This document shows, piece by piece, positions 1-49,536 of a DNA stretch of 49,536 nucleotides (positions are counted from its first letter, which is position 1; each line of letters starts with the position of its first letter). Under the pieces are notes generated by a model. That model was given only the letters and a program-made list of their open reading frames with translations. It made no database searches and was not told where the DNA came from. The translations under genes were made by a program, and so were the position numbers. This DNA is from a virus: positions 1-49,536 of IMG/VR virus record IMGVR_UViG_3300045922_001009, one strand, 5' to 3'.

Positions 1-504
1 ATGCCCGCCAAGGCGCCCGGCTGGAACCAGCACACCATTGTACAGTACGACTTCCGGGACCAGATCGTCTTCCAGCACCGCTGCCAGGACAAGTGGCGCC
101 TGGCCGGCAACCGCCGCAACAACTCCCTGGCCAACGAGGAGTTGTGCTTCAACCTCGTGGCCGACCTGCGCAAGCGCTGGGACGGCGTCCTCTGGCACAA
201 CCCGGACCCCACGCCCGAGGAGCAGCGGGTCATCGACGAGCTGACCGGCCGGCGCTTCCTCTACCGCCGCGTCGGCTACGACGAGCGGCCCATGCGCCTG
301 GAACGAGGGGCCAAGGTCGGGGAGGGCGCGGCCGAGTGCGAGCGCCGCTGGGACGTGAACATCGACGACGGCCGGGCGGTCCTGACCCTGAGCCGGCTGG
401 ACCGGCCCACCTGTCACCTTGAGCGCAACGGCGACGCGGTCTGGAAGGGGCAGTGGCTGGAGCACGAGCGCATGCCCGTCGAATTCATTCCCCTGGAGGG
501 TTGA
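1..504 (+). CDS. Unrecognised protein, probably 5'-truncated by the window edge
   Basis: The frame is open from the first base and ends with TGA at 502-504. The first codon happens to be ATG, but no upstream sequence is available to judge it, so the gene may begin earlier. The 167-residue product is rich in Arg, Glu and Trp and has no signal peptide or membrane segment. It contains FQHRCQDKWR and a run of paired charged residues, but I recognise no catalytic motif. It lies 2 bp upstream of an FkbM methyltransferase gene, and its last codons carry that gene's ribosome-binding site (GGAGGG), which suggests one operon. By context it may be the C-terminal part of a glycan-related enzyme. That is inference only. 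Confidence 0.6.
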   Translation: MPAKAPGWNQHTIVQYDFRDQIVFQHRCQDKWRLAGNRRNNSLANEELCFNLVADLRKRWDGVLWHNPDPTPEEQRVIDELTGRRFLYRRVGYDERPMRLERGAKVGEGAAECERRWDVNIDDGRAVLTLSRLDRPTCHLERNGDAVWKGQWLEHERMPVEFIPLEG

Positions 505-506
505 TC

Positions 507-1346
507 ATGCCGATGCCATCGCACGTGCTGTCCAGCCGGGCCGACCTCGAAGAGGCCAGCCGCAAGAAAGCTGCCGGCGTCTACTACGGCGATCACCGCC
601 TGCTCTGCCGGCTGCTGGGCGACTACCTGGCGTTCGTCGATGCCCGCGACCTGATGCTCGGGCCGCGCCTGGTGTTGGACGGCTTCTGGGAGTCCTGGGT
701 CACGCTGGCCGTCGCCCGCCATCTGCGGGCCGGCATGTGGTGCGTCGATGTCGGCGCGAACTACGGCTACTACACGCTGCTCATGGCCGCCGCCTGCGGC
801 CCCGAAGGGCGCGTGGTCGCCTGCGAGCCGAACCCGCTGTTGGCCGAGACGTACCTGCCGCAGAACCTGGCCCTGAACGGCTTCTACCACGGCGTCGAGA
901 TCTGCCCGAAGGTCATCGGCAACCTCGACGACCGCCCCGTGGACTTCGTCCTGCATGAGGGCGACTTCGCCACGAGTTCGCTGGAGCGCTGGGCCTACGC
1001 CCACCGCTGCGGCACGGTGCAGGCGCCGGCGATCACGCTCGACCGGCTCTGCGCCGACTGGCCGCGCCTGGACCTGGTGAAGATCGACGCCGAGGGCGCG
1101 GAGGCCCTGGTCTGGGAGGGGATGCAGAAGACGCTGCGCCGCTTCCCGCACGCGGCCGTCGTCCTGGAGCTGCACCTGCAGCGCGACCCGCCGCAAGCCG
1201 TCAACCTCCTGCACCAGGTCGAACGCGCCGGCTACCTGCTCCGCGCCATCAACTACGAGGGAGAGGTCGTGCCGACCGAAGCGGCGACGATCTTGGGCCA
1301 GCCGCATGAGCACTGGACCTTGTGGTTGAGGGGTGAGGCGGTCTAA
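507..1346 (+). CDS. FkbM family methyltransferase
   Basis: This 279-residue protein is a predicted SAM-dependent methyltransferase of the FkbM family, which O-methylates sugars or other small hydroxyl groups. The SAM-binding loop is VDVGANYG, followed by the acidic CEPNP strand end that binds the ribose, and later VKIDAEGAE, the FkbM signature before a C-terminal VLELH strand. I chose ATG 507 because GGAGGG at 495-500 is well placed; an in-frame ATG at 453 would lie inside the upstream gene. It follows the preceding gene by 2 bp. Its stop codon overlaps by 4 bp the stop of the convergent GT2-FkbM fusion on the other strand. The likely role is methylation of surface glycans. Confidence 0.88.
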   Translation: MPMPSHVLSSRADLEEASRKKAAGVYYGDHRLLCRLLGDYLAFVDARDLMLGPRLVLDGFWESWVTLAVARHLRAGMWCVDVGANYGYYTLLMAAACGPEGRVVACEPNPLLAETYLPQNLALNGFYHGVEICPKVIGNLDDRPVDFVLHEGDFATSSLERWAYAHRCGTVQAPAITLDRLCADWPRLDLVKIDAEGAEALVWEGMQKTLRRFPHAAVVLELHLQRDPPQAVNLLHQVERAGYLLRAINYEGEVVPTEAATILGQPHEHWTLWLRGEAV

Positions 1347-2761
1347 CCGGGCGAAGGAGCCGGCTGGCGGCCCTTCAGCAGGTCGGCACGGGCGTACTTG
1401 ACCACCCCGACGTCCACGGAGTAAAACTTCATGCCGAACAGCTCGAAGCCCGCCAGCAGCGCGTCAATACGCCGCCGGTCTTGGCGGCAATGGAACTCGG
1501 CCAGCACGAACCGCACCTTCGACAGTCGCGGCCCCAAGCTCTCCAGGATGGCCACCTCGCTCCCCTCGGCGTCCAGCTTCAGAATATCGACCTCCGTCAG
1601 TCCCAACTCGTCCCAGACCCGCCCGGCGTCCCGGACCGTCACCGACACCGCCCCGGCCGGCGCGGTCACCAGGTCAGGCACGAGGGAGTGGCACACCGAC
1701 AGCTCCCCGTGCAGCAACAGCGAGGCGAGCCCCTCGCGGTTTCCCAGGGCGAACGGGTGGACCTGCACGCCGGCAAAGGGGGCCACGTTCTGCCGGAGGC
1801 ACTCCAGGGCGGGCGGGAACGGCTCGAAGCAGTGGACCACCGCCCGCGGGTGGTAGAACAGCTTGGCGTAGACGGCGAACGCCCCGGTGTTCGCGCCGAC
1901 GTCCAGGATCGTCGGCGGCCGGCGCAACAGGTGGGGCGGCACGCCGCCGTACTCGTGCCGCTCGAACACGTCCCGGGCCACCTCGACCTCCCGCGGGGGG
2001 ACGCGAAACACGAAGCGGTCCTCCCCCTGGCGGAGTTCGAGGGACGCCAGCGGACTTCCTGAATGGTCGGCAGGAGGCGGGGACAAGACGGGGCCGCGAG
2101 CGGCCGGGGCGGTGGTCCGGGAGAGGCTGTCCGCGCGGACGTGGTAGCGGCCGCTCTTGTGCGACAGGAAGTGGAAGACGGCACCGGCCCGGGCGAAGCG
2201 GCGCCACAGGTCGCTGTCCTCGTCGCGGCGCAGCGCCTCGTCGAACAGTCCCGCCCGCCCCAGCAGGCCGCGGCGGTGCGCCACGCCGAGCGGGACGGCG
2301 ATGTGCTGCTGCATCAGCCGGTCGTGGACCGCCCGCGGGTCCCAGGGGACGGGCTGGCCGAACTGCGGCGCGCCGGGCCGCTCCTCCAGGATGTCGTAGG
2401 CGAAAACGAGCACGTCGCCGCGGCCCCGGCAGTCGAAGACGCGCTGGAAGTGGTCGGGGTAGAACTCGTCGTCGCAGTCGAGGTAGGCGACCCAGTCCCC
2501 GCGCGCCTCGCGCAGGGCGGTGTTGCGGGCCGCCGAGACGCCGCCGTTGGCCGGCCGGCGCAGCACCCGCAGGCGTGGGTCTTCGGCGGCGAGCCGGTTC
2601 AGGACGGCCAGGCTGTCGTCGGTGGAGCCGTCGTCCACGGCAAGCAGCTCCCAGCGCGGGAAGGTCTGGCGGCGGACAGAGGCGACGGCGCGCGGCAGGA
2701 AGCGGGCGCCGTTGTAGACCGGCAGGATGACGGACAGGAAAGGCGGGCTCGCATCGGACAT
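1343..2761 (-). CDS. Bifunctional GT2 glycosyltransferase - FkbM methyltransferase fusion
   Basis: This 472-residue fusion has two domains. Residues 8-200 are a GT-A family 2 glycosyltransferase (SVILPVYNG, VDDGSTDDS, metal-binding DCDD at 95-98). Residues from about 250 are an FkbM methyltransferase (LDVGANTGAF, CFEPFPP, ILKLDAEGSE, LAEFH). A single enzyme could thus add and then methylate a sugar. I chose ATG 2761 because the GT2 fold begins directly after it; an in-frame ATG at 2857 would add a 32-residue extension without similarity to the paralogue. No strong ribosome-binding site is visible. A clear paralogue with the same domain order and the same linker signature (KSGRYHVRADS) lies at 42824-44227, beyond the prophage. 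The gene converges on the FkbM gene with a 4-bp overlap. Confidence 0.88.
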   Translation of the reverse strand: MSDASPPFLSVILPVYNGARFLPRAVASVRRQTFPRWELLAVDDGSTDDSLAVLNRLAAEDPRLRVLRRPANGGVSAARNTALREARGDWVAYLDCDDEFYPDHFQRVFDCRGRGDVLVFAYDILEERPGAPQFGQPVPWDPRAVHDRLMQQHIAVPLGVAHRRGLLGRAGLFDEALRRDEDSDLWRRFARAGAVFHFLSHKSGRYHVRADSLSRTTAPAARGPVLSPPPADHSGSPLASLELRQGEDRFVFRVPPREVEVARDVFERHEYGGVPPHLLRRPPTILDVGANTGAFAVYAKLFYHPRAVVHCFEPFPPALECLRQNVAPFAGVQVHPFALGNREGLASLLLHGELSVCHSLVPDLVTAPAGAVSVTVRDAGRVWDELGLTEVDILKLDAEGSEVAILESLGPRLSKVRFVLAEFHCRQDRRRIDALLAGFELFGMKFYSVDVGVVKYARADLLKGRQPAPSPG

Positions 2762-2995
2762 ACGGCAATCGGGTAGCGTCCACCGGGAGAAGCGACCTTC
2801 GACGTGGTGATATGCTATCCGCGGTCGCGGGGGCTGCAAGGGAGAGCAGATGGACAACCGCCGTCACGGCAGGAGTGCGGCTGGTCCGGGCGGCCGCACA
2901 CGCCGGGCAGTGTCAGCTTGACAGGGTGAGGCAAGCGAAAAGTGGCGAAGCGAGAAGGAAGCGAGGGTGAGCGGGCAAAAAAAATCAGGAAAGGG

Positions 2996-3024
2996 TTGCA
3001 ACCGTCCCTGCAGGGTGGTAACAT
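2996..3024 (+). promoter_or_regulatory. Candidate sigma-70 promoter of the serpin gene
   Basis: TTGCAA at 2996-3001 and TAACAT at 3019-3024 are separated by exactly 17 bases, giving a reasonable -35/-10 pair 83 bp before the serpin start. An 8-A tract lies just upstream, near 2977-2984. The spacer contains the palindrome CCCTGCAGGG. This is a pattern match only. Confidence 0.4.
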
Positions 3025-3106
3025 TCACCCTTTCGCCCGGTAGAAGCCGAGAACCGAGCCGACAGGCCGACGAACAGGGCGGAATTACCCGCCGGGAGAG
3101 ACGATC

Positions 3107-4348
3107 ATGAGAATCCTGGTTTATTTGTCGTGCATCGTTTCCCTCTTCGTATTAGGGATGCTCCCCGTGAGTCGGGCACAGGAGCAGACAGGAACTGATC
3201 CGGAGGCCGGCCTGAAGACGCTCGTCCAGGGGAACAACGCGTTCGCCTTCGACCTGTACACCCAACTCGCAAAGCAGAAGGGCAACCTGTTTTTCTCGCC
3301 CCACAGTGTATCGAATGCCTTGGCCGTTGTGCTCGTCGGCGCAAAAGGTGATACTGCCAAGGAGATCGCTAATGTCTTGGGGGTTCAGGGAAACGAGCAG
3401 GACTTTCATAGTTCCTTCTCCAGCCTCAACAAGCGTATACAATCCGCCGCAGACAAAGGCAGTGCGGAACTTTCCATCGCAAACGCATTCTGGCGGCAAG
3501 ATGGGATTGAGTTACGCCCCAGCTTTCTCGAAGACTGCCAGAAGAACTACTCGGTCGAATTCAACAAGTCGGATTTTCTAAACGACTCTGAAGGAGCGCG
3601 CCGGTCCGTCAACGAATGGGCGGAGGCGAAGACGAAGGGCAAGATCAAAGAGTTGCTCAATCCTGGCTCCATCAACAACAAGACCCGCTTCATTCTGGTT
3701 AACGCCATCTATTTCAAGGGGAAGTGGTCGGTCCCGTTCCCCAAGGACTCGACGAAGGAAGCGACCTTCCTTGCCGGCTTCAAGGACCGTGTGCAGGTTC
3801 CTATGATGAACCTGACTCTCATCACCGATTACCATTCTGCGGATGGTTTCCAACTCGTCGCCATCCCGTATGCAGACAATAGACTATCCCTGTATGCTTT
3901 CATGGGAGAAAGCGAAACGGCCCTTCGGGACTTCGAGTCGCGCCTGAGCCCGCGCGTCATCAGCGACCTTCTTGGTCGGATGAAAAAACACGTGGTGGAT
4001 GTGTCGATCCCCAAGTTCCGGCTCGAAGATCATTTCTTCTTGTCCGAACCTCTGGGCCGTCTCGGGATGTCGGAGGCGTTTTCCCTTAATGCGGATCTGT
4101 CAGGGATCGCTGACTCTCGAGAGAAACTGAGGCTGGGTGCCGTTATCCACAAAACCTACCTCGACCTCAATGAAGAGGGCACCGAGGCGGCCGCTGCGAC
4201 GGCGGTCATCGGTGTCAATCCAAGCAGTTTTTCGCAGCCAATCCCCAGGGCAAAGATCGTACTGGACCGGCCATTTCTCTTTTTGATTCGGGACAACGAG
4301 ACTGGGGCTGTGCTGTTCCTGGGGCGGTTGATGAATCCACGGGCTTGA
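3107..4348 (+). CDS. Secreted serpin (serine/cysteine protease inhibitor)
   Basis: This 413-residue protein belongs to the serpin family of suicide protease inhibitors. Residues 1-24 form a Sec signal peptide (cleavage expected after VSRA), so it acts outside the cytoplasm. Family landmarks are NLFFSPHSVSNALA near the N-terminus, NAIYFKGKW, the hinge EEGTEAAAATA before the reactive loop, and the C-terminal DRPFLFLIRDN and GAVLFLGR. The Ala-rich hinge is typical of inhibitory serpins, whose loop inserts into the central sheet. The segment between hinge and DRPF is longer than in alpha-1-antitrypsin, so I cannot place P1-P1' with confidence (region VNPSSFSQP). A ribosome-binding site, GGGAGAG, lies at 3094-3100. 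Base composition is less GC-rich than the prophage genes. Trypsin-like proteases encoded at 4477 and 33448 are conceivable targets, but this is unproven. Confidence 0.93.
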   Translation: MRILVYLSCIVSLFVLGMLPVSRAQEQTGTDPEAGLKTLVQGNNAFAFDLYTQLAKQKGNLFFSPHSVSNALAVVLVGAKGDTAKEIANVLGVQGNEQDFHSSFSSLNKRIQSAADKGSAELSIANAFWRQDGIELRPSFLEDCQKNYSVEFNKSDFLNDSEGARRSVNEWAEAKTKGKIKELLNPGSINNKTRFILVNAIYFKGKWSVPFPKDSTKEATFLAGFKDRVQVPMMNLTLITDYHSADGFQLVAIPYADNRLSLYAFMGESETALRDFESRLSPRVISDLLGRMKKHVVDVSIPKFRLEDHFFLSEPLGRLGMSEAFSLNADLSGIADSREKLRLGAVIHKTYLDLNEEGTEAAAATAVIGVNPSSFSQPIPRAKIVLDRPFLFLIRDNETGAVLFLGRLMNPRA

Positions 4349-4476
4349 GGTACTACTGCCGAACGGAGTCGGAAGTTGCAGCCGTCCCGACGCCTTGGTT
4401 CGCCCGAGAAGGGATCGGGGAGGGTGCGCGCGGTGGTACGTCGTTCCCTGAACCATACAACGTGAGGAGCACCAGC

Positions 4477-7400
4477 ATGACATCGCGAAGGAAGCAGAAG
4501 AATGTGCGGACGGCGTGCCGTCAGGCCATCTTGTCTGTCGAGCGCTTGGAGGATCGCATCACTCCCGTGATCGGCAACGGTGCTGCCCCACCGGCTCCTA
4601 TCGCTGCGGGTGGGCTCCTTGCTGGAGGTGTTGCTGGTGAGCTCGATCACGTCGTGCATACCCGCACTGCCAACGGCCTGAATGGCTCTGGTGCGCTCTT
4701 ATCGACGCAACGGCACATCCTCGCGGTAGCTCACACCATTGATGGAACCCAGACTACCATCAACTTCCACATGATGCGAAACCGCGGAGGGGCAGCTGTC
4801 CAGGTTCCCATCACATTCACTCTGCCTGCTGATGCCGCGATGAATCGCTGGCAGGTTCGCGAACCGGGCTATGTACCTGTCGGTGGAGGTGCCCTTCAGG
4901 CCACTAACGACATTGGCATCTTCCGCCTGACTGATCAAGCCAACCCTGCTGCGGATCGATACGTTATCGCCCCCGTTGGCCTGAACAACCTTCGGGGGTA
5001 CGCAATCTCCGGTGTGAACCCGGTGGGTCAAGTGGCGACGTTCGTCGGCTACGGCTTTACCGGGATCGGGAACTGGGGCAATTCGGCCGAAGCAGTTCAG
5101 AACCTCGATCTTAACAATATCCCTGCCGGCGCAGGCAATTTCACGCTCAGCTTCACTCCCCCAGGTGGAGGTGCTGCCCAGGTTACTGGGAATATCAACG
5201 CGGTTGGGCTGACGGCAGCCGGGCTGGCTGCCGCCCTTGAGGCGCTTCCAGCGCTGGCCCCGATTCCTGGGGCAGGTGGGGCACCTCCGACCCGGCAAGT
5301 GGAAGTGATTCGGTGGAACGCCAATCAGTTCTCGGTTCGCTTCATCGGCCCGAATGTCGGAGGGCGGGCGATTGCTCTTATGGTTGCCAACGTGGCACCA
5401 GGGCAAGGGGCCTTCGCTGTCGTCCCGTCTGTCGTTTGGGGTGGCGGATTCACGCCCGCTAAGCGGACGGGGGACCAAACTATCGAGCAGGTTCTCGGCC
5501 TTGCAGGCGTTCCTGCCGCCGTTGCTGCGAACTATGTTGAGGCCGACTTCGACAATGGTGTCGCCGCTCAGAATTCCCTCGGAGGACTGGGGCTTCCAAA
5601 TGAGGGCATGATCGGCCCAGCTGATTCGGGTGGTCCTGCTTTCCGACGCAATGCCGCAAATGCGCTGGAGATCATCGGCATTAACCAAGGATTTTACCGC
5701 ACGGCCAGCCCACCCGACCTCAACAACTGGGTCTTTTCTAACGGCAACGCAGGTCCCGCCGACAGCAGTTTCGGTGAATTCAGTGTCTTCACCGCAGCTC
5801 GCAACTTCAACAACGCGGGGGGGTTCATTGACACGATCACCAACAACCAGCCCTACGACCTGATCCTCGACATGAGTAGGCAGGTGATCGGAGCAGACCT
5901 GGCGGGGGAAAATGTCACGATTAACGTCCGGCGCATCGCGGGTGACGTGGTCATCGAAGTCACCGACCCGCTCGGTGCCTACTCGGGGGTCTATTTCCGC
6001 GATGCCGCCAACCGGATTCGGTCTCTGGAAATCAGGGGGACGAATGACAACGAGACTGTCAACCTGCCGAACAACCTTCTCGGCCCCGGACGGCGGGTCC
6101 GTTTCATCGGCGGTGGCGGTAACGACACGACCAACATTGCCCGCCTGGACGCCGGCAACGGCGGAGATCTGATCGCGTTTAATGGCGGAGACGGGGACGA
6201 CACCCTCAACATCGAAGACCAAGTCGGAAGCGCCGGTCTGGCGTACCTCGTCGCGGCCTCGAGCGTCAGCGCGGCCGACCTCAACATCGACGAGTATGAC
6301 GGCACCGAGCACCTGATGGTCCTTGCCGCTGGCCTCAACGATACCGTTGACGTCAGTGGGCTCTCCACCCAGACCACCATGCTCAACGGCGGCGGCGGGG
6401 ACGATACCATTACCCTGGCTACGTCCTCGACCGTCACTGGGCTGACGGTGGAAGGGGCTGACAGCTATGACCTGCTGGTCGTCGCCTCGGGGTACGTCCC
6501 GAACCCCACCCTGCTCAACCTGGAAGCGATCACCATCACGGGCGGCACGCTCCAACTCGACAATGACCTGACGATCCTCGACTACGACCAGAGCGGCGGG
6601 ACCTTCACCGGGACGGCACATCTGACGGCCAGTTCCTCCCTCGGCTGGTCTGGCGGCACGATGAGTGGCAGCGGGGTTACTACGCTGGCGATGGGAGGTG
6701 CGCTCACTCTTGACGGCGGCACCAAGACCTTGCTGTCGCGGACGCTTGAGAATGGCGGCACGGGGCTCTGGTCCTCCGGCGACATCCTCGGCGGCACCGG
6801 GACGGTCCACAACCTCGCCGGCGCTTCGCTCTCCGGCGTCGGCTTGCTGGAGGGAGCGCTGATCAATGACGGGACGCTTGATCTGGCCAGTGCTGGTGCC
6901 ATCGGCACCATCTCGGTCAACGGTGACTTCACCCAGTCGGGCTCGGGAACGCTCCACATTGACCTCGTCACACCGGGTACGGGATCTGATCGGTTAACGG
7001 TTTCCGAGACAGTCGCCCTCGGCGGCGCCCTGAGCCTTACCCCGCTCTCCGGTTTCTCGGGTGATTCTTTCACGCTCATCAATAACACAGGACCGTTCAC
7101 AGTCATCGGGATCTTCTCGGGACTGCCCGAAGGGTCAGCCGTCTTTCTCAACGGATCTGAGTACCGTATCTCCTATCAAGGGGGTGACGGCAACGACGTC
7201 GTGTTGAATAGAACAGGCTCCGGCGGCTCGGGCGGCAGCCTCGGCGACTTCGTGTGGAACGACGCCGACAACGATGGCATCCAGGACGCCGGGGAGGCAG
7301 GCGTTTTCGGGGTGACGGTCAACCTCCTCGACAGCCTGGGGAACTGGCTCGCCTCGACCACGACCGACGGGACGGGCCACTACCAGTTCGCCGGCCGCCC

Positions 7401-8163
7401 GGCCGGCAACTACAAGCTGCAGTTCGTCGCCCCGACGGGCTACCAGTTCAGCCCACAAGACCAGGGCACCGACGACGCGCTGGACAGCGATGCCGACGCC
7501 TCCGGCCTGACCGTGGTCTACAGCCTGGCGGACGGCCAGCAGCGCACCGACATCGACGCCGGCCTGTATTACACCGGCAGCGGCGGCTCGGGCGGCAGCG
7601 GCGGGAGTATCGGCGACCGCGTCTGGTACGACGCCGATAACGACGGCGTTCAGGACGCCGGGGAGTCCGGCGCGTCCGGCGTGACGGTCCGACTGCTGGA
7701 CGGCAGCGGGCAGCTGCTGCAGACGACCACGACCGACGGCGCCGGCCAGTACCACTTCTTCGGGCTGGCGGCCGGCAACTACCGGGTGCAGTTCGTCGCC
7801 CCCTTCGGCTACCAGTTCAGCCCCCAAGGCCAGGGCGGCGACACCGCCCTGGACAGCGACGCCGACGCGTCCGGGCTGACGGCGATCTTCAGCCTGAGCT
7901 TGAACGAAAGCCGGACCAACGTCGATGCCGGGCTGACCTACACCGGCTCGGGCGGTTCCGGCGGCAGCGGCGGTTCCCTCGCCCCGCTCTCCGCCACCGG
8001 CGATTCCGGCTCTTCGGAAGGAGCGGCCGGGGATAGTCTGCTGGCCGCGCAAGACGCGGGCGACGGGGACTCCGGCGGCCCGGGTCTGCTGGACCTCGAC
8101 GCCCTGTTCGCCCTGCTGGCCGACGAGGAGGACAGTGACGCCGGGCCGCTGCAGGTGCTGTGA
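4477..8163 (+). CDS. Large secreted protein: trypsin-like protease domain, repeat region, two SdrD B-like domains
   Basis: This 1228-residue surface protein starts at ATG 4477, preceded by GTGAGGAGC. Its N-terminus holds VERLEDRITP, a motif I associate with secreted proteins of Gemmata-like planctomycetes. Residues about 50-450 look like a chymotrypsin-fold protease with a full triad: His86 (AVAHT), Asp145 (NDIGIF) and Ser384 (ADSGGP). A roughly 100-residue insertion lies between Asp and Ser. A beta-rich stretch with Asn-Gly-Gly-Gly-Asp turns follows, then two SdrD/Cna-B-like domains (DADNDG-Q-DAGE calcium-type loops) separated by Gly-Ser-Gly-Gly linkers, and an acidic tail. It is probably exported and cell-wall or matrix associated. 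The protease may process itself or other surface proteins. A terminator hairpin follows the stop. Confidence 0.85.
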   Translation: MTSRRKQKNVRTACRQAILSVERLEDRITPVIGNGAAPPAPIAAGGLLAGGVAGELDHVVHTRTANGLNGSGALLSTQRHILAVAHTIDGTQTTINFHMMRNRGGAAVQVPITFTLPADAAMNRWQVREPGYVPVGGGALQATNDIGIFRLTDQANPAADRYVIAPVGLNNLRGYAISGVNPVGQVATFVGYGFTGIGNWGNSAEAVQNLDLNNIPAGAGNFTLSFTPPGGGAAQVTGNINAVGLTAAGLAAALEALPALAPIPGAGGAPPTRQVEVIRWNANQFSVRFIGPNVGGRAIALMVANVAPGQGAFAVVPSVVWGGGFTPAKRTGDQTIEQVLGLAGVPAAVAANYVEADFDNGVAAQNSLGGLGLPNEGMIGPADSGGPAFRRNAANALEIIGINQGFYRTASPPDLNNWVFSNGNAGPADSSFGEFSVFTAARNFNNAGGFIDTITNNQPYDLILDMSRQVIGADLAGENVTINVRRIAGDVVIEVTDPLGAYSGVYFRDAANRIRSLEIRGTNDNETVNLPNNLLGPGRRVRFIGGGGNDTTNIARLDAGNGGDLIAFNGGDGDDTLNIEDQVGSAGLAYLVAASSVSAADLNIDEYDGTEHLMVLAAGLNDTVDVSGLSTQTTMLNGGGGDDTITLATSSTVTGLTVEGADSYDLLVVASGYVPNPTLLNLEAITITGGTLQLDNDLTILDYDQSGGTFTGTAHLTASSSLGWSGGTMSGSGVTTLAMGGALTLDGGTKTLLSRTLENGGTGLWSSGDILGGTGTVHNLAGASLSGVGLLEGALINDGTLDLASAGAIGTISVNGDFTQSGSGTLHIDLVTPGTGSDRLTVSETVALGGALSLTPLSGFSGDSFTLINNTGPFTVIGIFSGLPEGSAVFLNGSEYRISYQGGDGNDVVLNRTGSGGSGGSLGDFVWNDADNDGIQDAGEAGVFGVTVNLLDSLGNWLASTTTDGTGHYQFAGRPAGNYKLQFVAPTGYQFSPQDQGTDDALDSDADASGLTVVYSLADGQQRTDIDAGLYYTGSGGSGGSGGSIGDRVWYDADNDGVQDAGESGASGVTVRLLDGSGQLLQTTTTDGAGQYHFFGLAAGNYRVQFVAPFGYQFSPQGQGGDTALDSDADASGLTAIFSLSLNESRTNVDAGLTYTGSGGSGGSGGSLAPLSATGDSGSSEGAAGDSLLAAQDAGDGDSGGPGLLDLDALFALLADEEDSDAGPLQVL

Positions 8164-8231
8164 GGGCGATCCCGGAAGCGGCCAGCGCCAAGTCCGCTCG
8201 TTCACTCGGGCCCGAATGAAAGCGCCTTCGG

Positions 8232-8265
8232 GGCTGCTCGGCTTTGGCCGGGCAGCCTTTCTCTT
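8232..8265 (+). terminator. Intrinsic terminator after the SdrD-like surface protein
   Basis: GGCTGCTCGGC (8232-8242) pairs with GCCGGGCAGCC (8247-8257) across a TTTG loop, with one G-U wobble, and is followed by TTTCTCTT. It lies between convergent genes. The T-rich tail faces the plus-strand gene. Confidence 0.65.
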
Positions 8266-8294
8266 GTACGGAGTGTATCCCCCCAGACGAGAGG

Positions 8295-9518
8295 TCAGGC
8301 CGACGGCTGCAGCACGCGCAGGAAGAACTCCTCGAAGCGCGGCCACAGCCGCTCCGGCCGCCAGGCTTCGGCCGCCTGCCGGCAGCGTCCGCTTTCGGCG
8401 GCGTAGAAGGCAGGGTCGTCCCAGAGCCGCTCGATGGTCTCCACCCACGGGGCCACCTCCTCTGCCGTCGGGGCCTGGCGGGTCTGCGGCGTGTACTGCT
8501 GGGGGATGTCGAAGAGGCATCCCGCCCCGGCCAAGGCTTCGGGCAGGCCGCCGCGCCGGCTGGCCAGCACCGGGATGCCGTTGATCAGGGCCTCCACCGC
8601 GACCCGGCCCAACGCCTCCTGCCAGAGCGACGGCATCAGCACCGCCTTGCTCACCGCGTAGAACTGCCGCGGGTCGGGGGTGTTCGCCATCCCGTGCAGG
8701 TTCGTCAGCCCGCTCAGGTCCAGGCCGCACCGGGCCAGCCAGTCGGCCTGGCCGCGCCCCTCGACCACCAGCAGCGGGATGTCCGGCCGGCGCCGCCCCA
8801 GCTCGGCGGCGACGCGGGCGAACCAGAACGCCCCCTTGCCCGGCTGCGGGTTGACGAAGGTGACGTAGCGGCCGTTCACCCGCGAACACAAGACCCGGTC
8901 CCAGTTCCACGGGCCGGGAATGGCCGTGCTCGTCAGGCCAAACTTTTGCCGGTAGTGCTCCTGGGCGGCGTGGGAGGGGACCAGGATGGCATCCACCTCC
9001 CGGAACAGGTCCGTGCCGTCGTAGTCGAGGTTGTGCAGGGCGAACACGACCTTCACGCCCTTGGCCTTCGCCCGGCGGATGAGGGGGTGGGCCACCCACT
9101 GGCCGCCGTAGGTTAGCAGCAGGTCGGGGCGGAAGCGCTGCTGCACGTGGTCGAGCAGGCTGAGGAAGGCCCGGCCCTCCTCTTTGGTGGGAGGCCGTCG
9201 CGGGCCGGCGGCGGTGGGAACGAAGGCGTGGACCGGGACCCCGCCCAGGACCCAATGGTAGAGCGTGCAGGGGGTCTCGAGTACGGTGCCAGGTCGGAAC
9301 TGGAACGGCAGGTCCTGGGCGCGGAGGACCGCCTCGAAGGAGGCGGCCTGCTCGAAGTCCAGCTCCGGCCCGGACAGGACGGCGCACTGCCAGCCGTGGG
9401 CGGCCAGCAACTCCAGGAGGTCGCGCGTCGCCAGAGCAGCCCCGCTGGAGGGGTCCAGGTAGCTGTGGTAGGAGCAGAACAACAGGCGCGGCTTTCTCGG
9501 TGCGGTCTCCTGGCTCAT
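8295..9518 (-). CDS. Family 4-type glycosyltransferase
   Basis: This 407-residue GT-B fold glycosyltransferase has an N-terminal acceptor domain beginning LLFCSYHSYLDP-SGAA and a C-terminal nucleotide-sugar domain. The latter contains FVNPQPGKGAFWFAR, the GMANTPDPRQFY segment and the GT4-type E-x7-E region (WQEALGRVAVEALINGIPVLAS). The start at 9518 is supported by GAGGAG five bases upstream. It is closely related to the protein at 44247-45452: FVNP-P-KG-FWFAR, LLVVEGRG-ADWL-RCG and MANTPDPR-FY are shared. The donor and acceptor sugars cannot be read from sequence. Its position beside a secreted repeat protein suggests surface glycosylation. Confidence 0.88.
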   Translation of the reverse strand: MSQETAPRKPRLLFCSYHSYLDPSSGAALATRDLLELLAAHGWQCAVLSGPELDFEQAASFEAVLRAQDLPFQFRPGTVLETPCTLYHWVLGGVPVHAFVPTAAGPRRPPTKEEGRAFLSLLDHVQQRFRPDLLLTYGGQWVAHPLIRRAKAKGVKVVFALHNLDYDGTDLFREVDAILVPSHAAQEHYRQKFGLTSTAIPGPWNWDRVLCSRVNGRYVTFVNPQPGKGAFWFARVAAELGRRRPDIPLLVVEGRGQADWLARCGLDLSGLTNLHGMANTPDPRQFYAVSKAVLMPSLWQEALGRVAVEALINGIPVLASRRGGLPEALAGAGCLFDIPQQYTPQTRQAPTAEEVAPWVETIERLWDDPAFYAAESGRCRQAAEAWRPERLWPRFEEFFLRVLQPSA

Positions 9519-9729
9519 GACGCTCCTCGGCAGAACAGGCCGTCAGGGAGGGCAAGGGTTATTTTACCAGGAGAGCGGAACCGAAGAGGGGTGGGGCATT
9601 CGGGGTGGTAACTTTGCCGCCAAGCGGAAATTCTCTGCGGGCCGCGCGCGAGTTGTTACGAAGAGTGTCTCGCTCGGGGAGCTTTTTTGACCAGCTACGA
9701 ACGATTCCCACCGTCGGGTTGACGGAGAG

Positions 9730-9753
9730 CGCCGAGAGTTCATGCTCTCGGCG
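9730..9753 (+). terminator. Strong hairpin, possible terminator near the prophage left end
   Basis: CGCCGAGAG (9730-9738) pairs perfectly with CTCTCGGCG (9745-9753) around a 6-base loop and is followed by TTT. It could end transcription reading in from the host side, or form part of an attachment site. Confidence 0.35.
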
Positions 9754-9928
9754 TTTCGCGTTTACGGCCTTTCCCGCAAAGGGTTTCGACCAACCCGCCC
9801 GCCGCACCGAACCTCTCCGTTTCGGGAGAGACGTTTCGGGGGTCCGAGCGGAACCATCGCTGTTCCCGTCGGTGCCCGAAACTCTCCCGCCAAAACTCTC
9901 AGAGTCTCGGTTTACCACCTCCCGAAAA

Positions 9929-9952
9929 GTTACCAACCCGCTTCCTCTCGGT
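9929..9952 (+). repeat. 24-bp direct repeat, copy 1
   Basis: This copy starts GTTACCAACCC and ends TCCTCTCGGT. It matches 9988-10011 at 22 of 24 positions, 59 bp apart. The second copy directly abuts the T-rich run before promoter-like element A, so the pair may be a regulator binding site or part of the integration site. Confidence 0.55.
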
Positions 9953-9987
9953 GCCCCGACTTGCCGGGGAGCGAAACCGTTGGACCG

Positions 9988-10011
9988 GTTACCAATCCGT
10001 TTCCTCTCGGT
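9988..10011 (+). repeat. 24-bp direct repeat, copy 2
   Basis: This is the partner of 9929-9952, differing by two C-to-T changes. It ends 8 bases before the TGCGTAGTT box of element A at 10020. Confidence 0.55.
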
Positions 10012-10019
10012 CATTTTTC

Positions 10020-10063
10020 TGCGTAGTTCGGAACACGTCCGGCAAGGGTCTAGAAGTAGGGGC
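10020..10063 (+). promoter_or_regulatory. Prophage promoter-like element, copy A
   Basis: TGCGTAGTT (10020-10028), nine variable bases, TCCGGCAAGGGTC (10038-10050), six bases, then TAGGGGC. The same layout occurs at 14948 and 27538, each time ahead of a gene block. A T-rich run (ATTTTTC) precedes it. The distance from TGCGTAGTT to GGGTC is 17 bases, as expected for -35 and -10 boxes of an ECF-like sigma factor. Copy A would drive the recombinase cassette. Confidence 0.65.
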
Positions 10064-10147
10064 TTCTCTTCCTCCGCCGGACAGCCGCCGGGCGCGCCGC
10101 GTCGGTTGCTGTGGGCATCTCCCTATTCACCGAGGAGTTGACCGCGC

Positions 10148-10384
10148 GTGCGTCCCGATCTCGACCCGTCTCAAATGACGCCCGACGAGCGCCGCCGCCA
10201 GGCCGTGGCGATTCTCGCCTCCGGCCTGCGCCGGCTCCGCGACCGCGTCGCGCTCGCGGCCGATCCCGTCCATGAAATCCCCTCTCGTTCCGCGTCCGAA
10301 ATCGCGCCGGAAATTCCGTCCGAAGCAGCGGAAAAGTCCCTTGAAGCTGTCCCCGACAACCCGCTCAGTGTCCACGTCGGTTGA
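10148..10384 (+). CDS. Small conserved-looking protein ahead of the DUF2924-recombinase pair
   Basis: This 78-residue, Arg- and Glu-rich protein has the N-terminal segment MTPDERRRQAVAILASGLRR and a Pro/Glu/Ser-rich tail. I chose GTG 10148 because GAGGAG lies ten bases upstream; no ATG at the frame's beginning is better. It has no signal peptide or known domain. It is the first gene after promoter-like element A and precedes DUF2924 and the large serine recombinase. As far as I recall, this arrangement recurs in planctomycetes. It may be a recombination accessory factor (inference). Confidence 0.6.
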   Translation: MRPDLDPSQMTPDERRRQAVAILASGLRRLRDRVALAADPVHEIPSRSASEIAPEIPSEAAEKSLEAVPDNPLSVHVG

Positions 10385-10417
10385 CGGTTTCCGAGACTCG
10401 AGCGAGAGGGACTGCAC

Positions 10418-10915
10418 ATGGGCCTGAACGTCGGGCAGGAGGTCGCCGCGCTATCGCGGATGACCGTGAAGCAGCTCAAGCAGAAGTACGCCGAGGTCTT
10501 CGGCGAGGACACCAACGGCAACAACAAGGCGTGGCTGGTCAAGCGGATCGCCTGGCGGCTCCAGGCGCGGGCCGAGGGCGGGCTGTCCGAACGCGCCCGC
10601 CGGCGCGCGGTCGAACTGGCCGACGACGCCGACCTGCGCCTCAACCCGCCGCCGATGAAGGCGGTCGCGCCGGTCGAGGACGAGGCGCCGGTGCGGGTTC
10701 TGAAGTTCCAGGCCGACGACCGGCTGCCGCCGCCGGGGACGGTCATCACCCGCAAGTACAAGGGCGAGGTGCTGCAGGTCCGGGTGTGGTCGGACGGGTT
10801 CGAGTACGAGGGGAAGGTGTACGCCTCGCTCAGCGCCGTCGCCAAGGCGATCACCGGCAGCCACTGCAACGGCTTTTTGTTCTTCCGCATCGGCGGCAAA
10901 GGGGGTGACGCGTGA
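10418..10915 (+). CDS. DUF2924 family protein
   Basis: This 165-residue protein matches DUF2924. It has an N-terminal helical part (LSRMTVKQLKQKYAEVFGED, then NKAWLVKRIAWRLQ) resembling a SAP-like or DNA-binding helix pair. Its C-terminal beta-rich part contains PPGTVITRKYKGE, GFEYEGKVYASLSAVAKAITG and NGFLFF, the typical DUF2924 end. The family is known from phages and mobile elements beside large serine recombinases. Its biochemical role is not established. Here its TGA overlaps the recombinase GTG by four bases, so the two are probably translationally coupled and may work together. Confidence 0.85.
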   Translation: MGLNVGQEVAALSRMTVKQLKQKYAEVFGEDTNGNNKAWLVKRIAWRLQARAEGGLSERARRRAVELADDADLRLNPPPMKAVAPVEDEAPVRVLKFQADDRLPPPGTVITRKYKGEVLQVRVWSDGFEYEGKVYASLSAVAKAITGSHCNGFLFFRIGGKGGDA

Positions 10916-12507
10916 AGCGCAACGCCAAGAACAACGCCCCCGCCACGCTCGCGCTCGTCCGGTGCGCGGTGTACACGCGGAAGAGTACCGAGGAGGGTCT
11001 GGAGCAGGAGTTCAACAGCCTCGATGCCCAGCGCGAGGCGGGCGAGTTGTTCATCCGCAGCCAGGCGAGCGAGGGGTGGACGGTGCTGGCCGACCGCTAC
11101 GACGATGGCGGCTTCACCGGCGGCAACATGGACCGGCCGGCGCTCAAGCGGCTCATGGCGGACATCGAGGCCGGCAAAATCGACTGCGTGGTGGTCTACA
11201 AGGTGGACCGCCTCTCCCGCAGCCTGCTCGACTTCGCCCAGATGATGCAGACGTTCGACAAGTACAGGGTGTCGTTCGTTTCCGTCACGCAGCAGTTCAA
11301 CACCGCGACCTCGATGGGCCGGTTGGTGCTGAACGTGCTGCTGTCCTTCGCCCAGTTCGAGCGCGAGATCATCTCGGAACGCACCCGCGACAAGATCGCG
11401 GCCACGCGGCGCAAGGGGAAGTGGGCGGGCGGGTGGCCGATCCTCGGCTACGACGTGGACCCGCAGGGGTACAAGTTGAACGTCAACGCGGCCGAGGCGG
11501 AACGGGTGCGGACGATCTTCAACCTCTACCTCGAACACGAGTCGCTCCTGCCGGTGGTCGAAGAACTCGCCAGTCGTGGGTGGACGAACAAACGGTGGCA
11601 GACGCGGAAGGCGGGCGTCCGCGGCGGCAACCGCTTCACCCGGACGAGCCTGTACAAGTTGCTCACCAATGTCGCCTACGTCGGCAAGGTGCGCTACAAG
11701 GACGAGGTCCACGACGGCGAACACGCGGCCGTCGTCGATCCGGTGGTTTGGCAGCGAGTGCAGGCGATGCTGGAGCGGAACGGCCGCGCCGGCGGTGCCC
11801 CGGCCCGGAACAAGTTCGGCGCTCTTCTCAAGGGGATCATCCGCTGTGTCCCTTGCGGGTGCGCGATGACGCCGACGCACTCGACCCGCGACGGCGGGGC
11901 CAGGCGCTACCGCTACTACGTCTGCTCGTCGGCCCAGAAGTTGGGCTGGCACACCTGCGAGTCGAAGTCGGTCCCCGCCGCCCAGATCGAGGAACTCGTC
12001 GTCAACCAGATCAAGGCCATCGGCCAGGATCCGCTTGTCCGGCGGGAGATTCTCGCCGAGGCCCGCCGACAGGACGAGGCCCGCGTCGTGGAACTGGAAA
12101 CCGAGCAGCACGGGCTGGAGCACGACCTCCGCAAGTGGCACAACGAGATGCGGTCGCTGTCGGGCCAGATCAAACCGAACGACGACAACGGCTCGCTCAT
12201 CGCCCGGCTTGCCGAGTTGCAGGAGCGCATCGGCACGGTCGAGGGGCGGGTGCGGAAAATCCACGACCAGATCCACGCCGTCCACCACCAACTGCTCAAC
12301 GAAGACGAAGCCGCACTTGCAGTATCGGTCTTCGACCCGGTCTGGGGAACGCTGTCGCCGCACGAGCAGGCGCGGGTGGTGCATCTGTTGGTTGAGCAAG
12401 TGGACTACGACGGGTCGAAGGGGAAGGTGGCCATCGCCTTCCGACCCGCGGGGATCAAGACACTGGCCCGCGAGCTGGCCGACAAGCGGGAGGAGAAACG
12501 GGCATGA
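10912..12507 (+). CDS. Large serine recombinase (putative phage integrase)
   Basis: This 531-residue site-specific recombinase has an N-terminal resolvase/invertase catalytic domain with the nucleophile Ser25 in VYTRKSTEEG, later VYKVDRLSRS, and the long helix LSFAQFEREIISERTRDK. Next come a recombinase DNA-binding domain (GYDVDPQGYKLN, then RTSLYKLLTNVAYVGKVRYK), a zinc-ribbon domain (IIRCVPCGCAMTPTHS, then YVCSSAQ, HTCES) and a C-terminal coiled coil. This is the usual layout of large serine integrases, which join attP and attB without supercoiling. GTG 10912 overlaps the upstream TGA. A downstream HTH gene is likewise coupled by ATGA. Such enzymes usually need a directionality factor, and the coupled small proteins are candidates. 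Confidence 0.93.
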   Translation: MKRNAKNNAPATLALVRCAVYTRKSTEEGLEQEFNSLDAQREAGELFIRSQASEGWTVLADRYDDGGFTGGNMDRPALKRLMADIEAGKIDCVVVYKVDRLSRSLLDFAQMMQTFDKYRVSFVSVTQQFNTATSMGRLVLNVLLSFAQFEREIISERTRDKIAATRRKGKWAGGWPILGYDVDPQGYKLNVNAAEAERVRTIFNLYLEHESLLPVVEELASRGWTNKRWQTRKAGVRGGNRFTRTSLYKLLTNVAYVGKVRYKDEVHDGEHAAVVDPVVWQRVQAMLERNGRAGGAPARNKFGALLKGIIRCVPCGCAMTPTHSTRDGGARRYRYYVCSSAQKLGWHTCESKSVPAAQIEELVVNQIKAIGQDPLVRREILAEARRQDEARVVELETEQHGLEHDLRKWHNEMRSLSGQIKPNDDNGSLIARLAELQERIGTVEGRVRKIHDQIHAVHHQLLNEDEAALAVSVFDPVWGTLSPHEQARVVHLLVEQVDYDGSKGKVAIAFRPAGIKTLARELADKREEKRA

Positions 12508-12923
12508 CACCCACAACGCCATTGAAAATCGAGTGTGACGTTCACTTCGACCGCCGGGGTCGGGGGAGCCGCAAGGTGCTGGAAACCGGCCCCAGGCCGT
12601 TCCGCCCGGCCGAACCGGGGCGCGTGCCCCGCGTCGCCCGCCTCATGGCGCTGGCGATCCGGTGCGACGGGCTGATCCGGGACGGTGTGATCGAAAACTA
12701 CACCGAGATCGCCCGGCTCGGGCACGTCACCCGCGCCCGCGTCAGCCAGATCATGAACCTGCTCAACCTCGCCCCGGACATCCAGGAGGCGATCCTGCAC
12801 CTGCCGCGCACCGAGACCGGCCACGCGCCGATCATCCTCGCGGACCTCCAGCCGATCGCCTCGACCCTCGACTGGCGGAAGCAGCGAAAACTGTGGCACG
12901 AACTGAACGAGGTCCGGTTGTAG
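12504..12923 (+). CDS. Small HTH protein (KorB/ParB-type helix-turn-helix)
   Basis: This is a 139-residue protein whose centre (YTEIARLGHVTRARVSQIMNLLNLAPDIQEAIL) reads as a helix-turn-helix of the ParB/KorB kind: recognition helix RARVSQIMN followed by LLNLAP-IQEAIL. It has no ParB nuclease-like N-terminal domain. Its ATG overlaps the recombinase stop (ATGA), so it belongs to the integration cassette. It may bind near the attachment site as an accessory or directionality factor, or regulate the cassette. The sequence itself shows only DNA-binding potential. Confidence 0.72.
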   Translation: MTPTTPLKIECDVHFDRRGRGSRKVLETGPRPFRPAEPGRVPRVARLMALAIRCDGLIRDGVIENYTEIARLGHVTRARVSQIMNLLNLAPDIQEAILHLPRTETGHAPIILADLQPIASTLDWRKQRKLWHELNEVRL

Positions 12924-12956
12924 GGGCGGCCCGTCCAAATTCCGCACCCGGCACGC

Positions 12957-12986
12957 TTGACGCCGAGCAATTTATAAGTCTAATAT
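12957..12986 (+). promoter_or_regulatory. Candidate sigma-70 promoter of the lexA-like repressor gene
   Basis: TTGACG (12957-12962) and TAATAT (12981-12986) are 18 bases apart, 72 bp before the repressor start, in an AT-rich island within GC-rich DNA. The -10 box lies inside a 14-bp perfect palindrome, as expected for autorepression. Confidence 0.6.
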
Positions 12987-12993
12987 ATATTAG
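12980..12993. promoter_or_regulatory. Palindromic operator candidate for the LexA-like repressor
   Basis: CTAATATATATTAG is a perfect 14-bp palindrome covering the -10 box of the repressor promoter. A half-site-like CTCTAAT follows at 12994-13000. It does not resemble the E. coli CTGT-N8-ACAG box or the Bacillus GAAC-N4-GTTC box, so if used it represents a different specificity. Confidence 0.55.
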
Positions 12994-13057
12994 CTCTAAT
13001 TTCGGGCGTCTGCCCGGTTCCGGCTCGTTGTCCCCAGGACAACCGAGGGCGACCAGC

Positions 13058-13717
13058 ATGAGCGACAGCAAAAAGCGACGCGGTCGGCCCCCCGTCGAAA
13101 CGCTGACCGACCCGCAGCGCCGGGCGTTCCGCGCCGTCAGCGCGTTCCTCGCCCGCCACGGGTTCCCGCCGACCGCCCAGGAGTTGGCCGACGCCCTCGG
13201 CATCGCCGCGCCCAGCGCCCACGCGCTCGTGGGCCAGTTGGTCCGCAAGGACTACCTCAAGCGCGAGTCCCGCAAGGCCCGCGGGCTAACCATCGTCCGC
13301 GAGATCGACGACCTCCCCAGCAAACTGGTGGCGGTGCCGATCGTGGGTCGCGTGGCGGCCGGGCAGCCGATCCTGGCCGAGGAAAACATCGTCGGGGAGG
13401 TTCTGGTCGAGAACACAGTGGTGCGCGGCGCGTCGTGCTTCGCGCTGCGGGTGGCGGGGCAGAGCATGGTCGATGCGGGGATCGCCGACAAGGACCTGGT
13501 CATCGTCCGGCGGCAGCTCATCGCCGAGAACGGGGACATCGTCGTGGCCCTCATCGGTGAGGAGGCGACGGTCAAGCGACTCTCCATCCGGGGGCCGCGC
13601 ATCGAACTGTGCCCGGAGAACCCCAAGTTCAAACCGATCGTCGTCGGCCTCGACGACGAGCTGCGGATCCTCGGGAAGGTGGTGGCCGTCCGCCGCGCCG
13701 ACCGTTCTCCGGAGTGA
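13058..13717 (+). CDS. LexA-type self-cleaving transcriptional repressor
   Basis: This 219-residue repressor has an N-terminal winged HTH (LTDPQRRAFRAVSAFLARHG, PPTAQELADALGI, SAHALVGQLVRKDYLKRE) and a C-terminal S24 peptidase domain. The cleavage bond is Ala101-Gly102 (RVAAGQP). The catalytic dyad is Ser136 (GQSMVDAG) and Lys173 (EATVKRL). RecA-stimulated self-cleavage would inactivate it, linking prophage induction to DNA damage. ATG 13058 begins the first segment with LexA similarity; the frame upstream is open but lies across the promoter. The palindrome at 12980-12993 is a likely operator. It may be a phage repressor rather than the host LexA, given its position between integrase and sigma genes. 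Confidence 0.9.
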   Translation: MSDSKKRRGRPPVETLTDPQRRAFRAVSAFLARHGFPPTAQELADALGIAAPSAHALVGQLVRKDYLKRESRKARGLTIVREIDDLPSKLVAVPIVGRVAAGQPILAEENIVGEVLVENTVVRGASCFALRVAGQSMVDAGIADKDLVIVRRQLIAENGDIVVALIGEEATVKRLSIRGPRIELCPENPKFKPIVVGLDDELRILGKVVAVRRADRSPE

Positions 13718-13873
13718 GGCCGGGCCCGTCCGCAGGATTGGCACGTGCCGAAGACGGACGCGACGCATTCCGGGCTTCGGAGGTGTCGTCGAGCGTTTCG
13801 GGCCGAGGACGGCATGTCGTGTGCGCAACGGACTGGCATTCATCTGTGAGCCTGATTCGAACGGAGTGGTTTC

Positions 13874-14200
13874 ATGTCGGTTGCCCGCAAATCATCCCTT
13901 TCCCCGGCCCGGTGCCGGCTGCTGGAATTGATGCAGTCCATCGGCTTCGGCCGGATCGAGAACCTGATCGTCCGCGGCGGCGAACCGGTCTTCCGCCCGC
14001 CGCCTTACGTGGTTCGTGAGTTCAAGCTCACCAGCGACGATGACGCGGACCCCGAAGGCGCGGCCGCGGATTTCGAGTTGAAGGCGCAGGTGGTGCGCTT
14101 GTTCCGCCGGCTCGACAAGCTCGGCGACGGCCTGGTGGAAATGCTCGAGATCAAAGACGGTCTCCCGTTCAAACTCGTGATCGAGGGGGTTGAGGCGTAA
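13874..14200 (+). CDS. Small unrecognised protein in the prophage control region
   Basis: The product is 108 residues, beginning MSVARKSSLSPARCRLLELM. It is mixed alpha/beta with a central GFGRIENLIVRGGEPVF-PPP segment and ends in an acidic helical part (KAQVVRLFRRLDKLGDGLVEML). It has no Cys motif, membrane segment or known domain. It sits between the LexA-like repressor and the sigma factor, with 156 bp of featureless DNA upstream. A regulatory role is plausible only from position. Confidence 0.62.
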   Translation: MSVARKSSLSPARCRLLELMQSIGFGRIENLIVRGGEPVFRPPPYVVREFKLTSDDDADPEGAAADFELKAQVVRLFRRLDKLGDGLVEMLEIKDGLPFKLVIEGVEA

Positions 14201-14264
14201 TCGCGGCTCGCAGCCGACTGACAACTGGGTTTATCTTCCGTCACCAGACATTTCGCTGACCGCC

Positions 14265-14322
14265 AAGCGGAGGCACTTGTGGGCGACGCCGATTTCGGCG
14301 TTATCTCGCATGGCCTCCGCTT
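14265..14322 (+). other. Nested stem-loop ahead of the sigma-factor gene
   Basis: AAGCGGAGGC (14265-14274) pairs perfectly with GCCTCCGCTT (14313-14322). Inside, ACGCCGA (14286-14292) pairs with TCGGCGT (14295-14301). The inner hairpin and the following ATCTC resemble the hairpin at 27441-27465 after the terminase gene. It may be a terminator-like or attenuator structure between the upstream small gene and the sigma gene. Confidence 0.45.
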
Positions 14323-14384
14323 TGCGTTCTTGCGCCGGTCGTCGTGGCCCACGCCTCTTCCTTCGCGGTCGGAGGAGGGAACGC

Positions 14385-14954
14385 ATGGTCCGTCACGACC
14401 AGATCATCACCGACCGGTTCACGCGCGGCATCATCCGCCGCAAGGTTCGCGAACTCATCGACGGCTCCGGCTTTCGCGAGGAGGACGCCGAGGAACTGGA
14501 GCAGCGACTCGTGTACCTGCTGTTGCGGAGTCTGCGCTCGTTCGAGGAATCACACCCCCGGCACCGCAACGCCTTCATTACGACCGTGGTCGAACGATCG
14601 GCGGCCATGATCCGCCGCGAGCGGCGACGACGGAAACGCCATTTCGGCGCGGTCCAGTCGCTCGATTCACTCCCGACCAGCGGGAATGACGGTGCGGTCG
14701 AGGTGAGCCTGCACGTCGCCGATCCGGGCGCACGCCGCACGTTTACGCAGGTGGACCTCGCGCTCGACCTGGCCGTGATCCTGGCGGAGCTGCCCGACGA
14801 GTTGCGTGACCTGGCCCACCGCCTCCAGCGGCAGACGCTCACTGAGATCGCCCGCGAAGCGAACCTGCCGCTGACCACGGTCCAACGACGCCGCGAACGG
14901 CTCCGCGACCGCCTCGCACACGTCTGCGGAACATTTTTTCGTAATCCTGCGTAG
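14385..14954 (+). CDS. Sigma-70-like (ECF-type) sigma factor encoded by the prophage
   Basis: This 189-residue protein has the two-domain plan of minimal sigma factors. The sigma-2-like part spans DAEELEQRLVYLLLRSLRSF through the basic FITTVVERSAAMIRRERRRR (DNA melting and -10 recognition). The C-terminal sigma-4 HTH is LPDELRDLAHRLQ and TLTEIAREANLPLTTVQRRRERLRDRL. ATG 14385 is preceded by GGAGGAGGGA at 14371-14380, an excellent ribosome-binding site. The gene's stop codon lies inside promoter-like element B, which precedes the replication genes. It therefore probably directs RNA polymerase to the three repeated elements A, B and C (inference). Confidence 0.8.
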   Translation: MVRHDQIITDRFTRGIIRRKVRELIDGSGFREEDAEELEQRLVYLLLRSLRSFEESHPRHRNAFITTVVERSAAMIRRERRRRKRHFGAVQSLDSLPTSGNDGAVEVSLHVADPGARRTFTQVDLALDLAVILAELPDELRDLAHRLQRQTLTEIAREANLPLTTVQRRRERLRDRLAHVCGTFFRNPA

Positions 14955-14990
14955 TTTCGCACCGCTCCGGCAAGGGTCAGAGATAGGGGC
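14948..14990 (+). promoter_or_regulatory. Prophage promoter-like element, copy B
   Basis: TGCGTAGTT (14948-14956), nine variable bases, TCCGGCAAGGGTC (14966-14978), five bases, TAGGGGC (14984-14990). A T-run (ATTTTTTC) lies just upstream. The stop codon of the sigma gene is the TAG inside the first box. Copy B precedes the replication operon beginning at 15018. Confidence 0.68.
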
Positions 14991-15017
14991 CGCCGAGACG
15001 CGAGGAACCGAGCAGCC

Positions 15018-15314
15018 ATGACGCTCTACCGCTACACGTTTCAGGCCGACGTGCCGGCCGCGGAAGTCCAGGCGACACTGCTTCTGGCCTACGTCGCCGT
15101 CGAGGGGCTGCACGGCGAGGCGCAGACCCGCCTCGACGCCGGCCACGCCCTCGGCGGCCAGTTCGGCGCATGTGTCATCGACACGAGCACGCCCGTCGGC
15201 CGCGACCTCGCCAAGGTGTTCACGGCGTTCTTGCGCCGCGAGTTCGGCGAGGACAGCTTCCGCGTCGAATCGCTTCAACCGATCCAACCCATCACCCCGG
15301 AGATGACTGCGTGA
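15018..15314 (+). CDS. Small unrecognised protein, first gene of the replication block
   Basis: The protein has 98 residues and starts MTLYRYTFQADVPAAEVQATLLLAYVAVEGL. A predicted beta strand, a helix with a conserved-looking LHGEAQTRLDAGH, then AKVFTAFLRREFGEDSFRVE follow. I recognise no family. It is the first gene downstream of promoter-like element B, and its TGA overlaps the GTG of the ATPase gene (GTGA), so it is coupled to recombination genes. A structural or accessory role in replication or recombination is likely by context. Confidence 0.68.
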   Translation: MTLYRYTFQADVPAAEVQATLLLAYVAVEGLHGEAQTRLDAGHALGGQFGACVIDTSTPVGRDLAKVFTAFLRREFGEDSFRVESLQPIQPITPEMTA

Positions 15315-16102
15315 CTCGCCTGGCAACGATTCAGAAGGGCCGCACGCCGAAGCCGCCGCGCCTGCTCGTGTACGGGACCGAAGGCATCGGGAAGAGTTCC
15401 TTCGCGGCGCAGGCCCCGCGTCCGATCTTCGTGCAAACCGAGGACGGCCTCGACGAGATCGACACCGACAAGTTCCCACTGGCCGAGAGCTACGAGGACG
15501 TCGTCGAATCGCTGACCGCGCTGGCGGCCGAGGACCACCCCTACGAGTCGGTCGTGATCGACTCGCTCGACTGGCTCGAGCGGCTGATCTGGGACCGCGT
15601 CTGCCGCGACGCCAACGTGACGAGCATCGAGAAGGCCGACGGCGGCTACTCGAAGGGCTACACCCACGCACTCACCTACTGGCGCGAAATCCTCGACCTG
15701 CTCAACACCCTGCGGGCCGCGAAGAACATGGTCGTGCTGCTCATCGCGCACACCAAGGTCGAGAAGTTCGAGGACCCCGAGTCGAGCCCCTACGACCGCT
15801 ACTCGCCCCGTCTGCACAAGCACGCGTCGGCGCTCGTGTGCGAGTGGTGTGACGCCGTGCTCTTCGCCACGCGGAAACTCCGCACCCAGAGCGAGGACGC
15901 CGGGTTCGGCCGCAAGCGCACCATCGCCAAGGCGATCGGCAGGGACGGCGGCGACCGCGTGCTGCGTGCCGTCGGCGGGCCGAGCTGCGTGGCGAAGAAC
16001 CGCTACGGGATCACGGAAGAACTGCCGCTCGACTGGGCGGCGTTCATGACCGCTCTTTCCAACCCATCCAACCAACCCACCGAGGAGGACTCCAATGGCT
16101 GA
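15311..16102 (+). CDS. Phage AAA ATPase, Sak4/RecA-like nucleotide-binding protein
   Basis: This 263-residue P-loop protein has the Walker A motif GTEGIGKSS near residue 28, Walker B VVIDSLDWLE, and a later VVLLIAHTKVEKFE strand typical of RecA-fold phage proteins (AAA_24 group, Sak4-like). Such proteins promote single-strand annealing or recombination together with an SSB-like partner. I chose GTG 15311, which overlaps the upstream stop (GTGA). The next gene, a DUF669 protein, overlaps its end by eight bases. DUF669 proteins are frequent neighbours of these ATPases, which supports a shared recombination function. Confidence 0.85.
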   Translation: MTRLATIQKGRTPKPPRLLVYGTEGIGKSSFAAQAPRPIFVQTEDGLDEIDTDKFPLAESYEDVVESLTALAAEDHPYESVVIDSLDWLERLIWDRVCRDANVTSIEKADGGYSKGYTHALTYWREILDLLNTLRAAKNMVVLLIAHTKVEKFEDPESSPYDRYSPRLHKHASALVCEWCDAVLFATRKLRTQSEDAGFGRKRTIAKAIGRDGGDRVLRAVGGPSCVAKNRYGITEELPLDWAAFMTALSNPSNQPTEEDSNG

Positions 16103-16577
16103 CCTGCGCGGATTTGACGCCAACGCCGTGGAACCGTCGAGCGACTTCGACCCGCTCCCGGCGGGCAAGTACCTCGCCGTCATCACCGAGTCGGAGATGA
16201 AGCCGACCAAGTCCGGCTCCGGGCACTACCTACAGTTCACGTTCGAGGTGATCGACGGGCCGTACAAGGGCCGCTACCTGTGGGCGCGGCTCAACCTCGA
16301 CAACCCCAACGCCACCGCGGTGCAGATCGCGAAGGCCGAACTGTCGGCCGTGTGCCGGGCGGTGGGCGTGCTGGCCCCGAACGACTCCACCGACCTGCAC
16401 GACCTGCCGCTGGTGATCCACGTGAAGTGCAGGAAGCGGCCCGACACCGGCGAGGTCGCCAACGAGATCAAGGGCTACTCGCCCAAGGCCTCGCTCGCCG
16501 AGTCGACCGCGCCCACCAGGCCCGCGGCCGCGCCCGCGGCGAGCGGCAAGCCGACCACGCCGCCGTGGAAACGCTGA
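16095..16577 (+). CDS. DUF669 family protein, putative phage ssDNA-binding partner
   Basis: This 160-residue protein shows the DUF669 pattern. An N-terminal LPAGKYLAVITESEMKPTK segment is followed by GHYLQFTFEVIDGPYKGRYLWARLNLDNPNATAVQIAKAELSAVCRAVG, a beta-barrel then helix. The C-terminus is a Pro/Ala-rich disordered tail ending in PPWKR. Tails like this occur in single-stranded DNA-binding proteins and recruit partners. It overlaps the ATPase gene by 8 bp. A role as SSB-like cofactor of the Sak4-type protein is established for relatives only by association. Confidence 0.8.
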   Translation: MADLRGFDANAVEPSSDFDPLPAGKYLAVITESEMKPTKSGSGHYLQFTFEVIDGPYKGRYLWARLNLDNPNATAVQIAKAELSAVCRAVGVLAPNDSTDLHDLPLVIHVKCRKRPDTGEVANEIKGYSPKASLAESTAPTRPAAAPAASGKPTTPPWKR

Positions 16578-16654
16578 TCGCAGTCCCCTGACGCACGTTC
16601 ACCCGGTGCCCCCGCGCCGGGCCGTGGCCGCCACCATTCCTCACGAGTCACCCC

Positions 16655-17230
16655 ATGCAACTGGAACTGCCATACCCGCCCAGCGTCAACCACCTGTGGC
16701 GGCGGGTCGGCCACCGGACGCTGTTGAGCCGTCGCGGACGCGCGTACCGTCGCCAAGTTCACAACCTCCTCGTCGCCGGCCGCGTTCGACCGCTGGAAGG
16801 CCGCCTCGCGGTCACGGTGGAGGTTCACCCGCCGGACCGCCGCCGCCGCGACCTCGACAACCTGCAAAAAGGCTTGTTCGACGCGATGCAGCACGCCGGC
16901 GTCTTTCTGGATGACTCGCAGATCGACGAGTTGCACATCCTCCGCTGTGAGTGCGTTCCGGGCGGTCTCGTGCGGGTGTGCGTGATGCCGCTGACCGCGA
17001 CCGAGCCGGAGGCGGTCGCGAAACCCGAACCGGAGGTGAACCCGCACGTCAAGCAGCGGACCTGCCTGAAGTGCGGGAAGTTCTTCAACTCGCGTGGGGC
17101 GGGGAACCGCATCTGCTCGCCGTGCCGCCGCGAGAACAACCGGCTGGACCTGAGTGAGGCGGAGGTGCAGAAGCAGCGGGGCGTCAAGCGTCACAACGGC
17201 GAGCTTCTTCACCCATCCGAGGAGTGCTGA
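16655..17230 (+). CDS. rusA: RusA-type Holliday-junction resolvase with C-terminal zinc ribbon
   Basis: Residues 1-115 of this 191-residue protein form a RusA endonuclease: MQLELPYPPSVNHLWRR at the start and the acidic active site DRRRRDLDNLQKGLFDAMQ with the later LDDSQID. RusA resolves four-way junctions made during phage recombination. Normal RusA is about 120 residues long. Here an extra C-terminal domain with CLKCGKFF and CSPCRREN (four Cys) forms a probable zinc ribbon, then HNGELLHPSEEC. The extension may aid DNA binding. The gene is followed after 6 bp by the helicase gene. Confidence 0.88.
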   Translation: MQLELPYPPSVNHLWRRVGHRTLLSRRGRAYRRQVHNLLVAGRVRPLEGRLAVTVEVHPPDRRRRDLDNLQKGLFDAMQHAGVFLDDSQIDELHILRCECVPGGLVRVCVMPLTATEPEAVAKPEPEVNPHVKQRTCLKCGKFFNSRGAGNRICSPCRRENNRLDLSEAEVQKQRGVKRHNGELLHPSEEC

Positions 17231-17236
17231 AGAGCC

Positions 17237-18925
17237 ATGATACTGCGGCCTTACCAGCAAGACGCTATCGCCGCGGTGTACGACCACCTGCGGACCCGCG
17301 ACGACAACCCGTGCGTGGTGATCCCCACCGCCGGCGGCAAGACGCCCGTCATCGCCTCGATCTGCAAGGACGCGGTCGGGCTGTGGGGCGGGCGCGTGCT
17401 GATCCTCGCGCACGTCAAGGAGTTGCTGGAACAGGCCGCGGACAAGCTGCGGGCGGTCTGCCCCGAGGTGCAGTTCGGCGTCTACTCCGCCGGGCTGAAG
17501 CGCCGGGACCGCCGCGACCCGGTCATCGTCGCCGGCATCCAGTCGGTCTGGAAGAAGGCGTGCGAGTTCGACCCGTTCGACCTGGTGGTGATCGACGAAG
17601 CTCACATGATCGCACCCGACGGCGACGGGATGTACCGGCAGTTCCTCGCCGACGCCAGGACGGTCAACCCGTACCTGCGGATCGTCGGCTTCACCGCGAC
17701 GCCGTACCGCCTGAAGTCGGGCACCATCTGCACGCCGGACGGTTTCCTCAACCACGTGTGCTACGAGGTCGGCGTTCGCGAGTTGATCGTGCAGGGCTTC
17801 CTGTGCCCGCTGGTCACCAAGGTCGGCATCAACAAGCCCGACGTGGACAACCTCCACATCCGGGGCGGTGAGTACGTTGCCGGCGAAGTCGAGGACCTGA
17901 TGGATCAGGACAACCTCGTTGAGGCGGCGTGCGGCGAGATCGTCGGCTACACCGCGACGCGCAACGCGTGCCTGATCTTCGCCAGCGGCGTCCATCACGG
18001 CGAACACATCGTCCGTGTGCTGAAGGACAAGCATGGTGTCGAGTGCGGCTTCGTCACGGGCGACACACCGCCCGCCGAACGTGATGCCATCCTCGCGCGG
18101 TTCAAGTGCGGTGGGCTGAAGTACCTGTGCAACGTCAACGTGCTGACGACGGGCTTCGACGCGCCGCACATCGACTGCGTGGCGATCGTGCGGCCGACGC
18201 TCTCACCGGGCCTCTACTACCAGATGGTCGGGCGGGGTTTCCGCCTGCACCCGTCGAAACGCGATTGCCTCGTCCTCGACTTCGGCGGCAACGTGCTGCG
18301 GCACGGGCCGGTCGATCAGATCCGCGTGAAGGAGCGCGACGGCGGAACCGGCCTGCCACCCGTGAAGGAGTGCCCGGAGTGCCACACGGTCGTGATGGCC
18401 GGGCGCGCGGCGTGCCCCGATTGCGGTTACGAGTTCCCGCCACCGGAGCGTTCGAAGCACGACGCCAAGCCGTCGGACGCGGGGATTCTCTCCGGCCAGG
18501 TGACGGTCGAGACGTTCGCGGTTCACGACGCGGTCTACAGCGTCCACACCAAACGCGGCGCGGGCGACGATGCGCCCAAGAGCCTGCGGGTCGATTACAA
18601 GGTCGGCTGGCACCGCTGGAAGTCGGAGTGGGTCTGCCTCGAACACACCGGCTACGCGCGGGGCAAGGCGGTCGCGTGGTGGAGGAAGCGGTCGAAGATG
18701 CCGGTGCCGGCGACGGCAGCCGAGGCGGTCGAGATTGCCAAAGCCGGCGGGCTGGCCGACACGAAGTCGATCACCGTGCGCTCGGTCAGCGGCGAGGACT
18801 ACGACCGCATCACCGATCACCAGCTCGGGCCGATCCCCGAAGCGGTCGAGCCCGCGGCACCGGAAGAAGAACTCTTCCCGTTCGGGTACAACGTGGCGCC
18901 CACGGAGGAGAAAATTCCGTGGTGA
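17237..18925 (+). CDS. Superfamily-2 DEAD/DEAH-type helicase with zinc ribbon
   Basis: This 562-residue helicase of the SSL2/UvrB-like phage group has N-terminal Q-type LRPYQQDAI, Walker A PTAGGKT (residues 30-36), DEAH at 120-123, FTATPYR (motif III), LTTGFDAPHID (motif V) and QMVGRGFRLH (motif VI). A four-Cys zinc ribbon follows (CPECHTVV, CPDCGYEF near 375-395). The C-terminal 170 residues are unassigned (VDYKVGWHRWKSEWVCLEHTGYARGKAV). It is probably the origin-melting or replicative helicase of the phage. Its stop overlaps the primase GTG by four bases. Confidence 0.9.
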   Translation: MILRPYQQDAIAAVYDHLRTRDDNPCVVIPTAGGKTPVIASICKDAVGLWGGRVLILAHVKELLEQAADKLRAVCPEVQFGVYSAGLKRRDRRDPVIVAGIQSVWKKACEFDPFDLVVIDEAHMIAPDGDGMYRQFLADARTVNPYLRIVGFTATPYRLKSGTICTPDGFLNHVCYEVGVRELIVQGFLCPLVTKVGINKPDVDNLHIRGGEYVAGEVEDLMDQDNLVEAACGEIVGYTATRNACLIFASGVHHGEHIVRVLKDKHGVECGFVTGDTPPAERDAILARFKCGGLKYLCNVNVLTTGFDAPHIDCVAIVRPTLSPGLYYQMVGRGFRLHPSKRDCLVLDFGGNVLRHGPVDQIRVKERDGGTGLPPVKECPECHTVVMAGRAACPDCGYEFPPPERSKHDAKPSDAGILSGQVTVETFAVHDAVYSVHTKRGAGDDAPKSLRVDYKVGWHRWKSEWVCLEHTGYARGKAVAWWRKRSKMPVPATAAEAVEIAKAGGLADTKSITVRSVSGEDYDRITDHQLGPIPEAVEPAAPEEELFPFGYNVAPTEEKIPW

Positions 18926-21027
18926 CACCCGGCGAACTGCTGACCGCCGCACTGCGCTACGCCGAGCTTGGCTATCGCGTGTTCCCATGTTGGCCCGGCA
19001 GCAAGAAGCCGGTGACTGAACACGGTTTCCATGATGCCTCGACCGACGCCGCGCAGATCGAGAAGTGGTGGTCGAGGCACCCGACCGCGAACATCGGCAT
19101 CGCGGCCGAGGGGATGCTCGTCGTTGACATCGATGGAGCGGACAACCCCTGGCCCGGCGATCCCGAACGTGCCGCTGATCTGGCCGGTGCCGGGGCGGTC
19201 GCGCAGACGCCAAGAGGCGGCCGGCACTACCTGTTCCGGCGGCTCGCGGACAAGAACTGGAAGTGTTCGACGGGCCAGCTCGCCTGCGGCGTCGATGTCC
19301 GCACCGACGGCGGCTACATCGTGGCCCCGCCGTCCGAGATCAAAGAAGGGCCGTACCGCTGGGCCGACACGCTCGAACTCGACGACCGCCTGGAGCAGTT
19401 GCCCGAACCGCCGCCGTGGCTCGTCGCCCAACTCGACCGTTTGGCCACAGGAACGCCCCCGTTGGCCCCACGTTCGCCGACGGCGGGCCAGGGCGTACCG
19501 GACGCCAACCCGATCCCGTCCGGCCAACGCAACGCGACCCTGGCGAAACTCGCCGGCACCATGCGCCGCGTCGGAATGGGCCGGGTGGAGATCGCGGCCG
19601 CCTTGCACCAGACCAACCGCGTCCGCTGCGTTCCGCCGCTGGCCGAACGCGAAGTGGACCGGATCGCGGAGAGCGTCGCCCGCTACCGCCCCGACGAAGT
19701 GTCGGTCGCGCTGGTCGAGAACCACTACGACCAGACGTTCCAGTGTCCCACGGCCGCGGCCGGCCCGCCCGATCCGGGGCCGTTCCCAGGAGCGCTTCTG
19801 GCCGTCCCCGGCTTCGTCGGCGAGGTCACGGATTACACCCTGGCCACCGCCTTCCGCCGGCAGCCGGTCCTGGCACTGGCCGGTGCACTCGCGCTCTTGG
19901 GCACGCTGACCGGCCGCAAGGTCCGCGACGAGGTCGATACCCGCACCAACGTCTACTGCCTCGGCGTCTGCCCGACCGGCGGCGGCAAGGAACGCGCCCG
20001 CCTGGTCAACAAGGAGATCCTCTTCCTCGCCGGCGCGGAGAAGCTCGCCGGTCCCGAGGGGCTGGCGTCGCACGCGGGCCTCATTACCGCCGTCGAGCAG
20101 CAGCCGGCGATCCTGTTCCAACTCGACGAGGTGGGGCGTCTCCTGCGCACGCTGGCGGACCCGGGTCGGTCGCCGCACCTGTACCACATCGCGACCAACC
20201 TGATGAAGCTGTTCACCAGCTCGGCGTCGGTCTACCTCGGCGACGCCTACGCGGACGCCAAGCGGAACAAGGTCATCCACCAGCCGCACGCGTGCCTCTG
20301 GGGGACCACCGTGCCGCAGTCGCTCTACGAGGGGTTCACCGCCGAGAACGTCACCGACGGCTTCCTGTCGCGGGTCATGATCTTCGAGTGTGCTCAAGAG
20401 CTGCCGCCCAAACGCAAGCCGGCGCGGCTGCCGATCCCGCAGGGCGTGATCGGTGCCGCGAAGTACTGGGCCGAGTTCAACCCGTCGGGCAACCTGAACC
20501 AGGAGCACCCCGAGCCGGTCGTGATTGCGGCAACGACGGCCGCAGAAGGCATCTTCGACGCGCTGGACGCGGAAGCGGACGCGGCCCAGCGCGACCTGGG
20601 CGAGCCGCTCGGCTCGCTCTGGACGCGGGCGACCGAGAAGGCCCGCAAGTTGGCCTTGCTGTACGCGTGCAGCCGCGACGCCCGCAACCCCGCCATCGAC
20701 GAGCCGGCCGCGACCTGGGCGTGCGACCTCAGCCGCTACCTGACCCGACGGCTGGTCTTCCTCGCCGGCCGCTGGGTCGCGGAGAACCCCTTCGACGCGC
20801 GCCGCAAGCGCGTCCTCCGGCTGGTGGCGGACGCCGGCGAACACGGCATCACCCGCTCCGACCTCTACGGCAAGACGCGGGCGTTCACCAACCGCGAACG
20901 CGCCGAGATTCTCGAAGCCCTGGTCGCGTGCGGCGACATCCGCGAGGTGACCCAGCCATCCGGCCGCCAGGGTGGGGCACCCGGGGTGCGCTACGTGGCG
21001 ACGGCGGTCGCGGGAGGTAGTTCGTAG
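18922..21027 (+). CDS. Prim-pol primase / DUF3987-like helicase fusion (bifunctional replication protein)
   Basis: Translation probably starts at GTG 18922 (or the adjacent GTG 18919), overlapping the helicase stop and giving 701 residues. The N-terminal archaeo-eukaryotic primase/polymerase domain has the catalytic DxD at Asp69-Asp71 (VVDIDGADNPW) and His102 (RGGRHYLFR), then CGVDVRTDGGYIVAPPS. A PriCT-like helical domain (RNATLAKLAGTMRRVGMG) follows. The C-terminal ATPase has Walker A CPTGGGKE (Lys356) and Walker B FQLDEVGR (Asp402). It would prime and unwind phage DNA. The final four residues (GGSS) and stop codon lie in the left arm of a 21-bp inverted repeat, so its 3' end may have been altered by a repeat insertion. 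Confidence 0.88.
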   Translation: MTPGELLTAALRYAELGYRVFPCWPGSKKPVTEHGFHDASTDAAQIEKWWSRHPTANIGIAAEGMLVVDIDGADNPWPGDPERAADLAGAGAVAQTPRGGRHYLFRRLADKNWKCSTGQLACGVDVRTDGGYIVAPPSEIKEGPYRWADTLELDDRLEQLPEPPPWLVAQLDRLATGTPPLAPRSPTAGQGVPDANPIPSGQRNATLAKLAGTMRRVGMGRVEIAAALHQTNRVRCVPPLAEREVDRIAESVARYRPDEVSVALVENHYDQTFQCPTAAAGPPDPGPFPGALLAVPGFVGEVTDYTLATAFRRQPVLALAGALALLGTLTGRKVRDEVDTRTNVYCLGVCPTGGGKERARLVNKEILFLAGAEKLAGPEGLASHAGLITAVEQQPAILFQLDEVGRLLRTLADPGRSPHLYHIATNLMKLFTSSASVYLGDAYADAKRNKVIHQPHACLWGTTVPQSLYEGFTAENVTDGFLSRVMIFECAQELPPKRKPARLPIPQGVIGAAKYWAEFNPSGNLNQEHPEPVVIAATTAAEGIFDALDAEADAAQRDLGEPLGSLWTRATEKARKLALLYACSRDARNPAIDEPAATWACDLSRYLTRRLVFLAGRWVAENPFDARRKRVLRLVADAGEHGITRSDLYGKTRAFTNRERAEILEALVACGDIREVTQPSGRQGGAPGVRYVATAVAGGSS

Positions 21028-21153
21028 TTTTTCGTACCCGCCTTGTCTCCGCGTGAAGGAGGTAGTTCGTCGTTTTTCGCACCCACCTCGTGTGTGCGCG
21101 ATCGGCGCTGGAGGAGAGAAAGGGTGGCTACCAAAAACTACGAACTACCTCCC
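21012..21153. repeat. MITE/REP-like repeat cluster with 21-bp inverted arms
   Basis: The left arm (21012-21032, beginning GGGAGGTAGTTCG) is perfectly complementary to the right arm (21133-21153, ending ACTACCTCCC). A third, direct copy lies at 21058-21084 with two changes in its first 27 bases. Left and middle copies continue into TTTTTCG-ACCC. The arrangement resembles a small non-autonomous repeat element. It overlaps the primase stop codon. Confidence 0.6.
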
Positions 21154-21376
21154 CCTCGGATTCTCTTCTTGTTCTTCATCGTGTTGGAGGTGCCGATCCA
21201 TCGTTTCTGGTTCGTGGTGAGATCCGAACATCGGCGTGGCCGATGCCGCTACGCCCCGAAGGTCGATCGGTCCAATAGGTACTCCCGGCCGCATGTTTCG
21301 CCCGCGACGCCAGGGGGAACAGCCGCGCTACAGGACACAGTTTGTTTTCGCTGTCCGGACTTCGGAGAGGTGCTCC
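21154..21376. other. Non-coding spacer between repeat cluster and degraded small gene
   Basis: I see no supportable gene here. Local features are short complementary words around CATCGGCG/CGCCGATG-like sequence near 21185-21250 and a T-rich patch at 21160-21185. No copy of the three-fold promoter element is present, so the methyltransferase genes may be read from upstream or from a promoter I cannot see. Confidence 0.45.
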
Positions 21377-21583
21377 ATGCGCTGATGTGAGGGGTGCGGT
21401 CGGGACACGCCGCACGGCCCCTATTGCCTTCGATGCGTCGGCCGCCCGGCCTAGCTCAGCGAGGCCGGGACGCGCCGCGCCCGCCCCGTGCCGACCGAGC
21501 CGTTCGGAGTCGAGAGGCGACCTGCCCACGAGCTGACCGCCATCGAGCTGTACCACGGCGAAACCTGGAGGGACGACCTGTGA
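21377..21583 (+). pseudogene. Small zinc-ribbon gene with two in-frame stops
   Basis: ATG 21377 has a good ribosome-binding site (GGAGAGG, 21364-21370), but codon 3 is TGA and codon 26 is TAG (21452-21454). Ignoring the stops, the 68-codon frame reads as a compact zinc ribbon (CEGCGRD, then GPYCLRC) followed by a tail ending ELYHGETWRDDL. Its final TGA overlaps the GTG of the methyltransferase gene, the same coupling used throughout this prophage. That makes chance openness less likely. GTG 21488 could still give a 31-residue C-terminal peptide. Both stops are one base from sense codons, so recent decay or sequence error is possible. Confidence 0.5.
21445..21469 (+). other. Perfect 8-bp hairpin inside the degraded small gene
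   Basis: CCCGGCCT (21445-21452) pairs with AGGCCGGG (21462-21469) around a 9-base loop that includes the TAG stop. It has no T-tract after it. It could be a chance product of GC-rich coding DNA or a structure affecting the in-frame TAG. Confidence 0.35.
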
Positions 21584-22890
21584 AGATCGAACTCTGGAAG
21601 ATCACCGACGTGAAGCCGTACCCCGGCAACCCGCGGGATAACGCCGACGCGGTCGATGCGGTCGCGGCGTCGCTCCGCGAGTTCGGGTTCCGCCAGCCGA
21701 TCGTCGTCGATGCCGAGGGCGTCATCGTCGTCGGCCACACGCGCTACAAGGCGGCACTGAAGCTGGGCCTGGAGAAGGTGCCGGTCCACGTCGCCACGGA
21801 CCTGACCCCCGAGCAGATCCGCGCCTACCGGATCGCCGACAACCAGACGGCGTCGCTGGCGACGTGGGACTACGACCTGCTCCCGATCGAACTGGCCGGG
21901 CTGAAGGAGGCCAACTACGACCTCGCGCTCCTCGGCTTCGACGCGGACGAGCTGGCGAAGCTGCTCGACCCGACCCTGAAGGACGGGTTGACCGACCCGG
22001 ACGAGGTGCCCGAACCGCCGGACGAGGCGACGACCAAACCGGGCGACCTGTGGGTGCTGGGCGACCACCGCCTCCTGTGCGGCGACAGCAGCAAGCCGGC
22101 GGACGTGGACCGGTTGCTCGGCGGCGCGGGCATCCACCTGGTGAACACCGACCCGCCGTACAACGTGAAGGTCGAGCCGCGTTCCAACAACGCCATCGCC
22201 GCCGGCCTCTCCTCGTTCGCCGGCACCACCCACCACCAGAAGCTCGACGTCGAGCGCCACCCCGAGAAGGCCAAACCGACGGGGAAGAAGCTCCGCGCCA
22301 AGGACCGGCCGCTCGCCAACGACTTCGTCTCCGACGCCGAGTTCGACCGGCTCTTGGCCGCGTGGTTCGGGAACCTCGCCCGCGTGCTGGAGCCCGGCCG
22401 CGGCTTCTACATCTGGGGCGGCTACGCCAACTGCGCCAACTACCCGCCGGTGCTGAAGGCCTGCGAGTTGTACTTTTCGCAGGCGATCATCTGGGTGAAG
22501 GAGCACCCGGTGCTCACCCGCAAGGACTTCATGGGCAACCACGAGTGGTGCTTCTACGGCTGGCGCGAGGGCGCGGCGCACGTCTACCTCGGGCCGAACA
22601 ACGCCACGGACGTGTGGAGCGTGAAGAAGGTCAACCCGCAGTCGATGGTGCATCTCACCGAGAAGCCGGTCGAGTTGGCCGTGCGGGCGATGCAGTACTC
22701 GTCCCGCGAGGGTGAGCATGTTCTCGACTTGTTCGGCGGCTCCGGCAGCACGCTCATCGCCGCCGAGCAGACCGGACGGAAGGCGTACCTGATGGAGTTG
22801 GACCCGCTGTACTGCGACGTCATCGTCCAGCGGTGGGAGAAGTTCACCGGCCGCAAGGCCGAGCGGACCGGCGCGGAGGTGTCCGCGTGA
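21580..22890 (+). CDS. ParB-domain DNA methyltransferase (N6-adenine or N4-cytosine)
   Basis: This 436-residue fusion has an N-terminal ParB/Srx-like nuclease-fold domain (YPGNPRDN, FGFRQPIVVD, IVVGHTRYKAALKLG) and a C-terminal amino-methyltransferase. Motif IV is DPPY at 191-194 (NTDPPYNV), which precedes motif I FGGSG at 385-389 (DLFGGSGSTLIAAEQTGR), the order of beta-class enzymes. The product would methylate phage DNA, protecting it from host restriction. I see no cognate endonuclease nearby. GTG 21580 is supported by GGAGGG at 21567-21572 and by overlap with the upstream small frame. The next gene overlaps by GTGA. Confidence 0.92.
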   Translation: MKIELWKITDVKPYPGNPRDNADAVDAVAASLREFGFRQPIVVDAEGVIVVGHTRYKAALKLGLEKVPVHVATDLTPEQIRAYRIADNQTASLATWDYDLLPIELAGLKEANYDLALLGFDADELAKLLDPTLKDGLTDPDEVPEPPDEATTKPGDLWVLGDHRLLCGDSSKPADVDRLLGGAGIHLVNTDPPYNVKVEPRSNNAIAAGLSSFAGTTHHQKLDVERHPEKAKPTGKKLRAKDRPLANDFVSDAEFDRLLAAWFGNLARVLEPGRGFYIWGGYANCANYPPVLKACELYFSQAIIWVKEHPVLTRKDFMGNHEWCFYGWREGAAHVYLGPNNATDVWSVKKVNPQSMVHLTEKPVELAVRAMQYSSREGEHVLDLFGGSGSTLIAAEQTGRKAYLMELDPLYCDVIVQRWEKFTGRKAERTGAEVSA

Positions 22891-23258
22891 TCTACCTCGC
22901 CAGTCCATACTCGCATCCCGACCCCGCGGTCCGCGAAGAGCGGTTCCGCGCCGCCTGCCGGGCGACCGCCGCGCTGCTCCGCGCCGGCGAGGTCGTGTTC
23001 TCGCCGATCGTCCACAGCCACTCGCTCATCGAGTTCGAGTTGCCGACCGCATGGTCGTATTGGGAACGCATCGACCGGGTCCACCTGGAGCGGTGCGACG
23101 AGGTCGCGGTGCTGATGCTCGACGGGTGGCGGGAGAGCATCGGGGTGCGGGAGGAGATCGCGATGGCCCGCGCGCTGGGCAAGCCGGTCCGGTTCCTCGC
23201 CCCGGAGGCCGCCCGTTCGCCCACGTCGGCCCACGTCGCGTCGGAGGGCGCACGTTGA
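22887..23258 (+). CDS. DUF1937 family protein (deoxyribosyltransferase-like fold)
   Basis: This 123-residue protein starts VIYLASPYSHPDPAVREERF, the N-terminal signature of DUF1937. The family resembles the nucleoside 2-deoxyribosyltransferase fold (AS-PYS, then PIVHSHSLIEF, DEVAVLMLDGWRESIGVREEI and ARALGKPVRFL). A role in nucleotide metabolism or base modification is suggested by the fold and by its coupling (GTGA overlap) to the DNA methyltransferase. The exact reaction is unknown. It is the last plus-strand gene before the convergent minus-strand block, with a GC-rich hairpin between. Confidence 0.82.
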   Translation: MIYLASPYSHPDPAVREERFRAACRATAALLRAGEVVFSPIVHSHSLIEFELPTAWSYWERIDRVHLERCDEVAVLMLDGWRESIGVREEIAMARALGKPVRFLAPEAARSPTSAHVASEGAR

Positions 23259-23280
23259 ACGGAACGACGGCAAGCGGGAA

Positions 23281-23301
23281 GAGGCCCCGCGTGGGGGCCT
23301 C
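23281..23301. terminator. GC-rich hairpin between convergent genes
   Basis: GAGGCCCC (23281-23288) pairs perfectly with GGGGCCTC (23294-23301) around GCGTG. It lies between the ends of the DUF1937 gene and the HARE-HTH gene, where a two-way terminator is expected. No T-tract follows on either strand. Confidence 0.45.
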
Positions 23302-23326
23302 GTGGGCGAACGGGCGGCGTCCGGGG

Positions 23327-23755
23327 TCAGGCCTCCCCGTTGAGGGCGAACTTGCCACGCTCCGTCTTGGCGAACCGGGCCTCCTTCCCCTTGGCGGTGA
23401 TCTCGCGCAGGATGGCGGCGTAGAGGGTCGCGTGCGGGGTCTTCCCGCCGGGGGTCGTCCAGTACCCCTTGCTCGCCATCGCCTCGATCATCTCCTTGGC
23501 GTTCATCGCGCTGCCCGCCTCGCCGAGGACCTTGGCGGCGGCGTCGAGGGCGCTCATCTTCTTCGGCTTCTCGGCGCGGGCCTTCCTGGTCTTGGCGGGC
23601 TTGGCATCCGCGGCCTCGGCCGGCGGGGTGGTCGCCTCCGGGGTCTTCGCGGGCTCCTCGACGGCGGGCGTCGCGTTCTTGGCGGCCTTCGGCTTCTTGC
23701 CCCCGGTGGCCTTCTTCGGGGCGGGGGAACTCTTCGTGGTCTTCTTCGCGGTCAT
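23327..23755 (-). CDS. HARE-HTH domain protein with Lys/Ala-rich N-terminal tail
   Basis: This is a 142-residue protein. Residues 1-65 are a basic, Lys-Ala-Pro-rich, histone-like tail. Residues 68-142 form a HARE-HTH winged helix ([59 protein letters not shown]). HARE-HTH domains occur in RNA polymerase delta, ASXL and restriction-associated proteins. I chose ATG 23755; the open frame upstream runs into ribozyme element 1. It is the last gene of the minus-strand block. A DNA-binding, possibly transcription-modulating, role is inferred. Confidence 0.82.
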
Positions 23756-23780
23756 GGTCGTCGCTCCGGGTCGATGGGGT

Positions 23781-23840
23781 TGGCTGCCATCATCAGGCGG
23801 CGGGAGCCACCCGCCGCGACGCCCGCGGGGGCGTTTCGGC
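23781..23840 (-). ncRNA. Type II hammerhead ribozyme-like element 1
   Basis: Read on the minus strand, GCC-GAAAC is followed by the stem III hairpin (GCCC/GGGC), GTC, the stem I hairpin (GCGGCGGG, loop TGGCT, CCCGCCGC), CTGATGA, one extra T, then GGC, which pairs with the initial GCC (stem II). All conserved hammerhead core bases are present. Cleavage is predicted 3' of the C at 23818. Loop TGGCT is complementary to the downstream AGCCA, suggesting a pseudoknot. It starts one base after the stop codon of the gene ending at 23842. Confidence 0.82.
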
Positions 23841-23841
23841 T

Positions 23842-24069
23842 TCAATCGTTGACCGGGACCGTCACGATCTGCCCGTGGTGGTCGCACAGGTACGCGAACT
23901 CCACCCGGGCGGTCGCCAACCACTCCGCGTCCTGGTCGCGGACCACCAGGCTCCGGCCGCCCAGCCGGATCGCCCGGCCGCCGTGCGCGCGGGCGTGCTC
24001 GATCGCCTCGCGGGCGGTGGGGAACTCGGTCACCTCCAACTCGATCGTCACCGGCTTCGGCGGGTTCAT
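23842..24069 (-). CDS. Small unrecognised protein in the ribozyme-spaced block
   Basis: The protein has 75 residues, beginning [31 protein letters not shown], with a predicted beta-alpha-beta-beta pattern and ending [10 protein letters not shown]. It has no Cys cluster, signal peptide or membrane segment. The start is supported by GAGGAG nine bases upstream on the minus strand. It lies between ribozyme-like elements 1 and 2, whose cleavage would give it a separate transcript. Its function is unknown. Confidence 0.7.
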
Positions 24070-24090
24070 CGTTCCGCTCCTCGGGGTTCG

Positions 24091-24154
24091 GTGGCTGCCG
24101 TCATCAGGCCCGGCCCGCCACGGCCGGGCGACGCGGGACGTCCCGCGTTTCGGC
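24091..24154 (-). ncRNA. Type II hammerhead ribozyme-like element 2
   Basis: The layout is the same as element 1 but the stems differ. Stem III is the palindrome GCGGGACGTCCCGC between GAAAC and GTC. Stem I is GCCCGGCC/GGCCGGGC with loop GTGGCG, followed by CTGATGA, an extra C and GGC pairing with the initial GCC. The stems differ from copies 1 and 3 at many positions while keeping perfect pairing. Loop GTGGC complements downstream GCCAC. Predicted cleavage is 3' of the C at 24130. It begins directly after the TGA at 24155-24157. Confidence 0.85.
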
Positions 24155-24406
24155 TCAGGTCGGGAACCGCCCGAGGCAGAGGTCGCCTCGCCCCGCCTCC
24201 ACGAACAGCACGCCCGCGTCGTTCCCCTCCTCGTCGCAGGCGGCGTAGGCGACGGTCCCGTCGTCGAACTCCAGCACGGCCGGCCGGTGCGACCACCCCA
24301 GGTCCGCCGCCTCCGCGGCCGGCATGTACCCGACCCGCACCACCCGCCGGCCGACCAGCATCGCCGCGGCCGCGTCCGTCACCTTGCGCTCCGTTTGTGC
24401 CGACAT
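24155..24406 (-). CDS. Small unrecognised protein in the ribozyme-spaced block
   Basis: The product has 83 residues, beginning MSAQTERKVTDAAAAMLVGRR. The rest is beta-rich (VVRVGYMP, HRPAVLEFDDGTVAYAACDEEGNDAGVLFVE), suggesting a small beta-barrel. I chose ATG 24406, preceded by a GGGGGA sequence; an in-frame ATG at 24436 would place the start within ribozyme-like element 3. No family is recognised. It lies between elements 2 and 3. Confidence 0.68.
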   Translation of the reverse strand: MSAQTERKVTDAAAAMLVGRRVVRVGYMPAAEAADLGWSHRPAVLEFDDGTVAYAACDEEGNDAGVLFVEAGRGDLCLGRFPT

Positions 24407-24423
24407 GCTCGTCCCCCGTTGTT

Positions 24424-24492
24424 TGGCTGCCGTCATCAGGCGGCGGGAACCACCCGCCGCGACACCTTCCCGCGTGGGGAAGGCGTTTCGGC
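24424..24492 (-). ncRNA. Type II hammerhead ribozyme-like element 3
   Basis: On the minus strand: GCC-GAAAC, stem III CCTTCCC/GGGAAGG closed by AC-GT pairs and a G-T wobble, GTC, stem I GCGGCGGG (loop TGGTT) CCCGCCGC, CTGATGA, an extra C, then GGC pairing with GCC. Stem III is longer than in copy 1 and unrelated in sequence. Loop TGGTT can pair with downstream AGCCA using one wobble. Predicted cleavage is 3' of the C at 24461. The element starts one base after the stop of the gene ending at 24494. Confidence 0.84.
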
Positions 24493-24493
24493 T

Positions 24494-24817
24494 TCAGCAC
24501 CCGAAGACGTGTTCGGCCAGGCCCGCGGCGAGGAAGTCCACCACCCGCGCCGCAGCCGCGTCGGCCGCGGGTACGTCGGGGCCGCGGTCCCAGTTGAACA
24601 CCACCGCCCGGTCGGCCAGGCGCTGCACCCACAGCTTCGAGATGCCGCTGTCGCCCAACTCCCAGGCCGGGTTCTCGGCGTGGTCGCGGAAGACCAGCGC
24701 CTCGAACCGGTGCCCCGCGACCCGGCCGGCGATCCAGGTGCCCGCGCAGCCGGGGCGGGGGTTGAGGTGGGTGAAACTCAGGTCGTCGCCGAACTCCGCA
24801 TCTTCGGTGCGCATCAT
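24494..24817 (-). CDS. Small unrecognised protein, first gene of the minus-strand block
   Basis: This protein of 107 residues starts MMRTEDAEFGDDLSFTHLN. It contains a central AGHRFEALVFRDHAENPAWELGDSGISKLWVQR and VFNWDRGPD, and ends with a helix (AARVVDFLAAGLAEHVF). It has no known motif. I chose ATG 24817, with GGGAG upstream; an earlier in-frame ATG at 24850 is at the edge of the divergent operator region. As first gene of the block it is probably transcribed from the 24820-24940 region. Confidence 0.7.
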   Translation of the reverse strand: MMRTEDAEFGDDLSFTHLNPRPGCAGTWIAGRVAGHRFEALVFRDHAENPAWELGDSGISKLWVQRLADRAVVFNWDRGPDVPAADAAAARVVDFLAAGLAEHVFGC

Positions 24818-24850
24818 GTTCTCCCGTAATGGTTTGCGTCGCGTCCGCAC

Positions 24851-24889
24851 CCCGCGAACGTGTGATGACAGTTACAGCCGGTTCGCGGG
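24851..24889. promoter_or_regulatory. Inverted repeat in the divergent control region
   Basis: CCCGCGAAC (24851-24859) and GTTCGCGGG (24881-24889) are perfect inverted copies 21 bases apart, in the only divergent intergenic region of the prophage. The spacing, centre to centre about 30 bases or three helical turns, fits a dimeric or tetrameric regulator. It may control the minus-strand block, the packaging genes, or both. Confidence 0.5.
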
Positions 24890-24940
24890 ACAGGGAAGCG
24901 AATCCGGCCCGAATTCCTGAGAGTTTTCGAGGTTTCCGAC

Positions 24941-25153
24941 ATGCCGCCCGACGAGGCGAAGCCCGTGCTCAACCCCGCCGCGATGCCCGTCGCGGACGCC
25001 GCGCGCATGCTCGCGCGGGTGGGCGGGTTCGGCGTGACGGAGGCGATGATCCGGGCGGACATCGACGCCGGTGCGCCGACCAATGCGGACGGGACGATCA
25101 ACCTGGTTCACTACGCGGCGTGGCTGGTGGCGGAGGACGCGCATGGCGACTGA
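24941..25153 (+). CDS. Small DNA-binding-like protein, possible small terminase
   Basis: The protein has 70 residues, starting MPPDEAKPVLNPAAMPVADAA. Residues 16-66 align with the N-terminal domain of the terminase encoded next: both show an LL/ML-R helix, a G-V-E--- turn, an AG-- step, then (V)(D/N)LV-Y-AWLV. This suggests one domain existing free and fused. As a free copy directly before the large terminase, it may act like a small terminase subunit in DNA recognition (inference). Its end overlaps the terminase start by 11 bp. Confidence 0.68.
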   Translation: MPPDEAKPVLNPAAMPVADAARMLARVGGFGVTEAMIRADIDAGAPTNADGTINLVHYAAWLVAEDAHGD

Positions 25154-27410
25154 CCCGCGGCGGCTGAAGCCCTCGGAGCTCTGCCGGTTGCTGAACTCGA
25201 CTCCGCTCGGCGAGGTCATCAGCGAGCGGCAGCTCTACCGTCACCGCTCCCGCGCCGGCATGCGGGTCGGCGACGGCAAGCACGTCGACCTCGTCCGCTA
25301 CGTCGCGTGGCTCGTCTCGCAGCGCCACGCCCCGAAACCGGAACCGGCCGGCGACCCCTACGAGGAGCTGAAGACCCGGTCGAGGGCGCGGAACCTCGCG
25401 CTGTCGCTGGCGGGGCGGGATATTGGTGAGCTACCGGACGTGGTGAACCGCGAGCGGAAGGAGCGGGCCGCGTCGGACTTCCGGTTCTTCTGCGACAGCT
25501 ACTTCCCGCTGACGTTCTCGCTGCCGTGGTCCGACGACCACCTGAAGGTGATTGCCCGGATCGAGCAGGCAGTCCTGCGCGGCGGCCTGTTCGCGATGGC
25601 GATGCCGCGGGGCTCGGGGAAGAGTTCGATCTCGGAGTGCGCGTGCATCTGGGCGGTGCTCTACGGGCACCGCGAGTTCGTCTGCCTGATCGGGTCGGAC
25701 GAGGGGCACGCGATGGACATGCTCGACGCCATCAAGATGGAGCTCGACGGCAACGACCTGCTGCTCGAAGACTTCCCGGAGGTCGTCTACCCGATCCACT
25801 GCCTCGACGGGATCGCCAACCGCTGCAACGGCCAGCTCTACAAGGGCGAGCGGACCCACATCGGCTGGACGGCGCGTGAAGTCGTGCTGCCGACGATCCC
25901 CGGCAGCACCGCCAGCGGCGCGATCGTCAAGGTGGCGGGGATCACCGGCCGCATCCGTGGCATGAAGTACAAGCGGGCCGACGGCAAGACCGTGCGGCCG
26001 TCGCTCGTCGTGCTCGACGACCCGCAGACCGACGAGTCGGCGCGGTCGCTGTCCCAGTGCGCCACCCGCGAGAGCATCCTCGCCGGCGCGGTGCTGGGGC
26101 TGGCTGGGCCGGGGCGGAAGATCTCCGGGATCATGCCGTGTACGGTCATCCGCCCCGGCGACATGGCGGACAACATCCTCTCGCGCGACAAACACCCGGA
26201 GTGGAACGGCGAGCGGACCAAGATGGTCTACTCGTTCCCGGCCGACGAGAAGCTCTGGCAGCGCTACGCCGAGATCCGCGCCGAGAGCCTGCGGGAGGGG
26301 CGTGAGGGCGTCGAGGCGACCGAGTTCTACCGCGCCCATCGGGAGGCGATGGACGCCGGGTCGCGCGTCGCCTGGCCGGCCCGGTTCAACCACGACGAAC
26401 TGTCGGCCATCCAGCACGCGATGAACCTGCGGCTCCAGGACGAGGCCGCCTTCTTCGCCGAGTACCAGAACGAGCCACTCCTCGAGGAGGTCGCCGGCGA
26501 CGACGAGCTCACCGCCGACCAGATCGCGGGTAAGTTCAACCGGCGCGGCCGCGGCGAGGTGCCGATCGGCTGCGGGCGGCTGACCGCGTTCGTGGACGTG
26601 CAGGGGAGCCTGCTGTTCTGGGTCGCGTGCGGCTGGGAGGACGATTTCACCGGCTACGTCCTGGATTACGGCACCTGGCCCGACCAGCGGCGGCCGTACT
26701 TCACTCTCCGCGAGGCGAACCCGACGCTGGCCGTCGCGACCGGCGCGGCGGGGATCGAGGGGGCAATCTACCAGGGGCTGGAGAAGTTGACGGCCGCGCT
26801 CCTCGGCCGCGACTGGCCGCGCGACGACGGCGCGGTCCTGCGAATCGAGCGCTGCCTGATCGACGCCAACTGGGGCACCTCAACGGACGTCGTGTACCAG
26901 TTCTGCCGCGAGTCCGCCCACGCCTCCGTCGTGACGCCGGCCCACGGACGGTTTGTCGGCGCGTCGAGCCAGCCGTTCAGCGAGTACAAGCGGCGGCCGG
27001 GCGACCGCGTCGGCCACCACTGGCGCGTCCCGAACGTGCAGGGGAAGCGGGCCGTCCGGCACGTCCTGTTCGACACCAACTACTGGAAGTCGTTCGTGCA
27101 GGCGCGGCTGGCGGTGGTGCTGGGCGACCGCGGGTGCCTGTCGCTCTTCGGCGACCGGGCCGAGACGCACCGGCTCTTCGCGGACCACCTGACCGCCGAG
27201 TACCGCGTGAAGACCGAGGGGCGCGGGCGCACGGTGGACGAGTGGAAGATGCGGCCCGAGCGGAGCGACAACCACTGGCTCGACGGCGTCGTCGGCTGCG
27301 CCGTGGCCGCGTCGATGCAGGGCTGCTCCCTGCCGGGCACGGACGTGAAGCCCGCGCCCAAACGCGAGCGGGTGAGCTTCGCAGAACTCCAGAAGGCGAA
27401 ACGACGCTGA
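25143..27410 (+). CDS. terL: Phage terminase large subunit with extra N-terminal domain
   Basis: This 755-residue DNA-packaging motor has the ATPase Walker A MPRGSGKS (Lys160) and Walker B SLVVLDDPQ (Asp292/Asp293). The RNase H-fold nuclease carries acidic residues at Asp485 (FVDVQG), Asp574 (LIDANWG) and Asp714 (HWLDGVVG). It most resembles GpA-type terminases of lambda-like phages. Residues 1-65 form a small extra domain similar to the preceding 70-residue protein. ATG 25143 was chosen because that domain begins there and the overlap with the upstream gene is short. The enzyme cuts concatemeric phage DNA and pumps it into proheads through the portal. Confidence 0.92.
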   Translation: MATDPRRLKPSELCRLLNSTPLGEVISERQLYRHRSRAGMRVGDGKHVDLVRYVAWLVSQRHAPKPEPAGDPYEELKTRSRARNLALSLAGRDIGELPDVVNRERKERAASDFRFFCDSYFPLTFSLPWSDDHLKVIARIEQAVLRGGLFAMAMPRGSGKSSISECACIWAVLYGHREFVCLIGSDEGHAMDMLDAIKMELDGNDLLLEDFPEVVYPIHCLDGIANRCNGQLYKGERTHIGWTAREVVLPTIPGSTASGAIVKVAGITGRIRGMKYKRADGKTVRPSLVVLDDPQTDESARSLSQCATRESILAGAVLGLAGPGRKISGIMPCTVIRPGDMADNILSRDKHPEWNGERTKMVYSFPADEKLWQRYAEIRAESLREGREGVEATEFYRAHREAMDAGSRVAWPARFNHDELSAIQHAMNLRLQDEAAFFAEYQNEPLLEEVAGDDELTADQIAGKFNRRGRGEVPIGCGRLTAFVDVQGSLLFWVACGWEDDFTGYVLDYGTWPDQRRPYFTLREANPTLAVATGAAGIEGAIYQGLEKLTAALLGRDWPRDDGAVLRIERCLIDANWGTSTDVVYQFCRESAHASVVTPAHGRFVGASSQPFSEYKRRPGDRVGHHWRVPNVQGKRAVRHVLFDTNYWKSFVQARLAVVLGDRGCLSLFGDRAETHRLFADHLTAEYRVKTEGRGRTVDEWKMRPERSDNHWLDGVVGCAVAASMQGCSLPGTDVKPAPKRERVSFAELQKAKRR

Positions 27411-27440
27411 TTCCAATCGTGTGATCCGGGCGCTTGGCAA

Positions 27441-27459
27441 CACGCCGAATTCCGGCGTG
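27441..27459 (+). terminator. Hairpin after the terminase gene
   Basis: CACGCCG pairs with CGGCGTG around AATTC. It is followed by ATCTC, as is the similar hairpin at 14286-14301, but by no T-tract. It separates the terminase gene from promoter-like element C, so it may end the packaging transcript. Confidence 0.42.
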
Positions 27460-27537
27460 ATCTCCCGAGCCCACTACGATTCCCTTCCCCGTCTCGGGCA
27501 ACGGTCACTTCTGCGCATCGCCGTTTTACCAGATTTC

Positions 27538-27580
27538 TGCGTAGTTTGGTCGCCCTCCGGCAAGGGTCTAAAGTAGGCGG
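27538..27580 (+). promoter_or_regulatory. Prophage promoter-like element, copy C
   Basis: TGCGTAGTT (27538-27546), nine variable bases, TCCGGCAAGGGTC (27556-27568), five bases, TAGG (27574-27577). It lies 30 bp before the first head gene and would drive the morphogenesis operon from 27610 on. It shares both boxes exactly with copies A and B. Confidence 0.68.
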
Positions 27581-27609
27581 CCATTCACCAGTTTCGGATC
27601 GGCGCAGCG

Positions 27610-27807
27610 ATGCCGGACGAACTCGACGACACCATCGCAGAGAACGCGAAGGGACCGGCCAAGGCCTCGGGCGACGCCGGCTCCGTCGAGCAGCACCCGC
27701 TCTCCGAGCAGATCGAGGCCGACCGCTACCTCGCGTCCAAGGAAGCCGCCAAGAAGCCGCAGCGCGGGCTGCGGTTCAACAAGCTCGTTCCGCCGGGGGC
27801 CGACTGA
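27610..27807 (+). CDS. Small protein ahead of the portal gene
   Basis: The protein has 65 residues, acidic then basic: MPDELDDTIAENAKGPAK, then LSEQIEADRYLASKEAAKKPQRGLRF. It is largely helical by composition and lacks membrane segments. In lambda-like phages the position before the portal is held by the head-completion protein gpW, but I see no gpW signature. It is the first gene after element C, and its TGA immediately precedes the portal GTG. Confidence 0.65.
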   Translation: MPDELDDTIAENAKGPAKASGDAGSVEQHPLSEQIEADRYLASKEAAKKPQRGLRFNKLVPPGAD

Positions 27808-29265
27808 GTGCTGCGCTGGCTCGCCAACTTCTGGAGCACCAAGCCGACGCGACCCGGTCGCGAGCGGGTCGTTCGCGTCGTCCGCGGCCGCTACGACGCG
27901 GCGGCGACGACCGACGACAACCGCCGCCACTGGGCCAACGCCGACGGCCTGTCCGCCAACGCCGCCAACAACCCGGAAGTCCGCCGGGTGCTGCGGAACC
28001 GCGCCCGGCACGAGGTCGCCAACAACAGCTACGCCCGCGGGATCGTGCTGACGCTCGCCAACGACGTCGTCGGCACCGGGCCGCGGCTCCAGTTGCTCAC
28101 CGACGACGCCGACGCCAACCGGCGGATCGAACGCGAGTTCGGGCGCTGGACGACCGCGATCCGCCTCGCCGAGAAGCTCCGCACGATGCGCTCGGCCCGC
28201 GCCACGGACGGCGAGTCCTTCGCGGTGCTGACGAGCAACCCGAAGTTGCCGCACGCCGTGCAACTCGACCTGAAGCTCGTCGAGGCCGAACAGGTGACGA
28301 CGCCCGACCCGCGCCTCGACGCGACCGTGGACGGGATCGTCTTCGACGCGGCGGGTAACCCGGTCGAGTACCACGTCCTCCGGGAGCATCCGGGCGACGT
28401 GGCGTTCCGCCGGGCGCTGGCCTTCGACCGCATCCCCGCCGAGTCGATGCTGCACTGGTTCCGCGTGGACCGACCGGGGCAGGCCCGCGGCATCCCGGAC
28501 ATCACGCCCGCGCTGCCGCTGTTCGCGCAACTGCGGCGGTTCACGCTGGCGGTGCTGGCGGCCGCCGAGACCGCCGCCGACTTCGCGGGCATTCTCTACA
28601 CGGACGCGCCGGCCAGCGGCGAGGCGGACGCGGCCGAGCCGTTCGAGCCGATCGAGTTGGAGAAGCGGGCGCTCGTCACCATGCCCGGCGGCTGGAAGAT
28701 GAGCCAGTTGCAGGCGGAACAACCGGCGACGACTTACGCCGAGTTCAAGCGGGAGATTCTCAACGAGATCGCCCGCTGCCTGAACATGCCGTTCAACGTC
28801 GCGGCGGGCAACTCGGCGTCTTACAACTACGCCTCCGGCCGGCTCGACCACCAGACCTACTTCCAGGCGATGCGGGTCGAGCAGGCCCAGATCGAGGAGA
28901 CGATCCTCGACCGCCTCCTCGCCGCCTGGTTCGACGAGGCGGCCCTCATTCCGGGCCTGCTGCCGGCGGGTCTGGGTCCGTTCTTCACGCTCGACCACGC
29001 CTGGTTCTGGGACGGCCGGGAGCACGTCGATCCCGCGAAGGAAGCGACCGCCCAGGCGACGCGGCTCGCCAACCACACGACCACCCTCGCGCACGAGTAC
29101 GCCCGCCAGGGGCGGGACTGGGAGGACGCCCTGCGCCAGCGGGCCAAAGAGGTCGCGTTCATGGCCGAGTTGGGCCTCGCGCCGGCGGCGGCCGTTCCAC
29201 CCGTCCGCAACGACCCGAACGAGGACTCCGAGCATGAGGACGAACAGTCCCGAGCCGCTGCCTGA
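27808..29265 (+). CDS. Phage portal protein (lambda gpB family)
   Basis: This 485-residue portal has the lambda family pattern: DNRRHWANADGLSANAANNPEVRRVLRNRARHEV..., then NNSYARGIVLTLANDVVGTGPRLQ, a GESFAV strand, and WFRVDRPGQARGIPDITPALP followed by the long helices of the stem and crown. Dodecamers of this protein form the DNA entry vertex and dock the terminase. GTG 27808 directly follows the preceding stop. The gene's end overlaps the protease-capsid gene by 32 bp, a typical spacing in lambda-like head operons. Confidence 0.92.
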   Translation: MLRWLANFWSTKPTRPGRERVVRVVRGRYDAAATTDDNRRHWANADGLSANAANNPEVRRVLRNRARHEVANNSYARGIVLTLANDVVGTGPRLQLLTDDADANRRIEREFGRWTTAIRLAEKLRTMRSARATDGESFAVLTSNPKLPHAVQLDLKLVEAEQVTTPDPRLDATVDGIVFDAAGNPVEYHVLREHPGDVAFRRALAFDRIPAESMLHWFRVDRPGQARGIPDITPALPLFAQLRRFTLAVLAAAETAADFAGILYTDAPASGEADAAEPFEPIELEKRALVTMPGGWKMSQLQAEQPATTYAEFKREILNEIARCLNMPFNVAAGNSASYNYASGRLDHQTYFQAMRVEQAQIEETILDRLLAAWFDEAALIPGLLPAGLGPFFTLDHAWFWDGREHVDPAKEATAQATRLANHTTTLAHEYARQGRDWEDALRQRAKEVAFMAELGLAPAAAVPPVRNDPNEDSEHEDEQSRAAA

Positions 29266-31189
29266 GAAGCTCTGGCTGACCGCGACCATGCAGATCGCGG
29301 CCGCCGAGAGTGCGGCCGCCGGCGACGGCACACCGAAGCTGCCGCGCTTCCACATGGTCGCCTACACCGGCGGGGCGATGCGGCTGGAGGGGTGGAAGTA
29401 CCCGGTCGTCGTCGACTTGGCGGGGATGGCGATCCCCTCGCAGAACCGCCCGATCCGCGTCGGCCACAACACCGACCGGCTCGTCGGCCACACCGACGCC
29501 ATCGCGCAGGACGCGGGGCGGTTGATCGCCTCGGGCGTGCTGAGCATCCCCGGTCCCGACACCGATCGGGTCGTCGCCGGGTCGCGCAACGGCTTCCCGT
29601 GGCAGGCGAGCATCGGGGCGCGGGTCGAGCAGTTCGAGTTCATCAAGGACGGCCAAGTGGCGTCGGCCAACGGCCGGGAGTTCACCGGCCCGGTCGTCGT
29701 CGTCCGCAAGTCCACGCTCGGCGAGATCAGCTTCGTCGACCTCGGCGCGGACGGGAACACCAGTGCGAGCGTGGCCGCCCACGCCCAGGAGAGTTCGATC
29801 ATGCCGACGGCCACCAGTTCGACGGACGCGCTGGCCGCGACCGCGGCGGCCGACGCCGTGACCGCCGTGCGGACGGCGACGGCGAACGAGGCGAAGCGGA
29901 TCGCCGCCATCCGCACGCTGTACGACGGCAAGCTCCCCGACGTGGAGGCGCGGGCCATCGAGGAAGGCTGGGACGTGACCCGGGCCGAGTTGGAACTGCT
30001 GCGCCGCAAGCGGCCGGCCCCGCCCGCCGTCGCGGGCGGCCAGGGCGGCCTGCCTGGCGCGGAGGTGATCGAGGCGGCGCTGTGCAAGACGCTCCGCACC
30101 CCGAACCGCGAGAGGCTCTTCTCCGCGGAGACGCTCGACGCCGCCGATCGGCAGTTCAAGGGGCTCGGCCTGCAGGAACTGGTCGTGATGGCGGCCCAGG
30201 CCAACGGCTACACCGGCCGCACGGCGGTCCGCCGCGACACGCTGCCGGCGATCTTCCGCGCCGCATTCGGTTCGGTGCAGGCCGCGTTCAGCACCCTGTC
30301 CTTGCCGGGCCTCTTCTCGAACGTCGCCAACAAGGAACTGCTCGCCGGCTTCCAGGAGGAGGACCAGACCTGGCGCGAGGTCGCGGCCGTGAAGTCGGTC
30401 AGCGACTTCAAGCAGGTCACCAGCTACCGGCTGCTCGACGACATGGAGTACGAGGAACTCCCGCCGGGCGGCGAGATCAAGCACGGCAAGGTGTCCGAGG
30501 AGTCGTACACCCGGCAGGCCCGGACCTACGCCAAGATGTTCGCGCTGACCCGCGAGGACCTGATCAACGACGACCTGAGCGCCTTCGAGGACATCCGCAC
30601 CCGGCTCGGCGGCGGGGCGGCCCGCAAGTTCAACACCGTCTTCTGGACCCGGTTCCTCGACAACGCGGCGTTCTTTACGGCTGCGCGGGGCAACTTCATC
30701 GCCGGGGCCGGCACCGCACTCGATGTCGATGGCGCGGGTTTGCAGGCGGGCGTCCTCGCCTTCCGCAAGCTGAAGTCGCCCGACGGCAAGCGCGTCGGCG
30801 GCGTGCCGGTCATCCTGCTCGTGCCGCCGGAACTCCAGTTCGTCGCGCAGCGGCTCTATCAGAGCACGACGGTCAACACCGGCGGTGCCTCCACGAAGGA
30901 TTCCGTGCCGAGCGACAACATCCACGCCGGCAAGTACCGCCCGGTGGTGTGCGACTGGCTCTCCGACGCGGCCTTCACCGGCCAGTCGGCGAAGGCGTGG
31001 TACTTGTTCCGCGCGCCGTCCGTGCTCGCGCCGGTCGTGGTCAGCTTCCTCGACGGGGTGCAGACGCCGACGGTGGACATGGCCGAGGCCGACTTCAACC
31101 AGTTGGGCGTGCAGTTCCGCGGCTACCACGACTTCGGCGTCGACTTCGCCGAGTGGCTCGCGGGGGTCAAGGTCAAGGGCGAGGCGTAA
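29234..31189 (+). CDS. Fused prohead protease - scaffold - major capsid protein
   Basis: This is a single 651-residue frame. Residues 35-185 resemble a prohead protease: candidate catalytic His78 (IRVGHN) and Ser126 (FPWQASIGARV), then LGEISFVDLGAD, the segment that usually closes the protease domain. A roughly 90-residue Ala/Arg-rich linker follows, which could serve as scaffold. Residues from about 290 form a major capsid protein of the Mu gpT-like HK97 fold (FSNVANKELLAGF, FALTREDLINDDLSAFED, IHAGKYRPVVCDWLS). In most phages protease and capsid are separate genes. A fusion would be self-processing in the prohead. Confidence 0.87.
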   Translation: MRTNSPEPLPEKLWLTATMQIAAAESAAAGDGTPKLPRFHMVAYTGGAMRLEGWKYPVVVDLAGMAIPSQNRPIRVGHNTDRLVGHTDAIAQDAGRLIASGVLSIPGPDTDRVVAGSRNGFPWQASIGARVEQFEFIKDGQVASANGREFTGPVVVVRKSTLGEISFVDLGADGNTSASVAAHAQESSIMPTATSSTDALAATAAADAVTAVRTATANEAKRIAAIRTLYDGKLPDVEARAIEEGWDVTRAELELLRRKRPAPPAVAGGQGGLPGAEVIEAALCKTLRTPNRERLFSAETLDAADRQFKGLGLQELVVMAAQANGYTGRTAVRRDTLPAIFRAAFGSVQAAFSTLSLPGLFSNVANKELLAGFQEEDQTWREVAAVKSVSDFKQVTSYRLLDDMEYEELPPGGEIKHGKVSEESYTRQARTYAKMFALTREDLINDDLSAFEDIRTRLGGGAARKFNTVFWTRFLDNAAFFTAARGNFIAGAGTALDVDGAGLQAGVLAFRKLKSPDGKRVGGVPVILLVPPELQFVAQRLYQSTTVNTGGASTKDSVPSDNIHAGKYRPVVCDWLSDAAFTGQSAKAWYLFRAPSVLAPVVVSFLDGVQTPTVDMAEADFNQLGVQFRGYHDFGVDFAEWLAGVKVKGEA

Positions 31190-31207
31190 TCCCACGGAGT
31201 TTCACCG

Positions 31208-31537
31208 ATGGCACAGGCAGTGTTCGTTCACGACGGCGAGTGCATCGACTACACGCCCGGGGCGGCGGTGGCGGCCGGTGACGTGGTCGTGCAGGGCGAC
31301 CTCATCGGCGTCGCCAAGCAGCCGATCGCGGCCAACACGCCCGGTGCGCTGGCGGTCAGCGGGGTGTTCGACTTCGCCAAGCTCGCCGGCCTCGTGCTGG
31401 CAGTCGGCACGCTCATCTACTGGGACGACGCGGCTAACGTCGCCACCAACGTGTCGGCCGGCAACAAGCTGATCGGCAAGGTCGTCCGTGCCGCGGCCGC
31501 GGCCGACGCCACCGTCCGCGCCCGCCTGAGCCCGTGA
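31208..31537 (+). CDS. DUF2190 capsid-associated protein
   Basis: This 109-residue, Ala/Val/Gly-rich beta protein begins AQAVFVHDGECIDYTPGAAVAAGDVVVQGDLIGVAK. It continues with TPGALAVSGVFDFAKLAGLVLAVG and ends NKLIGKVVRAAAAADATVRARL, matching DUF2190. This family is often found after capsid genes and includes head-decoration or stabilising proteins. It lies 18 bp after the protease-capsid gene. Confidence 0.82.
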   Translation: MAQAVFVHDGECIDYTPGAAVAAGDVVVQGDLIGVAKQPIAANTPGALAVSGVFDFAKLAGLVLAVGTLIYWDDAANVATNVSAGNKLIGKVVRAAAAADATVRARLSP

Positions 31538-31544
31538 GACCGCG

Positions 31545-31925
31545 ATGCCCGACCTGCTCCGCACCGGCTCGGACTGGCTGGCCGACATGCTCAAGGAGCA
31601 CGCGTCGCGGCCGGTCGTGTACCGCCGCGGGGCGGCCGAGGTCGGGGTTCAGGCCACGGCCGGCCGGACGCTCCTGAAGCTCGACGACGGGTACGGCGGC
31701 GTGCGGATGGAGTGGACCGACCGCGACTTCCTGATCCACGCCGCGGACTTGGTGCTGGGGGCGGTCGCGGTGCTGCCCGAACGCGGCGACACGGTCCGGG
31801 AGACGGTCGGCACGACGACCTTCGTGTACGAGGTGATGGCCCCCGGCAAGGAACCGCCGTGGCGCTGGTCGGACGTGTATCGCAAGGTGCTGCGGATTCA
31901 CACCAAGCAAGTGGGGGTGGAGTAA
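31545..31925 (+). CDS. Putative head-tail connector protein
   Basis: The 126-residue protein begins MPDLLRTGSDWLADMLKEHAS and has beta-rich VVYRRGAAEVGVQATAGRT, FLIHAADLVLG, PERGDTVRE and FVYEVM segments. This pattern (an N-terminal helix with a barrel and a GD-V strand) resembles lambda FII-like or phage-Mu-type attachment proteins but is not decisive. It sits between capsid and tail genes. Its TAA overlaps the next ATG by one base (TAATG). Confidence 0.66.
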   Translation: MPDLLRTGSDWLADMLKEHASRPVVYRRGAAEVGVQATAGRTLLKLDDGYGGVRMEWTDRDFLIHAADLVLGAVAVLPERGDTVRETVGTTTFVYEVMAPGKEPPWRWSDVYRKVLRIHTKQVGVE

Positions 31926-32110
31926 TGCTCGACCTGTTCCGTCAACTGATCGGCCTGCACGGCCAAAACCCGGCCGGCTTCCGCGACGTGTTGCCGCTCG
32001 TCAAGGCGATCCTGCACAGCGACGCGCTGACCGAGGCCGTCCGCGCCACGAAGTCGCCGGTGGACGACCTCGTCCTCCGGGTCGTGCGGGCCCTCGTCCC
32101 GCCGGGGTGA
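31925..32110 (+). CDS. Small unrecognised protein between connector genes
   Basis: The product has 61 residues: MLDLFRQLIGLHGQNPAGFRDVLPLVKAIL, then SDALTEAVRATKSPVDDLVLRVVRALVPPG. It is all-helical and amphipathic, without membrane segments. It starts within the TAATG overlap with the upstream gene and ends 3 bp before the next ATG, so it is firmly embedded in the operon. No family is recognised. Confidence 0.65.
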   Translation: MLDLFRQLIGLHGQNPAGFRDVLPLVKAILHSDALTEAVRATKSPVDDLVLRVVRALVPPG

Positions 32111-32113
32111 CGA

Positions 32114-32542
32114 ATGCCGGCCACGATCCTGGCCATCGCCGACGCCGTGGTCGCCCAGTTGAACGCGACCGCGTTCAGCCAACCGCTGACGGCCGAGCGG
32201 CACTACCTGCCGCAGTTCGAGCTCGCGGACATGACGACGCTCCGCGTGAGCGTGGTCCCCCGGTCGGTGGCGAGCAAGGGGCTCGACCGCAACCGCGACA
32301 GCTTCGACTGCCGCATCGACGTCGCGGTGCAGCAGAAGCTCGACCCGACGCCGGGGAACCTCGATGCGCTCATGGTGCTGGTGGAGGAGATCGCCGACCA
32401 CTTCCGGTCGGAGCCGCTGGCGGGTTACCCGCAGGCCCGCTGCACCGAGGTCGAGAACGTGCCGGTTTACGCGCCGGAGCACCTGGACGAGTTCCGCCAG
32501 TTCACGAGCGTCCTGACGCTGACCTTCCGGGTGTGGAGGTGA
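32114..32542 (+). CDS. Putative tail-completion (tail terminator) protein
   Basis: The protein has 142 residues: ILAIADAVVAQLNATAF, then FELADMTTLRVSVVPRSV, FDCRIDVAVQQKL and LDALMVLVEEIADHFR. The helix-strand-strand-helix arrangement and the position before the neck and tail-tube genes fit tail terminators such as lambda gpU. Assignment is by pattern and order only. Confidence 0.66.
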   Translation: MPATILAIADAVVAQLNATAFSQPLTAERHYLPQFELADMTTLRVSVVPRSVASKGLDRNRDSFDCRIDVAVQQKLDPTPGNLDALMVLVEEIADHFRSEPLAGYPQARCTEVENVPVYAPEHLDEFRQFTSVLTLTFRVWR

Positions 32543-32545
32543 CGG

Positions 32546-32977
32546 GTGGTTGGGCTGACGTTCGCCGCCGCCAAGCGCGGCTTCTTCGACCGCGAGAAGG
32601 TGAAGCGGTCGGTGGACGCCGGCACCCGCAGGGTGCTGTCCCGTTTCGGGGCCTTCGTCCGGCAGCGGGCGAAGACCTCGATCCGCAAGCGGAAGGGGAC
32701 CAGCCCGCCGGGCGGCCCGCCCTTCTCGCACGTCGGCCTCTTGCGGAAGTTCATCCTGTTCGCCTACGACCCCGACCGCAAGTCGGTGGTGATCGGGCCG
32801 ACGCTGACGAAGGAGGGGTCCGAAGCCCCGCGCCTCTTGGAACACGGCGGCGACACGACGCTGGAGACACGCGAAGGACCGAAGCGGGCGCACTATCGCC
32901 CGCGCCCGTACATGGGTCCGGCGTTCGAGGCCGAGAAGCCGCAACTGCCGGCCCTGTGGAAGAACTCGGTTCGCTGA
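32546..32977 (+). CDS. HK97 gp10-like neck / head-closure protein
   Basis: This 143-residue basic protein starts at GTG 32546. Helix VKRSVDAGTRRVLSRFGAFVRQRAKTSIRKRKG is followed by GGPPFSHVGLLRKFILFAYD, VVIGPTL and a C-terminal RPYMGPAFEAEKPQL. The last segment (R-YM-PAF--E) is the hallmark of HK97 gp10/phage virion morphogenesis proteins. It likely joins head and tail. Confidence 0.74.
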   Translation: MVGLTFAAAKRGFFDREKVKRSVDAGTRRVLSRFGAFVRQRAKTSIRKRKGTSPPGGPPFSHVGLLRKFILFAYDPDRKSVVIGPTLTKEGSEAPRLLEHGGDTTLETREGPKRAHYRPRPYMGPAFEAEKPQLPALWKNSVR

Positions 32978-32989
32978 CGGAGGTGTCGC

Positions 32990-33430
32990 GTGGGTGTGAA
33001 ACTCGGGCTCGACGCCAAGCTCTACCGCAACACGGGCACCCAGGCCGCCCCGGTCTGGAACGAGATCAAGAACGTCAAGGACGTGACGCTCAACCTCGAG
33101 GCCGGCGAGGCCGACGTGACCACCCGCGGCAACGCCGGCTGGCGCGCGACCGTGGCGACGCTCAAGGACGGCTCCATCGAGTTCGACATGGTGTGGGACA
33201 CCGAGGACGACGACTTCGCCGCGATCCGCGATGCGTTCCTGAACCACACCGCGCTCGAGTTCGCGGTCATGGACGGCGACATTGCCACGGCCGGCTCGCA
33301 GGGGCTGCGGGCCACCTGCGCGGTCACCAACTTCAGCCGCAACGAGGCGCTCGAAGAGGCGATCACCGTGAGCGTGACCGTGAAGCCGACGTTCTCCGCC
33401 AACCCGCCCACCTGGATGACGGTTCCCTGA
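32990..33430 (+). CDS. Major tail tube protein
   Basis: This 146-residue protein is beta-rich: GLDAKLYRNTG, VKDVTLNLEAGEADVTTRGNAGWRATV, LKDGSIEFDMVWD, then FAAIRDAFLN and a C-terminal EAITVSVTVKPTFSANPP. The DVTTR-N-GW-----L-D-SI-F pattern is typical of TP901-1/lambda gpV-like tail tube proteins. Start GTG 32990 has GGAGG seven bases upstream. The product stacks as hexameric rings around the tape measure. Confidence 0.82.
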   Translation: MGVKLGLDAKLYRNTGTQAAPVWNEIKNVKDVTLNLEAGEADVTTRGNAGWRATVATLKDGSIEFDMVWDTEDDDFAAIRDAFLNHTALEFAVMDGDIATAGSQGLRATCAVTNFSRNEALEEAITVSVTVKPTFSANPPTWMTVP

Positions 33431-33447
33431 TCACCCCGAGGAGCACC

Positions 33448-34467
33448 ATGCGCGTTTTCGTTGTCGGGTTCTCGATTCTGCTGTCCGTCGCCGCGTCGGT
33501 CCGCGCGGACCCGAACCCGCCCGTCCGCATCACGGGCGAGACGAAGTACAAACCGCACTCGCTGGTCCAGCTGCGTGCCGAGGGGGTGGACCCGAAGGCC
33601 GCGATCCTGTGGCGCGTTCACCCGGCGAAGGACGTGCAGCGGGCGACCACACCGCGAGGCGTGCTGGAGTTCGCCGCCCACCCCGGCACCTACGAGGTCG
33701 AACTGCTGGTGATCCGGCAGGCCGAGGGCGGGCTGGTCGTCGAGGAGAGCCAGGTCACGGTCGTCGTCGAGGGGTGCGGGCCGGTGCCGCCCAAGCCCGA
33801 GCCGAAGCCGCCGGGGAAGGCCAACGCCGAGCAGGCCATCGGCAAGCTCCGCTTCGGCAGCGCCGGTTGCACCGCGACGGTGATCGGCCCGCGCCGTCCC
33901 GACGGGAAGTGGGACGTCCTGACCGCTTCGCACTGCACCGGCGGGGTCGGCAGCCGGGGGAGCTTCACGCTCAAGGACGGCCGCACCCTCGCCGTCACGG
34001 TCGCGGCGCGGAACGCCGACGCCGACCTGACCTGGCTCGTCACCGACGCGGCCATCGAAGACCTGCCGTTCGCCAACCTCGCCGCGAGGAATCCGCCCGT
34101 CGGGACCGAGGTCTGGCACATGGGCTACGGCATCGACAAGCCGGGTAACCGCGAGACCGGCCGCGTCACCGGCGCGGAGACGCACGACGGGCAGTTGCAG
34201 ATGGAGCTGAGCGTTTCCTCCGGCGACTCGGGCGGCGGCATCTTCCGGGCCGACACCGACGAGCTGGTCGCCGTCGTCTGCTGCACCACCGAGCGCGGCC
34301 GCAAGACGCTCATGTTCGGCGGCAGCGCCGAGCGGGCGGGCCGGCTGCGGCCCGTCGCGAAGACCGACGCGGACGCCTGGGAGCCGCTCGCGATACCGGT
34401 CTGCGTCGCCAAGCGGACCGACGCGGACTGGGAGCCGATCGACATCCCCCTCATCCGGAGGAAGTGA
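33448..34467 (+). CDS. Secreted trypsin-like serine protease inserted in the tail operon
   Basis: This 339-residue protein starts at ATG 33448 with CGAGGAGC upstream. Residues 1-20 are a Sec signal peptide (cleavage after SVRA). Residues 25-115 form an Ig-like beta domain (LVQLRAEG, GTYEVELLVI) with a Pro-rich linker (PKPEPKPPGK). Residues 125-290 form a chymotrypsin-like domain with a complete triad: His162 (TASHCTG), Asp193 (ADLTWLV) and Ser261 (GDSGGGIF). The C-terminus is a 50-residue tail with two repeats of TDADxWEP. Between tail tube and tail chaperone it looks like a cargo gene. It may help release or entry through the protein-rich planctomycete envelope. Confidence 0.86.
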   Translation: MRVFVVGFSILLSVAASVRADPNPPVRITGETKYKPHSLVQLRAEGVDPKAAILWRVHPAKDVQRATTPRGVLEFAAHPGTYEVELLVIRQAEGGLVVEESQVTVVVEGCGPVPPKPEPKPPGKANAEQAIGKLRFGSAGCTATVIGPRRPDGKWDVLTASHCTGGVGSRGSFTLKDGRTLAVTVAARNADADLTWLVTDAAIEDLPFANLAARNPPVGTEVWHMGYGIDKPGNRETGRVTGAETHDGQLQMELSVSSGDSGGGIFRADTDELVAVVCCTTERGRKTLMFGGSAERAGRLRPVAKTDADAWEPLAIPVCVAKRTDADWEPIDIPLIRRK

Positions 34468-34468
34468 C

Positions 34469-34966
34469 GTGCACAGCTTCCGCGACAACGCCGGGCGGGC
34501 GTGGACGGTGGCCATCAACGTGGCCGCCGTCAAGCGGGTCCGCGGGCTCGTCGGCATCGACCTCTACAAGCTCATCGACGAGGGGTTCAAGCCGCTCGGG
34601 GCGCTCGTGTCCGACCCGGTGCAACTGGCCGACGTCCTGTACTGCCTGTGCAAGGACGAGGCAGACGCCAAGCAGGTCACCGACGAGGACTTCGGGCGGG
34701 CGCTGGCCGGCGACGCGATCACGCTCGCCGCGGACGCGTTCGTCGAGGAGCTGATCGATTTTTTCCCCGACGCCCGGGCGCGGGCGAGCCTGACGAAGGT
34801 GCTCTCGGCCGGGCGGAAGGTGCGGGACAAGCTCCTGGACCACGCCGAGGTGGTGATCGACCGCCTCGACCCGGCGGCGGAAGCGAGCAGGTTGATCGCC
34901 TCGTTTGGGAACTCGCCGGCGTCCTCGGGATCGACCCCGGACCCTTCACCCTCCGCGAACTCCTGA
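34469..34966 (+). CDS. Tail assembly chaperone (gpG-like)
   Basis: This 165-residue protein starts at GTG 34469 with CCGGAGGAAG upstream. It begins MHSFRDNAGRAWTVAINVAAVKRVRGLVGIDLYKLIDEGF, is helical in the middle (PVQLADVLYCLCKDEA, ITLAADAFVEELIDFFPDAR) and ends in a Ser/Pro-rich, non-conserved-looking tail (SFGNSPASSGSTPDPSPSANS). The odd tail, its place before the tape measure, and a reading frame continuing in the -1 frame fit the G product of a G/GT chaperone pair. The chaperone coats the tape measure during tail assembly. Confidence 0.76.
   Translation: MHSFRDNAGRAWTVAINVAAVKRVRGLVGIDLYKLIDEGFKPLGALVSDPVQLADVLYCLCKDEADAKQVTDEDFGRALAGDAITLAADAFVEELIDFFPDARARASLTKVLSAGRKVRDKLLDHAEVVIDRLDPAAEASRLIASFGNSPASSGSTPDPSPSANS
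34759..34765 (+). other. Canonical -1 slippery heptamer T TTT TTC
   Basis: The run lies in the correct phase (GAT TTT TTC CCC) of the gpG-like gene, and the -1 frame is open from here to 35175. However, the -1 translation just downstream looks non-coding until about 34885, so the real shift may occur later. Its role is uncertain. Confidence 0.3.
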
Positions 34967-34969
34967 CGA

Positions 34970-35175
34970 TGGCCGAGGCGGCCGGCCGCCAGCGGTGGGC
35001 GCACACGTCCGCCGTACTGGCCCTGCTCGCCAACGCGCACCGCGACCCGAAGAAGACCCGCCCGTTCCAGCCGGCCGACTTCAACCCGCACCTGCGGCGG
35101 AAGGAGCCGGTCGCGGCCAGGGTCGGCGTCGCCGTCCTGAAGCAGGTGTTCGTGGACCGACCCAGGGGGGCGTGA
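34970..35175 (+). CDS. gpT-like part of the tail assembly chaperone (-1 frame)
   Basis: From ATG 34970 this frame gives 68 residues (MAEAAGRQRWAHTSAVLALL, then NAHRDPKKTRPFQPADFNPHLRR). Coding-like sequence extends upstream without a start codon (LVWELAGVLGIDPGPFTLRELL, from about 34891), overlapping the end of the gpG-like gene in the -1 frame. The layout matches lambda GT-type frameshifting, in which the T domain is made as a fusion. FQPADFNPHL is typical of the T domain. Independent translation from ATG 34970 is the alternative. Confidence 0.66.
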
Positions 35176-35178
35176 GCG

Positions 35179-37011
35179 ATGGCGTCGGCTGCGGGGATTC
35201 GCGCGGGGGCCGCCTACGTCGAGTTGTTCGTCAAGGACAACCGGCTGACGAAGGGGCTCGCCGCCGCGGCCGCCAAGCTGAAGGCGTTCGGCGCCGGGAT
35301 CACGGGCCTCGGCACGCAACTGCTCGGCGTCGGTGCCGCCTTCGCCGCGCCGTTCGTGCTGGCCACGAAGGTCTTCACCGAGCTGGGCAGCGACCTGATC
35401 GACATGAGCCAGCGGACCGGCGTCTCGGTCGAGGCGCTCTCGGAGTTGGGGTTCGCGGCCGAGCAGTCGGGCGCGGACATGGAAACGCTCGAGGCGGGCC
35501 TGCGGAAGATTCAGAAGTTCGTCGTCGAGGCCGCGGACGGCTCCAAAGCGGCGCGCGCCGCCCTGGAAAAGCTCGGCCTCACGGTGGCCGACCTGAAGGC
35601 GCTCGCGCCCGACGAGCAGTTCAAACTGATCGCCGAGCGGCTCAGCAAGGTCGAGAACCCGACCCTGCGGGCGGCGCTGGCGATGGACGTGTTCGGCAAG
35701 TCGGGGACGAAGCTCCTGCCCCTGATGAACGACGGGGCGGCCGGGATCGAGGCGCTCCGGGAGAAGGCCCGCAGGCTCGGGCTGACCATCTCGACCGAGG
35801 ACGCGGCGGCCGCCGAGGAGTTCGGCGACACGCTCGACGTGCTCTGGAAGGTGATCAAGCGCGGCGCGTTCTCGGTCGGGGCGGCGCTCGTGCCGTCGCT
35901 CATGGACCTGGCCAACTGGATCATCACCACCTCGCGGGACGTGTCCGAGTGGATCGACCGCAACCGCGGTCTCGTTGTCTCGATCGCCAAGATCGTCGCG
36001 GTCGTCCTGGGCGTCGGCGCGGCCCTCGTCGCGCTCGGCGCGTTCGTCAGTCTGGCGGGCTTCGCGATCAGCGGACTGGTCACCGTCTTCTCGGCGCTCG
36101 GCACGGTCATCGGGGTCGTCGGCTCCGTCCTCGGGGCGCTCCTGTCGCCGATCGGCCTGGTGGTCGCGGCCCTGGTCGGCCTCGGCTACCTGTTCGCCAC
36201 GCAGACCGACGCCGGGAAGCGGATGACGGACGAGTTGAGCGCGGGGTTCATGAGCTTCGCGGAGACGGCGAAGACCGCCTGGGGCGGGATCGTCGCCGCG
36301 ATCCAGGCCGGCGACCTGGAACTGGCGGCCAAGATCGCACTCGCGGCCATCAACCTGGAGTGGGCCAAGGCGGTGCTGTGGTGGACCGAGAAGTGGAACG
36401 CCTTCAAGGGCATCTTCGTCGACGGCTGGCACGACGCGGTGGCCGGGTTGAAGCTCATGTTCTGGGACTTCACCGCCTGGATCGCCCGCACCTTCGCGTT
36501 CGCCATCGAGAAGCTCTTCAAGGCCGCCGCCTGGGTCGCGGACAAGCTCGGGTTCGAGACGTTCGCCCGGAAGCTCCGCGAGAACTTCGACTTCTCGGAC
36601 GAGAACATCAACCGCAACCGCGACCGGATCAAGAACCAGATCCTCGACGAGCGGCTCCGCCGGCAGCGCGAGGCCGACGCGGCCCGCAAGGCGAACGCGG
36701 CCGAGGCGATGGACGACGTGCGGAAGGCGGCCGATGAGCTCCGCGACGCGGTGAAGGAGGCGGAACGCAAGCGCGCCGGCATGGGCGACCGCGTCCCGCC
36801 GAAGGCCAAGTCCGGGTCGATGTCCTCACTCGACGAGGTGATCGACCTCTCCAAGAAGGTGGACGTCCAGGGGACGTTCAACGCCCTGGCCGTTCGTGGG
36901 CTGGGCGGCGAGTCGCTCAACGAGCGCGCCGCCAAGGCGGTCGACCAGATCAACGACAACGTCAAGAAGATCGCGGTCGCGGCCGTCCACGGCGGACTGG
37001 TCTTCGTGTGA
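35179..37011 (+). CDS. Tail tape measure protein
   Basis: The 610-residue protein begins with SAAGIRAGAAYVELFVKDNRLTKGLAAA, then Ala/Gly-rich helices. LIDMSQRTGVSVEALSELGFAAEQSGADMETLEAGLRKIQKF is the PF10145-like tape-measure signature. A long hydrophobic stretch spans about residues 265-340. The remainder is coiled coil (QREADAARKANAAEAMDDVRKAADELRDAVKEAERK). Tape-measure length sets tail length; at about 0.15 nm per residue this suggests a tail near 90 nm. It follows the chaperone genes by 3 bp, as expected. Confidence 0.86.
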   Translation: MASAAGIRAGAAYVELFVKDNRLTKGLAAAAAKLKAFGAGITGLGTQLLGVGAAFAAPFVLATKVFTELGSDLIDMSQRTGVSVEALSELGFAAEQSGADMETLEAGLRKIQKFVVEAADGSKAARAALEKLGLTVADLKALAPDEQFKLIAERLSKVENPTLRAALAMDVFGKSGTKLLPLMNDGAAGIEALREKARRLGLTISTEDAAAAEEFGDTLDVLWKVIKRGAFSVGAALVPSLMDLANWIITTSRDVSEWIDRNRGLVVSIAKIVAVVLGVGAALVALGAFVSLAGFAISGLVTVFSALGTVIGVVGSVLGALLSPIGLVVAALVGLGYLFATQTDAGKRMTDELSAGFMSFAETAKTAWGGIVAAIQAGDLELAAKIALAAINLEWAKAVLWWTEKWNAFKGIFVDGWHDAVAGLKLMFWDFTAWIARTFAFAIEKLFKAAAWVADKLGFETFARKLRENFDFSDENINRNRDRIKNQILDERLRRQREADAARKANAAEAMDDVRKAADELRDAVKEAERKRAGMGDRVPPKAKSGSMSSLDEVIDLSKKVDVQGTFNALAVRGLGGESLNERAAKAVDQINDNVKKIAVAAVHGGLVFV

Positions 37012-37023
37012 GGGCTCCACCCG

Positions 37024-37857
37024 GTGGCGATCATCGTCGAGAAGTTCGACAGCGGCGGGGCGACGGTCGGGCCGGACAGCCCGTCCGTCGACCTGCTGTT
37101 CGCCGTCCTCGGCACCGAGAGCGACCTCGACGTGCGGGCGCTGGTCGAGGCGACGATCCCGGCGATCTTCCGCGGCATGATCTTCCAGAACTACCGCATC
37201 GACCACAAGGGCGGCGGGGTCTGGGACGTGTCGGTCCGGTACGGCCGCGAGGACACGCAGGCGGACGACGCCCCGCCCGGCAACGACCCGCCCCAGCCCA
37301 ACGCCCCGCTCGGCCCGAGCTACACGTTCGAGACCTCGGGCGGCACGCAGCACATCACCCAGTCGCTCCAGACCGTCGCCAAGCACGGCAAGCCGGGGAA
37401 GATCCCGCCCGACCTCAAGGGCGCGATCGGGTTCAACAACGACTCCGTCGAGGGGACCGACATCACCGTGCCGGTGTTCCGGTTCTCCGAGACCTACTCG
37501 ATCCCGGTGGCGCTGGTCACGCACGGCTACAAGATCACGCTCTTCCAGCTCACCGGGCGGGTCAACAACGCCCCGTTCAGGGGGTTCGCGGCGGGCGAGG
37601 TGCTGTTCCTCGGCGCGTCGGGCTCGCGCCGCGGCCTCGAGAAGTGGGAGCTTACCTACCAGTTCGCCGCCAGCCCGAACGCGGTCAACCTTCAGGTCGG
37701 CGACATCCAGAACATCAACAAGAAGGGGTGGGAGTACCTCTGGGTCCGCTACGGGGACGTCGAGGACCAGAAGGTCCTCGTGAAGCAGCCGGAGTCGGTC
37801 TACATCGAGCGGGTGTACGAGCCGGGCAACTTCGCGCTCCTCGGGATCGGAGGCTGA
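37024..37857 (+). CDS. Tail protein of unknown type (distal tail or baseplate candidate)
   Basis: The product has 277 residues, starting at GTG 37024 with VAIIVEKFDSGGATVGPDSPSVDLLF. The following region (GMIFQNYRIDHKGGGVWDVSVRYG) and later beta segments (YTFETSGGTQHITQS, FSETYSIPVALVTHGYKITLFQLTGRVN, GWEYLWVRYGD) indicate an all-beta fold. No signal peptide is seen. Position after the tape measure is that of distal tail proteins. I do not recognise the family by sequence alone. Confidence 0.72.
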   Translation: MAIIVEKFDSGGATVGPDSPSVDLLFAVLGTESDLDVRALVEATIPAIFRGMIFQNYRIDHKGGGVWDVSVRYGREDTQADDAPPGNDPPQPNAPLGPSYTFETSGGTQHITQSLQTVAKHGKPGKIPPDLKGAIGFNNDSVEGTDITVPVFRFSETYSIPVALVTHGYKITLFQLTGRVNNAPFRGFAAGEVLFLGASGSRRGLEKWELTYQFAASPNAVNLQVGDIQNINKKGWEYLWVRYGDVEDQKVLVKQPESVYIERVYEPGNFALLGIGG

Positions 37858-37858
37858 C

Positions 37859-39505
37859 GTGCCCGGCGACCCGTTCAAGAGCGTCACGCCCGGCCAGCGG
37901 CTGGAGATCCCGGCGGCGGCGTACAACGCGTTCCTCGAGGCCGCCCGGAAAACTCGCGGCCGGCTGCACGAGACCGACCGCGACGAGGCCGACCTGTTCC
38001 GCCAGACGGGCATCGTGAAGGTGCGGAACACGACCGGCGTGGCGCTCTCCCGGTTCGCGGTCCTCGCGCTATCCGGCCCGATCGTCGGGCCGCTGGACAA
38101 CCTGTCGGAGTTCCAGACCCGCGTCACGTTCGACGGCGGCGTACCCGAAGACCCACCGGCCGTCGGTCGGTTCGCGGTACTGCTCGACCCGCTCGACGCC
38201 GGTGCCATCGGCCGGGGGGTCGTCGCGGGGGTAACGCCGGTGCGGTTGGGGGTCGATCCCAGTTACCGATACGAGTTCGCCGAGGTCGGGCCGGGCGGCA
38301 CGCAATCGCTCCGCAACGCTCCGGCGGGGTCCGCGCGGGTGCTGTGGGTCGAGGAGACCGGGTCGGTCGAGCGGTGGGCCGTCGTGCGGCTGGGGGACGG
38401 GGAGGACCACGTCCGGTTCCGGCTGACCGGGTCGCTGGCGCGGTGCGGCTCCGCGCCGGCGAAGCTGGTCGTGTTCCGGGACGGCAAGTGGTGCCCCGTC
38501 GAGGCGACGATCACCGTCCACGACGCCATCGGCGTCGTCTGCCCGGAACTCTGCAAGGCGATGGGTTCGTCGGGGAGCGGCTGCGGCTGCCCGCCGGCGA
38601 CCTCGGTCCCGGCCGGCACCTACGGCGTCGCCAAGTACTACGCGGACAGCCGCAAGTGGGAAGTCCTGGCCCTCGGCGAGGGGTGCTGCGATTCCTCGTC
38701 GTCGGGATCCTCCTCGGATTCGTCCTCGGGATCTTCGTCCGGATCGTCGTCGGGTTCCTCCTCGGGCAGTTCCTCCGGCAGTTCGAGCGGCGGGTCGTCG
38801 AGCGGCCCGCCCGGCGTCACGGTCACCGAGACCGACGTCCGGTGCGAGGCCGGCAAGCTCAACGTCTACACACGGACGATCACGCTGCGGATCGAAAACG
38901 GGGCGCTGACCAAGGAAGAAGGCGCGTGGCAGTTCAGCCACCCGGCCGGGTGTTGCTGCTGCGAGGGTTGCACCAGCGGGTCGAGCAGCGGCTCATCCGG
39001 TGTCTCGTCGAGCGGATCATCGAGCGGTTACGACAGCAGCTCGTCCGGATACGAGAGCAGCTCCTCACTCCCGCCGCCGAGCAGTAGCGCCGACGACTCA
39101 TCGTCCGGCGGCCCGCTCCCCTCGTCGAGCGCCGTGGACGACGGCTCGTCCGGCGTGACCCACTCCTCGAGCGGGATCGACACGTCCAGCGGGCCGAGCG
39201 GCAGTGGGGACGAGGCGTCCTCCAGCGCCCCGCTCCCGTCGTCGAGCGCGGCGGACGACACGTCTTCGTGGGTCGTCCACTCGTCCAGCGGGATCGACCT
39301 GCCGACCTCCAGCGCGGCGGACACGCCGAGCGGCAGTGGCGACCCGTCGTCCAGCGCGATCGATGTGTCATCGTCGAGCGACAGTGGATCATCCTCGGGG
39401 TCGAGCGGAAGCTCCTCGGACGGGAGTAGCGGGAGCGACGGCGACTCGGGTTCGTCCTCCGGTGACGGGCTGCCGGGTCCGTCATCCAGTGTGGTGGAGG
39501 TCTGA
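37859..39505 (+). CDS. Serine-rich tail protein (tail tip or fibre candidate)
   Basis: The first 280 residues of this 548-residue protein are structured (FKSVTPGQRLEIPAAAYNAFLEAARK, then GIVKVRNTTG and barrel-like strands). They are followed by a Cys-rich segment (CPELCKAMG, GCGCPP, CCDSSSSG) and then long low-complexity runs of Ser-Ser-Gly and Ser-Ser-Ser with Asp and Pro, interrupted by a beta domain (VRCEAGKLNVYTRTITLRIENGALTKE) and CCCCEGC. GTG 37859 has GGAGG nearby. The Ser-rich C-terminus resembles substrates of O-glycosylation, and three glycan-enzyme genes follow directly. Confidence 0.8.
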   Translation: MPGDPFKSVTPGQRLEIPAAAYNAFLEAARKTRGRLHETDRDEADLFRQTGIVKVRNTTGVALSRFAVLALSGPIVGPLDNLSEFQTRVTFDGGVPEDPPAVGRFAVLLDPLDAGAIGRGVVAGVTPVRLGVDPSYRYEFAEVGPGGTQSLRNAPAGSARVLWVEETGSVERWAVVRLGDGEDHVRFRLTGSLARCGSAPAKLVVFRDGKWCPVEATITVHDAIGVVCPELCKAMGSSGSGCGCPPATSVPAGTYGVAKYYADSRKWEVLALGEGCCDSSSSGSSSDSSSGSSSGSSSGSSSGSSSGSSSGGSSSGPPGVTVTETDVRCEAGKLNVYTRTITLRIENGALTKEEGAWQFSHPAGCCCCEGCTSGSSSGSSGVSSSGSSSGYDSSSSGYESSSSLPPPSSSADDSSSGGPLPSSSAVDDGSSGVTHSSSGIDTSSGPSGSGDEASSSAPLPSSSAADDTSSWVVHSSSGIDLPTSSAADTPSGSGDPSSSAIDVSSSSDSGSSSGSSGSSSDGSSGSDGDSGSSSGDGLPGPSSSVVEV

Positions 39506-39510
39506 ACGCG

Positions 39511-40575
39511 ATGCGTGTCTTCCTGATCGGCTACCCCGGCGAGATGGGCGGGGCCAACACCGAGGCCTGGCACACGGTCAAGCTGTGGCGGCGCTACGGC
39601 GTCGAGGTCCGCCTGATCCCGACGTGGTGGGCGAACGACCGCTGGCGGGCGCGGCTCGACGCGCTGGGTTGCACGACCCACCAGGTCCGCCCCGAGGAGC
39701 TGGAGCGCGTGCCCGGCCTGGCGGGTTCGCCCGTGGTCTCGTTCTGCAACGCCGAGTTCATGGCGCACGCCCACCGCTTCCGCGCGCTGGGCTGCCCCAT
39801 CGTCTGGGTCAACTGCATGACCTTCCTGTTCGAGCACGAGAGGCGGTTCTTCGCAAAGCACGGACCGGCCGACGCGATGGTCTACCAGTCCGAGTTCCAG
39901 CGAGTGGAGATCGAGCCGAAGCTTGCGGAGTTCGGGTACGACCCGGCGACCGGGCACCTGATCCGGGGTGCGTTCGACCTCACCGAGTGGGAGTTCCGCC
40001 CGCGCCCGCACGCGAAGGGCGAGCCGTTCTTCGTCGGGCGGGTGGCACGTCCCGACGCCGACAAGTGGTCGAGCAACACCTGGCCGATCTACGAGCGCAT
40101 CCAGGTCCGCAACAAGCGGGCCTTCATGCTCGGGATGGACGACCGCACCCACGCGAAGCTCGGCAAGCCGCCGGCGTGGGCCGACTGCCTGAAACCGATG
40201 GCGATCACCCCGCAGCAGTTCTTCGCCACACTGCACTGCCTGCTGCCGGTCAACGGCGGGGCCCGCGAGAACTGGCCCCGCGCCGGCCTGGAGGCGATGG
40301 CCGCCGGCGTCCCCGTGGTCGCCCAGAACGAGTGGGGCTGGCGGGAGATGATCGACCACGCCGTGACCGGGTTCCTCGGCTCGTGCGACGAGGAACTGGC
40401 CCACTACGCCGCGACGCTCGCCTACGACGAGGAACTGCGCCTGCGGATCGCGCACGCCGCCCGCGAGCGGCTCGTCAACGAGTTCGCCAACCCGGACGTG
40501 ATCTGGGCTGGGTGGCGGCGGCTGTTCGCCGGGATCGGGCGACGTGCCGAGCCGGCGCTCGCGGAGGTCGCATGA
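39511..40575 (+). CDS. Family 4-like glycosyltransferase
   Basis: This 354-residue GT-B enzyme starts MRVFLIGYPGEMGGANTEAWHTVKLW, a nucleotide-binding beta strand and glycine loop. It has a C-terminal donor domain with GGARENWPRAGLEAMAAGVPVVAQNEWGWREMIDHAVTGFL, the GT4-type E-x7-E like signature and EMI-H--TG motif. It lies 5 bp after the serine-rich tail protein, in the same operon. The likely job is to glycosylate that protein or another virion or host surface component. The sugar is unknown. Confidence 0.85.
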   Translation: MRVFLIGYPGEMGGANTEAWHTVKLWRRYGVEVRLIPTWWANDRWRARLDALGCTTHQVRPEELERVPGLAGSPVVSFCNAEFMAHAHRFRALGCPIVWVNCMTFLFEHERRFFAKHGPADAMVYQSEFQRVEIEPKLAEFGYDPATGHLIRGAFDLTEWEFRPRPHAKGEPFFVGRVARPDADKWSSNTWPIYERIQVRNKRAFMLGMDDRTHAKLGKPPAWADCLKPMAITPQQFFATLHCLLPVNGGARENWPRAGLEAMAAGVPVVAQNEWGWREMIDHAVTGFLGSCDEELAHYAATLAYDEELRLRIAHAARERLVNEFANPDVIWAGWRRLFAGIGRRAEPALAEVA

Positions 40576-41078
40576 ACCCGTTCGCCACCCACATCCCCGT
40601 TCTGTTGGCGTGCATCCGGCGCACGACCGGCCCGGTCCTGGGGTTCGGGTCCGGCTGGTTCAGCACGCCGATCCTGAGCGCCTTCGCGGCCGGTCGCGTG
40701 GCCCGCACGGTCGAGGCCGACCCGCGCTGGTTCTCGGTCGTGTCATCCGTCTGCACCGAGCAGCCGGTGACGAAGCACAACCACCAGATCGTGTTCGTGC
40801 CCGACTATCAGCACGCCCCGATTCACGACCACGACTGGTCGGTCGTGCTGATCGACCACGAGCCGCCGCACCGCCGCGGGGTCGAGGTCGCGCGCCTCCA
40901 CGGCAAGTGCCGGTTGCTGATCGCCCACGACTCCCAGCACGACGCCTACGGGTACGGCCCCGCGTTCGGGCGCTTCAAGTACCGCTACACGTTCGACCGC
41001 CTCGTGCCCTGGACGACGGTCGTCAGCGACACCGACCCGCTCGACTGGCTCGACGCGGCCCTCCGCCCCCTGTGGTGA
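40572..41078 (+). CDS. SAM-methyltransferase-like protein
   Basis: This 168-residue protein has the pattern GPVLGFGSGWFSTPIL followed by RTVEADPRWFSVV, the loop and acidic residue used by class I methyltransferases. Further on it has WSVVLIDHEPPHRR and CRLLIAHDSQHDAYGYG. The fold appears complete although short. Its ATG overlaps the glycosyltransferase stop by four bases (ATGA). A sugar- or protein-methylating role beside glycosyltransferases is plausible. Confidence 0.7.
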   Translation: MNPFATHIPVLLACIRRTTGPVLGFGSGWFSTPILSAFAAGRVARTVEADPRWFSVVSSVCTEQPVTKHNHQIVFVPDYQHAPIHDHDWSVVLIDHEPPHRRGVEVARLHGKCRLLIAHDSQHDAYGYGPAFGRFKYRYTFDRLVPWTTVVSDTDPLDWLDAALRPLW

Positions 41079-41083
41079 ACCCC

Positions 41084-42721
41084 ATGAGACTGGCCGCGCT
41101 GTGCTGCACGTTCCACCGCCCGCACCTGCTCGGGCAGTTGATCGAGTCGTTCCTGCGCCAGGACCACCCACGTGAGCTCCGCGAGCTGGTCATCCTCGAC
41201 GACGCCGGGCAGTACGCCAACCAGACCGGCGACGGCTGGCGGCTGGTCTCGATCCCGGCCCGGGTCCGCACGCTCGGTGAGAAGCGGAACGCCTGCGCCG
41301 CGCTGGCCTCGCCCGACGCCGAGGGGCTCCTGGTCGCGGACGACGACGACATCTACCTGCCGCACTGGTTCCGGACGCAGGCCGAGGCGTTGCGTCGTGC
41401 CGAATGGTCGCGCCCCGGTCTGGTGCTGCTCGAACACGGCGGTGGACTCAAGGAGATAGACACCGGCGGCCTCTACCACGGCGGGTGGGCGTTGCGCCGG
41501 TCCGCGTTCGACCGGGTGCGGGGCTACGCGGCGATGAACAACGGCGAGGACCAGGAACTCGCCGGCCGGCTGGTCGAGGCGAAGGTGAGCGTCTGCGACC
41601 CGTGCGCGTTCGCGCCGCCGTTCTACCACTACCGCACCGACAACGGCAGCTACCACGTCAGCTACCTCGACGACCGCGGCTACGCCGACCTGGGCCGCCA
41701 GACGGCGACGACCGGGACCATCACTCCCGGCTGGCCTCGCGAGTTCGACAAGCTGCCGGTGGTCCGCCGCTTCACGTTCGGACCGCCCGCCTCGTCCCGC
41801 GACGGCAAGCTGCCCGTCGAGCTGATCGGCCCCGTCACCGCGCCCGGCCGCAACGGGCCGACGAACGGCATGTTCGCGCTCCAGAAGGCGCTGCGGAAGC
41901 GCATCGACGCCGGACTGGACTGGCTGTCGATCCGGCCGCTCCCGGTGAGCCGGGGCGCGGTGCCGTGGTTCTGGCACTGGGACGACCGGCGCTACGCGGT
42001 CTGGTGGGACTCGGAGGGGCTGCCGTTCGTGCAGGGCCCGAACCTGCTCTTCACGCACTCCGGGTCGCCCCGGATCGACGCCGAGGAGTGCGGCCTGCTC
42101 GACGCGGCCAACTGCCGGGCGATGTTCTGTCACAGCGGGTGGTATCGCGACCTGATCGCCCGGCACCGCGGCCCCGCGAACCAGTCGCCGATCGTCCTGT
42201 GGCCGTACCCCATCGACCCGTGGCCCGGCGAGCCGCTGCCCGACGAGTACGACTTGCTGATCTACGGCAAGAACGGCCACCGTCCGCAGCTGCTCGAGCA
42301 CCTGGCCGAGGTGTTCCCGCGCCACGTCCAGATCCACTACGGCCGCTACCACCGCGAGGAGTTGTTCGAGGCCGCGCGGCGGTCGCGGGCGTGCGCCTAC
42401 CTGGCCGACGACGACCACGGCCCGCTCGCGCTGCAGGAGATCCTGCTCGCCGGCTGTCCGGTCGTCGGCGTCCGCACGGGGGCCTCGTTCGTCCGCGACG
42501 GTGTGACCGGCATCCGGGTCGATCGCCTGCCGCCTGGAGCGCGGTGTGTGGCGAGCGACTTGGATGCGGTGGCCTTGGATGCCTACTTCAAATCCGTCCG
42601 TCGCGCGATGGAGTTGGACCGTCGATCCGTCCGTGCCGCCGCGGCCCAGGAGTTCACCACCGAGAGAATCGCCGATACAGTTCTCGCGCACCTCGACACA
42701 GCTCGCGGCCTGGCATCTTGA
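41084..42721 (+). CDS. Two-domain glycosyltransferase (GT2 + GT-B-like)
   Basis: This 545-residue protein starts at ATG 41084; GTG 41075, overlapping the upstream TGA, is an alternative start. The N-terminal domain is GT2 (LAALCCTFHRPHLL, LVILDDAGQY, VADDDDIYLPHWF with the DDDD metal site). The region YHGGWALRRSAFDRVRGYAAMNNGEDQEL completes it. Residues 240-545 form a second domain with GTB-like features (GPNLLFTHSG, DLLIYGKNGHRPQLLEHL, LALQEILLAGCPVVGVRTGAS). It could transfer two sugars or make a disaccharide. It is the last gene of the cluster. Confidence 0.83.
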   Translation: MRLAALCCTFHRPHLLGQLIESFLRQDHPRELRELVILDDAGQYANQTGDGWRLVSIPARVRTLGEKRNACAALASPDAEGLLVADDDDIYLPHWFRTQAEALRRAEWSRPGLVLLEHGGGLKEIDTGGLYHGGWALRRSAFDRVRGYAAMNNGEDQELAGRLVEAKVSVCDPCAFAPPFYHYRTDNGSYHVSYLDDRGYADLGRQTATTGTITPGWPREFDKLPVVRRFTFGPPASSRDGKLPVELIGPVTAPGRNGPTNGMFALQKALRKRIDAGLDWLSIRPLPVSRGAVPWFWHWDDRRYAVWWDSEGLPFVQGPNLLFTHSGSPRIDAEECGLLDAANCRAMFCHSGWYRDLIARHRGPANQSPIVLWPYPIDPWPGEPLPDEYDLLIYGKNGHRPQLLEHLAEVFPRHVQIHYGRYHREELFEAARRSRACAYLADDDHGPLALQEILLAGCPVVGVRTGASFVRDGVTGIRVDRLPPGARCVASDLDAVALDAYFKSVRRAMELDRRSVRAAAAQEFTTERIADTVLAHLDTARGLAS

Positions 42722-42823
42722 CCGCGTACACCGCCCAATCGTCCATTCTCCAGGCGAGGAGGCGCCGATAGACTGTCTCCTGCGGCATCGCTTGGCCCCA
42801 AGACACCACAACGGCTCGGCCCC
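42722..42823. other. Short non-coding gap, possible right prophage junction
   Basis: These 102 bases separate the phage glycosyltransferase cluster from the GT2-FkbM fusion whose relative lies in the left flank. No hairpin, promoter or repeat of the left-junction sequences was found by eye. Confidence 0.35.
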
Positions 42824-44227
42824 ATGTCCGTGTCCGGCGGGACTCTCGTCTCGGTCATCATGCCCGTCTTCGACGGTGCTCGGTTCCTCGACCGGGCCTT
42901 CGCCTCCCTCTGCGCCCAGACCTGCCCCGACTGGGAACTGCTCGCCGTGGACGACGCCTCGACGGATGACTCCCAGGCCCGGCTCGACGCCTTCGCCGCG
43001 TTCGACGCCCGTGTCCGCGTGTTTCGCCACCCGGTCAACCGGGGACAGGCAGCCGCCCGGAACACGGCCCTGCGGGCGGCCCGAGGCGAACTAGTCGCCT
43101 ACCTCGACCAAGACGACGAGTTCTACCCCAACCACTTGGAGCGGGCGTGGGGCCTCCGCAACCACGCTGACGTTTTTCTGTTCCAGTACGACCTCGTCGA
43201 GGAGCGAACGGGACACCCGGGGCTGGGCGGGGTGACCACCTACGACCCCGCCCACCGGCTGTCCTGCATGGCCGTTGAGACCATCGCCGTCCCGCTCGGG
43301 GTCGTCCACCGGCGCGACCTGCTCGACCGAACGGGACTCTTCGACGAGTCGCTCGGGAAGTACCGGGGCCAGGACGAGGACGGCGACCTGTGGCGGCGGT
43401 TCGCCCGAGCCGGTGCCCGGTTCCTGCCAGTCCCGGCCAAGAGCGGCCGCTACCACGTCCGCGCCGACAGCTTCGCCCGCGTCCGGCCGCCCGCGCCGAC
43501 CGAGAAGCCGGCACCCGCACCGGCCGCGCCCGGCGTGGTCGCCATCGAGGTCGCCCGGGGGACGGATCGGCACGTCCTGCGGATGCCGGCAGTTGACGCC
43601 TGGGTCGTCCGCCAACTGTTCGAGCGGGGCGAGTACGCAGGGGTCCGACCGGAGTGGCTGACCGCAGCTCCGGTCGTCGTGGACATCGGTGCGCACTGCG
43701 GGGCGTTCGCCCTATACGCCAAGTTGACCATCCGTCCGGCAGCCGTCCACTGCTTCGAGCCGTACCCGCCGCACGTCGAACTGCTCCGCGGCAACGTCGC
43801 GTCGCTCGCCGGGGTGACAGTTCACCCCGTTGGTTTGGGGCGAACCGACGGGACGGCCGAGTTGCTACTGGACTCGGGGTCCGGGGCCGGACATTCGACC
43901 GTTCCCTCCCTGGTTCCGAAGCCAGCTGCCCGCGTCCCTGTGGCGATCCGGGACGCCGCCGTCGCGTGGGACGAACTGGAGTTGGGCGAGGTGGATGTGC
44001 TGAAGGTGGACGCCGAGGGGATGGAAGCTGAGATTCTGGCGGCCCTCGGGCCGCGGCTGGCCCGGACGCGAGTCGTGCTGGTGGAGTACCACACGCCCGA
44101 CGACCGGCGTCAGGTGGACGGACTCCTTACTGGGCACTTGCTGTTCGGGGCGGTGATCCACTCGCCCCGAGTTGGGACGCTCAAGTACGTCCGGGCCGAC
44201 CTCGCCTCTTCGTCCACCCCATCTTGA
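42824..44227 (+). CDS. Bifunctional GT2 glycosyltransferase - FkbM methyltransferase fusion (paralogue)
   Basis: This 467-residue protein has the same plan as the fusion at 1343-2761: GT2 domain with VSVIMPVFDGARFL, VDDASTDDS and metal-binding DQDDE, linker KSGRYHVRADSFARV, then FkbM with VDIGAHCGAFALYAK, CFEPYPP, VLKVDAEGMEAEIL and VLVEYH. It would add a sugar and methylate it or a neighbouring group. It precedes a GT4 gene by 19 bp. Whether it belongs to the prophage or to the host flank is unclear. Its relation to the left-flank copy points to the host. Confidence 0.88.
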   Translation: MSVSGGTLVSVIMPVFDGARFLDRAFASLCAQTCPDWELLAVDDASTDDSQARLDAFAAFDARVRVFRHPVNRGQAAARNTALRAARGELVAYLDQDDEFYPNHLERAWGLRNHADVFLFQYDLVEERTGHPGLGGVTTYDPAHRLSCMAVETIAVPLGVVHRRDLLDRTGLFDESLGKYRGQDEDGDLWRRFARAGARFLPVPAKSGRYHVRADSFARVRPPAPTEKPAPAPAAPGVVAIEVARGTDRHVLRMPAVDAWVVRQLFERGEYAGVRPEWLTAAPVVVDIGAHCGAFALYAKLTIRPAAVHCFEPYPPHVELLRGNVASLAGVTVHPVGLGRTDGTAELLLDSGSGAGHSTVPSLVPKPAARVPVAIRDAAVAWDELELGEVDVLKVDAEGMEAEILAALGPRLARTRVVLVEYHTPDDRRQVDGLLTGHLLFGAVIHSPRVGTLKYVRADLASSSTPS

Positions 44228-44246
44228 ACCCCTCGCCAGCGAGCCG

Positions 44247-45452
44247 ATGATGCCACCGCGTGTGATGTTCGCGTCCTATCACTGCTACCACGACCCGGCG
44301 AGCGGGGCGGCGGTCTGCACCCGCGACCTGTTCGCGGCGCTGGCGGCGCGGGGGTGGCGGTGCGGGGCGTTCACCGGCCCGTTCCTCGACGACCCGGCCG
44401 CCACGCCGATCGGCGTTACACTCCTTGATCAGCCCGGGGTCACGAGTGCTCCCGGCACGGCCGGGGCGAGCAAGTTTGCCGTCCACACGGTTCCGGGGCC
44501 GGGCGGCTTCCCGGTCACGGTGTTCGCCCCCGACCCGCCCGCGCCGGCCAAACTCCCCTCACCGGAAGAGACCGTCGGGTTCCTGGCCATCCTCGCCGAG
44601 GCGATGCGGCGGTTCCGCCCAGAAGTCGTGCTGACCTACGGCGGCGACGCGGCGAGCCGGGGCGTCGTGCAGGTGGCGAGGAATGCCGGGGCGAAGGTGG
44701 CGTTCTTGCTGCACAACTTCGCGTACCCGGACGCGGCGGCGTTCGCCGGTTGCGACGCGGTGATCGTGCCGTCGCAGTTCAGCCGCGAGTACCACCGCAA
44801 GACGCTCGGGATCGAATGTGTTGCATTGCCACCGGTGATCGACGTGACCCGGGTGGCATGCGAACGTCCGGGCGGCGGACGATTCGTGACGTTCGTGAAC
44901 CCGATCCCGGAGAAGGGCGTGTTCTGGTTTGCTCGGCTGGCTGAGGTGCTTGGGCGGCAGCGACCCGACACCCCGCTCCTGGTGGTCGAGGGTCGTGGCC
45001 GTGCTGACTGGCTGGGGCGATGTGGTGTTGACCTTCGCGGCGTGACATCACTCCACCGGATGGCCAACACGCCGGACCCGCGGGCGTTCTACCAGCAGAC
45101 GCGGCTCGTCGTGATCCCGTCGTTGTGGCGCGAGTCGTTCGGGCGGGTGGCGGCGGAGGCGATGTTCAACGGCATCCCAGTCCTCGCCAGCGACCGCGGT
45201 GCGCTGCCGGAGGTGGTCGGAACCGGCGGGACATGCTTGTCGATCCCCGCGCACATCACACCGGAGACCCGAACCCCACCGTCGGCTGAGGAAGTCATCC
45301 CGTGGGTCGAGACGGTGATCGGTCTGTGGGAGGACGGAATGCGATACGAAGCGGCCTCCGCAGCCGCGAAATCGGCATCGGTAGCGTGGCACCCGGAGGA
45401 GGTGGTGCCGCGGTGGGAGGAGTTCCTGGCGTCCCTCGCAGTTGAGCGCTGA
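44247..45452 (+). CDS. Family 4-type glycosyltransferase (paralogue)
   Basis: The 401-residue enzyme has start MMPPRVMFASYHCYHDPASGAA. Both ATG 44247 and ATG 44250 fit. Shared signatures with the protein at 8295-9518 are VLTYGG, FVNPIPEKGVFWFAR, LLVVEGRGRADWLGRCG, MANTPDPRAFY and WRESFGRVAAEAMFNGIPVLAS, the last being the donor-binding E-x7-E region. It follows the GT2-FkbM fusion closely and is probably cotranscribed with it. It lies upstream of a giant surface protein, which may be the glycosylation target. Confidence 0.87.
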   Translation: MMPPRVMFASYHCYHDPASGAAVCTRDLFAALAARGWRCGAFTGPFLDDPAATPIGVTLLDQPGVTSAPGTAGASKFAVHTVPGPGGFPVTVFAPDPPAPAKLPSPEETVGFLAILAEAMRRFRPEVVLTYGGDAASRGVVQVARNAGAKVAFLLHNFAYPDAAAFAGCDAVIVPSQFSREYHRKTLGIECVALPPVIDVTRVACERPGGGRFVTFVNPIPEKGVFWFARLAEVLGRQRPDTPLLVVEGRGRADWLGRCGVDLRGVTSLHRMANTPDPRAFYQQTRLVVIPSLWRESFGRVAAEAMFNGIPVLASDRGALPEVVGTGGTCLSIPAHITPETRTPPSAEEVIPWVETVIGLWEDGMRYEAASAAAKSASVAWHPEEVVPRWEEFLASLAVER

Positions 45453-45466
45453 CCGGCTTCGGTCCA

Positions 45467-45482
45467 ACGCCCGTGTGGGCGT
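45467..45482 (+). terminator. Small hairpin after the GT4 gene
   Basis: ACGCCC pairs with GGGCGT around GTGT. It lies 14 bases after the stop codon with no T-tract, so it is only a weak terminator candidate. Confidence 0.3.
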
Positions 45483-45516
45483 ATCGTGAAGAACCCTGAA
45501 AATCGCCACGAGGGTG

Positions 45517-45545
45517 TTGACAGTGGGCAGGTCGCGCCACAAAAT
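45517..45545 (+). promoter_or_regulatory. Candidate sigma-70 promoter of the giant surface protein
   Basis: A perfect TTGACA (45517-45522) is followed after 17 bases by CAAAAT (45540-45545, four of six consensus bases), 69 bp before the ATG at 45615. Pattern match only. Confidence 0.4.
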
Positions 45546-45614
45546 CCAACCTTCGTTGACCCGATACCGAACCGCACGTCGCCTCCGGTTCGTCGCGTGC
45601 CGAGGATCGCACCC

Positions 45615-48600
45615 ATGAGCCGTCCTGCCCGCCTCCCGTCTCGTTACACCCTCGTAGATCGGTTGCTCGCCCTGTGGGACTGGCTCCGCTCCCTCGGCGG
45701 CCCGGCACATACGGCGCGGACGACCCAGCTTGCGGTGGAGGCGATGGAGGACCGGGTGGTCCCGGTCGCGCAGGTCTGGCTGGACCCCATCGCCCAGAGC
45801 CTTTCGGAGGGCGTGACCGCCGGCGTGTACGTGTACCGCAGCGGCGACACTTCGTCATCGCTCGTTGTGAACCTGGGGATCAGCCAGAACGGCTACGGCG
45901 ACCCACTGGCCGCGTGGAACACCGACTACACGCTGACCGGCCCGTCCGGTCAGTACTCGCTTTCCTCTAGCGGCGGCACGGTGACGTTCGGGGCGAACCA
46001 GACACAGCTTTACCTGACCCTGCCGGCGCTGCCGGACAACATCGTGGAGGGGACCGAAGGGTTCCGGCTGACGGTCCAGAACGGAACGGGCTACACGCCC
46101 GGGTATGGCAGCGGGGGGAGCGGCGGCTCGGGCGGCAGTGGCGGGTCCGGTGGAATGGGGACCGTGGCCGACATTCGGATCACCGACGACGCGCCGGTGG
46201 CGTGGCTCAGCCCGCAGACGCAAACGGTGGCCGAGGGCAGCCAGGGTGAGGGCATTTGGGTGCTGCGGAGCGGCGGGGACATCGGCTCGGCGCTGACCGT
46301 GAATGTGCTGTTCGGGCAGGACGGGTACGGCGACCCGCTGGCGACGTGGGGCGTTGACTACACTCTGACCGGGCCGTCAGGCGGGTCGTCGGCGTCGCTG
46401 TCCGCGAGCGGCGGGACGGTGACGTTCGGGGCGGGCCAGAGCGCCGTCTACCTGTACCTGATGGCGTTGTCGGACAACCAAACGGAGGGGACCGAGGGTT
46501 TCCGGGTGACCCTCCAACCGGGCGGAAGTAACTACCTGGCCGGCTTCGGCTCCGGCGGGAGCGGTGGCTCTGGTGGGAGTGGTGGGTCGGCAACCACTGC
46601 CGACGTGCGCATCACCGACACTGTCGCCAATCAGACCCCCGTCGTCCAAAACCCAGGCGCTCAGATCGATGTGGTTGGTGAAGCAATCGGCTTGCAGATT
46701 TTCGCCACCGATCCGGATGACGACCCTCTCACCTACGGGGCGACTGGCCTGCCGCCCGGCTTGAGCATCAATCCCGCGACTGGCTACATTTCTGGGACTG
46801 TCCAGAGCGGTGCCGCCAGTAACTCTCCGTACACTGTCACTGTGACCGCTTCAGACGGAACGGTTAGCACCGGCCAAACGTTCTCGTGGGTCGTCACTGC
46901 CCTCGATCTCACCAACCCAGGTGCACAGCACAATCGCAGCGGCGATCCCATATCGCTCGCGATCCAGGTTCGTGGAGCCTCCGGAGCACCGCAGTTCAGT
47001 GCGTCGAACTTGCCTGCAGGGTTGAGTATCGATTCGCAGACCGGTGTCATCTCCGGCACCATCTCGATCACGGCCGACACGAACAGCCCCTACGCGGTCA
47101 CCATCTCTGCGACGGATGGTACGCTCCAGGCCAGCCTGGGTTTCACCTGGTACGTCAGCCGACCGGCCGTCCCTGCGTTGGCGAATCCCGGCGATCAAGT
47201 CGGTGCGGCCGGCGATCAGGTACTTCTACAACTGTCTGCAACGAGCGCCTCGGCCGCGACTCTGACCTACTCCGCGACCGGCTTACCCTCCGGCCTGAGC
47301 ATCAACTCGAACACCGGCCTCATTTCCGGCACGATCGCCAACAGTGCCGCGAGCGCCACACCTTATGATGTCACGGCGACCGTGACCGACGGGGTCAACA
47401 CCGTCAGCCAGTCGCTCTCTTGGATCGTCAACTTCGTCAGTCTCGAATCGCCCGGCACGCAGTACAACGACGACGAAGACGAGGTCTCGTTGCCGCTCCA
47501 AGCCCATTCGGCATCCGGGACGTTAACGTTCGGTGCCACAGGTTTGCCCGTCGGTCTGAGCATCGATCAGAACACCGGGGTCATCTCGGGCACTCTCGCA
47601 ACCTCGGCCAGTCAAGGCAGCCCGTACACCGTCACCGTCACAGCGTCCGACGGCACCCACAGTACCAACCAATCTTTCACCTGGTACGTCGGCGCGCTGC
47701 CCGTCCTGTCGCTCGACGCGCCGGGCGATCAAGTGAACGCTGCGGGCGACGCCGTTTCGCTCCAGTTGGTGGCGACGGATTGGGACACGCCCCTGCTGAC
47801 CTACTCGGCATCGGGCCTTCCGACCGGACTGAATATCGACTCGAGCACCGGCCTCATCTCGGGGACTATCTCCGACACGGCGGCCAGCGCGACGCCTTAC
47901 CAGGTTACGGCAACCGTCTCCGATGGCACCAACACCGTCAGCCAGACGTTCGCTTGGACCGTCAATTTCGTCGGCCTCGAATCCCCCGGTTCCCAGTTCA
48001 ACAATGCCGGCGAAGAGGTGTCATTGGCCCTCCAAGGCCATGCCTCCTCTGGATCGCTGACTTACAGCGCCACCGGTCTGCCCCCCGGGCTGAGCATCGA
48101 TTCCCTCACCGGAGTGATTTTCGGGACGATCGCGGTCGGAGCGGGGACGGGCAGTCCCTACACGGTCACCGTGACGGCCTCCACTGGCACGCACAGCGAC
48201 AGCGAGTCCTTCGAGTGGTATGTGACCCCTCAACCCGCACTCTCTCTTGACCCACCGGGTGATCAGGTCAGTGCGGCTGGGGACGACATCGCATTGGGCC
48301 TTTCCGCCGTCGGTCCGTCCACAGCTACGCTCGTCTATTCGGCAGCGGGTCTCCCGATCGGGCTGAGCATCGATCCGAGCGACGGCGTGATCACGGGCAC
48401 GATCGCTGATGCCGCGGCGAGCAGCACTCCTTACCAAGTGACCGTGACCGTCTCAGACGGGACGAATACGGTCAGCCAGACGTTCTGGTGGACGGTCAAC
48501 TTCGTCAGCCTCACCAACCCCGGCGACCAGTTTAATGACGACGGGGACTCGGTGTCCCTCCAACTTGGGACACATAATGCGTCCGGCCGCTCGGTGACCT

Positions 48601-49536
48601 ACAGCGCCGCGGGCTTGCCACCCGGTTTGAGTATCAATTCCTCAACGGGCCTGATCTCTGGGACGCTAACGACGAACGCGAGCGCCGGGAGCCCCTACGT
48701 CGTGACCGTGACGGCCTCGGACGGCATGCGCAGCGACCGCGAGTCCTTCAGTTGGAACGTCTCGCCCCGAGTCGCGATCGCGCTGGACGCACCCGGCGAT
48801 CGAGTCAACGCCGTGGGTGACGTGGTTTCGTTACAGTTGGTCGCGACGAGCGCGACCGGCGGTTCGATCTCGTATTCCGCCTCGGGCCTGCCGACGGGGC
48901 TGAGCCTCAACTCCTCCACAGGGCTGATCTCGGGGACAATCGCGGCGAACGCCGCGAGCGACACGCCTTACCAGGTGGCGGTGGCCGTCTCCGACGGGAC
49001 GAACACCGCGAGCCAGACGTTCATGTGGCGGGTGACGCAGAGCGCAGCACAAATGGACGTCCCGGGCGAAATCCTCGCGACCGCCCAGCCGATTTCATTT
49101 GATGCATCCGGCATGTCGCCCGTTGCCGCGATGATTGGCGACAACAGCTTCGGCAGTTTGGACGTGGACCTGTATCGCGTACAACTGGGCGCAGGCGATT
49201 CGCTAACCGTGATGTTCCAGGCCTTGGCCGCTGGGTTGTCCAACGACCCCAATTTCAAACTCGCGCTCCGGGTCTTCGATGCTTCGGGCACCGAATTGCT
49301 TCACGCCGGGGTGGGCACCGGGCTCCAAGTGAGCGATCGCGTCTCGTTTACCGCACCTGCCGAGGGGGCCTATTACGTCGGGGTCACCCACCACGGCAAT
49401 ACCACGTACAACCCGCTCGTTGGGGGGAGTGGCGTGGGCGGTCTCACGGGTGCCTACGCCATGACCCTGTTCCGGGTCGCCGCACAGGATAAGGTCGAGG
49501 CACAGTGGTTGATCGTCCGTCGGGCGAACCGCGATT
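45615..49536 (+). CDS. Giant secreted repeat protein: Calx-beta-like, He_PIG and PPC-like domains (3'-truncated)
   Basis: The frame is open from ATG 45615 to the window end, at least 1307 residues. The N-terminus has LAVEAMEDRVVP, matching the LEDR-type motif of the 4477 gene. Two Calx-beta-like domains (each with GTVTFGANQ or GTVTFGAGQ, then EGTEGFR) are joined by Gly-Ser-Gly-Gly linkers. Nine putative-Ig repeats follow, each with a GLP-GLSI--TG-ISGT core. From the second on, they alternate between two subtypes (NPG/SPG-Q start versus APGDQV-A-GD start), with ttcgtc markers at 47433, 47967 and 48501 spaced exactly 534 bp. The end resembles a pre-peptidase C-terminal domain (VDLYRVQLGAGDSLTV, LRVFDASGTELL). 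Probably an adhesin or matrix protein. Confidence 0.85.
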   Translation, partial: MSRPARLPSRYTLVDRLLALWDWLRSLGGPAHTARTTQLAVEAMEDRVVPVAQVWLDPIAQSLSEGVTAGVYVYRSGDTSSSLVVNLGISQNGYGDPLAAWNTDYTLTGPSGQYSLSSSGGTVTFGANQTQLYLTLPALPDNIVEGTEGFRLTVQNGTGYTPGYGSGGSGGSGGSGGSGGMGTVADIRITDDAPVAWLSPQTQTVAEGSQGEGIWVLRSGGDIGSALTVNVLFGQDGYGDPLATWGVDYTLTGPSGGSSASLSASGGTVTFGAGQSAVYLYLMALSDNQTEGTEGFRVTLQPGGSNYLAGFGSGGSGGSGGSGGSATTADVRITDTVANQTPVVQNPGAQIDVVGEAIGLQIFATDPDDDPLTYGATGLPPGLSINPATGYISGTVQSGAASNSPYTVTVTASDGTVSTGQTFSWVVTALDLTNPGAQHNRSGDPISLAIQVRGASGAPQFSASNLPAGLSIDSQTGVISGTISITADTNSPYAVTISATDGTLQASLGFTWYVSRPAVPALANPGDQVGAAGDQVLLQLSATSASAATLTYSATGLPSGLSINSNTGLISGTIANSAASATPYDVTATVTDGVNTVSQSLSWIVNFVSLESPGTQYNDDEDEVSLPLQAHSASGTLTFGATGLPVGLSIDQNTGVISGTLATSASQGSPYTVTVTASDGTHSTNQSFTWYVGALPVLSLDAPGDQVNAAGDAVSLQLVATDWDTPLLTYSASGLPTGLNIDSSTGLISGTISDTAASATPYQVTATVSDGTNTVSQTFAWTVNFVGLESPGSQFNNAGEEVSLALQGHASSGSLTYSATGLPPGLSIDSLTGVIFGTIAVGAGTGSPYTVTVTASTGTHSDSESFEWYVTPQPALSLDPPGDQVSAAGDDIALGLSAVGPSTATLVYSAAGLPIGLSIDPSDGVITGTIADAAASSTPYQVTVTVSDGTNTVSQTFWWTVNFVSLTNPGDQFNDDGDSVSLQLGTHNASGRSVTYSAAGLPPGLSINSSTGLISGTLTTNASAGSPYVVTVTASDGMRSDRESFSWNVSPRVAIALDAPGDRVNAVGDVVSLQLVATSATGGSISYSASGLPTGLSLNSSTGLISGTIAANAASDTPYQVAVAVSDGTNTASQTFMWRVTQSAAQMDVPGEILATAQPISFDASGMSPVAAMIGDNSFGSLDVDLYRVQLGAGDSLTVMFQALAAGLSNDPNFKLALRVFDASGTELLHAGVGTGLQVSDRVSFTAPAEGAYYVGVTHHGNTTYNPLVGGSGVGGLTGAYAMTLFRVAAQDKVEAQWLIVRRANRD

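Follow-up and report, generated by a model that had tools for sequence, protein, structure and literature searches.

Three elements that covariance model, sequence core and fold support as type II hammerhead ribozymes, with self-cleavage predicted for each of them, lie in all three gaps between the four genes of a minus-strand operon in a tailed phage, and we consider it probable that they act as gene separators through which one transcript would be converted into four single-gene mRNAs. The DNA analyzed here (the window; 49,536 nucleotides) is the entire IMG/VR virus record IMGVR_UViG_3300045922_001009, possibly itself a fragment; a search of the whole record returned the same three ribozymes.

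When the window was scanned with cmscan against all Rfam models, Hammerhead_II (RF02276) was matched on the minus strand at positions 24421-24493 (48.6 bits, E 4.9e-7), 24089-24155 (61.0 bits, E 2.8e-10) and 23778-23841 (53.0 bits, E 3.5e-8). All three scores exceed the Rfam cut-off for this family, a gathering threshold of 37 bits; at this threshold nothing beyond the three Hammerhead_II elements was found in the 49.5 kb, and 14 control genomes gave no such hit. Re-reading of the sequence bore out the core segments, their order, strand and coordinates, and the cleavage positions reported in the first-pass annotation. In the order of transcription, ribozyme 1 occupies positions 24424..24493, ribozyme 2 positions 24092..24155 and ribozyme 3 positions 23781..23841, all on the minus strand; each contains CUGAUGA, GAAA and GUC, and cleavage is predicted to occur after nucleotide C17 of GUC, located at the plus-strand coordinates 24461, 24130 and 23818, respectively.

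The fold of these elements conforms to the type II class. Stem III is closed and comprises 10, 7 and 6 base pairs in ribozymes 1, 2 and 3, with the A-U pair A15.1-U16.1 as its first pair; stem I is closed as well and has eight pairs in every copy, and stem II (GCC/GGC) is the open one. Loop I carries the motif UGGY, which by eye has the potential to pair with the GCCA of the tail in all three copies, and a loop I/tail pseudoknot is a known trait of published type II hammerheads (PMC3088659). We also collected 133 distinct sequences that were picked on their core letters alone: both stems form in 111 of them (0.3 would be expected with shuffled stems), 87 different stem I sequences are represented, and in 127 a loop I motif is able to pair with an AGCC tail. 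Hence, the letters change while the pairing stays. The stem I sequences of copies 1 and 3 are nearly identical, and the same sequence recurs in many other phages. Covariance model, core, stems, loop I/3′-tail pairing and conservation across many phages, in which the core of the homologous elements is retained, collectively support the identification as type II hammerheads that had been made from the letters alone.

The ribozymes separate four genes, with one ribozyme in each of the three gaps. The first gene of the operon, gene A (24494..24817, minus strand), encodes a DUF7678 protein (Pfam PF24726, E 4.4e-10) with a 90% identical homolog in the Gemmataceae contig L160. It is followed on the same strand by gene B (24155..24406; 83 amino acids) and gene C (23842..24069; 75 amino acids), neither of which belongs to a known family; a 93% identical homolog of B is likewise placed between two hammerheads in L077/L306, and a 56% identical homolog of C is found immediately before a hammerhead in the Gemmatales locus L144. 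The operon ends with gene D (23327..23755, minus strand), whose product combines a HARE-HTH domain (Pfam PF05066, E 2.1e-10) with a tail rich in lysine, alanine and proline; homologs of gene D are present in 62 ribozyme-bearing loci. In all three gaps, 0-1 nt separate the preceding stop codon from the ribozyme, and 17-25 nt remain between the ribozyme and the ATG that follows, so that each copy indeed almost fills its gap, as first noticed, and the space left suffices for scarcely more than a ribosome-binding site. Since the gaps are taken up by the ribozymes, a separate intergenic promoter would need to sit within a gene or within a ribozyme. A candidate promoter block [CTTn(C/G)TGT ... TGTAACTG; approximate limits 24865..24925, minus strand] is located in front of gene A. 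It weakly matches the block GCTTGmTGT...GGTAACTG, which in several relatives stands before the leading gene of the operon irrespective of the identity of that gene, and a standard sigma-70 promoter scan gave no match. We also considered the AUG of the ribozyme core as a hidden start codon (CUGAUGAUGG), a notion that was rejected: in a sample that includes many related Streptomyces phages, this AUG is in frame with the downstream start preceded by a Shine-Dalgarno sequence in 92 of 172 copies with an extra core base and in only 82 of 277 copies without it, and in the window it is in frame for copy 1 only.

Three ribozymes are thus arrayed among four genes in a record that carries terminase, portal, head protease, tape measure and primase genes, the equipment of a tailed phage, and the set therefore qualifies as a tandem phage hammerhead array. 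The operon is transcribed opposite to its neighbors, which are genes for a nucleoside-deoxyribosyltransferase-like protein and a ParB-methyltransferase on one side and the terminase and portal genes on the other. A serine recombinase gene is present, and the left end harbors glycosyltransferase, FkbM, SdrD-type and serpin genes; this suggests that the record represents an integrated copy that includes some bacterial DNA. The serpin gene is full-length (3107-4348, plus strand; Pfam E 6.9e-111) and lies beside a large gene for an SdrD-type repeat protein; both are probably host DNA or cargo. Relatives of the phage were located in Planctomycetota assemblies, and, among named relatives, the closest one that shares gene A and terminase with the window (about 90% identity) resides in a Gemmataceae assembly (L160), so that the host is likely a planctomycete bacterium. 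Our search of the literature found no relevant link between hammerheads and planctomycetes. The prophage status that had initially been taken for granted is therefore likely, given the recombinase, the bacterial-type genes and the provenance of the relatives.

The most informative evidence for a function comes from relatives that were chosen blind to ribozymes. A search with the HARE-HTH protein yielded four loci only, and several of the peptide patterns fell within its low-complexity tail; we therefore resorted to the terminase protein and kept 80 of 534 matches. The HARE-HTH gene and the gap upstream of it were measurable in 49 loci, which correspond to 41 clusters at 95% terminase DNA identity. 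When this gap was at least 560 nt long, and hence held at least one gene, a ribozyme was present in 28 of 30 clusters; when it was shorter, a ribozyme was present in one of 11, and this exception (L316; 549 nt) does hold a small gene. The association between gap size and ribozyme (Fisher P 6e-7) was computed with a 560-nt line that had been set after the gaps were seen. In the loci that were checked with Rfam, no match was found in the HARE-to-terminase gap of those scored as lacking a ribozyme, and matches were found in the others. Two loci, L383 and L337, have upstream genes without a ribozyme.

On the terminase tree, the fewest changes that explain the distribution are five for the gene state and seven for the ribozyme state, and the sister loci L312, which has neither gene nor ribozyme, and L317, which has both, differ in the two states. 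In a phylogenetic independent-pairs sign test, all informative pairs pointed in the same direction or were neutral, with a maximum of five pairs that placed significance out of reach. The promoter-like block is found directly before the HARE-HTH gene when this is the first gene (L312, L314, L307, L332) and before the intervening gene in L316, L323 and L325. Nine sequence families, two of which are represented by the window's B and C, account for the genes that precede the HARE-HTH ribozyme, which is consequently not bound to one particular cassette gene. These data suggest that HARE-HTH is preceded by the ribozyme hardly ever except where transcription first passes through another gene. Two relatives that lack a hammerhead before HARE-HTH have one at a distance of over 1 kb further downstream, on the same strand (L349:3882-3952 and L374:1232-1302, both minus strand), so that the ribozyme is used at other junctions there.

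Among the near relatives, the layout of the region (H, hammerhead) ranges from HARE alone to A-H-HARE (L160), Y-H-HARE (L123, L136, L162), Y-C-H-HARE (L144, in which one junction has no ribozyme), X-H-B-H-HARE (L306) and the A-H-B-H-C-H-HARE of the window. Ribozyme 3 is the copy that keeps its place before HARE-HTH in relatives, and the window array looks as if gene-plus-ribozyme units had been assembled ahead of an unvarying H-HARE part. The Gemmatales assembly KatS3mg105 contains four loci of such phages (L123, L136, L144, L162), each with a hammerhead before HARE-HTH.

The placement between genes extends to type II hammerheads at large. In 503 of 569 distinct sequences of our collection, a same-strand stop codon lies just before the ribozyme and a start just after it, compared with 38% at random places and with 219 sequences when the opposite strand is considered; this collection was fetched by ribozyme patterns and is phylogenetically non-independent, so that it informs on position and not on frequency. 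The commonest distances from stop codon to ribozyme are 0 and 1 nt, with a second peak at 15-17 nt that is mainly of the Streptomyces phage type. Several records contain far larger arrays. In L305 (IMGVR_UViG_3300017605_000570, record positions 9932-17520), 24 type II hammerheads over the Rfam cut-off separate small genes almost singly in less than 8 kb; many stop codons continue straight into stem II (TAAGC-GAAAC, TGAGC-GAAAC), and several starts follow right after the tail (GCAGCCAATGA). The array of L184/G012 numbers 24, and seven type II hammerheads are present in about 4.4 kb of L089 (IMGVR_UViG_2744054895_000001, record positions 89751-94135), all of them with an extra core base. Eleven copies over the cut-off in Streptomyces phage Paedore (L042) and nine in Streptomyces phage R4 (L391) are dispersed among small genes; both phages are cultured, and we found no relevant report on their hammerhead arrays in the literature. 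Two tiny annotated genes of R4, gp75.1 and gp67.1 (L391:3898-3999 and 6855-6947), overlap hammerhead sequences and are probably annotation errors.

One deviation from the usual type II core is consistent in the window. Stem II commonly follows directly after A9, a trait that does not define the class; in all three copies, a single nucleotide is interposed at this position (position 10), a tolerated variant. The C, C and T reported earlier are present, and C10 characterizes ribozymes 1 and 2, U10 ribozyme 3. Such an extra base occurs in 197 of the 569 collected type II hammerheads and is U in 173, A in 19, C in four and G in one, with most of the C10 cases contributed by the window phage and L077, a near relative; in these two, C10 is found in the copy that precedes gene B. 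Its reading as unpaired holds for the hammerhead fold and not for the predicted minimum-energy fold, in which an alternative GCCG/CGGC pairing would join the extra base to G12, the catalytic guanine of the hammerhead. The predicted probability of the C10-G12 pair is 0.92 in copy 1 and 0.95 in copy 2, versus 0.02 for U10 in copy 3, and the C10-G12 fold is better than the hammerhead fold by about 2 kcal/mol in copies 1 and 2; in copy 3, too, the lowest energy belongs to another fold than the hammerhead, with a difference of 0.5 kcal/mol. An extra A occupies the corresponding position, between A9 and G10.1, in the plus-strand hammerhead of the viroid CChMVd; in the work of De la Pena and Flores (2001), according to the account given in PMC3705267, replacing it by U raised the trans-cleavage rate three to four times, and C or G were strongly detrimental. 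The ranking of bases at position 10 in the phage ribozymes fits this viroid biochemistry. Because C10 is detrimental in CChMVd and captures the catalytic G12 in our folding predictions, we predict slower cutting by copies 1 and 2 than by copy 3, the one next to HARE-HTH, bearing in mind that the thermodynamic model leaves out the pseudoknot and that the viroid ribozyme is of a different hammerhead type.

In the mechanism that we favor, a single minus-strand transcript would begin ahead of gene A and continue via B and C to HARE-HTH; each ribozyme would fold and cut once after GUC, giving rise to four single-gene mRNAs, the internal two of which would be 331 and 312 nt long. That ribozyme presence tracks the upstream gene in relatives supports such cutting of one transcript. 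Because neither stem I nor stem III is open in type II hammerheads, both new ends would carry a hairpin: upstream products would end with stem III and a 2′,3′-cyclic phosphate, and downstream products would start with stem I and a 5′-OH. Such ends may explain why type II is used between genes. The main beneficiary would probably be the HARE-HTH gene, with its mRNA freed from whichever gene precedes it. Somewhat less than even chances attend a more specific proposal for this group of planctomycete phages, namely that the hammerhead is a dedicated HARE-HTH separator, kept behind any upstream gene and missing where a promoter drives HARE-HTH directly, that the base at position 10 may tune its speed (U10 at the HARE junction, C10 at the accessory junctions of the window), and that cutting may be linked to the end of translation at the stop codon next to the ribozyme.

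Other readings of the same data have to be weighed against gene separation. That the elements are chance or non-functional look-alikes is hardly credible, with E-values from 5e-7 to 3e-10 in 49.5 kb, three elements within one operon, and conservation in relatives. The hammerheads could be mainly linkers for gene shuffling, at which cassettes are swapped by homologous recombination and self-cleavage is incidental or tolerated; near relatives do differ by entire gene-plus-ribozyme units, the stem I sequence nearly shared by copies 1 and 3 recurs in many other phages, and a cassette that brings its own ribozyme would likewise yield the association between gene and ribozyme. We nevertheless regard this as improbable, since a pure linker has no need for 87 different stem I sequences that still pair, and the ribozyme before HARE-HTH is found behind several unrelated gene families. 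Slightly less probable still is regulated cutting, gated by a ligand or by a ribosome that terminates at the abutting stop codon and whose footprint would cover stem II and GAAAC, so that cleavage would report translation of the upstream gene. In the window, 0-1 nt separate the stop from stem II, and 0-4 nt do so in those HARE-region copies with a called upstream gene, and stops run into stem II throughout the L305 array; tight packing of phage genes, however, produces identical spacing, the second peak at 15-17 nt does not conform to such gating, and an extra ligand-binding domain was not seen.

A partly decayed array, with a functional U10 copy and two C10 copies that are slow or inactive and being lost, overlaps with gene separation rather than excluding it, and we view it as possible but rather doubtful. 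It would account for the rarity of C10 (four of 197 bulged ribozymes, mostly from the window phage and L077), and it accords with the viroid substitutions as reported in PMC3705267 and with the high C10-G12 pairing probabilities; yet the C10 copies keep stems, core and pseudoknot intact, the ribozyme before gene B has the C in two phages alike, and the gap of just about 2 kcal/mol to the hammerhead fold could be overcome by loop contacts. Separation of genes is the reading that we retain.

Much of this setting has precedents. Perreault et al. (2011; PMC3088659) described prophages in which type II hammerheads cluster around single genes, with a triple among them, and proposed a role in mRNA processing; transcripts of the tandem hammerheads were cleaved in vitro, and the Agrobacterium tumefaciens triple was also cleaved in Escherichia coli. 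Three in a row, initially regarded as unusual, is thus a published arrangement, and our own collection contains arrays of 9-24. The window copies share with RF02276 representatives the core, the open stem II, the closed stems I and III, the loop I/3′-tail pseudoknot and the phage setting (PMC3088659), but differ from the usual type in their three-base-pair stem II and the one extra base after A9. As in the A. tumefaciens triple around ardA and the tandems of Clostridium scindens and Azorhizobium caulinodans, several hammerheads separate single genes in a prophage-type operon (PMC3088659); unlike those sets, for which cleavage was demonstrated, the window array is assigned to another host phylum, involves DUF7678, B, C and HARE-HTH genes, and has its cleavage predicted. 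The extra base is at the identical core position as in CChMVd (via PMC3705267), with C, C and U in the phage instead of the A of the viroid. In the Streptomyces phages R4 and Paedore, as in the window, type II hammerheads are arrayed among small genes and some of them carry an extra base at this position, but nine and 11 copies exceed the Rfam cut-off there instead of three. Published work thus covers the type II hammerhead itself, its occurrence in clusters and triples around single genes of phages, and the proposal of mRNA processing (PMC3088659), and the extra base has its viroid precedent; the present analysis adds the conserved association with HARE-HTH, the dependence of the ribozyme on an upstream gene, the preference for certain bases at position 10 and the much larger arrays elsewhere.

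The role of hammerheads in phages is still called an open question (PMC6155905). The locus and its relatives amount to a natural experiment on this question, in which the same gene is found with and without an upstream gene and with and without a ribozyme, and its outcome supports gene separation. The data on the extra base tie a viroid result from 2001 to about 200 phage ribozymes and predict which copies would be fast and which slow, and the cultured Streptomyces phages with at least nine copies make in vivo tests of these ideas possible.
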